From a bacterium (GTDB lineage Archaea > Thermoplasmatota > Thermoplasmata > Lutacidiplasmatales > UBA184), in contig DAIDCO010000017.1 of NCBI GenBank assembly GCA_027309555.1, positions 1 through 36,956 of the forward strand: 36,956 bases of DNA, given 5' to 3'. This document shows, piece by piece, positions 1 to 36,956 of the stretch (position 1 is its first letter; every line of letters begins with the position of its first letter). The position numbers and the translations under genes are program-made. The notes beneath the pieces are model-generated. The model made no database searches. It saw only the letters and a list, made by a program, of their open reading frames with translations, and was not told where the DNA came from.

Positions 1-134
1 ACCCTCGGGGGGTGTACCATCCGACCCCGTCCGCCCGGCGCCACCTGGCCCCCCGCGGGCCCGAAGGCGCGGACGAGATCCCCTCCGAGAGCTTTTGAGC
101 CGCCGAGCGTAGAGCGACATCGGAGGGTTCCTCC

Positions 135-1064
135 ATGGCGTGGGCGCGAACCAAGACCGCGGTGCTCTTCGCGGTCATCGTCGCACTGTTCGTCGCGATC
201 GGCGGGTTGGTCGGTGCGGCGTTCCTCGGCTCCTGGATCGCGGGACTCGTCGTCGCGCTCTCCCTTTCGCTCGTCCTCAATCTCGTCTCGTACTTCGCCT
301 GCGATCGGCTCGTGCTCTGGTCGACGCACGCACGGATCGTCTCCCGGGACGAGGCGCCCCGGCTCGCGAAGATCGTGGACGAGCTCGCGCCCGAGTTCCA
401 TCTGGTCGCCCCGCGCCTCGCGATCGTTCCGACCCAGACCCCGAACGCCTTCGCGACGGGCCGCGACGAGCGGCACGCGATCGTCGCCACGACCGAGGGA
501 ATCCTCCGGCTGCTCAACGACCGCGAGCTGAAGGGGGTGCTCGCGCACGAGCTCGCCCACATCCGCGACCGGGACGTCCTCCTGATGACCTTCGCGGCGA
601 CCCTGGCCGGGGCGATCAGCTACGCATCGCAGATCGTCGTCTTTTCGACCCTCTTCGGCGGCACCAACCGCAACAACAACGGGCTCCTGCTGCTGTTCGC
701 CGCGATCACCGCCCCGATCGCCGCGATGGTCATCCAGCTCGCGATCTCGCGCTCGCGCGAGTACCGGGCCGACGAGGTCGGCGCGCGTACGATCGGCGAC
801 CCCGAGGCGCTCGCGGGCGCCCTCGGCAAACTCGAGACGGCGAACCAGCGCCGGCCCATGAACGTCGGCTCGCCGGCGCAGTCGAGCCTCTACATCGTGA
901 ACCCGTTCCGGGGCTCCTGGTTCGCATCGATATTCTCGACGCATCCCCCGATCGAGGAGCGGATCCGGCGGCTCCACGCCCTGCACGGCTCCTACGCGTA
1001 CCGGCCCGACGTGCGGGGACCGGCCCTGCGCTCGGGCAGCACCGGCCAGCCGGTTCGTGGGTAG
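135..1064 (+). CDS. htpX: HtpX-like M48 family membrane metalloprotease
   Basis: N-terminal TM segments, HELAHIRDRD (HExxH) zinc motif, SREYRADEVGA motif, C-terminal STHPPIEERIRRL. Confidence 0.95.
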   Translation: MAWARTKTAVLFAVIVALFVAIGGLVGAAFLGSWIAGLVVALSLSLVLNLVSYFACDRLVLWSTHARIVSRDEAPRLAKIVDELAPEFHLVAPRLAIVPTQTPNAFATGRDERHAIVATTEGILRLLNDRELKGVLAHELAHIRDRDVLLMTFAATLAGAISYASQIVVFSTLFGGTNRNNNGLLLLFAAITAPIAAMVIQLAISRSREYRADEVGARTIGDPEALAGALGKLETANQRRPMNVGSPAQSSLYIVNPFRGSWFASIFSTHPPIEERIRRLHALHGSYAYRPDVRGPALRSGSTGQPVRG

Positions 1065-1070
1065 GGACGA

Positions 1071-2195
1071 ATGGTCACCTGTCCGGCGTGCGGGTCGGAG
1101 GTTCCCGACGCGGACGCGGCGGTCCAGTGCCCGCACTGCCACCTCTCGTCCGGGCTGTTCCAGGCGGTCCGTGAGGCCGCGGGTCCGACGAGCGGCCACG
1201 ACCCGGCGTACCTACGCACGATCGGCGAGCTCCTTGCGACGGTCGACCTCTCGACCCCCTCCCCACCGGTGGGACGGCCCGTGCAGGGCCTGCTGAGCCG
1301 CCCGTCCCGCTTCCCGTCCCTCGGTCCGGGCCCCGGGACCGAGGTCCCCCCGATGCGATCGGCGCCGGAGATCGCGCCGCTGCGGGATCTTCCGGCGCTC
1401 CCGCCGGCGGGCACCTCGGAAGAATTGCGTCGGCGCCTCGAGGAGTACTTCCAGCTCGGCCGCCGCCTAGGGCTCGATTTCACCGACTTCGAGACCCGCA
1501 GCCGGGCAGCGCTGCTCACCGACGACGGCGCGTCGCTCGAGGTGCTCTCCCGGGAGATGTTTGTCCACCTCGCGAGCGCGATCGCCGAGGAGTACGAGTC
1601 CGTCCTCTCCGGCCGCACCGAGCTCGCGCAGTTCACCCCCACGCCGAGCGTCGACATCGAGCTCGACGCCATTCGCCGAGCGATCTCGGTCGGGGACCTC
1701 ACGGGAGCGCAGCGACGGATCCTCCTGGTGCGGGATGCGCTGCGGCGCGTCGAGGAGGAGTGGGAGGTCGGACGGATCCTCGTCACGGAGTGCGACCTCC
1801 TGTCCCAGACGTTGCGCGAGCTCGGGGGCGATGCGGGGCCGGCGAACGGACCGATCGACGAGGGCCGCCGGCTGCTCGGCGAGGGGCACCGGGGCGAGGG
1901 GGAGCGACTCCTCGCCCGCGGCGCGGTCGCGCTCTGGTCCTTGCTGGAGCCGAGGCTCTTCGAGGACCTGCGCCGGATCCGGGACCGGATGGTCGAGATC
2001 CGGTCGGCCGGTGCGGACACCGCCGGCGCGGTCGACGAACTGAGGAACATCGCCGTGGAACTGCGCCAGCGCAACTTCGTCGGCGCCCTGACGGCCTACC
2101 ACCGACTCAAGGCCGGGGTCGACCGTGCGGGCCCGCCCGAATCGACGGGGGGAGTGGAGCCGGCGGAGAGCCTCCGCACGACTCCTTCCGCATAG
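1071..2195 (+). CDS. Hypothetical protein with N-terminal zinc ribbon (CPACG...CPHCH) and helical/coiled-coil body
   Basis: ORF with ATG start 7 nt after htpX stop; CxxC...CxxC ribbon; regular acidic/basic helical composition. Confidence 0.75.
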   Translation: MVTCPACGSEVPDADAAVQCPHCHLSSGLFQAVREAAGPTSGHDPAYLRTIGELLATVDLSTPSPPVGRPVQGLLSRPSRFPSLGPGPGTEVPPMRSAPEIAPLRDLPALPPAGTSEELRRRLEEYFQLGRRLGLDFTDFETRSRAALLTDDGASLEVLSREMFVHLASAIAEEYESVLSGRTELAQFTPTPSVDIELDAIRRAISVGDLTGAQRRILLVRDALRRVEEEWEVGRILVTECDLLSQTLRELGGDAGPANGPIDEGRRLLGEGHRGEGERLLARGAVALWSLLEPRLFEDLRRIRDRMVEIRSAGADTAGAVDELRNIAVELRQRNFVGALTAYHRLKAGVDRAGPPESTGGVEPAESLRTTPSA

Positions 2196-2204
2196 TCTTA
2201 TACC
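2196..2204 (+). promoter_or_regulatory. Candidate archaeal TATA box for hisS (TCTTATACC)
   Basis: A/T-rich element in very GC-rich context about 25 nt before the GTG at 2225, consistent with a leaderless mRNA. Confidence 0.5.
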
Positions 2205-2224
2205 GGCACCGAGGTCGGACCGGC

Positions 2225-3526
2225 GTGCCGTTGCGGGCCCTGCGAGGATTCCGAGACTATCCCCCGCCCGAGGCCGGGGCCCGATCGGAGATCCTCCGCA
2301 GAATGCGGTCGGCCGCCCGCCGGGCCGGTTACCAGGAGCTCGAGGGACCGTGCGTGGAGAGCTTTGAGCTCTACCAAGCGAAGAGCGGAGAAGGGATCGC
2401 CGCGCAGGCCTGGATGTTCCGGGACAAGGGGGAACGCCCCGTCGCCCTCGTCCCCGAAACAACCCCTTCGATCGCCCGCATCTTCGTCGATCGTGCCAAG
2501 TCGGAACCGATGCCGGTGAAGTGGTTCACGATCTCGAAGATCTGGCGGTACGAGGAACCCCAGGCCGGGCGGACCCGCGAGTTCCTCCAATTCAACCTCG
2601 ACGTGCTCGGGGTCCCGGGCGTCGCGGCCGAGGCCGACCTGCTCGCCACCGCTGCTCTCCTGCTGGATGAGGTCGGAGCGGGTGGGCTCTATGCGTTCCG
2701 GCTCAACGACCGGGCCCTGTCCGAAGGCCTCGGACGGCTCTACGGCGCGCGCGACACCCCGTTGTTCTTTCGGGCGGTCGACGGGTACCGCAAGGTCCCC
2801 CCGGCCCAGTTCGGGTCGGAGCTTCGCGCCGCCGGGGTCCCACCGGAGGGGATCGAGGAGCTCACCGCCCTGTTCGCCCGCGTCGGCACCGGGATCCCCC
2901 CGTCGGACGTCGACCGGTTCCTTACCGAGCTCGTGGGGCGCGGCCTCGAGGAGAGCGCGCGGGCCGGCGCGGAGCGCCTCCGCACGCTCCTCGGCCTGCT
3001 CGACAGCGCGGGACTCGCCGACCGCGTCGTCTACGACCCTACCGTCGTTCGGGGGCTCGCCTACTATACGTCCACCGTCTTCGAAGCCTACGCCCGCGCG
3101 GGGGACGCCCGTTCGGTCTTCGGGGGGGGACGGTACGACCACCTGATCGAGCTCTTCGAGGGCCCCCCCACACCGGCCGTCGGTCTCGCGATCGGCGACC
3201 AGACCCTCGAGCTGCTCCTGCGGAGCGCCGGGCGGTGGCCCGAAGGGGAGCCGCCCCTCGATACCTACGTCGTCGTGGCGAACCCCGCCCGCCCCCCCGA
3301 GGCGCTCGCGATCGTGGAGGAGCTGCGGCGCGCGGGCGTGAGCGCCGACTGTGACCTCTTGGAGCGCTCGATGTCGCGTCAGCTCAAGGAGGCGGCGCGC
3401 CGCCGGAGCCGTCGTGCCCTGATCGTGGGGCTGAAGGAGACGCCCCCGGGTGCGGTGGTCGAGCGTGATCTCGCGACGGGTGCGCAGCGTGAGGTCGCTC
3501 GGGACGCGGTGGCACGGTCGGCGTGA
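2225..3526 (+). CDS. hisS: Histidyl-tRNA synthetase (GTG start chosen; the longer ORF from 1760 overlaps the upstream gene)
   Basis: RGFRDYPPPE, class II aaRS motif 2 (FTISKIWRYEEPQAGRTREFLQFNLDVLG), GLAYYTSTVFEAY, FGGGRYDHLIELFEG, GLAIG. Confidence 0.93.
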   Translation: MPLRALRGFRDYPPPEAGARSEILRRMRSAARRAGYQELEGPCVESFELYQAKSGEGIAAQAWMFRDKGERPVALVPETTPSIARIFVDRAKSEPMPVKWFTISKIWRYEEPQAGRTREFLQFNLDVLGVPGVAAEADLLATAALLLDEVGAGGLYAFRLNDRALSEGLGRLYGARDTPLFFRAVDGYRKVPPAQFGSELRAAGVPPEGIEELTALFARVGTGIPPSDVDRFLTELVGRGLEESARAGAERLRTLLGLLDSAGLADRVVYDPTVVRGLAYYTSTVFEAYARAGDARSVFGGGRYDHLIELFEGPPTPAVGLAIGDQTLELLLRSAGRWPEGEPPLDTYVVVANPARPPEALAIVEELRRAGVSADCDLLERSMSRQLKEAARRRSRRALIVGLKETPPGAVVERDLATGAQREVARDAVARSA

Positions 3527-4268
3527 TCGACTCGAACGTCTCCCCGTCCCACAGCAGGATACCGGGCGGTGATTCCGCTCCGTCGACGAAGCCGTACCAG
3601 TAGACGACCGCGCCCTCGCCAAAGATCTCCGTGTAGGGGGAGAGCTGGCGCCGGAGATTCTTCCGCAGCTCGACGTCGTCGCCGAAGTTCGCCTTCGACT
3701 CGATCCAGGTCAGCTTCTGGCCGAAGAAGATGATCGGGTCGTCGAGGAGAGCGTCCGGGGTCTTCGCGTACTTCCCGCGGAGCTCTTTCTCCGTTCGAAA
3801 GCCGATCCCGTGCTTCTGGAGCCAACGCTCGAGCCGCTCCTCCCCCTTCCTACCCCGCTCCCGCTGGAGCTCCATCCCGTGGGGGGAGTAGATCATGTCG
3901 TTCGCGAGCAGCTCCTCGACCTCGCGTCGGACCCGCTCGTCCGGAGCGGTCTCGGGGTGGAGGAACGCCTGCCAAACCTTCTTGCGCGGGATGCCGAGCT
4001 CGCCGAGCATCTGCTGACCCATGAGCACCGGCGGGAAGCGCCACTCCTGCGCCATCTCGAGGATGGACCGGCCGCGCTTCCACTGAGCGACGAGCTTCGG
4101 CACCTGGCGTTTCACGACGTAGAACCGGCGGGTCGCGTCCCGGGTGACGCGGTGCGTGTGGACGACGAAGAGGAGCTCCTCGTTCCAGTGCTCCTCGTGC
4201 GCGATCCGGTGGACGTCCTCGTACGTCGCGAGGGCGTCGTAGAGACGCTGGTAGGTCGCGCGGTCCAT
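3384..4268 (-). CDS. TPD-motif protein, archaeal homologue of CDIN1/C15orf41, PD-(D/E)XK-type nuclease fold
   Basis: KTPDALLDDPI followed by LTWIESKANFGDD (D...ExK); N-terminal HTH-like region with LGIPRKKVWQAFLHPE; C-terminal low-complexity tail lies antisense to hisS. Confidence 0.8.
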   Translation of the reverse strand: MDRATYQRLYDALATYEDVHRIAHEEHWNEELLFVVHTHRVTRDATRRFYVVKRQVPKLVAQWKRGRSILEMAQEWRFPPVLMGQQMLGELGIPRKKVWQAFLHPETAPDERVRREVEELLANDMIYSPHGMELQRERGRKGEERLERWLQKHGIGFRTEKELRGKYAKTPDALLDDPIIFFGQKLTWIESKANFGDDVELRKNLRRQLSPYTEIFGEGAVVYWYGFVDGAESPPGILLWDGETFESITPTVPPRPERPHAAHPSRDHARPPHPGASPSAPRSGHDGSGGAPPP

Positions 4269-4438
4269 AGCGTGGTTCCGACGGGAGGGATGGCTCCCCG
4301 AGCGCCCGGTGGGTAAAACGTTGCGGCCCTGCTCGTTCGGTCGCCGCCGGGTCCCCCGGGCGCCCCGGGGGCGACCGAGCCCCGTACCGTCCCGCCCACG
4401 CTCGGAAAATGGAATAGGCCCCCGGGCTCTTCGGGGCC

Positions 4439-4996
4439 GTGGCCGTCCGCGACCTCGAGTGGAACGACTTTGACGGATGGGTCGACCTCTACTACTCCCG
4501 CTACGAGGAGATCGAGCGAAACCCCGACCTAGGGGTGTACTTCTATCCCGCTCGGCCCACGCGCGCGGAGGAGGCGACGATCTTTGGCCAGCTCGCGAAA
4601 GGGGTGCTCGAGAAGAACGCCGTCGCGGTCGTCGCCGAGGAGGGAGGGCGCCTGATCGGCACCTGCACGATCGTCCGGCGAGGGAACCACCGGGAAGACC
4701 GCCACATCGGCGTTCTCGGCGTCGCGATCCTTCCCGACCAGCGGGGGAAGGGTTTCGGGGACGCGTTGCTCGCCTCCGCGCTCGAGCGCTGCCGGGGCCT
4801 TTTTGAGATCGTTGAGCTCAAGGTCATCTCGGTCAACACGCCCGCTCGGCGCCTCTACGAGAAGCACGGCTTCCGGGTGTATGGGCATCAACCTCGGGCC
4901 TTCAAGCGCGGGGAGCGCTACCTCGACGATGTGCTGATGTGGCGACCGGTCGAGAGCGGTACGGCCACCGCGCTTCCTCGCGGCCCGCGCCTGTGA
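4439..4996 (+). CDS. GNAT family N-acetyltransferase
   Basis: LGVAILPDQRGKGFGDALLASALE (acetyl-CoA binding R/QxxGxG) and VNTPARRLYEKHGFRVYGHQ. Confidence 0.9.
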   Translation: MAVRDLEWNDFDGWVDLYYSRYEEIERNPDLGVYFYPARPTRAEEATIFGQLAKGVLEKNAVAVVAEEGGRLIGTCTIVRRGNHREDRHIGVLGVAILPDQRGKGFGDALLASALERCRGLFEIVELKVISVNTPARRLYEKHGFRVYGHQPRAFKRGERYLDDVLMWRPVESGTATALPRGPRL

Positions 4997-5260
4997 GCCC
5001 TCGTCGTCCACCGATGGGCCGGACCGAGCCGGGCGCGAAGCGGTTGCTTTCGACCTCGGTGGCACGGTCCGCCGACGCCTCCGCCCGAGAAAGGAGGGCG
5101 GCGGTAGCGGACGGGCGGCCACCTCGACGCCGGAGCTGGCGCGGCGGGTCCGACCCCCGCCCACGCTCCGAGGCGGAGCGTCGAGCGAACGACGACGGCT
5201 TCGATCCCCGGGGCCGACGCCAAGAGAACGGTCCGACCGCGACTCCGGGCCGGCCGCGGG

Positions 5261-6070
5261 TCAGTCCCGCCAGTCGAGACCGATCGTTCGGAGCCCCACC
5301 TTCGGGATCGGGGGGGGACGGCGCTTGTGCCGGTTCCGTTCGACCCGGGCGACGACCTCGAGGACCCGGGGCAGCGCGAGCCCGGTGACGCGGGCGATCT
5401 CGTCGGGAGACCGCAGCTGCTCGAGCCCGTGGAGGATCCGGTCGACCTCGGCGTAGGAGATGCCCAGCTCTCCCTCGTCCGTCTGACCCTCCCAGAATCC
5501 GGCGGTCGGCGCGCGTTCCCGGACCCCGACGGGTACTCCGAGCTCTTCGGCGAGGGCCCGGATCTCGGTCTTGTAGAGGTCCCCGATTGGGAGGAGGTCG
5601 ACCCCCCCGTCACCGTATTTCGTGAAGTAGCCGAGGAGGAGCTCGGACTTGTTGCCGGTTCCCGCGACGAGACGGCGGCGTTCGCGGGCGATCGTGTAGA
5701 GGACGATCATCCGAAACCGGGCGAGGGCGTTGCCGAGGGAGACCCGGTCCTGGACCTCGGGCAACAGCGAAGCGAACGCCCGCGCGAGCGGATCCAGGCC
5801 CAGGGTCCGGTGTTCGATCCCGAGGGACCGGGCATACTCCTCGGTCTCGCGCGTCAGCTCCGTTGGGAACCGGGCGTCGGGGAGGAGGACCCCCAGGACA
5901 TGTTCGGGCCCGAGGGCATCCCGGGCGATCCGGGCGAGGAGCGCGCTGTCGATCCCCCCCGAGAGGCCGACCACCACCCCCTCGTTGCCGTTCGCGAGCG
6001 CATGCGCGCGCAGGAACTGGTGGATCGTCGGGGTCGCGTGCGGCGGGAGGCGCGGAACGAGGCTCGTCAC
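5261..6070 (-). CDS. nadE: NAD+ synthetase (NH3-dependent)
   Basis: VVGLSGGIDSALLA PP-loop, GTGNKSELLLGYFTKYGDGGVDLLPIGDLYKTE; GTG start overlaps the upstream gene stop (GTGA). Confidence 0.95.
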   Translation of the reverse strand: MTSLVPRLPPHATPTIHQFLRAHALANGNEGVVVGLSGGIDSALLARIARDALGPEHVLGVLLPDARFPTELTRETEEYARSLGIEHRTLGLDPLARAFASLLPEVQDRVSLGNALARFRMIVLYTIARERRRLVAGTGNKSELLLGYFTKYGDGGVDLLPIGDLYKTEIRALAEELGVPVGVRERAPTAGFWEGQTDEGELGISYAEVDRILHGLEQLRSPDEIARVTGLALPRVLEVVARVERNRHKRRPPPIPKVGLRTIGLDWRD

Positions 6071-7089
6071 GCTTCGACTCCCAGCGCCTCGAGCCCACCG
6101 GCCTCCGCCCAGCGCGGCCGGCAGGGGCAGTCGAGTCCCTCGAGGAGCGAGAACTCCTGCCGGAGCGACGCCTCCTGGATCGCCGCGAGCACCCGGGCGT
6201 CGCACTCGCCGCAGTTGTGGGGCCCGCGCGCGAGCCCCCCCGCGGTCGGGAACGAGACGAGGCGACTCGCTCCCCGCCGCTCGGCACCGCGGCGCAGCGC
6301 ATCGACGACCGACCAGAGCCAGGGGGGTCGGTACCGGTGCCGGTGGTACAGCCACTCGACGACCGTGCCATTCTGGATATGCACGGGGTTCACCGACAGC
6401 GCATCAAAGTGCGGGGCCGCTTCGCCGACCGAGCGCACGACGTCGTCCACGGCTTCCGACTCCGTAAGGTACGGCGGCTTCAGCAGCAGGTAGGCCTTCG
6501 CCCGGAGCCCGCGGGCCCGCACTCGGTCGCCCGCAGCGAGGTACTCCTCGGGGGCCGCGCTCTTGTGGACGTACCGCCCGAGCACCGTCGGGTCGGTCGA
6601 CTCGAGCCCGAGGGCCACCTCGAGCTCCCCCGCGAACGCGTCGGCGAGCGGCCCGAGCGTCCCGTCCGTCACGAACTCGGGAAGGGTCTCGAATAGGAAG
6701 CGTCGGGCGCGGCCGGAGAACGCACGCACGATCTCCGCCCGGCTCTCGGCGTCGACCTCCCGGTCGTCGAGAAAACTCCCCGAGGTGTAGACCTTCACGT
6801 ACGGCTCGTCCCGATAGCGGGCGAGCGCCCGCCGCAGCTGTTCTTCGAGCTCCGCGGGGCTCGCCGAGCGACCGAGAGTGTCCTTGGCGTACCCGCACAT
6901 GGAACATCCCTTGAGGTCCGCCCAGTAGCAGCCACGGGTCTTGAGGATCAGGACGAAGGCCCGGACCCGTTCGACCCCGATCGCCTCGTCCTCGACCCAC
7001 TGATTCACGTACCGCCGGGCGGCTTCCTCGGGCGCCGGCGCGGGACGCCGATCGCGCGCGACCGAGCGGGCGAGCGACTCCCGCCTCAT
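6067..7089 (-). CDS. Archaeosine biosynthesis radical SAM protein RaSEA-like
   Basis: TRGCYWADLKGCSMCGYAKD radical-SAM-like Cys cluster; VYTSGSFLDDREV; ALGLESTD; SVNPVHIQNGTVVEWLYHRHRYRPPWLWS; C-terminal Cys motif NCGECDARV. ATGA overlap with the upstream ORF sets the start. Confidence 0.88.
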   Translation of the reverse strand: MRRESLARSVARDRRPAPAPEEAARRYVNQWVEDEAIGVERVRAFVLILKTRGCYWADLKGCSMCGYAKDTLGRSASPAELEEQLRRALARYRDEPYVKVYTSGSFLDDREVDAESRAEIVRAFSGRARRFLFETLPEFVTDGTLGPLADAFAGELEVALGLESTDPTVLGRYVHKSAAPEEYLAAGDRVRARGLRAKAYLLLKPPYLTESEAVDDVVRSVGEAAPHFDALSVNPVHIQNGTVVEWLYHRHRYRPPWLWSVVDALRRGAERRGASRLVSFPTAGGLARGPHNCGECDARVLAAIQEASLRQEFSLLEGLDCPCRPRWAEAGGLEALGVEA

Positions 7090-7790
7090 GTCTCCTCGAG
7101 GTCGACCGCGACCGAGTCGCCGTCCTTTACCGGCAGACGCTCGCGGAGACAGTCGGCCGCGATGAACTCGACCACGTCCTTGTAGTGCGTTCGGTCCGGA
7201 TGGATCAGATGACAGGCGTGGCCGTTCATGCGGGCGGGAAAACAGGTCGCGCCGCCGAACGTGCGGCCGCTCGCCGGGAAGCCGTCGATGCGGATCCCGT
7301 TCCAGCCCCCAAGAAGTCCGACCCGGCGCATCGCTTCGGCCGTGACCCGGAGATTGAGCGTCCCGGGGTAGGGAGAATAGCCGAGCCGCTCGGTGAACTG
7401 GACTACGTAGCCCGGCTGGCTCAGATAATATCGTCCTTCGCCGAGCCCCGAGGCCACGATGCCCGAGAACGAGACTTTCGCGGGACCCTCGAAGATGCGG
7501 CGGTAGGCGTGATGCTCGGCCCGGAGGAGCTCCATCGCGCCGGCCGTGAGAAGCAGGCGCTGGCGGCGCTGCGCGAAGGCGCGGGTCAGGAGGCCCCGCT
7601 TCTCGAGGGCGAGGAGGTATCGATCCGCCGCCTGTTGGCTGACCCCGATCTTCTCGCCGAGCTCGCGCGACGTGAGGACGACGGGCGCATGGTCGGCCCC
7701 CGCGAGCGCGAGGAGCTTGAGCACGGCGAGGGCATCTCCCCGGGCCCGCGGACGGCCCGGCTCCGGAGATTTCGCGTTCGCCACGGTCAC
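7086..7790 (-). CDS. ribK: CTP-dependent riboflavin kinase with N-terminal winged HTH
   Basis: SGLGEGRYYLSQPGY, FGYSPYPGTLNLRV-like motif (LGYSPYPGTLNLRV), N-terminal SRELGEKIGVSQQAADRYLLALEKRGL HTH. Confidence 0.92.
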   Translation of the reverse strand: MTVANAKSPEPGRPRARGDALAVLKLLALAGADHAPVVLTSRELGEKIGVSQQAADRYLLALEKRGLLTRAFAQRRQRLLLTAGAMELLRAEHHAYRRIFEGPAKVSFSGIVASGLGEGRYYLSQPGYVVQFTERLGYSPYPGTLNLRVTAEAMRRVGLLGGWNGIRIDGFPASGRTFGGATCFPARMNGHACHLIHPDRTHYKDVVEFIAADCLRERLPVKDGDSVAVDLEET

Positions 7791-8029
7791 GTCGGCTTCC
7801 CGGCCGCACCCTGGGGAGCGTTCAAGAAGACGACATTCGAGCCCCGTACCACGACCCGGCCGAGGTGGCGAGTCACTTCGGAGGTCTTCTCATCCGCGTC
7901 GTCCAGGACGAGGTTCATGTGCTCGTCGACCCCCAGCAGCTTCCCCGAGAGCTGACGCGAGTCCTTGAGCACGAGCGAGACTCGTTGCGACAGCACGCGC
8001 TCCAGTAGATGGGTCGGTGCCTCCGCCAT
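7787..8029 (-). CDS. LSm/Sm-like archaeal RNA-binding protein
   Basis: 80 aa; SLVLKDSRQLSGKLLGVDEHMNLVLDDADE (Sm1) and GRVVVRGSNVVFLN (Sm2). Confidence 0.93.
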   Translation of the reverse strand: MAEAPTHLLERVLSQRVSLVLKDSRQLSGKLLGVDEHMNLVLDDADEKTSEVTRHLGRVVVRGSNVVFLNAPQGAAGKPT

Positions 8030-8116
8030 GGCCGGCTCGACCGAGGACCGACCTTTAGCGTTTTCCCGTCGTCCGGAGTGCGCTGAACCTAAACCTGTCT
8101 GGGCGATCGCCTTGTC

Positions 8117-9247
8117 GTGAGCCCCGCTCTGCACTTTTCGAAAGGTCTCGACGATGTCCTCGTGGGCCGTTCGACCATCTCCTGGGTCGGGGGGGAGACC
8201 GGCGACCTCGTGCTGCGCGGATTCGACATCCGCGACTTGGTCCCCGGAGTGCCGTACGAGTCGGTGGTCCACCTCCTCCTCCGCGGCGATCCCCCGGACT
8301 CCGACCCCTCCCCCGAGGTGGTCGCTGCCCTCGGAGCCGCACGAGCCGTCCCCCCCGGCCTCGAGCACGTGGTCGACGCACTCCCCCCGGCGCTCCCGCC
8401 CCTCGAGGCACTGCGGACGATCGTGTCGAGCCTCGGCGACGGATCGTACGGCTACCCCCCCACACCCGAGGAAGGCCTGCGCCTCATCGCGCGGACGCCG
8501 GTGCTGCTGGCCCGCTACGTGCGGCGCTCTCGGGGGCTTTCCCCCATCGCGCCGAGACCCGAGCTCTCGCATGCCGCGAACTATCTTTGGATGCTCCGCG
8601 GCGTCGACCCCGAGCCTTCGACGGTGCGGGCGCTCGAAGGCTATCTCGTTCTCCTCGCCGACCACGGGATGAACGCGTCGACCTTCGCCCTTTGCGTCGC
8701 GATCTCCACCCAGTCTGACCTGGTGAGCGCGGCGACGGCCGCGCTGGCGACGCTGAAGGGGCCCCTGCACGGGGGCGCCCCGGCCCGCGTCTCCGAGATG
8801 CTGGACGCCATCGGTCGCCCCGAGAACGCCGGTGCATGGATCGACGCGCGGCTTGCGCGCCGGGAGGTGCTCTTCGGCTTTGGCCACCGTGCCTACAAGA
8901 CCGACGATCCTCGCGGAGTGATCTTGCACGAGCTAGCGCGAACGGTGGCCGCGCCCGAACTGCTCGCGCTCGCCGAAGAGGTGGAGAGGATCGCGCTCGC
9001 GGCGCTCCGCCGCGCGCGGCCGACGGCCCGCATCTACACGAACGTGGAGTACTACAGCGCGGTGGTCCTCGAGGCGATCGGCCTCAGCCGCGAGCTCTTC
9101 ACCCCCACCTTCGCCGTCGCACGGACGGCCGGATGGACCGCGCACGCCCTCGAGCAGGCCGCGGAGAACCGGCTCATACGCCCGGATGTCGAGTACGTGG
9201 GAGCGCCGAAGGGTCGACGCTGGCCTCGCGCCCTCTCGGGCCGCTAG
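8117..9247 (+). CDS. Citrate synthase family protein
   Basis: RGFDIRDLV, DHGMNASTFA, GPLHGGAPARV, FGFGHRAYKTDDPR, NVEYYSAVVLEAIGL, RTAGWTAHALEQ. Confidence 0.93.
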   Translation: MSPALHFSKGLDDVLVGRSTISWVGGETGDLVLRGFDIRDLVPGVPYESVVHLLLRGDPPDSDPSPEVVAALGAARAVPPGLEHVVDALPPALPPLEALRTIVSSLGDGSYGYPPTPEEGLRLIARTPVLLARYVRRSRGLSPIAPRPELSHAANYLWMLRGVDPEPSTVRALEGYLVLLADHGMNASTFALCVAISTQSDLVSAATAALATLKGPLHGGAPARVSEMLDAIGRPENAGAWIDARLARREVLFGFGHRAYKTDDPRGVILHELARTVAAPELLALAEEVERIALAALRRARPTARIYTNVEYYSAVVLEAIGLSRELFTPTFAVARTAGWTAHALEQAAENRLIRPDVEYVGAPKGRRWPRALSGR

Positions 9248-9268
9248 GCCGAACCGGGCGCGCGGCCC

Positions 9269-11164
9269 CTAGGACGAACCGGACTCCGGCCCCTTTTCCT
9301 TGTCGACGACCTTGAAGTCCGCGTCGACCGTCCCGGGGACGCCTTCCGAGCCGGACGTCTCCGCGCCGCCCGTCGGAGGAGGCGCGCTTGCCCCCGGTGG
9401 CGGGGCGGCACCGGCCTGGTAGAGCTTCTGGGACACAGCGTGGAGGGCCTGGGTGAGCGCGTCCGCCACCGATTGGATCTCCGACTTCGTAGCGTCCTTT
9501 TTCTGGACGACGTCGCGGACCGCTTTCACCTTCTCGCGGACCCCGTCGGCGTCGCCGCTGTCGATCTTCTCCTTCTGGTCGGTCAGGAGCCGCTCGGCCT
9601 CGTAGGCCAGGGACTCCGCCTGATTGCGCGCGGTGACGAGTTCGGCCCGCTCGCGATCCTTCTCCGCGAACTCCTCGGCTTGCTGGACCATCCGCTGGAC
9701 CTCCTCCTTCGAGAGCTTGTTGGAAGCGGAGATCGTGATCCCCTGCTTGCGCCCCGTGGCGAGGTCCTTTGCCGAGACGCTGAGGATCCCGTTCGCATCG
9801 ATGTCGAAGCCCACCTCGACCTGCGGGACCCCCCGCGGCGCCGGGGGGATCCCGGTCAGCAGAAAGCTCCCGAGCGCGACGTTGTCCGCCGCCATTGGTC
9901 GCTCCCCCTGACAGACCTGGATCTCGACCGTCGACTGGCTGTCGGCAGCGGTCGTGAAGATCTGGCTCTTGCGGGTGGGGATCGTGGTGTTGCGCTCGAT
10001 GAGGTGCGTGAAGACGCCGCCGAGGGTTTCGACCCCCAGCGAAAGCGGCGTCACGTCCAGGAGGACCACGTCCTTGACCTCGCCGGCGAGCACGCCGCCC
10101 TGGATGGCGGCGCCCATCGCGACGCATTCCATCGGGTCCACGCCGTGCTCGATCGGGCGGCTGATCGCCTGCTCCAGGAACTTCTGTACGACGGGCATCC
10201 GGGTCGGGCCCCCCACGAGGACGACCCGGTGGATTTGGTCCTTCGACAGCTTCGCGTCCGCGATCGCCTGCTCGACCGGATGCCGGCAGCGGTCGATGAT
10301 CGGGCGGATGAGCTCCTCGAGCTTCGCCCGCGTGAGCTGCAGCGCGAGGTGTTTCGGACCCTCGTTCGTCGCGGTGAGGAACGGGAGGTTGATCTGGGTC
10401 TCGATCGTCGAGGAGAGCTCGATCTTCGCCTTCTCCGCCGCGTCCCGGACGCGCTGCATGGCCATTCGGTCGCTCCGCACGTTGACGCCGGACTCCTTCT
10501 GGAACTCCGCGGCGATCCATTCGGTGACCGTGTTGTCCATGTCGGTCCCGCCGAGCTGCGTGTCGCCGCTCGTCGAGAGGACCTCGAACACGCCGTCGCC
10601 GAACTCCATCACGGTGACGTCCAGCGTGCCTCCGCCGAGGTCGAACACGAGGATCTTCTGATTCGCGCCGGACTTGTCGATTCCGTAGGCGAGCGAAGCG
10701 GCCGTCGGCTCGTTAATGATCCGGACGACTTCGAGGCCGGCGATCGCGCCCGCGTCCTTAGTCGCCTGCCGCTGGTTGTCGTTGAAGTAGGCCGGCACGG
10801 TGATGACGGCCTTTTCGACCTTGTCACCGAGGAACGCTTCGGCGTCCCGCTTGATCTTCTGGAGGAGGTAGGCAGAGAGCTGCTGCGGAGTGTACTTCTT
10901 TCCGTGGATCGTATACTGATGGTCCGTTCCCATCTTCCGCTTGAAGGCGGTAATGGTCCCTTCCGGATTCGAGATTGCCTGACGGCGAGCCGGCTCCCCA
11001 ACGATCAGCTGACCGTCCTTGGTGAACGCCACGTACGACGGGAACGCCTTTCCCCCGCCGACGGTCGTCCCCTCCGCGCTCGGGATGATCACAGCGCGGC
11101 CGCCCTCGAGGAAGGCCGCCGCCGAGTTGCTCGTGCCCAGGTCGATTCCGATGATCTTTGCCAT
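9269..11164 (-). CDS. dnaK: Chaperone protein DnaK (Hsp70)
   Basis: [22 protein letters not shown] start; [61 protein letters not shown]. Confidence 0.97.
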
Positions 11165-11227
11165 GTTGGATCCTCTTTGGTCCCTCCCGGCCGTGACGGG
11201 CCGGCGAGGGGTCGATTCCGACATTAG

Positions 11228-11251
11228 TATGAAAGCACTCATATAAAAAGA
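11228..11251 (-). promoter_or_regulatory. dnaK promoter region: TATA-like tract (CTTTTTATATGA) overlapping an inverted repeat TATGA-N6-TCATA
   Basis: A/T-rich island in GC-rich context upstream of dnaK; IR at 11228-11243 directly read. Confidence 0.5.
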
Positions 11252-11367
11252 TATACGTGGGTGACCTCGATCGTCCCTGCGGGCAGCGGTGCCCGGGAAC
11301 TCGATTCGCGAGCGGCTCGTCTCCCCCGCCGTCAACGAGATAGTCCTTGGACCGTACTCGTCGCCAG

Positions 11368-12120
11368 ATGCGGGACGGCGCGGGCGTGCCGGCGGCAGTG
11401 TTCTTCGACCTCGACGACACGATCTTCGACCATGCCCTGACCTGTCGCGATGCGCTCGGGGCTCTGCGGCGCGAGCGATCGCTGTTCCAGCGGCGCTCGC
11501 TCGATGAGCTCGCGACGGAGTACTCGCGCCTCCTCGAAGCGGTACATCCCGAGGTTCTCGCGGGACGCTGGGACGCCGACGACGCTCGCCGCGTGCGGTT
11601 CGAGCGCCTGGCCGCGTTCTGCGGGTCCACGCTCTCCCGCGCCGGAGCGACCGATCTCTCGCAGCAGTACCGGCGGCATTACCAGTCGCGGCGCCGGCTC
11701 GTGCCCGGCGCCCGGCGCCTGCTCGAACAGCTACACGGCCGGACGATCATTGGCATCGTTACGAACAACGAGTCCGCCGAGCAGCGAGAAAAGCTCGCCT
11801 ACCTAGGGGTCACGCACCTTGTGGATCACCTCGTGGTCTCCGAAGAGGTGGGAGTGGGGAAGCCCGACCCGCGCATCTTCGAGACCGCGCTCGGGCGAGC
11901 GGGGGTCTCCGCCAAGGAGACGGTGATGGTCGGTGATTCGTGGGCGAACGACGTGGTGGGCGCTCGCGAAGCAGGGATCGGCGCCGTGTGGTTCAACCGT
12001 TTCGCGGCCGACCCGCCCGAGGCGCTCGCGGTCCCCGAGATCCGGTCGTTCCGTTCGCCGCGGAGCACCGAGGCGGTCCTTTTCCGCGAAGCTTCGCGGC
12101 CACGAGGCCGGTCGGCCTAG
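11368..12120 (+). CDS. HAD superfamily hydrolase (phosphatase-like)
   Basis: [12 protein letters not shown] (DxDxT), [43 protein letters not shown]. Confidence 0.93.
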
Positions 12121-12168
12121 CGTCCCCGGTGTTCCAACGGTTATATCGCCCTCGGGGTTGCTCGCTCG

Positions 12169-13365
12169 ATGGTGTCGGCCCGCGAGCCGTGGAGCGTCCT
12201 CGCCCGCCGGGCCCTACCCGCCATGCGGGCGTGGCGGACCGCCTTCCACCAGGAGCCTGAGCTCTCGCTGAAAGAGGAGAAGACCCGCGAGAAGATCGTC
12301 GCCGCGCTCACGGAGCTCGGGATTCCGTACCGGACGTTCGAAGGCTTCCCCGGAGTGATCGGGACGATCGGGGCCGACCGCTCCGGTCCGGTCATCGCGT
12401 TGCGGGCCGACATGGACGCGCTTCCGGTCACCGAAGCGACCGGTCTCCCGTTCGCTTCGAGGTTTCCCGACCGGATGCACGCCTGCGGCCACGACGTGCA
12501 CATGGCCTGCCTACTCGGCGCCGCCGCCATCCTCTCTCGGCCTTCGGGGGCGGTGGGCGGCGCCATTCGTCTCCTGTTCCAGCCCGCCGAGGAGGAGGGC
12601 AACGTCGGTGGGGCCCTGCCGCTGATCGAGCGGGGGGGTCTTGAAAAGCCCAGGGTCGACTACGTGGTCGGCCTGCACGTCGACCCGAGCTTGCCGCTCG
12701 GTCGCGTCGGGTGGCGGTGCGGTCCGTTCATGGCCGCGGCGGACTTCTTTCGCGTCACCGTGCGAGGCAAGGGCGGCCACGCCGCCACCCCTCACCAGGG
12801 ACCGGACGCGATCGTGGTCGCGTGCGAGATCGTCCTCGGTCTCCAAGCGCTGGTCAGCCGCGTTCGTGACCCGGTCGACCCCGTGGTCGTGAGCGTCGGT
12901 TCCCTCCACGGCGGAACCCGCAACAACATCCTTCCGGACGAAGTTGTCCTCGAAGGGACCGTCCGGACGCTCCGTGTCGGGACCCGCGAACTCATGGAGC
13001 GGGCGCTCCGCCGTCGGGTCCGCTCGATCGCCGCGAGCCTGGGCGCCCGCGTACGGATCGACTACCACCGCGGCTACCCTCCGCTCGAGAACCACGCGGG
13101 CGCGACGCGCACCGTGGCCGAGGCGCTCTCGATCGAGCTCGGCCGGGCGAACGTGATCGAGGTCGACCACCCGTTGATGGGCGCCGAGGATTTCTCCCGC
13201 TACCTCGAGCGGGTCCCGGGGACCTTCCTTCGGCTCGGCGTCGGAGTGGCCGGGCGGCCGGCGAGCCTTCACAGCGCGACGTTCGCCCCCGATGAGCGGG
13301 CGCTCGTGGTCGGCGCCGCCACGCTCGCCGCGGCCGCTGAGGGGCTCCAACGGAGCCCTCCGTGA
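12169..13365 (+). CDS. M20 family amidohydrolase/metallopeptidase
   Basis: RADMDALPVTEATGLPFAS, HACGHDVHMACLLGAAAIL, FQPAEEEGNVGG, GLHVDPSLPLG, MGAEDFSRYLE; TTATAT at 12141 about 25 nt before ATG. Confidence 0.93.
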   Translation: MVSAREPWSVLARRALPAMRAWRTAFHQEPELSLKEEKTREKIVAALTELGIPYRTFEGFPGVIGTIGADRSGPVIALRADMDALPVTEATGLPFASRFPDRMHACGHDVHMACLLGAAAILSRPSGAVGGAIRLLFQPAEEEGNVGGALPLIERGGLEKPRVDYVVGLHVDPSLPLGRVGWRCGPFMAAADFFRVTVRGKGGHAATPHQGPDAIVVACEIVLGLQALVSRVRDPVDPVVVSVGSLHGGTRNNILPDEVVLEGTVRTLRVGTRELMERALRRRVRSIAASLGARVRIDYHRGYPPLENHAGATRTVAEALSIELGRANVIEVDHPLMGAEDFSRYLERVPGTFLRLGVGVAGRPASLHSATFAPDERALVVGAATLAAAAEGLQRSPP

Positions 13366-14729
13366 ACCTCGACCGACTTCGGTCGGAGTTTCCCGCGCTC
13401 GAATCTCGACCGCCGCCGGTGTATCTCGATTCGGCCTGTATGTCCCTGGTCCCGCGACCGGTGCTCGAGGCGATGAACGGGTACTATCGAAACTATCCCG
13501 GCTGCGCTGGCCGCAGCCTTCACCGGTTTTCCGAGGAGGTCGGCCGCCGGTACGAGGCCGCCCGCGCCGCCTTCGCCCGGTTCTTCGGCGCCCCCGACCC
13601 GAGCGGGGTCGTCTTCCTGCGGAACGCGACCGAAGCGATCAACCTGGTCGGTCAGGGCTGGCCCTGGCGGCGGGGCGACCGGGTCCTGATCTCCGACCAG
13701 GAGCACAACTCGAACCTCATCGTCTGGCAACGGCTCGCCCGGGAGCGCGGTCTCCGGATCGAGGTGCTGGCTCTCTCCGAGGACGGATCGTTCGATGCCG
13801 AGGACCTCGAGCGACACCTCGCCCGGAACGTGCGCCTCGTCAGCCTGTTCCACACGTCGAACCTCGATGGGCGGACGCTGCCGGTCCGGGAGATCGCGGA
13901 ACTCGCCCACGACCGCGGCGCGCAGGTCCTCCTCGACGGCTGCCAGGCGGCCCCGCACGAGCCGGTCGACCTCGAACGCATCGGGGCAGACTTCTACGCC
14001 ATCTCGGGCCACAAGATGCTGGGTCCGACCGGGACCGGCGTCCTCGTCAGTCGCCCGTCGGCGCTCGAGCGGCTCCGGCCGCTCCTCCTGGGCGGGGAGA
14101 CCGTGGCCTGGAGCACGCTCACCGACCATGAGCTCCGCCCCTCGCCCTACCGGTTCGAAGCCGGCCTCCAGAACTACGCGGGCGTGATCGGCGCCCATGC
14201 GGCCCTCGACTTCCTCGCCCGGGTTGGCTTCGAGGAGATCCGGGCGGTCGAGCATTCGGCGAACGCGCGGGTGACCGCGGCGTTCGAGGACGAACCACGC
14301 CTGCATCTCCTGGGACCGCCCGAGCCCGAGCGGCGGTCGAGCATCTTCGCGTTCTCGCTCGACGGGGTCGACCCACACGACGCGGCGCTCTTCCTGGACG
14401 AAGGGCATCGGGTGATGGTCCGCTCGGGGATGCACTGCGTCCACTCCTTCTACGAGCGCCGCGGGCTCCCCGGGAACGTCCGGGCCTCTTTCTACCTCTA
14501 CAACGGACGCGCGGACGCCGACGCGCTCGTCGTGGGACTGACGGAGCTACTCGACCGCGTGCCCGAACACCGCGTCAGCGGTACATCGGCTGCGACGACG
14601 AGGGGGACGCTTCGCCCCGCGTCCGGTCGGCGGCGTGGCGCTGGATCGACAAGAGCTGCTGCTCGATCCGCTCGGCCTCGGCGTAGAGCGGCACGGGGTC
14701 GAGCGGAGTCCGCAGCAGGATCCGGTTGA
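13362..14729 (+). CDS. Aminotransferase class V / cysteine desulfurase (SufS/Csd-like)
   Basis: VYLDSACMSLVPRPV, VFLRNATEAINLVGQG, ISDQEHNSN, DGCQAAPHEPVDLERIGADFYAISGHKMLGPTGTG (PLP Lys), VRSGMHCVHSFYERRG...RASFYLYN; low-complexity C-terminal tail antisense to the PAC2 gene. Confidence 0.9.
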   Translation: MNLDRLRSEFPALESRPPPVYLDSACMSLVPRPVLEAMNGYYRNYPGCAGRSLHRFSEEVGRRYEAARAAFARFFGAPDPSGVVFLRNATEAINLVGQGWPWRRGDRVLISDQEHNSNLIVWQRLARERGLRIEVLALSEDGSFDAEDLERHLARNVRLVSLFHTSNLDGRTLPVREIAELAHDRGAQVLLDGCQAAPHEPVDLERIGADFYAISGHKMLGPTGTGVLVSRPSALERLRPLLLGGETVAWSTLTDHELRPSPYRFEAGLQNYAGVIGAHAALDFLARVGFEEIRAVEHSANARVTAAFEDEPRLHLLGPPEPERRSSIFAFSLDGVDPHDAALFLDEGHRVMVRSGMHCVHSFYERRGLPGNVRASFYLYNGRADADALVVGLTELLDRVPEHRVSGTSAATTRGTLRPASGRRRGAGSTRAAARSARPRRRAARGRAESAAGSG

Positions 14730-15390
14730 TCGTTTCGATCACTTTCGCCGCGGCGCGGGCATCCGGGTAGTCCGACTGCGCTTCCGCAAGGAACGTAAGA
14801 ACATCGAACCCTCGCCGTCGTCCCTCGTTGAGCAGAACTCCCGCGATCCCCGTGATCACCCCTTCCGCGAACGGGATCATGTTGGGCTCGATGTAGAGTT
14901 CCCGGGCCTTGCGGGTGCTCGCGACGCCGTAGACCTTGACATCGTTGAGCGGGGGGGGCCGAGGGCCGCGGCCCGGCGGCGCGCCCGCCTCCACCACAAG
15001 TCCCTCGGGGGAGACGAGGAGCGAGCAGCGTTGCTCCTGCACCCAATCGAGGATCGCTGTGGCCAGGGGATGGATGACCGTGGGGGCGGGGTGGAACTCC
15101 GAGACGAACGCGACGATCTTGTCCGCCCCACGGCCCGTGCGGTCGGCCGGTGGACGGCCGGCGTAGATCCGGACCGGATGCTGCGGGATCCCGTTTCGGA
15201 CGAGCGAGACCGTAGGGAACGCGGGCGATTCCACGATGCCGATCTGCTCCATCTCGAGCGTGTCGATGAGGTAGTTTGCGACGATGGAGCTCACGAGGCC
15301 GACCGAGGGGAAGCCATCGATCACGATCGCCCCCTCCACGTCGACGCGCTTGATCTCGTAGATCCGGACCTGATCCGGGGCCATCGGCAT
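14575..15390 (-). CDS. PAC2 family protein (archaeal proteasome assembly chaperone-like, former DUF75)
   Basis: AIVIDGFPSVGLVSSIVANYLIDTLEMEQIGIVESPAFPTVSLVRNGIPQHPVRIYAG; GVITGIAGVLLNEGRRRGFDVLTFLAEAQSDYPDARAAAKVIETIN. Confidence 0.88.
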   Translation of the reverse strand: MPMAPDQVRIYEIKRVDVEGAIVIDGFPSVGLVSSIVANYLIDTLEMEQIGIVESPAFPTVSLVRNGIPQHPVRIYAGRPPADRTGRGADKIVAFVSEFHPAPTVIHPLATAILDWVQEQRCSLLVSPEGLVVEAGAPPGRGPRPPPLNDVKVYGVASTRKARELYIEPNMIPFAEGVITGIAGVLLNEGRRRGFDVLTFLAEAQSDYPDARAAAKVIETINRILLRTPLDPVPLYAEAERIEQQLLSIQRHAADRTRGEASPSSSQPMYR

Positions 15391-15393
15391 GGG

Positions 15394-15753
15394 CTAAAGC
15401 GACCTCTCGACGATCTGCCCGAGCTCTTTCGACAGGAGGTCGACAAAGTCCTTCATGAGCGCCCGTCGGACCTCGGGCGGCAGCGCCGAGAGGCCAAGGC
15501 GGGCCGTGGCGGTCCCCACCCGTACGAGAGCGGCGTATTCGTTCGCCCGCGCGGCGAGCAGGTCCCGGACGGCTTCCTTGAGGGCCCGCTCGAGCGCCGG
15601 GTCCTCCTTGAGCGTTTTTTCGAGATGGCGGCGGATCTCGTCCTTGACGATGTCCCGCGTGGCCTCGCGTACCAGCTCCTCGGGGCGGAGGAGATCGCGA
15701 GTGCTCTTCACCAGCACGTCGATCGGCTCGCCGGAGGAAGAGGACTCGGCCAT
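15394..15753 (-). CDS. Small conserved-looking helical protein of unknown function
   Basis: 119-aa ORF 3 nt upstream of the PAC2 gene, strongly helical charged sequence, no recognised domain. Confidence 0.7.
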   Translation of the reverse strand: MAESSSSGEPIDVLVKSTRDLLRPEELVREATRDIVKDEIRRHLEKTLKEDPALERALKEAVRDLLAARANEYAALVRVGTATARLGLSALPPEVRRALMKDFVDLLSKELGQIVERSL

Positions 15754-15944
15754 CGGCGGCCGATGCCGGAGTGGAAGCATAAGACTTTGGCTCGGGCGCG
15801 GCCGCCCGCCGCGGGCCGCCGGCGCGACGGGACCCGGCGGGGGACCTCCGCGCGGCGCCGGAGGGGTCCGGCGATCACGCCTCCCGCCTACCGGAACGGA
15901 GGCGCCCGCGCCCCCGCGCCGCACCGGGCCCGTACCGGGAGAAG

Positions 15945-15953
15945 CGCTTATCC
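15945..15953 (+). promoter_or_regulatory. Candidate TATA element (CGCTTATCC) for tRNA-Ala
   Basis: A/T-containing element about 27-35 nt upstream of the tRNA 5' end. Confidence 0.35.
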
Positions 15954-15979
15954 TACCGTCCGCCTCGCCCGCTCGGCGT

Positions 15980-16085
15980 GGGCCGGTAGATCAGCGGAAG
16001 ATCGCTACCTTGGCAAGGTAGAGGTCGCGAGTTCAAAGGACCGGGAGCGCGCGACGCCTCCGGTCGGAGACTCTCGCCCGGTCCA
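15980..16085 (+). tRNA. tRNA-Ala(GGC) with 34-nt intron in T-loop (position 59/60), intron 16038-16071
   Basis: Acceptor GGGCCGG/CCGGTCC with G3:U70; D-arm GATC/GATC; anticodon arm CTACC-TTGGCAA-GGTAG; T stem GCGAG/CTCGC; spliced T-loop TTCAAAT. Confidence 0.9.
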
Positions 16086-16152
16086 CTCCCCGCCGATTCC
16101 TCGGGGAAGTCTTCGGCAGATGTCGAGCCTAGCCACCGACAGGACGGGCATC

Positions 16153-16160
16153 GATTTATA
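16153..16160 (+). promoter_or_regulatory. Candidate TATA box (TTTATACC) for the COG1709/mevalonate operon
   Basis: About 25 nt upstream of GTG at 16184; leaderless spacing. Confidence 0.5.
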
Positions 16161-16183
16161 CCGGACGCTGCCTCGCACCCGCC

Positions 16184-16861
16184 GTGGAAGCGGAGCTCCG
16201 GGAAAAGATCGCCGGGGAGGTCGTGCTCTCCCCGCATCCGGGCCGCACCCTCCGCAAATGGCGGGAGGATTTCGCGATCTCTCAGCGGGATCTGGCAAAG
16301 CATCTCGAGACCGTTCCTTCGGTCATCAGCGACTACGAGTCCGAGCGACGCGCGAGCCCGGGGGCCGGGTTCATCCGCCGCTATGTGGATGCGCTCCTCG
16401 CACTGGACAGCCAGCACGGCGACCGGATCGGACAGCGGCTCGGGCTCCGACCGCACTCGGAGGGGATCCTCGGCATGCGCGAGTTCGCGGTCGCTATCCC
16501 GCTCAAGACGCTCAGCGACCGGCTCGAAGCCCGGCCGGTGAGCCGGGTCGACCTGCACCGAGACATCCATGGGTTCACCGTGCTCGATGCACCGCGGGCG
16601 ATCCTTTCGATCGACTCCTCGCGATTCGTCGAGGTGTACGGTTGGACGACCCAGCGGGCGCTCATATTCTCGAACGTGAAGTATGGCCGCTCTCCGATGG
16701 TCGCGATCCGGGCCCACCCGCTCAAGCCGGCCGCGGTCGTCTTTTCCGCCCCTGGCCGCATCGACCCGCTCGCCGTTCGATTGAGCGAGGTCGAGAACAT
16801 TCCGCTCCTTTCGACCGCGCTCGCTGCGCCGGCGGTGCTCGAGCGTCTCGAGGAACTCTGA
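16184..16861 (+). CDS. XRE-family HTH transcriptional regulator (COG1709-like)
   Basis: [53 protein letters not shown]; position immediately upstream of HMG-CoA synthase. Confidence 0.9.
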
Positions 16862-16880
16862 AGGGAACGAGGAAGGCAAC

Positions 16881-17933
16881 ATGCAAGCAGGCATCGTGAG
16901 CTACGGCGCGTACGTCCCGCGGTATCGGATCACCCCCGCCGAGATCGGTCGCGTCTGGGGCATCGACGGAGAGTCGATGGGCCAGGCCCTCAACGTCCAG
17001 CGGAAGAGCGTCCCGTCGCCGGACGAGGACACGATCACGATCTCGACGGAGTCGCTGCGAACCGCCCTCCTGCGCGGCGCGATCGACCCCCAGCAGATCG
17101 GGGCGCTCTACGTAGGGTCCGAGTCGCACCCCTACGCGGTCAAGCCGACGGCGACCGTCGTCGCCCAGGCGGTCGGCGCGACTCCGAACCTCACCGCCGC
17201 CGACTTCGAATTTGCCTGCAAGGCCGGCACGGCCGCGATCCAGACGTGCCTCGGGCTCGTGGGCGCCGAGATGATCCGCTACGGGGTCGCCATTGGGACC
17301 GACACCTCCCAGGGAGCCCCGGGCGACGCGCTCGAGTACTCTGCGAGCGCTGGCGGGGCGGCGTTCGTCATCGGCCGGGAGCGCGTGATCTGTCGCGTTC
17401 ATCGCACGGTTTCCTATACCACCGACACGCCGGACTTCTGGCGGCGGGAAGGCCAGAAGTACCCGAGCCACGGCGGCCGCTTCACCGGGGAGCCCGCTTA
17501 CTTCCGCCACGTGACCGAGTGCGCTCGGGCGCTGATGGAGGCCGTGGGATCGACCCCGAAGGACTACGCCCATGTCGTCTTCCATCAGCCGAACGGCAAG
17601 TTCCCGCAGCGGGTCGGAAAGACCCTCGGCTTCTCCGAGGCGCAGATGCGCTACGGGCTCGTGACCCCGTACATCGGAAACACCTACTCCGGGGCGGCGC
17701 TCATCGGGCTCGCGAACGTGCTCGACCACGCCGGGCCCGGCGAACGGATCCTCATGGTCGGCTACGGCTCGGGCGCCGGGTCGGACGCGTTCGACCTCGA
17801 GACGACCGAGGAGATCGCCCGCTTCGACCGGTCGTTCGGCCGTCCCGTGCAGTACTATCTCGACCACGGCGTCGAGCTCTCCTACGCGGTCTACGCGAAG
17901 TTCCGAGGCAAGATCCACATGGGAGGGGAGTGA
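16881..17933 (+). CDS. Hydroxymethylglutaryl-CoA synthase (archaeal)
   Basis: [35 protein letters not shown] (catalytic Cys), [37 protein letters not shown]. Confidence 0.96.
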
Positions 17934-17935
17934 CG

Positions 17936-19105
17936 ATGCGCGAGGTGGCAGTCCTCGGGGTCGGGCAGACGAAGTTCGGCGAACTCTGGGACCGGTCGTT
18001 CCGCGAGATCGGGATCGAGGCGGGCCTCCAGTCGCTCGTCGACGCGAAGCTCTCCTCCGCCGACCTCGGCGCGCTGTTCCTCGGGAACATGGCGTCGGGC
18101 TCGCTCATCAGCCAGGAGCACATCGCGCCGCTCATCCTCGACTACGCGGGTCTCGCCGGACGCCACCTGCCGGCGGTGCGGGTCGAAGGCGGAGGCGCCT
18201 CGGGCGCGCTCGCGCTGCATCAGGGCTACCTCGCGGTGGCGAGCGGGCTGTATGATTACGTGGTCGTCGGCGGGGCCGAAAAGCTGACGGACGTGCCGGA
18301 CGCGACGGCCGCCGACATTTCGAGCTCGGCCGCGGACCACGAGTGGGAGGTCGTCTTCGGCGCGACCCTGCCCGCGCTCTGGGCCCTCATGGCCCGGCGG
18401 CACATGCATCTCTACGGTACGACCCGGGAACAGCTCGCCGCCGTTCCCGTCCACGCCCACGACATGGCCGGCAAGAACCCGAACGCCCACTATCGCAACA
18501 AGCTCACGATCGAGCAGGTCCTGGGCGCCGGGCCGGTCGCCGAGCCCCTCGGCGTGCTGGACTGCGCCCCGTTCTCGGACGGGGCCGCCGCGGTCGTGCT
18601 CGGGCCGCTCGAGGAGGCCCGCCGCCACACGGACACCCCGATCCGTATCGCCGCGAGCCAGGTCGCCTGCGACACGATCGCGCTCCAGAACCGTCAGGAG
18701 TTCACGACCCTCGAGTCGACGGTCGTCGCGGCCCGGCACGCCTTTGCGCAGGCGCGGCGGGCCCCCCGCGATGTCCGCGTCGCGGAGATCCACGATGCGT
18801 ACTCGATCAGCGCCCTCATGGCTCTCGAGGACCTCGGGTTCGTCGAGAAGGGGCGCGCCGGTGCCGAGTTCGCGAGCGGCCGCTTCGGAAGGGACGGTCC
18901 CCTGACGGTGAATCCGTCGGGCGGCCTCAAAGCCCAGGGCCGGCCGTTCGGCGCGGTCGGGGTCGCCCAGGTCGTCGAGATCGTCCGTCAGCTCCGGGGC
19001 GAGGCGAAGGATCGCCAGGTCGATGGCGCCTCGTTCGGCCTCGCCCACGACGTGGGCGGCACGGGAGCGACGAGCGTCGTCCACCTCTTGGAGCGGACGA
19101 ACTGA
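17936..19105 (+). CDS. Acetyl-CoA acetyltransferase (thiolase)
   Basis: VAVLGVGQTKFGELWDRS, VEGGGASGALALHQGYLAV, AEIHDAYSISALMALEDLGF, NPSGGLKAQGRPFGAVGVAQVVEIV. Confidence 0.95.
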   Translation: MREVAVLGVGQTKFGELWDRSFREIGIEAGLQSLVDAKLSSADLGALFLGNMASGSLISQEHIAPLILDYAGLAGRHLPAVRVEGGGASGALALHQGYLAVASGLYDYVVVGGAEKLTDVPDATAADISSSAADHEWEVVFGATLPALWALMARRHMHLYGTTREQLAAVPVHAHDMAGKNPNAHYRNKLTIEQVLGAGPVAEPLGVLDCAPFSDGAAAVVLGPLEEARRHTDTPIRIAASQVACDTIALQNRQEFTTLESTVVAARHAFAQARRAPRDVRVAEIHDAYSISALMALEDLGFVEKGRAGAEFASGRFGRDGPLTVNPSGGLKAQGRPFGAVGVAQVVEIVRQLRGEAKDRQVDGASFGLAHDVGGTGATSVVHLLERTN

Positions 19106-19114
19106 GGGGAAACC

Positions 19115-19606
19115 ATGTCGATCGCACGTTTCTGGCGAGAGACCCCGCGACGCTACAACCTCGGTGGATCGAAGTGCACCAACTGCGGGACCGTCTACTT
19201 CCCGCCGCGTTCGGTCTGCCCGCAGTGCACGCACCACCGGCAATCGATCGAGAAGATGGTGCGCTCCCAGCTCTCGGGCGAAGGCGAAGTGCTCTCCTAC
19301 ACCGTCGTTCACGAGCCCGCGGAAGGTTTCGAGATGCAGGTCCCGTACGTACTGGCACTTGTGAAGACCCCCGAGGGCCCCGTGCTGACCGGACAGGTCG
19401 TCGACGTCCGGCCCGGGGAGGTACGGATCGGACTCAAGGTCCGGGCGACGTTCCGCAAGCTTCGGGAGGAAGGGAAGTCGGGCGTCATCCACTACGGCTA
19501 CAAGTTCTCGCCCGTCGAGGAGACGAACGGGGGGCTACCCGCCCGCGGTCCACCCGTCCCCGCGCCCGAGTCCCTCGAACGGCCTCGGAGCGCGGCGGGA
19601 GCGTGA
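19115..19606 (+). CDS. DUF35 / OB-fold Zn-ribbon acyl-CoA-associated protein (COG1545)
   Basis: CTNCGTVYFPPRSVCPQCTH rubredoxin-like ribbon, GEGEVLSYTVVHEPAEGFEMQVPYVLALVKTPEGPVLTGQV. Confidence 0.95.
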   Translation: MSIARFWRETPRRYNLGGSKCTNCGTVYFPPRSVCPQCTHHRQSIEKMVRSQLSGEGEVLSYTVVHEPAEGFEMQVPYVLALVKTPEGPVLTGQVVDVRPGEVRIGLKVRATFRKLREEGKSGVIHYGYKFSPVEETNGGLPARGPPVPAPESLERPRSAAGA

Positions 19607-20391
19607 GCGCCCCCGACCGTCGGCCGAACGCGCCGCCGCCCCCGTCCGAGGAGCCGCCGGCCGATGAGGAGTTCGCCCGGACGTACGCCGCCGGCTACGA
19701 GGAGGGCGTCCGCAACGCCCTGCGGGAGGTCCTCCAGCACGCCTCGCGCGGGCATACCGCCCAGGAGCTGAGGATCCTGGTCGAGAGCCGGCTCGCGCGC
19801 ATCCCCGAGGAGGTCGAGCTCAAACGGCGTGGGCTGCTCGGCCCGCCCCGGCGGCCGGCATGGAACTCCCTGTTACGTGCTCCGCAGCCGGCCCGGGCGT
19901 GGACCGCGCCGGTCGCGACCAGCTCCGCTCCGGCGCTTCGGCTCGCGCCGGGTCGCAGCCTCCTCGTCCGCGAGGAGCGACCGGCCCGGGCGCTCGAGGT
20001 GTTGCGTGCGAACGCCGGAGCGTTCCCCCGCCTCGCAACGGTTTCGCTCCGGCCGCCCGAGGTCCCGGGGGTCGCCCCGGACCAACGGCTCGATATTTCC
20101 GTGGGCGGCGCCGGAGCGAACGACGCGATCTCCTCGGCTCGCCTCGCCCCCGGGGAGATCGGGGGACGCCTGCGCGGCCCTACCGAGGCCGCCGGAGGCG
20201 CCCTGGTCTACGTGGACGCGCTCGAGTACCTCGCGACGGAGTACTCCCTCGACACGACCCTCAAGTTCGTCCACTGGCTCGTGGCGCAGACCCGCGAGAC
20301 CGGCTCCGCTCTACTCGTCTCGTTCGACCGGCGGGCTCTCGACGTCCGGGAGATGAGCCTCCTCGAGCGCGCGTTCGAGACGGTGCTCTAG
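19603..20391 (+). CDS. DUF835 domain protein
   Basis: GTGA overlap with DUF35 gene; C-terminal GALVYVDALEYLATEYSLDTTLKFVHWLVAQTRETGSALLVSFDRRALDVREMSLLERAFETVL. Confidence 0.85.
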   Translation: MSAPDRRPNAPPPPSEEPPADEEFARTYAAGYEEGVRNALREVLQHASRGHTAQELRILVESRLARIPEEVELKRRGLLGPPRRPAWNSLLRAPQPARAWTAPVATSSAPALRLAPGRSLLVREERPARALEVLRANAGAFPRLATVSLRPPEVPGVAPDQRLDISVGGAGANDAISSARLAPGEIGGRLRGPTEAAGGALVYVDALEYLATEYSLDTTLKFVHWLVAQTRETGSALLVSFDRRALDVREMSLLERAFETVL

Positions 20392-20476
20392 AACGGCCAC
20401 GCCGAACGCCCGGCCGTTACCGCGGCTCGACCCATAAGCATACGAACCTTCGCGACCGGACCCTGTTGGTCGAACG

Positions 20477-21685
20477 ATGGAGATCGTCTACTTCACCGAC
20501 TCCTACCCGCCGATGCGGGACGGGGTCGCCGCCATGACGAGCGGCCTCGCCCGGACGATGGTCCGGCTCGGCCACCGGGTCCGCGTCTTCGCCCCCAACC
20601 CCATCGCCGGCCGGTCGACCGAGGAGGAGACGCTCGACGGAGTCCTCGTGCGCCGGGTGCGCTCGGTCCCCGTCCCGCTGTACGGCCAGTATCGCTGGCC
20701 GGTATTCCCGTTCGGACTGCTGCGCAAGGACCTCGGAGGCGGGGAGGCCGACATCGTCCACCTCCATACCCCGGGGCCGCTCGGTAGCATGGGGTTCCTC
20801 ACTTCGCGCCGGTTCGGCTCGCCCCTCGTCGGTACGTTCCATACCAACCTCAAGGAGATGCGCGAGAGCGTGCCGCAGAAGTTCCTCGTTCCGTTCTTCT
20901 TCCGCGTGGCGTGGTGGTACAACCTCGGCACGTACTGGCGCTGCGATGTCACGACGGCTCCGAGCGGTGCGGCCCGGGACGCGCTGACCGCGGGTGTCCG
21001 CAAGCCGTTCCGCTTCCCCGTCGAGGTCGTGCCGAATGGGATCGACGTCGACCGATTCCAGCGCGGCCGGACGGTGCCGGACTGGAGGACCCGGTGCGGG
21101 CTCCCCCCCGACCCGCTCGTCACCTTCCTCGGTCGCCTCACTGTCGACAAGGGGATCCACCGATTCCTGGACGCGGTCGGCGCAGCGCTCGAACGCACGG
21201 ACCTGGTCGGAATCGTCGGGGGGCTCGGCCCCGAGGAAGCGAGCGTGCGGGAACGGATCTCGAGCGACCCACGACTCGCCGCCCGGGTCCGGTACGTCGG
21301 CCCCGTCGCCGAGGAGGAGAAGGCGGCCCTCCTCGCGCAGACCGACCTCTTCGTTCTCCCTTCTACGAGCGACACCGCGAGCGTCGCGCTCCTCGAGGCG
21401 ATGGCGTGCGGCACGATGGTCGTCGCCCCGGATGCGGGCGGACCGGCCGAGATCGTCGAGGACGGCATCACCGGCCGTCGCGTCCCGATGCTCGCCCCGG
21501 GGGAGCTCGCCCGTACGATCGCCGAGCTCGCGGACCGGCCCGCCGAGCGGCGTGCGGTCGGCGACCGGGCCGCCGACTTCGTCCGCCGGAACGCCTCGCT
21601 CGACACGATGGCCCGTCGCTTTATCTCTCTCTATACGCTGGCACAGGACCGAAGGCCACCGGCCCATGGACGTCTCCCTCAGTGA
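20477..21685 (+). CDS. Glycosyltransferase family 4/GT1-like
   Basis: YFTDSYPPMRDGVAAMTSGLA, HLHTPGPLGSMG, VEVVPNGIDVDRFQ, VTFLGRLTVDKGIHRFLDAV, LPSTSDTASVALLEAMACGTMVVAPDAGGPAEIVEDGITG. Confidence 0.95.
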   Translation: MEIVYFTDSYPPMRDGVAAMTSGLARTMVRLGHRVRVFAPNPIAGRSTEEETLDGVLVRRVRSVPVPLYGQYRWPVFPFGLLRKDLGGGEADIVHLHTPGPLGSMGFLTSRRFGSPLVGTFHTNLKEMRESVPQKFLVPFFFRVAWWYNLGTYWRCDVTTAPSGAARDALTAGVRKPFRFPVEVVPNGIDVDRFQRGRTVPDWRTRCGLPPDPLVTFLGRLTVDKGIHRFLDAVGAALERTDLVGIVGGLGPEEASVRERISSDPRLAARVRYVGPVAEEEKAALLAQTDLFVLPSTSDTASVALLEAMACGTMVVAPDAGGPAEIVEDGITGRRVPMLAPGELARTIAELADRPAERRAVGDRAADFVRRNASLDTMARRFISLYTLAQDRRPPAHGRLPQ

Positions 21686-22727
21686 CCTCGACGCGCTCGC
21701 GCGGCGGTTCGCCGGCGAGCGACACGACGCCTACTCCGAGCGGGCGCTCGCCCGGGGCTATGAGGAGTTTCTTGGCCGCCGGCGCGTCTCGCTCGCGCCG
21801 TTCGTCCTCTCGGCGGAGGAACGGGAGTACCCGAGCTTTTACGCGATCCTCAGCGACCCCGACGCGAAGCTCGCGACCGTCGAGGTCACGCTTGATCCAC
21901 CGCCCCCCGCGGGGCCTTCCTGGGAGTTTCTGCGACCGATGGATCGGATCGTCGTCCGCGCCGATGGGTCGGGAGACGTCTACCCCCTCGCCCAGGGGAG
22001 CCCGGAGCGGGCCATCGTACGGTTCCTCCTTCGCGAGCATTACCTTCCGCGGTCGCGGCCGGAGGAGGAGCGAGGGGCCGCGGGGGGAACCCGGGTCGCG
22101 CTCGGCGGATTCCTCGGCACCTTCGACCAAGGTGTGGCCGCCTGCCGCCGGGCGTCGCTGCTTCCGTTCTCCGTGGCGCTCCTATTGTACCTCCCGGACG
22201 AGCGCGTGCGCGTGGAGCTCGACCTCGTGCGCTCGACCGTACTCGCGGACCCGAGGGCCGGCCGACTGCCGGCCGCCCGCCGCGTCCGCCGATCCGCTCG
22301 GGTCAGCTGGGGCGTCGACCGCGCGGTCGGGCGTGGGGAACTCCCGCTGCTCTCCGCCCGCTGTCTCGAGGTCCTGGTCGACTCTTCCGGCCTCACCGCG
22401 GTCGAGCTGGCCCACATCTTAGGCGGGGTCCGGGAGCTCGTCGATTCCGCGCTCCAGGGGCTCGTGGCCCGCCAGTGGGTGACGTTCGACCACCGGACGG
22501 GGGCGTACCGGCCCCGGCTCGAGGCGTTCCTTCCACCTCCGGGAGCCACCGCACGGCCGCTCGAGCGCGACGAACCGGTCGCCGACCCGGCGCTCCGCAC
22601 GAGCGTCCAGGAACTGATCGCGGCCGCCGACGCCCGAGCCACCTGCCCGCTCTGCGGGAACCCGCTTCCTCCCGGCCCGCGCGGGATCCTCTGCGACAGC
22701 TGCGCCGCGAAGGTTGATGCGGGGTGA
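21666..22727 (+). CDS. Hypothetical protein with winged-helix-like segment and C-terminal zinc ribbon
   Basis: ATG overlaps glycosyltransferase 3' end by 20 nt; CPLCGNPLPPGPRGILCDSCA at C-terminus; LTAVELAHILGGVRELVDSALQGLVARQWVTFD wHTH-like. Confidence 0.8.
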   Translation: MDVSLSDLDALARRFAGERHDAYSERALARGYEEFLGRRRVSLAPFVLSAEEREYPSFYAILSDPDAKLATVEVTLDPPPPAGPSWEFLRPMDRIVVRADGSGDVYPLAQGSPERAIVRFLLREHYLPRSRPEEERGAAGGTRVALGGFLGTFDQGVAACRRASLLPFSVALLLYLPDERVRVELDLVRSTVLADPRAGRLPAARRVRRSARVSWGVDRAVGRGELPLLSARCLEVLVDSSGLTAVELAHILGGVRELVDSALQGLVARQWVTFDHRTGAYRPRLEAFLPPPGATARPLERDEPVADPALRTSVQELIAAADARATCPLCGNPLPPGPRGILCDSCAAKVDAG

Positions 22728-23089
22728 GCGGAGGGGCGCCCACCGAGCGCACGAAGCCCCTCCGTAACGTCGGAAAAGAGACCGGCCGACGCGGAACCGC
22801 CGTCGGCCGCGGCGCGGCGGAGATCCTGCTCGCCGAGTTGGTCGGACCACGGGGCCGGCCCCCCGAACGCGCCGAGCACGACTGACGAGCCGACGAGGAT
22901 GACGGCGACCACCACGACCGCAAACCTCAGGTCACCTCGAACGAACGCCGCTACGCACGCGTCGAGCGACATCGCGAGCGAGATGAGGAGGAACCCTCCG
23001 GCAAGATACCCGAACCCGACGAAGCCCTGGATCGCGAAGCCTCCGGCGATCGGCAGGATGAGGGGAACGCGGAACCCGGTCGCTCTCAC
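22040..23089 (-). CDS. Possible small membrane protein; only about the first 110 codons are plausible, the rest is antisense to 21666-22727
   Basis: N-terminal hydrophobic segments (VPLILPIAGGFAIQGFVGFGYLAGGFLLISLAMSL; FAVVVVAVILVGSSVVLGAFGG); C-terminal half has shadow-ORF composition. Confidence 0.35.
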   Translation of the reverse strand: MRATGFRVPLILPIAGGFAIQGFVGFGYLAGGFLLISLAMSLDACVAAFVRGDLRFAVVVVAVILVGSSVVLGAFGGPAPWSDQLGEQDLRRAAADGGSASAGLFSDVTEGLRALGGRPSAHPASTFAAQLSQRIPRGPGGSGFPQSGQVARASAAAISSWTLVRSAGSATGSSRSSGRAVAPGGGRNASSRGRYAPVRWSNVTHWRATSPWSAESTSSRTPPKMWASSTAVRPEESTRTSRQRAESSGSSPRPTARSTPQLTRADRRTRRAAGSRPALGSASTVERTRSSSTRTRSSGRYNRSATENGSSDARRQAATPWSKVPRNPPSATRVPPAAPRSSSGRDRGR

Positions 23090-23133
23090 GAGGCATTCCG
23101 AACGGAATACGGAGGCGGCGTCTTTGGGATTGG

Positions 23134-23463
23134 TTGGAGGCGACCGGCGAGCCGGATCGACACGGTCTTCCCGACATTTCGGGCGCAGATCTCCGGAAGT
23201 TCGCGGTCAGCGCGACGAGGGTGTTAGAGTGGGCGGCCGTCACTGCCTCGCCGCGCACTGTGGCGGCTGCCGCCCTCCACTTGATCGGCAAGGAACGCCG
23301 CTACCGTTGTCTCTTGCAGACGGAGATCGCGCGGGCGGCCGGAGCGACCGAGATCAGCGTCGAGCGGGGGACGAGGTTCACGAGGTTCGACGGGAGCGCC
23401 ATCGACCCGCGGGCTTCGTGGTCCTCGCGCTTCAGCAGACTCGGCTTCGTGAAACGGCGGTAG
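23134..23463 (+). CDS. Truncated TFB-like protein: C-terminal cyclin repeat only (possible remnant or mini-factor)
   Basis: SPRTVAAAALHLIGKERRYRCLLQTEIARAAGATEISVERGTR resembles the end of the second TFB cyclin repeat; no zinc ribbon or first repeat. Confidence 0.6.
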   Translation: MEATGEPDRHGLPDISGADLRKFAVSATRVLEWAAVTASPRTVAAAALHLIGKERRYRCLLQTEIARAAGATEISVERGTRFTRFDGSAIDPRASWSSRFSRLGFVKRR

Positions 23464-23517
23464 CGCCCCGGTACGAGGTGGAATAGACAGCCCCATCGCC
23501 TAGCGGAGGCGTGTCGG

Positions 23518-25038
23518 TCAGGGCGGGGAACCGGGCGTCGGCACAGAGGGGCCACTCCGGCCCCTTCGTCGGCGCAGAAGGACCGTTACCGAGGCAGCGG
23601 CCACCAGCATCACCCCGACTCCCCCGCCTAGGAGGTAGTAGCCCGAATTCCCGGTCAGTCCGAGGAACGCCGGCGGAACCCGGTGGTCGCTCGGGTTCGA
23701 GAACACGACCGAGACCGTTCGGGACGCTCCCGTCACGTTGACGACCCCGCTCGCGGGGGTCGCGGTGTCGTTCCCTACCACCGCCACCGTGTACGCGTAG
23801 CTCCCATTCAGCTCGGGAAAGGAGATCGTGTCGGTTGTCGACGAGAAGCTCTTCCCGCCGAGCGCTACCGACCAATTCGTCCCGGGGGGGAGGCCGGTTT
23901 CATTCACCGTGACGCGATACACCTGCGACAAGATGCTGATCGAGCCCGGATAGGTGGGACCTGCCGAGGGCGGACCCGAGTAGGTGTTCGCGACGTAGAC
24001 ATTGTGATTCAGGGGGTCGTAGGCGATCCCCTCCGGGCCCAATCCCACCGGCAGGGTCAGGACGAGCTGATTCGTTGTCGGGTCCACGAGGGTGACGTTG
24101 GAGGAAAACAAGCCGTTCGCCGCGATCTGGTCGGTCACGTAGACGTAGTTGTTGAAGGGATCGTAGACCGCAGCCCCGCAGGACGTGCTGATCGGGATCG
24201 TCTCAACTACCCGGTCGGTGGTTCCGTTCACCGCGGTGACGAAGTTGGTCTTGGTGACGTTGTTCGAACAGACGTAGACTTCCCCGTTCGCGTTGTCGTA
24301 CGTCACTCCCGGGCCCGAGTCCACCGGACCGAATCGTCCGATGGCGATATCCCTCTGCCCGTCGACAACGGTCATGGTGTAGTCTCCTTCGTCAAGAACG
24401 AAGACCTTGCCGTTCGCGGGGTCGAACACTGCGCCGTTGGGATTACTTCCCACGGGGATTATCGTGAGCAACGACCGTCCCTGGATCACGCTGACGTTGT
24501 TGTTCCCGAGGTCCGTGACGAAGACCTGGCCGTTCGAGGAGTCGTAGGTCTGCACTTCGGGTCCGCATCCGTAAGGACACCCCGCTGGCACCGTCCACGC
24601 AATGCGGTTGGTGGACGGGCTCACTGCGTAGACCGTCGCGACGGTGTCACCGACATACACGAACCCGTTCTGGGTGTCGACCGCCATCGTGTCGACCCCA
24701 TACGGCATCGGAATGTAGGCGACCGCCCGATCGGTCGACGCGTTGATCGCCGTCATGTTGTACTGGAATGAACCGTTCTGTTGCAACGTCACGTAGAGGG
24801 CGTTGTTCACCGGATCGTAGACGATCCCGCCCGGATACCCGTCGATGGGAATCGAGCCAGTACTTGCGGCATTGGCCGGGTCGAAGATCGGTTGTCCAAG
24901 ATGGGTTCCCGCCGATCCCGCGGATGCGATGAACAAGAGCGCGGCCGCCACGGACAGCGGCCGGGCACAACAACTCCACACCGACCCCCGCACCCGCCAG
25001 ACGTAGGGGTGTGGCCGCAATCCGGTAAACCCCCGCAT
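23518..25038 (-). CDS. Secreted/membrane-anchored YVTN beta-propeller surface protein
   Basis: Signal-like N-terminus; repeated YDPVNNALYVT / VYDPFNNYVYVTD / AYDPLNHNVYVAN units; VTVNETGLPPGTNWSVALGGKSFSSTTDTISF domain; C-terminal TM plus RRRR. Confidence 0.9.
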   Translation of the reverse strand: MRGFTGLRPHPYVWRVRGSVWSCCARPLSVAAALLFIASAGSAGTHLGQPIFDPANAASTGSIPIDGYPGGIVYDPVNNALYVTLQQNGSFQYNMTAINASTDRAVAYIPMPYGVDTMAVDTQNGFVYVGDTVATVYAVSPSTNRIAWTVPAGCPYGCGPEVQTYDSSNGQVFVTDLGNNNVSVIQGRSLLTIIPVGSNPNGAVFDPANGKVFVLDEGDYTMTVVDGQRDIAIGRFGPVDSGPGVTYDNANGEVYVCSNNVTKTNFVTAVNGTTDRVVETIPISTSCGAAVYDPFNNYVYVTDQIAANGLFSSNVTLVDPTTNQLVLTLPVGLGPEGIAYDPLNHNVYVANTYSGPPSAGPTYPGSISILSQVYRVTVNETGLPPGTNWSVALGGKSFSSTTDTISFPELNGSYAYTVAVVGNDTATPASGVVNVTGASRTVSVVFSNPSDHRVPPAFLGLTGNSGYYLLGGGVGVMLVAAASVTVLLRRRRGRSGPSVPTPGSPP

Positions 25039-25062
25039 TGGTGGTCGGGCCTCACCCACCAC

Positions 25063-26466
25063 TCAACCGACGTACTCAATGGAGAAGTTGACAGACCCGC
25101 TGGTCAGAGGGGTCCCGACCCAATCGCCAACGTTGTAACCCCTACCCCCACTCTCGAAGTCGATATAGGAGGCATACACGGAGAAGACTCCGTTGACGGC
25201 CATGTTGGAAACCGGAATCGCGAGCCCCGCGGCCGTGCCCGACGGTTCCATGATCCAGTCCGCCGACTGGTCGTAGGGCACGAACGCGATGTTTCCCGAA
25301 GACCATTTCGGATGACCGAGCTTCGAGAGGTCTTGAAGGGACGCCGTACAATACCCGTTACTCGAGGTCAAAGTCACCTCGATGCGATCGCCAGGGGAGA
25401 CTTTGAATGTGGACGAAGGGATGTAGTGCAACCTGCCGCCGCTGCAGTTCGTCGTGCTGCAATTCTCCCACCAAGCCACTGGCGTCTGGGAACCGGAGGA
25501 ATTGTACAGTATCCCGGCCTGCCAGAGATTCGTCCCGGTCATCCCTCCGATCCCCACCCACACCCCGAACGACACTTCGGCTCTGGCTGGAATCACAATC
25601 TCTCCCACGACGCTCGTGACCGTTCCCCCTGAGGTGGACGGCGAGTACGCGTAGCCCGCCCAGTTCTCCGGGAGTTCGCTCCGGGCGATAAGGCTCAACG
25701 TCCCCGCCCCGGTTGCGGTGAGTTGGGTGGGGTTGGTGGAGTTGCTCGACAACGTGCCCGCGTCCGTCAGCCAGTCCTCCACGAGAAAACTGGATTGGAG
25801 GTGAGCCGTGATGGTATACGCATACCCCTTGACAAGGCTGAGGGATTGACCGTTGGACGCGTTGGAGCAGAGGGAGGAGTAGCAGGCTTCGACATGACCC
25901 GGGACCCAATCATTACTCGACCAGTTCACGAACGTGGCGACGGTGACCGAAACGAAATGACCGACCGTGTTCAGGGTCAGGGTCCCCGTGTATCGGTCCC
26001 CCGGGTTCGGCACGTGGACGGTGAGGGTCGTGGTCGCACAGGTGGAACATGCAACGGTGACGCCGGTCGAACTCCACGAGCCGAATGTGTAGCCGAAGTC
26101 CTCGGAAGCGCTCAGGGCGAACGCACACGTGGAACTGTCGCAGGCGTCGTCGGTCGCGGTCTGGTCGTGGCAGTCATTCGAACTGTTCAGGGAGATCGTG
26201 CCGTGGGAGCAGTCAAGGGTGAGGTAGAACCCCGGGATCACGTCGGTCCCCGCGGCGTGGATCCCGGTCAGCGCTTGGCCGAGCGGCGTCGAGGTAACCG
26301 GAAAGAGAAAGGCACCCGTTACGACGAGGACGGAGGCGACGAGGAGCGGCACGACGATGCGACTCCGGGACCGGTCCCGGTGGAGCCTGAAGCGGCGGTC
26401 TACCCGGAAGGAGCGCTGAGAAGGTGGAACACCGAGGACTCCCGAGAGCGGGTTCCTGAGTCTCAT
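25063..26466 (-). CDS. Secreted eqolisin-like (glutamic peptidase family G1) protein with N-terminal signal anchor
   Basis: NWAGYAYSP, VVGEIVIPA, FGVWVGIGGMTGTNLWQAGILY (candidate catalytic Gln 25519-25521), VAWWENC, VSPGDRIEVTLTSSNGYCTASLQDLSK, ADWIMEPSG (candidate catalytic Glu 25246-25248). Confidence 0.8.
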   Translation of the reverse strand: MRLRNPLSGVLGVPPSQRSFRVDRRFRLHRDRSRSRIVVPLLVASVLVVTGAFLFPVTSTPLGQALTGIHAAGTDVIPGFYLTLDCSHGTISLNSSNDCHDQTATDDACDSSTCAFALSASEDFGYTFGSWSSTGVTVACSTCATTTLTVHVPNPGDRYTGTLTLNTVGHFVSVTVATFVNWSSNDWVPGHVEACYSSLCSNASNGQSLSLVKGYAYTITAHLQSSFLVEDWLTDAGTLSSNSTNPTQLTATGAGTLSLIARSELPENWAGYAYSPSTSGGTVTSVVGEIVIPARAEVSFGVWVGIGGMTGTNLWQAGILYNSSGSQTPVAWWENCSTTNCSGGRLHYIPSSTFKVSPGDRIEVTLTSSNGYCTASLQDLSKLGHPKWSSGNIAFVPYDQSADWIMEPSGTAAGLAIPVSNMAVNGVFSVYASYIDFESGGRGYNVGDWVGTPLTSGSVNFSIEYVG

Positions 26467-26897
26467 GACGATTCCTCGCCAGAACCGTTCAAGACGTACC
26501 GTGATGGGCCGTATGAGCCTTGCGGGAGGGCCTCCCATTTGAGGACCGTCGAGGGGTACGGTGACGGGTGGCGAGCTCCCTAACTATGGCTCGGACCTCG
26601 CCTTCGACCGCCCGACGTCTCGGTCGATGTGACGTGAAGTTCCACCTTGATCCTACGCGACAGCCCACTCTCGGGAGACGGTTCGTTCCCCGGTCGCCTT
26701 TCGCGCGGATAGTCAATGGAGACCGGCACTGCCGTTGCAACTTTTCTCGATCAGTTCTCCCCGACAACGGGTACAGTCCGGACCTCCGGTGGGACGGGTC
26801 GAGAGTTCCGGGACGCATCCCGGGTCAGTCCTAAGGGACTCGGCCGGAACCCACGAGGAAAGGCACCGATCGCGACGCGGTGACTCACCGGAAAAGG

Positions 26898-27007
26898 CGG
26901 GCCTGTCGGGAGTTTCCGCCTCGGGCACCCGTCGGCGCCCGGGGCCTTTGAACCCGAGTTTGCTGGCTTAGAAGGCCAGTACTTTGTCCAAGCTAAGCTA
27001 CAGGCCC
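26898..27007 (-). tRNA. tRNA-Arg(UCU) with 35-nt intron in T-loop (position 59/60), intron 26912-26946
   Basis: Minus strand: acceptor GGGCCTG/CAGGCCC; D-arm GCTT/AAGT; anticodon arm CTGGC-CTTCTAA-GCCAG; variable CAAAC; T stem TCGGG/CCCGA; spliced T-loop TTCAAAT. Confidence 0.9.
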
Positions 27008-27031
27008 GGTCGAGGGACGGCAACGCGGCGC

Positions 27032-27616
27032 TTAATCCTTCGCGCGTGCCGCGCGTCCCGCCGAGGCGACGAGATGCGCGAGCCGCAGCGGTTCCGGCCA
27101 GTACCCTCGGAGCGTCGTCCGGGCGATGAGGCGGGTGGCGTCGGCGCGCGTGCATCCGGCGGCGGCCGCAAGGATCGGTTCGCCCCGGGTGGGGACGCGG
27201 AAGAGCCGGTGGGCCGTGAGGAGCCGCCAGCGACGCGCCGCGTCGGCGGGAAACCATTTCTCGAGCGCGGCGCGAATCCGGTCGAACCCGGGGGCGCGGC
27301 GCGTCACGGCCACGACGGGCAGACCGAGGCGTCGGTGGACGACGTCCAGGTCGACGACATTAAACCCGCCGAGGACCGCCCCATCGAGCAAGAGGGCCCG
27401 CACGCCGTCGAGCGGACCGGTGGCCCGCACGACCCTCACCACCGCGAGCGTCGCGTCCCGTCCGTCGACCGTGACCCGGTCCGTTCGTACTCGCTCGACG
27501 TAGTCCGGCACCGAGAGGAGAACGGCCGCGATCGGCGCGGATCGGTCGGTCCGCGCGAACGCGCCGTCGTCCACTCCGACGACCCTCGGATGCGCCTTGC
27601 CGAGGGACCGCCGCAA
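27032..27616 (-). CDS. DUF99 family protein (endonuclease V-related fold)
   Basis: HPRVVGVDDGAF, LLLDGAVLGGFNVVDLDVVHRRLGLPVVAVTRRAPGFDRIRAAL; TTG start tentative. Confidence 0.85.
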   Translation of the reverse strand: MRRSLGKAHPRVVGVDDGAFARTDRSAPIAAVLLSVPDYVERVRTDRVTVDGRDATLAVVRVVRATGPLDGVRALLLDGAVLGGFNVVDLDVVHRRLGLPVVAVTRRAPGFDRIRAALEKWFPADAARRWRLLTAHRLFRVPTRGEPILAAAAGCTRADATRLIARTTLRGYWPEPLRLAHLVASAGRAARAKD

Positions 27617-27649
27617 AGCTAAGACCTCGTCCGCGGTCGGTCGGGATCG

Positions 27650-28576
27650 ATGGGCGCGCCGACCGTCGCGATGCGATGCCCGGCGTGCGGACAGGAGCTG
27701 CGCGTGGTGCTCGCGCTGTCGCCCCCGACGCAGTGGTTTCCGTGTACGAACTGCCACGTTCCCGTTCCGGTCGTCGTGCCGCGCGACCCGCCTCCCCTGT
27801 TCGCTTGGGAGGTCTTCCCGGGACTTTATCCCACCCTTCCGAGGCCGCGGCTCCCGCGCTGGCGGGCCCGAAGCGTTACCGCCGTCGCCCTCTTCGCGGT
27901 CGTCGTGCTGGCCGTTGCCTTTGGAGGGGTCTTCGCGTTCTACGGCTACGTCGCTGCGTCGCCCGCGAGCTACGAGGTGTCCGGAACCGTCTACGCGATC
28001 TCGGCCGGGGGAACGGTCGGTCCGGCCGCCGGTGCCCAGGTGCTTCTGACGGAGAACGGAGGCGGGCGGCTCGGGACGACCACGGGTCTCGGAGGGGTCT
28101 TCGGCTTCTCCGGGGTCCCCGCCGGGGGAGTCGTTCTGAACGTGACCCTCAGCGGCTACGCCCCGGCCGAGGTCGACACGTTCGTGAGCGCCGTGTACGA
28201 TGCCGGCACGCAGGGAATCTCGGTGACGCTCGCGCCCGGGGGTCCCAGCAACGGATCGACCCTCGTGCTCTCGGCGTTCCCGAGCCTCGAATCGTTCCTC
28301 GCGTCCCTCGGCGCGGCGGTCGCGCTCCTCGGTCTCGTCACCGTGGTCGCCCTCGTCGCCGGCTGGGAGACCCGTCGCCACGACCGCCCCGCGCTCGGGG
28401 TCGTTGGCGGCGGGGCCGGGATCACCGCGCCGGTCGCCCTCTACCTGCTCGGGCTCGCACCGGTCTTCCCGTATCTCTTCGGTGCGACCGCCCTCCTGGC
28501 GGCGTTCGGCGCGTTCGCGCTCAGCGTGCGCGCGGTCGAGCTGGCCCAGACGGGACCGGCGTTGGGCCCGGAGTAG
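27650..28576 (+). CDS. Membrane protein: N-terminal zinc ribbon, TM, carboxypeptidase-regulatory-like (beta) domain, C-terminal TMs
   Basis: CPACGQELRVVLALSPPTQWFPCTNCH; SYEVSGTVYAISAGGTVGPAAGAQVLLTENGGGRLGTTTGLGGVFGFSGVPAGGVVLNVTLSGY; several hydrophobic helices. Confidence 0.82.
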   Translation: MGAPTVAMRCPACGQELRVVLALSPPTQWFPCTNCHVPVPVVVPRDPPPLFAWEVFPGLYPTLPRPRLPRWRARSVTAVALFAVVVLAVAFGGVFAFYGYVAASPASYEVSGTVYAISAGGTVGPAAGAQVLLTENGGGRLGTTTGLGGVFGFSGVPAGGVVLNVTLSGYAPAEVDTFVSAVYDAGTQGISVTLAPGGPSNGSTLVLSAFPSLESFLASLGAAVALLGLVTVVALVAGWETRRHDRPALGVVGGGAGITAPVALYLLGLAPVFPYLFGATALLAAFGAFALSVRAVELAQTGPALGPE

Positions 28577-28595
28577 ACGCGGCGAAACGGGACCG

Positions 28596-29093
28596 CTACG
28601 CCGAGCCGCGCGCGCGGGCCGGGGCGGCGTTCTCGGGCAGGGGGCGTCGGTCGCGCGAGCTTCCCGAGATGGGATGAAAGTAGCCCACCCGGGGTTCTCC
28701 GCGCTGCCAACAGAGGAACACGAGCTCGTCCTCCACGATCCCGTAGAAGTCGACGAGGCCACTGTCGAGGTCCTTGAGCTCGATCCCTTCGTTGCGGAGG
28801 GCGGTCACGACCTCTTCGAGGCGCCGAGTGAGGTTCTTCCACTCGGAGTCGAGCCGTTCCTTGAGATCGTGGTCCGCGTGGTCTGGCGCGTCGACGTCCG
28901 TCCCCCAAAATTCGGAGAGGCGTTTCAACTCCTCGTGGACCTCTCCCAACCGGACGACCCAACCCTTGAGTCGGGGCAGCAGCTCCGCCAGGTCGGCGAT
29001 CCGGCTGTTCGCCTCGCTCGCTGTCCATAAGCGGGGCGGCTCGGCCCGCTCGGTGTCCTTGGGTCGCACGGCCCGGTCCATGCTTCCGTCCAA
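28596..29093 (-). CDS. DUF2203 family protein
   Basis: RLWTASEANSRIADLAELLPRL; GIELKDLDSGLVDFYGIVEDELVFLCWQRGEPRVGYFHPI. Confidence 0.88.
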   Translation of the reverse strand: MDGSMDRAVRPKDTERAEPPRLWTASEANSRIADLAELLPRLKGWVVRLGEVHEELKRLSEFWGTDVDAPDHADHDLKERLDSEWKNLTRRLEEVVTALRNEGIELKDLDSGLVDFYGIVEDELVFLCWQRGEPRVGYFHPISGSSRDRRPLPENAAPARARGSA

Positions 29094-29204
29094 ATGGATG
29101 ACGGAGCCCCTATTTACGCCCGCGATGGCCGCCGGGTAACCGGATGGACCCCTGCCACGTCAGGCGACGCGGCTTCACCGCCTCCCTCGGGGCAGCCCCG
29201 GTAC

Positions 29205-30398
29205 CTAAAGAAGGTGGAGGGCCCGACCCGCCTTTTCGAACGCGCGGATCGCAAAGTTCAGGTCGTCGTCCGTGAGGGCCGCGTTCATGATCGTCCGTAG
29301 GCGGGCACGGTCCTTCGCGACCATCGGGTACACGATCGGAAGGGCAAACAGCCCCTGCGAGAACAGGTGCTCGCTCAACTCTTTGGCGCGACGGCTCTCC
29401 CCGACCAGGACGGGCGTGATCGGAGTCGCGCTCGCGCCGATGTCAAAGCCGAGGGCGCGCATCGCCTCCTTGAAGCGCCGGGTGAGCTCCCAGAGGCGAC
29501 GGACGTGCTCTCCCTCGGTCTCGAGGACGTCGATCGCCGCGAGGCACGCGGCGGCGACGGGGGGCGGATGCGAGCCACTGAGCAGCCAGGTGCGAGATCG
29601 GTTGTAGGCGAAGTCGACGAGGCCCCGGGAGCCCGAGATGTGGCCGCCGACGACGCCGAACGCCTTCGAGAACGTCCCCATCTCGACGTGGACCTCGTTG
29701 CGGGAGAGGCCGAAGTGGGAGACGATCCCCCGGCCGGCCTCCCCGAGAACCCCCTCGCCGTGGGCGTCGTCGACGTACACCATCGCGCCGTGCTGGTGGC
29801 CGAGCGCGGCGATCCGGTCGAGGGGCGCAATGTCGCCGTCCATGGAGAAGACGCCGTCCGTGATGACGAGCAAGCGCCGATAGGACGGCCGATGCTCCTC
29901 GGCGGCGGCGAGCACGCGCTCGAGGTCGGCCGGGTCCGCGTGGCGATAAACGGCCCGGTCCGCGCGGGAGAGGCGGACGCCGTCGATGATGCTCCCGTGA
30001 TTGAGCTCGTCGCTGATGACGAGGTCTCCCTCGCCGACGAGCTGGGGGATGAGGCCGGCGTTGGTCGCGAAACCGCTCTGGTACACGAGCGATGCCTCCG
30101 CCCGCTTGAACCTCGCGAGGCGACGTTCGAGCTCCACGTGCAGGTCCATGTTGCCCGCGATCGGCCGGACCGACCCCGACCCGACTCCGTGGCTCCGGAC
30201 CGCGGCGATCGCCGCCTCTTTGAGGCGCGGGTGGTTCGAGAGCCCGAGGTAGTTGTTCGAGCAGAACATCAGGACGCGGTGACCGTCGATCTCGCACCAC
30301 GGTGAGCTCGGTCCCTCGAGGACCCGAAGCTTCCAGTCGGTCGCGCTTGCGACGAGCGCTCCGTACTCCTCGGCCAGGAACCCGGTTGGGTCGCGCAT
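29205..30398 (-). CDS. kbl: Glycine C-acetyltransferase / 2-amino-3-ketobutyrate CoA ligase
   Basis: VLMFCSNNYLGLSNHPRLKEAA, DELNHGSIIDGVRLSRA, DGVFSMDGDIAPLDRI, YVDDAHGEGVLGEAGRG, GTFSKAFGVVGGH (PLP Lys). Confidence 0.93.
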   Translation of the reverse strand: MRDPTGFLAEEYGALVASATDWKLRVLEGPSSPWCEIDGHRVLMFCSNNYLGLSNHPRLKEAAIAAVRSHGVGSGSVRPIAGNMDLHVELERRLARFKRAEASLVYQSGFATNAGLIPQLVGEGDLVISDELNHGSIIDGVRLSRADRAVYRHADPADLERVLAAAEEHRPSYRRLLVITDGVFSMDGDIAPLDRIAALGHQHGAMVYVDDAHGEGVLGEAGRGIVSHFGLSRNEVHVEMGTFSKAFGVVGGHISGSRGLVDFAYNRSRTWLLSGSHPPPVAAACLAAIDVLETEGEHVRRLWELTRRFKEAMRALGFDIGASATPITPVLVGESRRAKELSEHLFSQGLFALPIVYPMVAKDRARLRTIMNAALTDDDLNFAIRAFEKAGRALHLL

Positions 30399-30399
30399 C

Positions 30400-31461
30400 T
30401 CACCACCTCGGCTCGAGCGAGATCTTCGCCGCCTGCGTCGTCGTCAGGAGCTCCATCGCGCGCGGCAGTTCCCCGATCGCCAGGCGGTGGGTAATGATCT
30501 CCGCCATCTTCGTCCGGAGCTCGGGGCGCTCGAGCAATCCCTTCACCTGGAACCAGGTCTCGAACATCCGGCGTCCGAAGATCCCGTGGACCCGGGCCGC
30601 CTTGAAGATGATCGCGTCGTCGAAATTGAGGGACGCTTCCCGGTCGAGGAGGCCGAGCAGGGAGACACGGCCCCCCGGGGTCAGCGCGTCGAACGCCAGC
30701 CGCAGGGAGGCCGGGTGGCCCGACATCTCGAGGGCGACATCGACCCCGAGGCCGTCGGTCTCGCGAACGATCGTGCGCGCGAGCTCGGGCCCCTCCTCGA
30801 GCGGATTGAAGACGTGGTCGGCGCCCATCTTCTGGGCCAGGCGGGTTCGCACCGGGGCGACCTCGGTCGCGAAGACCCGGCGCGCCCCCAAGATCCTCGC
30901 GACGACGATCGCCAGGAGGCCGATCGGTCCGCAGCCGGTCACGAGGACGTTCTTCCCGGCGACATCCTCGATGTTGTCCTCGGGAAGCAACGCGTGGACC
31001 GCGTTCCCGAGGGGCTCCTGGATGGATGCGAGCGACGGGTCGAGCGACGGATCGTTCTTCCAAGCGTTCTGCTCGGGAAGGACCGCGAACTCGGCAAACA
31101 CCCCGTTACGGTCGACCCCCAACACCTCGACGTTCTGGCAGATGTGCATCTTGCCCGTGCGGCACTGATAGCACGTCCCGTCGGCGATGTGGGTCTCGGC
31201 CGAGACATGGTCGCCGACCGAAAGGCTCGTGACGCCGGCGCCGAGCTCGATGACCTCGCCGCTCAGCTCGTGCCCGAAGATCATCGGTACGCGCTTCACG
31301 CGCGACTGGGCCCACTCGTTCCACGACCAGATGTGGACGTCGGTGCCGCAGACCGACGAGGCCCGCACTCGGACGAGCACCTCGCCCGGACCCGGCTTCG
31401 GGTCCGGCACCGTTCGCACTTCTCCGCCCGGGCCCCGGCTCGTCTTGACGTACGCCTTCAA
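30400..31461 (-). CDS. tdh: L-threonine 3-dehydrogenase (zinc-dependent MDR)
   Basis: SSVCGTDVHIWSWNEWAQSRVKRVPMIFGHELSGEV, CRTGKMHICQNVEVLGVDRNGVFAEF, VLVTGCGPIGLLAIVVARILGA; operon with kbl. Confidence 0.95.
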   Translation of the reverse strand: MKAYVKTSRGPGGEVRTVPDPKPGPGEVLVRVRASSVCGTDVHIWSWNEWAQSRVKRVPMIFGHELSGEVIELGAGVTSLSVGDHVSAETHIADGTCYQCRTGKMHICQNVEVLGVDRNGVFAEFAVLPEQNAWKNDPSLDPSLASIQEPLGNAVHALLPEDNIEDVAGKNVLVTGCGPIGLLAIVVARILGARRVFATEVAPVRTRLAQKMGADHVFNPLEEGPELARTIVRETDGLGVDVALEMSGHPASLRLAFDALTPGGRVSLLGLLDREASLNFDDAIIFKAARVHGIFGRRMFETWFQVKGLLERPELRTKMAEIITHRLAIGELPRAMELLTTTQAAKISLEPRW

Positions 31462-31640
31462 CGGGCTCCCCGACCCTTCGCGAGGGAACGTGACGCATAA
31501 GAGTTCGGGAGGGAACGGGCGAACCCAGGGTCTGGCGCTCCCCCCGCCGCTCTACGCGCGCGTCCGAAGCGCGACCGCGCGCTCCACGATTTCTCGAGGG
31601 AAACCGCGTGAATCTTCACGGTCCTCCGCGCCGCGCGCGA

Positions 31641-31655
31641 GCCCTTATATAGGGC
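31641..31655 (+). promoter_or_regulatory. Palindromic TATA promoter element (GCCCTTATATAGGGC) of the S10 ribosomal operon
   Basis: TATA-like core flanked by GCCCT/AGGGC inverted arms, 47 nt before the uL3 ATG. Confidence 0.6.
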
Positions 31656-31701
31656 ACCCTTCTCCCCCGTCCCCACTGGAGGTAGGACCCCCTATCGACC
31701 G

Positions 31702-32703
31702 ATGGCACGACGGCATCGTCCCCGGCGAGGTTCCCTCGCTTTCTCTCCCCGTTCCCGGGCCGTCCGGCCCGTTCCCCGCATCCGTTCCTGGCCTGACGGG
31801 CCGAAGCAGCCCACGATCGAGGGGTTCGCCGGCTTCAAGGTCGGAATGACCCATGCGTTCATCCTCGACTACCGCAAGCGATCCACCACGGCCGGCCAGG
31901 AGGTCTCGGTGCCGGTCACGGTCGTTGAGGTTCCCCCGCTTCGCATGGTCGGGGTCCGGCTCTACCAGCGGCATCCGTACGGGATGCGGGTGGTCGGCGA
32001 GGTATGGGGAGCGGGTCTCCCGGAGGAGATCCTCCGGCGGATCCCGGGCCACCCGCCGAGCTCCGCCGAGGCGCTCGACGCGTTCGGCCGCCTCGCCGCG
32101 GACGAAGTTCGATTGATCGCCCACACGCAGCCTCAGCTCGTCACCGGGACCGGCTCGAAGTCGCCCGAGATCTTCGAGCTGAGGGTCTCGGGGGAGAAGT
32201 TCGAGGAGCGGCGCGCCTTCGCGCTTGCCAAGGTCGGCCAGGAGGTGCCCGTCGACCAGCTGACCAAGGAAGGGGAGTTCGTCGACGTCATCGGCGTCAC
32301 GAAAGGGTTCGGATTCCAGGGCCACATCCAGCGCTGGGGAGTCAAGCTCCAGCCTCGGAAGAACTCGAAGCACCGCCGAATGATCGGCACCCTCGGCCCG
32401 CACAATCCCAGCTTCGTTTCCTACCGGATCCCCCAGGCCGGCCAGCAGGGCTACCACCGTCGGACCCAGTTCAACCTGCGCGTGCTCAAGGTCGTCCGCG
32501 ACCCGCGGGCCGACCCCCTCACTCCGGCGGGCGGCTTCCTGCACTACGGAGAGGTGCGCAGCGCCTGCATCGTCCTCCACGGCTCGCTCCCGGGACCGGC
32601 GAAGCGCCTTCTTCGCTTCCGCAGCCCGATGCGCAGCCGGGTCGCGACGGTCGAGAAGGTCGACCTGCGCTACTTCAGCACCCGGTCGAAGCAGGGAGCA
32701 TGA
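31702..32703 (+). CDS. rpl3: 50S ribosomal protein uL3
   Basis: FAGFKVGMTHAF, GFGFQGHIQRWGVKLQPRKNSKHRRMIGTLGPHNPS; first gene of S10 operon. Confidence 0.97.
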   Translation: MARRHRPRRGSLAFSPRSRAVRPVPRIRSWPDGPKQPTIEGFAGFKVGMTHAFILDYRKRSTTAGQEVSVPVTVVEVPPLRMVGVRLYQRHPYGMRVVGEVWGAGLPEEILRRIPGHPPSSAEALDAFGRLAADEVRLIAHTQPQLVTGTGSKSPEIFELRVSGEKFEERRAFALAKVGQEVPVDQLTKEGEFVDVIGVTKGFGFQGHIQRWGVKLQPRKNSKHRRMIGTLGPHNPSFVSYRIPQAGQQGYHRRTQFNLRVLKVVRDPRADPLTPAGGFLHYGEVRSACIVLHGSLPGPAKRLLRFRSPMRSRVATVEKVDLRYFSTRSKQGA

Positions 32704-33536
32704 CGCCGGACGCGCAGCCGGGGAGCTCCTCGCTCCCCCCCGAACCGCACCCGCCCCACCACCGCGCGCATCTTCTCGACCTCCAGGGGAAATCGGAGGG
32801 AACGATCGCGCTTCCTCTCGCCTTCTCCCAACCGGTCCGCCCGGATCTGATCCAGCGGGCCGTTGTCGCTGCGCAGTCCCACCGGCGCCAGCCCTATGGC
32901 ACATCCCCGACCGCCGGCCTGCGCCACTCGGTGGAGTGGTCCGGCAAGGGAAAGGGCGTCGCCCGGACACCCCGTCTCATGGACTCGATGCGGGGAGCCC
33001 AGGCGCCCAACACCGTCGGCGGCCGCCCGGCTCACCCCCCCAAGGTCGACCGCATCTGGGCGAAGAAGATCAACCAGAAGGAGCGGCGCCTTGCCTTCGC
33101 GTCGGCGCTCGCCGCGACGCGCGAAGAGAGGCTCGCGAGCGCCCGGGGCCACACGCTCCCCCACGGGCTTCGCCTTCCGCTCGTCGTCTCCGACCCCGTC
33201 GAGGAGATCCACAGCGCGGCCGAGGCGCGGCGCTTCCTCGAACACCTCAAGCTCTGGGCCGATGTGGAGAGGGCCCGGGACCGCACGCACTTCGCCTCGT
33301 CCGGCAAGGCTCGCCGGCGCGGCCGCGTACGCCGCACTCCGCGGAGCGTGCTAGTGGTGACGAGCGCGCCGCAGAAGGCCCGTGGGTTCCGCAACTTCGC
33401 GGGAGTCGAGGTCGTACCGGCGCAACGACTGGCGACCGAGGACCTCGCGCCCGGCGGCGCGGCCGGCCGGCTGACCCTGTTCTCGAAGAGCGCGGTCGAA
33501 TCGCTCCGGACCCGGCTGGGGGAGGTCGCTCCGTGA
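32700..33536 (+). CDS. rpl4: 50S ribosomal protein uL4
   Basis: Archaeal L4 features (RQPYGTSPTAGLRHSVEWSGKGKGVARTPR, VGGRPAHPPKVDRIWAKKINQKERRLAFASALAAT); ATGA overlap start. Confidence 0.96.
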   Translation: MTPDAQPGSSSLPPEPHPPHHRAHLLDLQGKSEGTIALPLAFSQPVRPDLIQRAVVAAQSHRRQPYGTSPTAGLRHSVEWSGKGKGVARTPRLMDSMRGAQAPNTVGGRPAHPPKVDRIWAKKINQKERRLAFASALAATREERLASARGHTLPHGLRLPLVVSDPVEEIHSAAEARRFLEHLKLWADVERARDRTHFASSGKARRRGRVRRTPRSVLVVTSAPQKARGFRNFAGVEVVPAQRLATEDLAPGGAAGRLTLFSKSAVESLRTRLGEVAP

Positions 33537-33802
33537 GCGCCCCGGCCCTCCGCCACCGGATCATCATGCACGCCTACGTCACCGAGAAGTCGATGGACGA
33601 GATGGAGCGGCAGAACAAGCTCGAGTTCGTCGTCGACCACCGCGCGACCCGGGCCGAGATCAAGCGGGCGGTGGAGAGCATCTACCAGTGCAAGGTCGCC
33701 AAGATCACGACCAAGATCGTACGGGCCGGCAAGATCGCGACCGTCCGCTTCTCTAAGGAATCCTCCGCGGAGGACATCGGCAGCCGGGCCGGGGTGTTCT
33801 GA
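33533..33802 (+). CDS. rpl23: 50S ribosomal protein uL23
   Basis: AYVTEKSMDEMERQNKLEFVVDHRATRAEIKRAVESIYQCKV; GTG start overlapping uL4 stop. Confidence 0.95.
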   Translation: MSAPALRHRIIMHAYVTEKSMDEMERQNKLEFVVDHRATRAEIKRAVESIYQCKVAKITTKIVRAGKIATVRFSKESSAEDIGSRAGVF

Positions 33803-34530
33803 TGGGAAAGCGCATCATTTCCCGCCGGCGCGGCAGCGGCACGGGCACCTACCGGTCCCCGAGCCACCGGCACCACGGACCGGTCTACTTCCCGGCGCCC
33901 GAAGTCGTCGGGGAGGGCCACGTGCTTCGAATCGTCCCGGCCCCGGGACGGACCGCCCCGGTCGCCGAGGTCACGGCTCCGAACGGGGACCTGGTGCGCG
34001 TGCTGGCCACCGCCGGCCTCGCGACCGGTGACTCGATCGCCTTCCAGGAGGGCAAAGTCGACCGCGGGTCGATCCTGCCTCTCGGGCACATCCCGGACGG
34101 CACGCTCGTCTCGAACCTCGAGGTCAAGCCGAACGATGGCGGCCGGCTCGTCCGTTCCGCCGGCACGAGCGCGCTGGTCGTGGCCCACACCGCGAAGGAA
34201 GTCACGGTCCAGCTACCCTCGGGCGCCTTCAAGCAGTTCCTCGCCAACTGTCGCGCTCAGGTCGGAGCGGTCGGAGGCAGTGGCCGCCTGGAGCGCCCGA
34301 TCATCAAGGCCGGCAAGAAGGTCTGGACGACGCGATCGCTCGCGCGGGCCCCCTACAAGGTCCGTGGGGTGGCGATGAACCCGGTCAACCATCCGTTCGG
34401 TGGCGGGGCTCACCAGCACGTCGGCCGACCGAGCACGGTGAGCAGCGGCACCTGGCCCGGCGCGAAGGTCGGTCGGTTCTCCCGATCCCCCCGGAAAAAG
34501 CGCGCGCGCCAGCAGCGCGGGAGCGTCTGA
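33802..34530 (+). CDS. rpl2: 50S ribosomal protein uL2
   Basis: MGKRIISRRRGSGTGTYRSPSHR; VRGVAMNPVNHPFGGGAHQHVGRPSTV. Confidence 0.97.
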   Translation: MGKRIISRRRGSGTGTYRSPSHRHHGPVYFPAPEVVGEGHVLRIVPAPGRTAPVAEVTAPNGDLVRVLATAGLATGDSIAFQEGKVDRGSILPLGHIPDGTLVSNLEVKPNDGGRLVRSAGTSALVVAHTAKEVTVQLPSGAFKQFLANCRAQVGAVGGSGRLERPIIKAGKKVWTTRSLARAPYKVRGVAMNPVNHPFGGGAHQHVGRPSTVSSGTWPGAKVGRFSRSPRKKRARQQRGSV

Positions 34531-34536
34531 TCGCCG

Positions 34537-34962
34537 ATGGCACGGGCTCGTAAGGGAAAGAAGGTCGAGGCGCGCCGCAAGCGCGAGTTCACCTACCGGG
34601 GACGCACGCTCGCCGAGCTCCAGGCGATGAGCCTCGAGGAGCTCTCGAAGCTCTTGGCCTCTCGCGCGCGCCGCTCGATCCGTCGCGGGTTCAATGTCGA
34701 AACGACGCTGTTCTTCGAGCGCCTTCGGTCCACGCCCGCGGATAAGGTCGTACGGACCCACTGTCGGGACGCGCTCGTCCTGCCCGAGCACGTGGGACGC
34801 CGTGTCGCGATCCACAACGGCAAGGCGTTCACCGAGGTCGAGGTCCGGCCCGAGATGATCGGCCACTACTACGGGGAGTTCTCCCTGACGCGACGGTTCG
34901 AGAAGCACTCGGGACCGGGGGTCGGAGCGACGCGGTCCTCGAAGTTCATGCCGCTGAAGTGA
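34537..34962 (+). CDS. rps19: 30S ribosomal protein uS19
   Basis: VRTHCRDALVLPEHVGRRVAIHNGKAFTEVEVRPEMIGHYYGEFSLTR. Confidence 0.97.
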   Translation: MARARKGKKVEARRKREFTYRGRTLAELQAMSLEELSKLLASRARRSIRRGFNVETTLFFERLRSTPADKVVRTHCRDALVLPEHVGRRVAIHNGKAFTEVEVRPEMIGHYYGEFSLTRRFEKHSGPGVGATRSSKFMPLK

Positions 34963-34978
34963 GGAGGAGGTTCGGTCG

Positions 34979-35437
34979 ATGCGGGGCTACACTTATCGAG
35001 CGGAACCGGGACTGAACGTAGCCCGGGCGCGCGGCATCGAGCTTCCGATCTCCCCGAAGAAGACCTACGAGGTCCTGAACGCGATCCGGGGTCTCCCCGT
35101 GGATCGCGCGCGAACGGTCCTCGAGGATGCGATCGAGATGCGGCACGCGATCCCGTTCCGTCGCTACAATCAGGAGACCGCCCACCACACGGGCACGGGA
35201 CCCGGACGCTACGCGATCAAGGTCGCGAAGAATGTGCTCGCGGTCCTCGACAACGCTCGGGAGAACGCGGAGTACGACGGCCTCGACGCCGACCGGCTCT
35301 TCGTGAAGATCGCCGCGAGCGCGCGCGGCCAGATCCGCCGGGGCTCGATGCCGCGCGCCCACGGGCGGGCGACCCAGTGGAACGAACAGACCACCAACAT
35401 CGAGATCGTGCTCGCCGAGCGCAAGGAGGCCCCGTGA
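34979..35437 (+). CDS. rpl22: 50S ribosomal protein uL22
   Basis: ARARGIELPISPKKTYEVLNAIRGLPVDRARTVLEDAI; RGSMPRAHGRATQWNEQTTNIEIVL. Confidence 0.96.
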   Translation: MRGYTYRAEPGLNVARARGIELPISPKKTYEVLNAIRGLPVDRARTVLEDAIEMRHAIPFRRYNQETAHHTGTGPGRYAIKVAKNVLAVLDNARENAEYDGLDADRLFVKIAASARGQIRRGSMPRAHGRATQWNEQTTNIEIVLAERKEAP

Positions 35438-36120
35438 GCGCCGAGCGCAAGGTGATCCAGGAGCAGATGCGACGGGTCCTCCTCAAGGACTACCTCGTCC
35501 AGGAGAGCGCCCGCGCCGGCTTTGGCGGCCTCGACATCACGCGGACCCCGATGGGCACGCGGGTCACGCTCATCTGCGAACGACCCGGCATCCTGATCGG
35601 CCACCGCGGCGAACTCATCAAGCGCCTCACCGAGGACATCCAGCACCGCTTCTCCCTCGATAACCCCCAGATCGAGGTCCAGGAGGAGCGCAACCCGAGC
35701 TTGAACGCGCAGTTGATGGCCGAGAAGCTCGCCTCCACGCTCGAGCGCGGCTGGCACTTCCGCCGCGCCGGCCATTCGACCGTCCGTCGGATCATGGAGT
35801 CCGGCGCGCGCGGCTGCCAGGTCATCCTCTCGGGCAAGCTCACCGGCGAGCGCCACCGGACCGAGCGCTTCAAGGCCGGGACGATCAAGTACTGCGGCGA
35901 GGCCGTGCACCTCTGGATCGCCAAGGGGTTCTATCAGGCCCGGCTCAAGCCCGGCGTCATCGGCGTGAACGTCTGGATCATGCGTCCGACGGCAAAGCTG
36001 CCGGACGAGATCGTCGTGAAGGGCGTCGAGGATCGACCGAAGTCGGTCCCGGTCGAGCTCCCCGCCATCGAAGAGGTGCCCGCCACTGAGGCCGCCGTCC
36101 CGCCGCCGGAGGCGTTGTGA
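35434..36120 (+). CDS. rps3: 30S ribosomal protein uS3
   Basis: KH-domain RPGILIGHRGELIKRL; GARGCQVILSGKLTGERHRTERFKAG; GVIGVNVWIM; GTG start overlapping uL22 stop. Confidence 0.96.
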   Translation: MSAERKVIQEQMRRVLLKDYLVQESARAGFGGLDITRTPMGTRVTLICERPGILIGHRGELIKRLTEDIQHRFSLDNPQIEVQEERNPSLNAQLMAEKLASTLERGWHFRRAGHSTVRRIMESGARGCQVILSGKLTGERHRTERFKAGTIKYCGEAVHLWIAKGFYQARLKPGVIGVNVWIMRPTAKLPDEIVVKGVEDRPKSVPVELPAIEEVPATEAAVPPPEAL

Positions 36121-36341
36121 CGCTCTCGCGGATGAAGGACCTGCGGGCCCTCGCCGACGACGAGCTCCACCGCCGTATCGCCGACGCCGAGAACGACCTC
36201 CTTCGCGAGCGCGGCGTCGCCGCCATGGGCGGTGCTCCCCCGAGCCCCGGCCGCATGCGCGCGCTCCGCACGAACGTCGCGCGGGCCCTCACGGTTCTGA
36301 GCGAACGCTCCCGCACTGCCCCGGAGGGCCGCCGTCCGTAG
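36117..36341 (+). CDS. rpl29: 50S ribosomal protein uL29
   Basis: LSRMKDLRALADDELHRRIADAENDLLRERG; ALRTNVARALTVLSER. Confidence 0.92.
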   Translation: MTLSRMKDLRALADDELHRRIADAENDLLRERGVAAMGGAPPSPGRMRALRTNVARALTVLSERSRTAPEGRRP

Positions 36342-36360
36342 GAGGCGTCGAGGTGAGCCG

Positions 36361-36687
36361 ATGCCGAGATCCAGCAACGCGGCCGAACCGTCCTCTCGCG
36401 TCGAGCGCGAGGCATTCGCCGGAGAGATCCTCGGCGCGGCGGTATCGGTTCGCGCTGCACCGGGCCTCGCGGTGCCGTTCGAGGGGACGATCGTTGACGA
36501 GACGCTCTCGACGTTCGTAATCCGTCGGCCGGGCCGCTCTCGACTTCTCCGCGTGCCGAAATCGGGCCTCGAGGGGACGATCGCTCTCCCCGCGGGAGAG
36601 TTACCGTTAAGAGGCGACTTCCTTCGCGTGCGTCCCGAGGACCGCACAAAGCGCCTGCTCGCCCTCGGTCCCCGGAGGTTCCGATGA
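36361..36687 (+). CDS. rnp1: RNase P protein component 1 (Rpp29/Pop4-like)
   Basis: Position between uL29 and uS17; FAGEILGAAVSVRAAPGLAVPFEGTIVDETLSTFVIRR. Confidence 0.88.
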   Translation: MPRSSNAAEPSSRVEREAFAGEILGAAVSVRAAPGLAVPFEGTIVDETLSTFVIRRPGRSRLLRVPKSGLEGTIALPAGELPLRGDFLRVRPEDRTKRLLALGPRRFR

Positions 36688-36956
36688 CGCCCACCCGTAC
36701 GACCCGCGCTCGCCGCGCCCGGGACATCGGTCTCGACGTCCGCGCCCCGAAATCGGCCTGCGACGACCGCCACTGCCCGTTCCACGGTCGCTTGCCCGTT
36801 CGGGGCCAGGTCCTCGAAGGCACCGTCGTCTCGGTGGGGATGCAGCGCACCGCGGTCGTCGAGCGGGTCTTGCTCCACCACGTTCCGAAGTTCGAGCGGT
36901 ACGAGAAGCGACGCCGACGCTATCTCGCCCACTCCCCCCCCTGCCTCGCTGCCCCC
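36684..36956 (+). CDS. rps17: 30S ribosomal protein uS17 (3' truncated by window end)
   Basis: ARDIGLDVRAPKSACDDRHCPFHGRLPVRGQVLEGTVVSVGMQRTAVVERVLLHHVPKFERYEKRRRRYLAHSPPCL. Confidence 0.93.
   Translation, partial: MTPTRTTRARRARDIGLDVRAPKSACDDRHCPFHGRLPVRGQVLEGTVVSVGMQRTAVVERVLLHHVPKFERYEKRRRRYLAHSPPCLAAP

Follow-up and report, generated by a model that had tools for sequence, protein, structure and literature searches.

A probable bulge-helix-bulge intron in the T-loop of an archaeal tRNA-Ala(GGC) gene and the distribution of 59/60 introns across Thermoplasmatota

A tRNA-Ala(GGC) gene in the DNA analysed here (the window, a stretch of 36,956 nucleotides in all) carries 34 extra nucleotides inside its T-loop, raising the question of whether these form an intron that is removed from a working tRNA or a lesion that has disabled the gene. 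Judging from the gene and its relatives, we hold with high confidence that the tRNA-Ala(GGC) gene at positions 15980-16085 is functional, apparently present in one copy, and has a bulge-helix-bulge (BHB) intron at tRNA position 59/60, which would be excised by the splicing endonuclease EndA and the ligase RtcB. The source lineage is very probably Lutacidiplasmatales, acid-soil archaea of the Thermoplasmatota.

Structure, detection and copy number of tRNA-Ala(GGC)

The first-pass annotation had placed an intron at 59/60 of a tRNA-Ala(GGC), and a re-read of the window letters reproduced its sequence and coordinates exactly. The gene consists of exon 1 (GGGCCGG-TA-GATC-AGCGGAA-GATC-G-CTACC-TTGGCAA-GGTAG-AGGTC-GCGAG-TTCAAA), the intron and exon 2 (T-CTCGC-CCGGTCC-A). 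Taking out the intron restores a canonical tRNA, with a complete 72-nt cloverleaf comprising a 7-bp acceptor that includes G3:U70, a 4-bp D stem, a 5-bp anticodon stem with anticodon GGC, a 5-bp T stem with the loop TTCAAAT, and A73; both the position of the intron and the alanine identity are thereby upheld. The features of this gene, and of a second interrupted gene in the window, are as follows.

15947-15952, plus strand: TATA-like element CTTATC, at -33 to -28
15980-16037, plus strand: tRNA-Ala(GGC) exon 1, 58 nt, reaching tRNA position 59 and ending in TTCAAA
16038-16071, plus strand: tRNA-Ala(GGC) intron, 34 nt, at tRNA position 59/60
16072-16085, plus strand: tRNA-Ala(GGC) exon 2, comprising U60, the 3' strands of T stem and acceptor, and A73
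26898-27007, minus strand: tRNA-Arg(TCT), the second T-loop-intron gene of the window, from a model match and parsed sequence
26912-26946, minus strand: tRNA-Arg(TCT) intron, 35 nt, at 59/60

Across 73 orthologous upstream regions, the TATA-like element is kept about 30 bases upstream of the gene (AT fraction 0.86-0.90 at -31 to -29) within GC-rich surroundings. We infer that the tRNA is transcribed, cleaved, ligated and charged.

The suspicion that scanners would overlook the gene proved correct for ARAGORN and for Rfam at its gathering score, neither of which called it; the one tRNA reported in the window was an Arg. The Rfam tRNA model gave tRNA-Ala(GGC) only 25 bits, over a shortened span, and the ends of tRNA-Arg(TCT) were misplaced by both tools (ARAGORN 26931-27008, Rfam 26949-27007). 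ARAGORN and Rfam thus miss or mis-bound T-loop-intron genes, and the tRNA sets of such genomes may therefore look incomplete. A dedicated covariance model made for T-loop-intron tRNAs scored tRNA-Ala(GGC), itself part of the training set, at 87.6 bits. With this model, intron-bearing tRNAs mostly reached at least 74 bits and intronless ones at most 63, with double-intron, long-intron and long-variable-arm tRNAs falling below the 74-bit separation. Base-by-base parsing assigned 59/60 introns to 81 of 82 model matches. An above-threshold match on contig C116 of genome G066 was read as a tRNA-Ala(CGC) with no intron, and a second (G349 C12), at 72 nt, is too short to contain one. Counts close to the threshold may therefore include false positives.

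That standard scanners leave the gene uncalled would also suit a pseudogene, in which the insertion broke the T-loop and another gene supplies tRNA-Ala(GGC); we consider this very unlikely, and conclude that the gene is not a pseudogene. A search for a second, uninterrupted tRNA-Ala(GGC), an observation that the first-pass annotation had named as refuting its reading, found none in the source genome (2.04 Mb), and the other alanine tRNAs there are CGC and TGC; a further copy could conceivably be missing from this assembly, which is about 90% complete and split over 114 contigs. In this soil archaeon, tRNA-Ala(GGC) is the sole tRNA found for codons GCC and GCU. No intact copy was seen in any of 61 sampled congeners, and the case against a pseudogene counts the source genome and 60 of these. 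The spliced 72-nt query found a strong match in 53 of the 61, and all of these matches are interrupted at base 58 or just beyond it, at the start of the intron. That one insertion point recurs in all congeners that yielded the gene is far beyond chance. One congener (G318), in which 71 of 72 bases apparently matched, was considered as a case of intron loss and rejected, as a 32-nt intron is present there. An uninterrupted tRNA-Ala(GGC) is found in a sister genus (G039, L056).

Scanning GTDB species genomes for a T-loop with a 20-45 nt interruption returned 95 records. Among the 80 matches listed, 77 are Thermoplasmata MAG records with an interrupted tRNA-Ala(GGC), one of them labelled Euryarchaeota, and carriers include Candidatus Lutacidiplasma silvani AcS3-62 and UBA184. 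In the 77 listed records the insertion lies exactly at 59/60, with introns of 27-36 nt. An Acidobacteriaceae record (L169) that fitted the scan pattern contains no tRNA there and was discarded as a chance match. Exon 1 hardly varies, 45 of 74 related records sharing one identical sequence, and the introns drift, with a mean identity of 61% vs 49% for shuffled letters. Exons that stay invariant over many species while the insert alone changes indicate selection on intact exons, which argues against a pseudogene, as does the fact that about 12 tRNAs of the source genome, several of them the sole gene for their codons, would all need to be dead.

The same recurrence bears on an artefact of assembly or binning. 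The genomes derive from metagenomes, but the intron reappears in independent assemblies from several projects, one of which is the Lutacidiplasma silvani type genome (L184) and another a record whose contig is of megabase size (L142), and an artefact retains next to no probability.

The bulge-helix-bulge motif and the fate of the insert

The junctions can be drawn as a BHB motif, in which a short helix of 4 bp, relaxed here by an A.G mismatch, is flanked by two 3-nt bulges, one on each strand. Its elements are listed below; cleavage sites are predicted from BHB geometry and exon conservation.

16032-16035, plus strand: central helix, exon strand UUCA (positions 54-57), facing 16066-16069; position 57 covaries with intron -6
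16066-16069, plus strand: central helix, intron strand GGAG, forming U.G, U-A, C-G and an A.G mismatch
16036-16038, plus strand: 5' bulge AA/G, predicted 5' cleavage after 16037
16070-16072, plus strand: 3' bulge AC/T, predicted 3' cleavage after 16071
16039-16065, plus strand: inner helix and loop, 16039-16044 pairing with 16060-16065 and longer in the minimum free energy (MFE) fold

An EndA of the homodimer type would recognise a BHB made up of the T stem, exon UUCA paired with the 3' end of the intron, and the intron hairpin; its cuts would fall behind A59 and ahead of U60, and RtcB would ligate the halves to restore the T-loop. One point against this reading is the central helix, which has three pairs plus the A.G mismatch and is absent from the MFE fold: in the pre-tRNA-Ala, this fold closes the T stem and an inner helix of 7 bp and leaves the central helix open, so that this helix rests on comparative evidence rather than on energy.

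The comparative evidence comes from both helices. Over 76 distinct Ala(GGC) introns, the inner helix (+2 to +7 with -7 to -12) is 87.5% paired, against 59.0 +/- 2.0% when partners are shuffled (maximum 65.8% in 1000 shuffles) and 27-60% when the strands are slid by 1-2 positions. Opposite exon UUC, intron position -5 is always G and positions -4 and -3 are always purines in the same 76 introns. The mismatch reported in the first-pass annotation is real and itself conserved, as 69 of the 76 introns place a G at -6 opposite A57; the fourth central pair is A.G in tRNA-Ala(GGC) and A-U or G-C in other genes. This mismatch (window position 16066) adjoins the 5' bulge, at a place where A-U would be possible and occurs elsewhere. 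Across isoacceptors and families, exon G57 is accompanied by C at intron -6 in 42 of 43 cases, and exon A57, in 33 cases, by G in 20, U in 11 and another base in 2, C occurring once. Many isoacceptors and families show this association (Fisher p = 4e-19, a value that overstates certainty because related sequences are not independent). Compensatory change thus upholds the BHB pairing at the inner helix and at exon 57/intron -6, bearing out the geometry first proposed, and this exon-intron covariation is the strongest evidence for a splice motif that works at the junction.

Covariation also weighs against the idea that the insert is retained and that the mature tRNA functions with an enlarged T-loop. 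Energy folding gives a stable hairpin, which such a tRNA would accommodate; an enlarged loop would not, however, require covarying exon-intron pairing at the splice sites. The length and sequence of the intron are moreover free to vary (within the phylum, lengths run from 13 to some 50 nt), and the sister genus possesses the uninterrupted gene (L056). Retention is accordingly highly improbable, and excision by EndA and RtcB remains the preferred reading.

Two departures from the motif were seen at other 59/60 introns. The Asn(GTT) intron of the source genome (L027, G000:C108) differs from its relatives in that its central helix, UUCG against CCCA, is poor. In other Thermoplasmatota classes, introns of 13-14 nt occur at 59/60 (L346, L353, L360); these would be bulge-helix-loop motifs, as the inner helix has no space.

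Other interrupted tRNAs and the spread of 59/60 introns

Parsing of tRNA matches in the source genome yielded about 12 tRNA genes with 59/60 introns of 26-38 nt: Ala(GGC), Asn, Asp, Arg(TCT), Arg(TCG), Gln(CTG), Glu(CTC), Gly(TCC), Lys(TTT), Ser(CGA), Ser(GCT) and Ser(GGA). Four canonical introns (Trp, Tyr, elongator Met and Leu(TAA)) and three probable D-loop introns (Lys(TTT), initiator Met and Pro(CGG)) are also present; the Gly, Lys, elongator Met and D-loop introns were parsed by hand. tRNA-Lys(TTT) (L069, G000:C37:9270-9590, minus strand; also L309) apparently contains two introns, at 59/60 and in the D-loop, the latter with central helix UAGG/CCUA, and the same pair is visible in a genome of another family (G310). 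The apparent D-loop introns of initiator tRNA-Met (L063) and tRNA-Pro(CGG) (L064) have 4-bp central helices, CAGG/CCUG and UAGC/GCUG, respectively.

So many tRNAs interrupted at one site is what a homing element might produce, and a self-splicing (group I/II) or autonomously mobile, recently spreading intron has to be weighed. At 27-39 nt the introns are too short for a ribozyme, and they match no intron RNA family in Rfam. Introns within a genome are no more alike than introns between genomes (similarity scores averaging 6.7 and 6.2, with maxima of 14 and 19.5), and these scores do not support a transposition between tRNAs like that described in Thermoproteales. We give this explanation hardly any credence, and continue to regard the inserts as BHB introns.

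To place these introns phylogenetically, the T-loop-intron model was run on 300 genomes of the class Thermoplasmata. All 62 listed genomes of the source family, in 7 genera, had 2-9 matches, each of 41 congeners of the source genome having 5-9 T-loop-intron tRNAs, and other families of the class had 0-2. Members of family f8 that were parsed all have an intron of about 24 nt in Arg(TCT), and families of other Thermoplasmatota classes have 1-5 T-loop-intron tRNAs; complete genomes of families f15 and f19 gave no match above the model threshold. The 59/60 introns are thus a lineage trait here, present in 62 of 62 listed family genomes and fewer in other families, and since the same isoacceptors are interrupted across all 7 genera, the ancestor of the source family probably had most of the set already. 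The first-pass annotation had called the intron unexpected, which is true against published reviews but not within the Thermoplasmatota, where 59/60 introns are widespread and particularly numerous in the source family.

Outside the Thermoplasmatota, as labelled, T-loop-intron tRNA-Ala genes were seen in an Asgard MAG, LC30 (L183), where the tRNA apparently has an anticodon-loop intron too, and in an Aenigmatarchaeota MAG, JZ-2 (L195). A tRNA-Ala(TGC) with a 59/60 insertion of about 50 nt (L075, G057:C66:7250-7600) is preceded by repeated fragments resembling the 5' half of tRNA-Ala.

Among open-licence papers we found nothing specific on introns of this lineage, and the paper on Lutacidiplasmatales does not mention introns (PMC9287336). 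Some of them, such as the Arg(TCT) intron of f8, may already be recorded in GtRNAdb, in supplementary tables of tRNAscan-SE or in closed papers. BHB tRNA introns as such were already known; of interest here are the lineage-wide 59/60 set and the enzyme described below.

The splicing endonuclease and comparison with known systems

Non-canonical introns have been tied to EndA enzymes with CSL or ASL loops (PMC4033280, PMC12397907), Euryarchaeota have been described as having canonical intron positions only (PMC4090602), and homodimer-type EndA has been tabulated as narrow in specificity (PMC6379350), which speaks against the proposed excision at 59/60. The source genome encodes RtcB and one EndA, roughly 350 aa long, in which two tRNA_int_endo units are fused as in Archaeoglobus alpha' and the catalytic Y, H and K are conserved in the second unit, an organisation of the alpha'2 type. 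Homology to 1R0V/2GJW suggests a homodimer in solution. Two units per chain set it apart from the epsilon2 type of ARMAN, which has three. The CSL site was located through the solved AFU+CSL chimera 3P1Y as a lysine-bearing insertion beside the YG...LSL strand of the catalytic unit; alignment to solved structures is gap-free at this site, and no CSL- or ASL-type insertion was found in 56 EndA sequences of the class, which include all 7 genera of the family. The enzyme thus lacks the loop that marks broad-specificity EndA.

The source lineage does not fit the rule that a euryarchaeal enzyme goes with canonical introns only, and forms a large exception to it. Splicing at 59/60 is mechanistically plausible, because the motif is a near-strict BHB and a homodimeric Thermoplasmata enzyme, that of Ferroplasma, cuts mini-BHB RNA without a tRNA body (PMC8707768). 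A wider proposal, which we advance tentatively and think rather unlikely, is that the 59/60 introns of the family are ancient, vertical, position-specific and kept for a function, that the loop-less homodimeric EndA suffices for them, and that the loop rule is incomplete; the function might, for example, be to deny integrases an intact tRNA 3' end or to force an ordered T-arm maturation. One whole family with many T-loop introns, other families and classes with few, and a loop-less fused EndA in every class member examined make the Thermoplasmatota set a test provided by nature: is EndA limited by the position of the intron, or by the quality of the BHB alone?

Position 59/60 is already listed among archaeal non-canonical BHB introns (PMC4090602), and the introns described here resemble those of Crenarchaeota (Thermoproteales), Nanoarchaeota and ARMAN in position, BHB principle, similar length and presence in several tRNAs per genome. 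They differ in belonging to another phylum, in the dominance of 59/60 (12 of about 19 introns found) over a multitude of sites, in showing no sign of recent spread between tRNAs, and in occurring with a fused homodimer-type enzyme without the extra loop in place of an (alpha-beta)2 or epsilon2 EndA. With the 37/38 introns of Euryarchaeota (Archaeoglobus, Methanocaldococcus, Thermoplasma; alpha4 or alpha'2 EndA) they share the enzyme type and a near-strict BHB with two 3-nt bulges, but not the location, which is the T-loop. T-arm introns that need removal are likewise known from algal nuclear and nucleomorph tRNAs (PMC4090602, PMC9602550), which are eukaryotic, rely on another splicing enzyme and involve few genes. 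A further parallel is Korarchaeum cryptofilum, in which a homodimeric EndA occurs together with non-canonical introns; it has been called the sole such case and its enzyme has a specific loop (PMC4033280), whereas the EndA of the source lineage has none.

What the first reader, a model, noticed from the sequence alone, without database searches (positions are those of the whole stretch)
26898..27007. Second T-loop-interrupted tRNA on the opposite strand: tRNA-Arg(UCU) with a 35-nt intron at 59/60
Minus strand: GGGCCTG-TA-GCTT-AGCTTGGACA-AAGT-A-CTGGC-CTTCTAA-GCCAG-CAAAC-TCGGG-TTCAAA, then ggccccgggcgccgacgggtgcccgaggcggaaac (26946 down to 26912), then T-CCCGA-CAGGCCC-G. Removal restores TTCAAAT and all stems. 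Bulge-helix-bulge: outer TCGGG/CCCGA, central TTCA/GGAA (three Watson-Crick pairs plus A.G), bulges AA|G and AC|T, inner 9-position helix GCCCCGGGC/GCCCGAGGC with one C.A mismatch. An independent second case about 11 kb away rules out chance or a local assembly error as a simple explanation.
Basis: partly seen in the sequence, partly recalled or inferred. Interest (0 to 1): 0.85.

Follow-up and report, generated by a model that had tools for sequence, protein, structure and literature searches.

The report
T-loop introns in archaeal tRNA genes
In a lineage of acid-soil archaea, about a third of the tRNA genes, including this arginine tRNA, carry a small hairpin intron in the T-loop, a position and abundance that textbook rules reserve for a different archaeal group with a different splicing enzyme.

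Summary
Window 27007-26898(-) is a tRNA-Arg(UCU) gene whose T-loop is interrupted by a 35-nt intron (26946-26912) between positions 59 and 60. The junction is a bulge-helix-bulge with 3-4-3 geometry. It is not chance or assembly error: all 21 recovered copies in the same genus keep the intron, with identical exon stems and compensatory changes in the intron hairpin. A T-arm-only covariance model separates interrupted genes (39-53 bits) from everything else (17 bits or less) in the host genome.

It is also not a pair of oddities. I identified 13 T-loop-intron tRNA genes in the host genome. A 100%-complete congener has 13 too, including its only Asn, Asp and His tRNA genes, so splicing must work. 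Twenty-four of 24 genomes of the family carry 5-16 each; elsewhere in the phylum there are usually none or 1-3.

The host is a Lutacidiplasmatales-like Thermoplasmata. It has one fused two-domain splicing endonuclease (euryarchaeal alpha'2 type, without the known specificity loops) and one RtcB ligase. Reviews state that alpha'2 euryarchaea have single introns at 37/38 only. Position 59/60 itself is known from Crenarchaeota. Verdict: a real BHB intron, and a new variant of a known kind. Splicing is inferred; no RNA data were available.

The parts
26898..27007 (-). tRNA-Arg(UCU) gene with T-loop intron (whole gene)
   Evidence: R1 119.5 bits
26947..27007 (-). exon 1 (nt 1-59 of the tRNA): acceptor 5' strand, D arm, anticodon arm with UCU, T-stem 5' strand, TTCAAA
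   Evidence: identical in all 21 congeneric copies apart from a few D-loop, D-stem and variable-loop positions
26912..26946 (-). 35-nt intron at position 59/60
   Evidence: varies in sequence and length (28-35 nt) between species with compensatory changes
26898..26911 (-). exon 2 (nt 60-73): T60, T-stem 3' strand CCCGA, acceptor 3' strand CAGGCCC, discriminator G
26949..26952 (-). central-helix (H) 5' strand TTCA, T-loop nt 54-57, exon side
26914..26917 (-). central-helix (H) 3' strand GGAA, intron side; U54-A, U55-A, C56-G, A57.G
26946..26948 (-). 5' bulge AA^G with 5' splice site
26911..26913 (-). 3' bulge AC^T with 3' splice site
26918..26945 (-). inner intron hairpin
   Evidence: helix 6, 7 of 9 pairs with changes on both sides
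15980..16085 (+). second example: tRNA-Ala(GGC), same architecture, intron 16038-16071 at 59/60

Best explanation
This is a functional tRNA-Arg(UCU) gene with an archaeal bulge-helix-bulge (BHB) intron in the T-loop between nucleotides 59 and 60. In the transcript the T-stem is the outer helix. T-loop nt 54-57 pair with the 4 intron bases before the 3' bulge to form the central helix, and the rest of the intron is a closing hairpin. The single fused (alpha'2-type) splicing endonuclease of the cell should cut in the two 3-nt bulges (AA^G and AC^T). RtcB should join 59 to 60, and only then can the normal T-loop and tRNA elbow form. The gene belongs to a family-wide set of T-loop introns in Lutacidiplasmatales-like Thermoplasmata. 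The T-loop probably serves as a common acceptor site because its sequence (G-UUCRAAU-C) is nearly the same in all tRNAs, so one type of intron end fits every isotype. Shown: gene anatomy, conservation, compensatory changes, distribution, presence of endonuclease and ligase genes. Inferred: cleavage, ligation, order of events, and the reason for the hot spot.
For: Anatomy and restoration of a perfect tRNA. 21 of 21 congeneric copies found retain the intron, with invariant exon stems and a fast-evolving hairpin with compensatory changes: covariation 0.163 against a shuffled mean of 0.083, 0 of 500 shuffles reach it; 95% of cells paired against 52% or less when slid. Across isotypes the covariation is stronger: score 0.647 against 0.201. 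The base opposite nt 57 follows nt 57 without exception in 91 introns: G57 with C in 35, A57 with G in 51 or U in 5; 0 of 2000 permutations reach this (this pair was not a condition of the parser). 13 T-loop-intron genes identified in the host and 13 in the complete congener G044, including its only Asn, Asp and His tRNA genes. Family-wide, 24 of 24 genomes have 5-16. The endonuclease is a fused two-domain protein with Tyr, His and Lys of the catalytic triad conserved, similar to the A. fulgidus enzyme. RtcB is present, E 6e-173. A homodimeric endonuclease from Ferroplasma, also Thermoplasmata, cuts minimal BHB substrates lacking a tRNA body at 30 C (PMC8707768), so location in the T-loop is no obstacle in principle.
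Against: No RNA evidence of splicing. The central helix is not fully paired here (A57.G), and some Asn genes have a C56.C mismatch, which sits poorly with the narrow specificity reported for alpha'2 enzymes. Free folding at 37 C predicts a 7x7 internal loop, not the 4-bp helix, though nearest-neighbour parameters are not good for motifs of this kind. The host identification rests on relatives of one protein and on G+C content, not on a genome tree.
Confidence: 0.93

Rival explanations
1. The gene is a tRNA pseudogene disrupted by a hairpin insertion, with an intact Arg(UCU) elsewhere.
For: A tRNA interrupted in its T-loop would be non-functional unless spliced, and AGA codons are rare.
Against: No intact copy in the host or in the 100%-complete congener. 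Exon stems are invariant in 20 distinct sequences while the insert evolves. 13 isotypes show the same insertion point, including the only Asn, Asp and His genes.
Confidence: 0.02
2. The insertion is retained: the mature tRNA has an expanded T-arm and is not spliced.
For: The hairpin is a coaxial extension of the T-stem and is very stable.
Against: The insert is flanked by BHB junctions whose intron side tracks nt 57, which a retained arm would not require. The T-loop tertiary contacts that all tRNAs need would be lost. A splicing endonuclease and ligase are present.
Confidence: 0.03
3. Assembly or binning artefact, or a real feature of a crenarchaeal contaminant contig.
For: The genome is a fragmented MAG of 114 contigs.
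Against: The same gene with the same intron position is found in more than 20 independent MAGs. The window carries ribosomal L4 and L2 genes, and 13 different regions of the bin carry such introns. The finding is not tied to one contig.
Confidence: 0.01

Closest known systems
Non-canonical BHB introns of Crenarchaeota/Thermoproteales tRNA genes (59/60 among the listed positions; PMC4090602)
   Same: Same insertion point, BHB junctions, several isotypes affected, some genes with two introns.
   Different: The host is a euryarchaeal-branch Thermoplasmata with a fused alpha'2-type endonuclease instead of the heterotetrameric (alpha beta)2 enzyme. Here the T-loop dominates the intron positions, and almost all junctions keep 3-4-3 geometry.
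Canonical euryarchaeal tRNA introns at 37/38 (for example tRNA-Trp and tRNA-Tyr)
   Same: BHB motif; presumably the same endonuclease and RtcB. The host also has four of these (Trp, Tyr, Met, Leu-UAA).
   Different: Position is T-loop, not anticodon loop, and there are three times as many.
tRNA-intron-rich soil Asgard archaea (Atabeyarchaeia, Freyarchaeia; PMC11291895)
   Same: Soil archaea with a large share of tRNA genes interrupted at non-canonical positions.
   Different: Different phylum; 92-95% of genes interrupted, often at non-canonical positions, there; about a third interrupted mainly at one position here.
alpha'2 splicing endonucleases of Archaeoglobus fulgidus and Thermoplasma/Ferroplasma
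   Same: Fused two-domain protomer; full-length sequence similarity to 1r0v/2gjw; catalytic residues kept.
   Different: The host enzyme has an additional segment of about 10-14 residues in the N-terminal domain (PRGGxxxKTPSRYW). A. fulgidus and the 289-aa Thermoplasma-type homologue lack it. Its role is unknown.

Membership tests
tRNA-Arg(UCU) | cloverleaf with UCU anticodon after intron removal, 7/5/5-bp acceptor, anticodon and T stems | tested here: met
tRNA-Arg(UCU) | archaeal arginine identity elements A20 and G73 present (from memory) | tested here: met
   one search shows G18 G19 A20 and discriminator G; charging not testable
archaeal BHB intron (hBHBh') | two 3-nt bulges separated by a 4-bp central helix, flanked by outer and inner helices | tested here: met
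   3-4-3 geometry in all Arg(UCU) copies; 3 of 4 central pairs standard, the fourth always A.G in this set
archaeal BHB intron (hBHBh') | removal restores the conserved mature RNA | tested here: met
   T-loop TTCAAAT
archaeal BHB intron (hBHBh') | excision by the splicing endonuclease | not testable with these tools
   no RNA data
canonical 37/38 tRNA intron | insertion one nucleotide 3' of the anticodon | tested here: not met
   insertion is 59/60; anticodon loop uninterrupted
alpha'2-type splicing endonuclease | two tandem tRNA_int_endo domains in one protein, C-terminal one with Tyr/His/Lys triad | tested here: met
   it is the only PF01974 gene found in the genome
broad-specificity endonucleases with Crenarchaea-specific or ARMAN-specific loop | inserted lysine-bearing loop between YG and LSL of the catalytic unit | tested here: not met
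   no insertion at the site where 3p1y carries an inserted segment, which I read as the grafted loop
Lutacidiplasmatales (host) | acid-soil Thermoplasmata MAGs, G+C about 69%, genome about 2.1 Mb | tested here: met
   (58-87% endonuclease identity to Thermoplasmata MAGs, among them the AcS/SubAcS acid-soil series); no genome tree made

The most novel reading that the evidence does not exclude
The Thermoplasmata alpha'2 endonuclease has independently gained relaxed specificity, perhaps through the N-terminal PRGGxxxKTPSRYW segment, which would let a homodimeric enzyme process T-loop introns with imperfect central helices and D-loop introns without an adjacent outer helix. This would break the rule that only (alpha beta)2 and epsilon2 enzymes are broad, and would explain the burst of T-loop introns in Lutacidiplasmatales.
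Probability: 0.3. Interest if true: 0.75.

Novelty: new variant of a known kind. Interest (0 to 1): 0.62.

Why it matters
The standard picture ties endonuclease architecture to intron position: alpha4 and alpha'2 euryarchaea have one intron at 37/38, and only (alpha beta)2 and epsilon2 lineages scatter introns over the tRNA (PMC4090602, PMC6379350). Here a whole family of alpha'2 archaea has up to a third of its tRNA genes interrupted at one non-canonical site, including sole-copy essential tRNAs, and scattered 59/60 introns occur across the phylum. That makes the co-evolution rule directly testable with one small protein and one 110-nt RNA. The T-loop, the most uniform sequence among tRNAs, also suggests a simple reason why introns of one type could spread between isotypes. 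In practice, tRNA finders that do not model this will report missing Asn, Asp, His, Lys and other tRNAs in these genomes.

Tried and rejected
Pseudogene, retained T-arm extension, assembly or contaminant: each rejected on conservation, isotype number and absence of intact copies. ARAGORN with introns allowed finds only anticodon-loop introns and mis-ends this gene. The first pattern finder was too strict and missed Asp, Asn, Gly, Gln, Glu, Arg(TCG) and Ser(CGA); it was loosened and complemented by the covariance model. The phylum-wide model search scored only 15 candidates per genome, so its counts for intron-rich genomes are too low; repeated with deeper scoring. A known specificity loop (CSL/ASL) was looked for in the endonuclease and not found. 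Recent copying of one intron between isotypes was considered: inner hairpins of different isotypes are not visibly similar, while orthologous introns are, so the spread predates the genus. Literature searches for T-loop or non-canonical tRNA introns in Thermoplasmata or Methanomassiliicoccales found no report, but subscription papers, supplements and GtRNAdb were not searchable.

Full report
OBSERVATION. The minus strand of 27007-26898 reads GGGCCTG-TA-GCTT-AGCTTGGACA-AAGT-A-CTGGC-CTTCTAA-GCCAG-CAAAC-TCGGG-TTCAAA, a 35-nt insert, T-CCCGA-CAGGCCC-G, exactly as reported. Exon 1 is 27007-26947, the intron 26946-26912, exon 2 26911-26898. ARAGORN calls tRNA-Arg(tct) with a wrong 3' end. Rfam's tRNA model reaches only 32 bits because it cannot span the insert. 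The second case, tRNA-Ala(GGC) at 15980-16085(+), has a 34-nt intron at the same point.

ANATOMY. The T-stem TCGGG/CCCGA is the outer helix. T-loop nt 54-57 (TTCA) face the intron's GGAA, giving U54-A, U55-A, C56-G and A57.G. The bulges are AA^G and AC^T, and the remaining intron is a hairpin. The minimum-energy fold shows the hairpin and T-stem but leaves the central helix open as a 7x7 loop; z is -3.9 against shuffles.

CONSERVATION. A DNA search of 40 relatives found the gene in nearly all members of the genus. All 21 copies that I could parse carry the intron at 59/60 with 3-nt bulges. Exon stems are invariant apart from one D-stem pair, while the intron varies in length (28-35 nt, counting the complete congener G044) and sequence. 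The inner helix shows changes on both sides in 7 of 9 pairs. Covariation is 0.163 against a shuffled mean of 0.083 (0 of 500), and pairing falls from 95% to 52% or less when partners are slid. A57.G is constant in this set.

GENOME-WIDE PICTURE. A tRNA search of the host at low stringency, plus fetched regions, shows many more such genes. A T-arm-only covariance model built from 20 sequences of different isotypes and lineages gives two clearly separated groups in the host loci: T-loop-intron genes at 39.6-53 bits and everything else at 16.7 bits or less. The 13 genes are Arg(UCU), Arg(UCG), Ala(GGC), Lys(UUU), Asp(GUC), Glu(CUC), Asn(GUU), Gly(UCC), Ser(GCU), Ser(GGA), Ser(CGA), Gln(CUG) and Leu(UAG). 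A genome-wide run counts 14; I did not identify the fourteenth. All 13 contributed a training sequence to the model, so the score gap in the host is partly by construction; the congener G044, which contributed none, gives the same gap (33-48 bits against 20 or less). Lys(UUU) and Leu(UAG) have a second intron in the D-loop.

ESSENTIALITY. In congener G044 (100% complete, 20 contigs) the same model and census identify 13 T-loop-intron genes among about 42 tRNA candidates. Its only Asn, Asp and His genes are interrupted this way, and its only Arg(UCU) gene too. AGA codons are rare in the window's genes, so Arg(UCU) alone would be a weak argument; Asn, Asp and His are not.

CENTRAL HELIX ACROSS ISOTYPES. 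Across isotypes and lineages the covariation score is 0.647 against 0.201 shuffled. In 91 distinct parsed introns, G57 faces C in 35 of 35; A57 faces G in 51 and U in 5 (this pair was not demanded by the parser, while pairs 54-56 were, so only nt 57 is independent evidence). Some Asn genes have a C56.C mismatch in the central helix; others in the same genus are perfectly paired.

DISTRIBUTION. In 394 genomes of the phylum, 72 have at least one match; all 24 sampled members of the host family do, and 48 of the other 370, usually with 1-3 matches. With deeper scoring the 24 family members have 5-16 each, about 11 on average. Outside the family I parsed 59/60 introns mainly in Arg(UCU), Arg(CCG) and Lys(UUU). 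Within the order, G025 and G027 have an intronless Arg(UCU) while G026 has a 13-nt intron. So 59/60 introns are scattered and probably old in the phylum, with strong accumulation in one family. Whether this is common inheritance with losses or repeated gain is open.

HOST. The endonuclease is 58-87% identical to proteins of Thermoplasmata MAGs from acid soils and similar sites. Names of the AcS/SubAcS series match the Lutacidiplasmatales study, whose type description gives about 69% G+C and 2.1 Mb (PMC9287336); the window is 69% G+C and the genome 2.04 Mb. I did not build a genome tree.

MACHINERY. The genome has one splicing-endonuclease gene with two PF01974 domains in one frame. The C-terminal domain keeps Tyr, His and Lys of the triad and the protein aligns along most of its length with A. 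fulgidus EndA. It lacks the Crenarchaea- or ARMAN-type loop at the YG...LSL site. It does have an extra segment in the N-terminal domain (PRGGxxxKTPSRYW) that A. fulgidus and a Thermoplasma-type 289-aa homologue lack. RtcB is present.

MECHANISM. Transcription gives a pre-tRNA whose T-arm is a long BHB hairpin. The endonuclease cuts both bulges, RtcB seals 59 to 60, and the T-loop can then dock with the D-loop. Cleavage in a non-tRNA context is documented for the homodimeric enzyme of Ferroplasma, a relative, at 30 C (PMC8707768), which makes position alone no obstacle. The reason for the hot spot is my inference: the T-loop is the stretch most alike between tRNAs, so the same kind of intron 3' end (CGAA, GGAA or GGAG plus the bulge) fits all of them.

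COMPARISON WITH THE LITERATURE. 59/60 is a listed non-canonical position, with Crenarchaeota and Nanoarchaeota named as the rich sources; the same review states that euryarchaea with alpha4 or alpha2 enzymes have one intron at the canonical position (PMC4090602). Another review lists alpha'2 enzymes as narrow (PMC6379350). Loop-bearing enzymes correlate with diverse introns (PMC12397907). tRNAscan-SE 2.0 credits its newly found non-canonical-intron genes mostly to Crenarchaeota and Thaumarchaeota (PMC8450103). I found no report for Thermoplasmata. The Lutacidiplasmatales paper does not mention introns.

LIMITS. No transcript data. Counts are model matches, checked by hand only in two genomes. 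Taxon names for G-handles are not given. The literature library lacks most subscription papers.

Noticed in passing
L031, L291 (tRNA-Met CAU), L032, L301 (Arg GCG), L037, L311 (Lys UUU), L035 (Leu UAG): D-loop introns in the same genomes. In tRNA-Met the central helix CAGG/CCTG is perfect with 3-nt bulges, but no outer helix lies next to it, so it looks like a relaxed motif that an alpha'2 enzyme is not expected to favour.
   Followed up: partly
L314-L336 (tRNA-Asn orthologues): Within one genus the Asn T-loop intron switches between fully paired central helices and ones with a C56.C mismatch; natural variants for testing endonuclease tolerance.
   Followed up: partly
L044 (endonuclease, residues about 100-123 of the 354-aa protein): Segment PRGGxxxKTPSRYW in the N-terminal domain, conserved in most of the class and absent from A. 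fulgidus and a Thermoplasma-type homologue.
   Followed up: partly
class-level genomes such as G209, G254, G333 (L246, L255, L250): T-loop introns in tRNA-Arg(UCU) and tRNA-Lys(UUU), some with a second intron. A published M. luminyensis genome lacked any detected tRNA-Lys (PMC4153887); an interrupted gene could be the reason. Not checked.
   Followed up: no
window 27032-28762 (-): An endonuclease dU (PF01949) reading frame ends 24 bp upstream of the tRNA-Arg gene on the same strand.
   Followed up: no
window 32004-34530 (+): Ribosomal proteins L4 and L2 genes; the L4 frame has a long N-terminal open extension, probably a wrong start in G+C-rich DNA.
   Followed up: no
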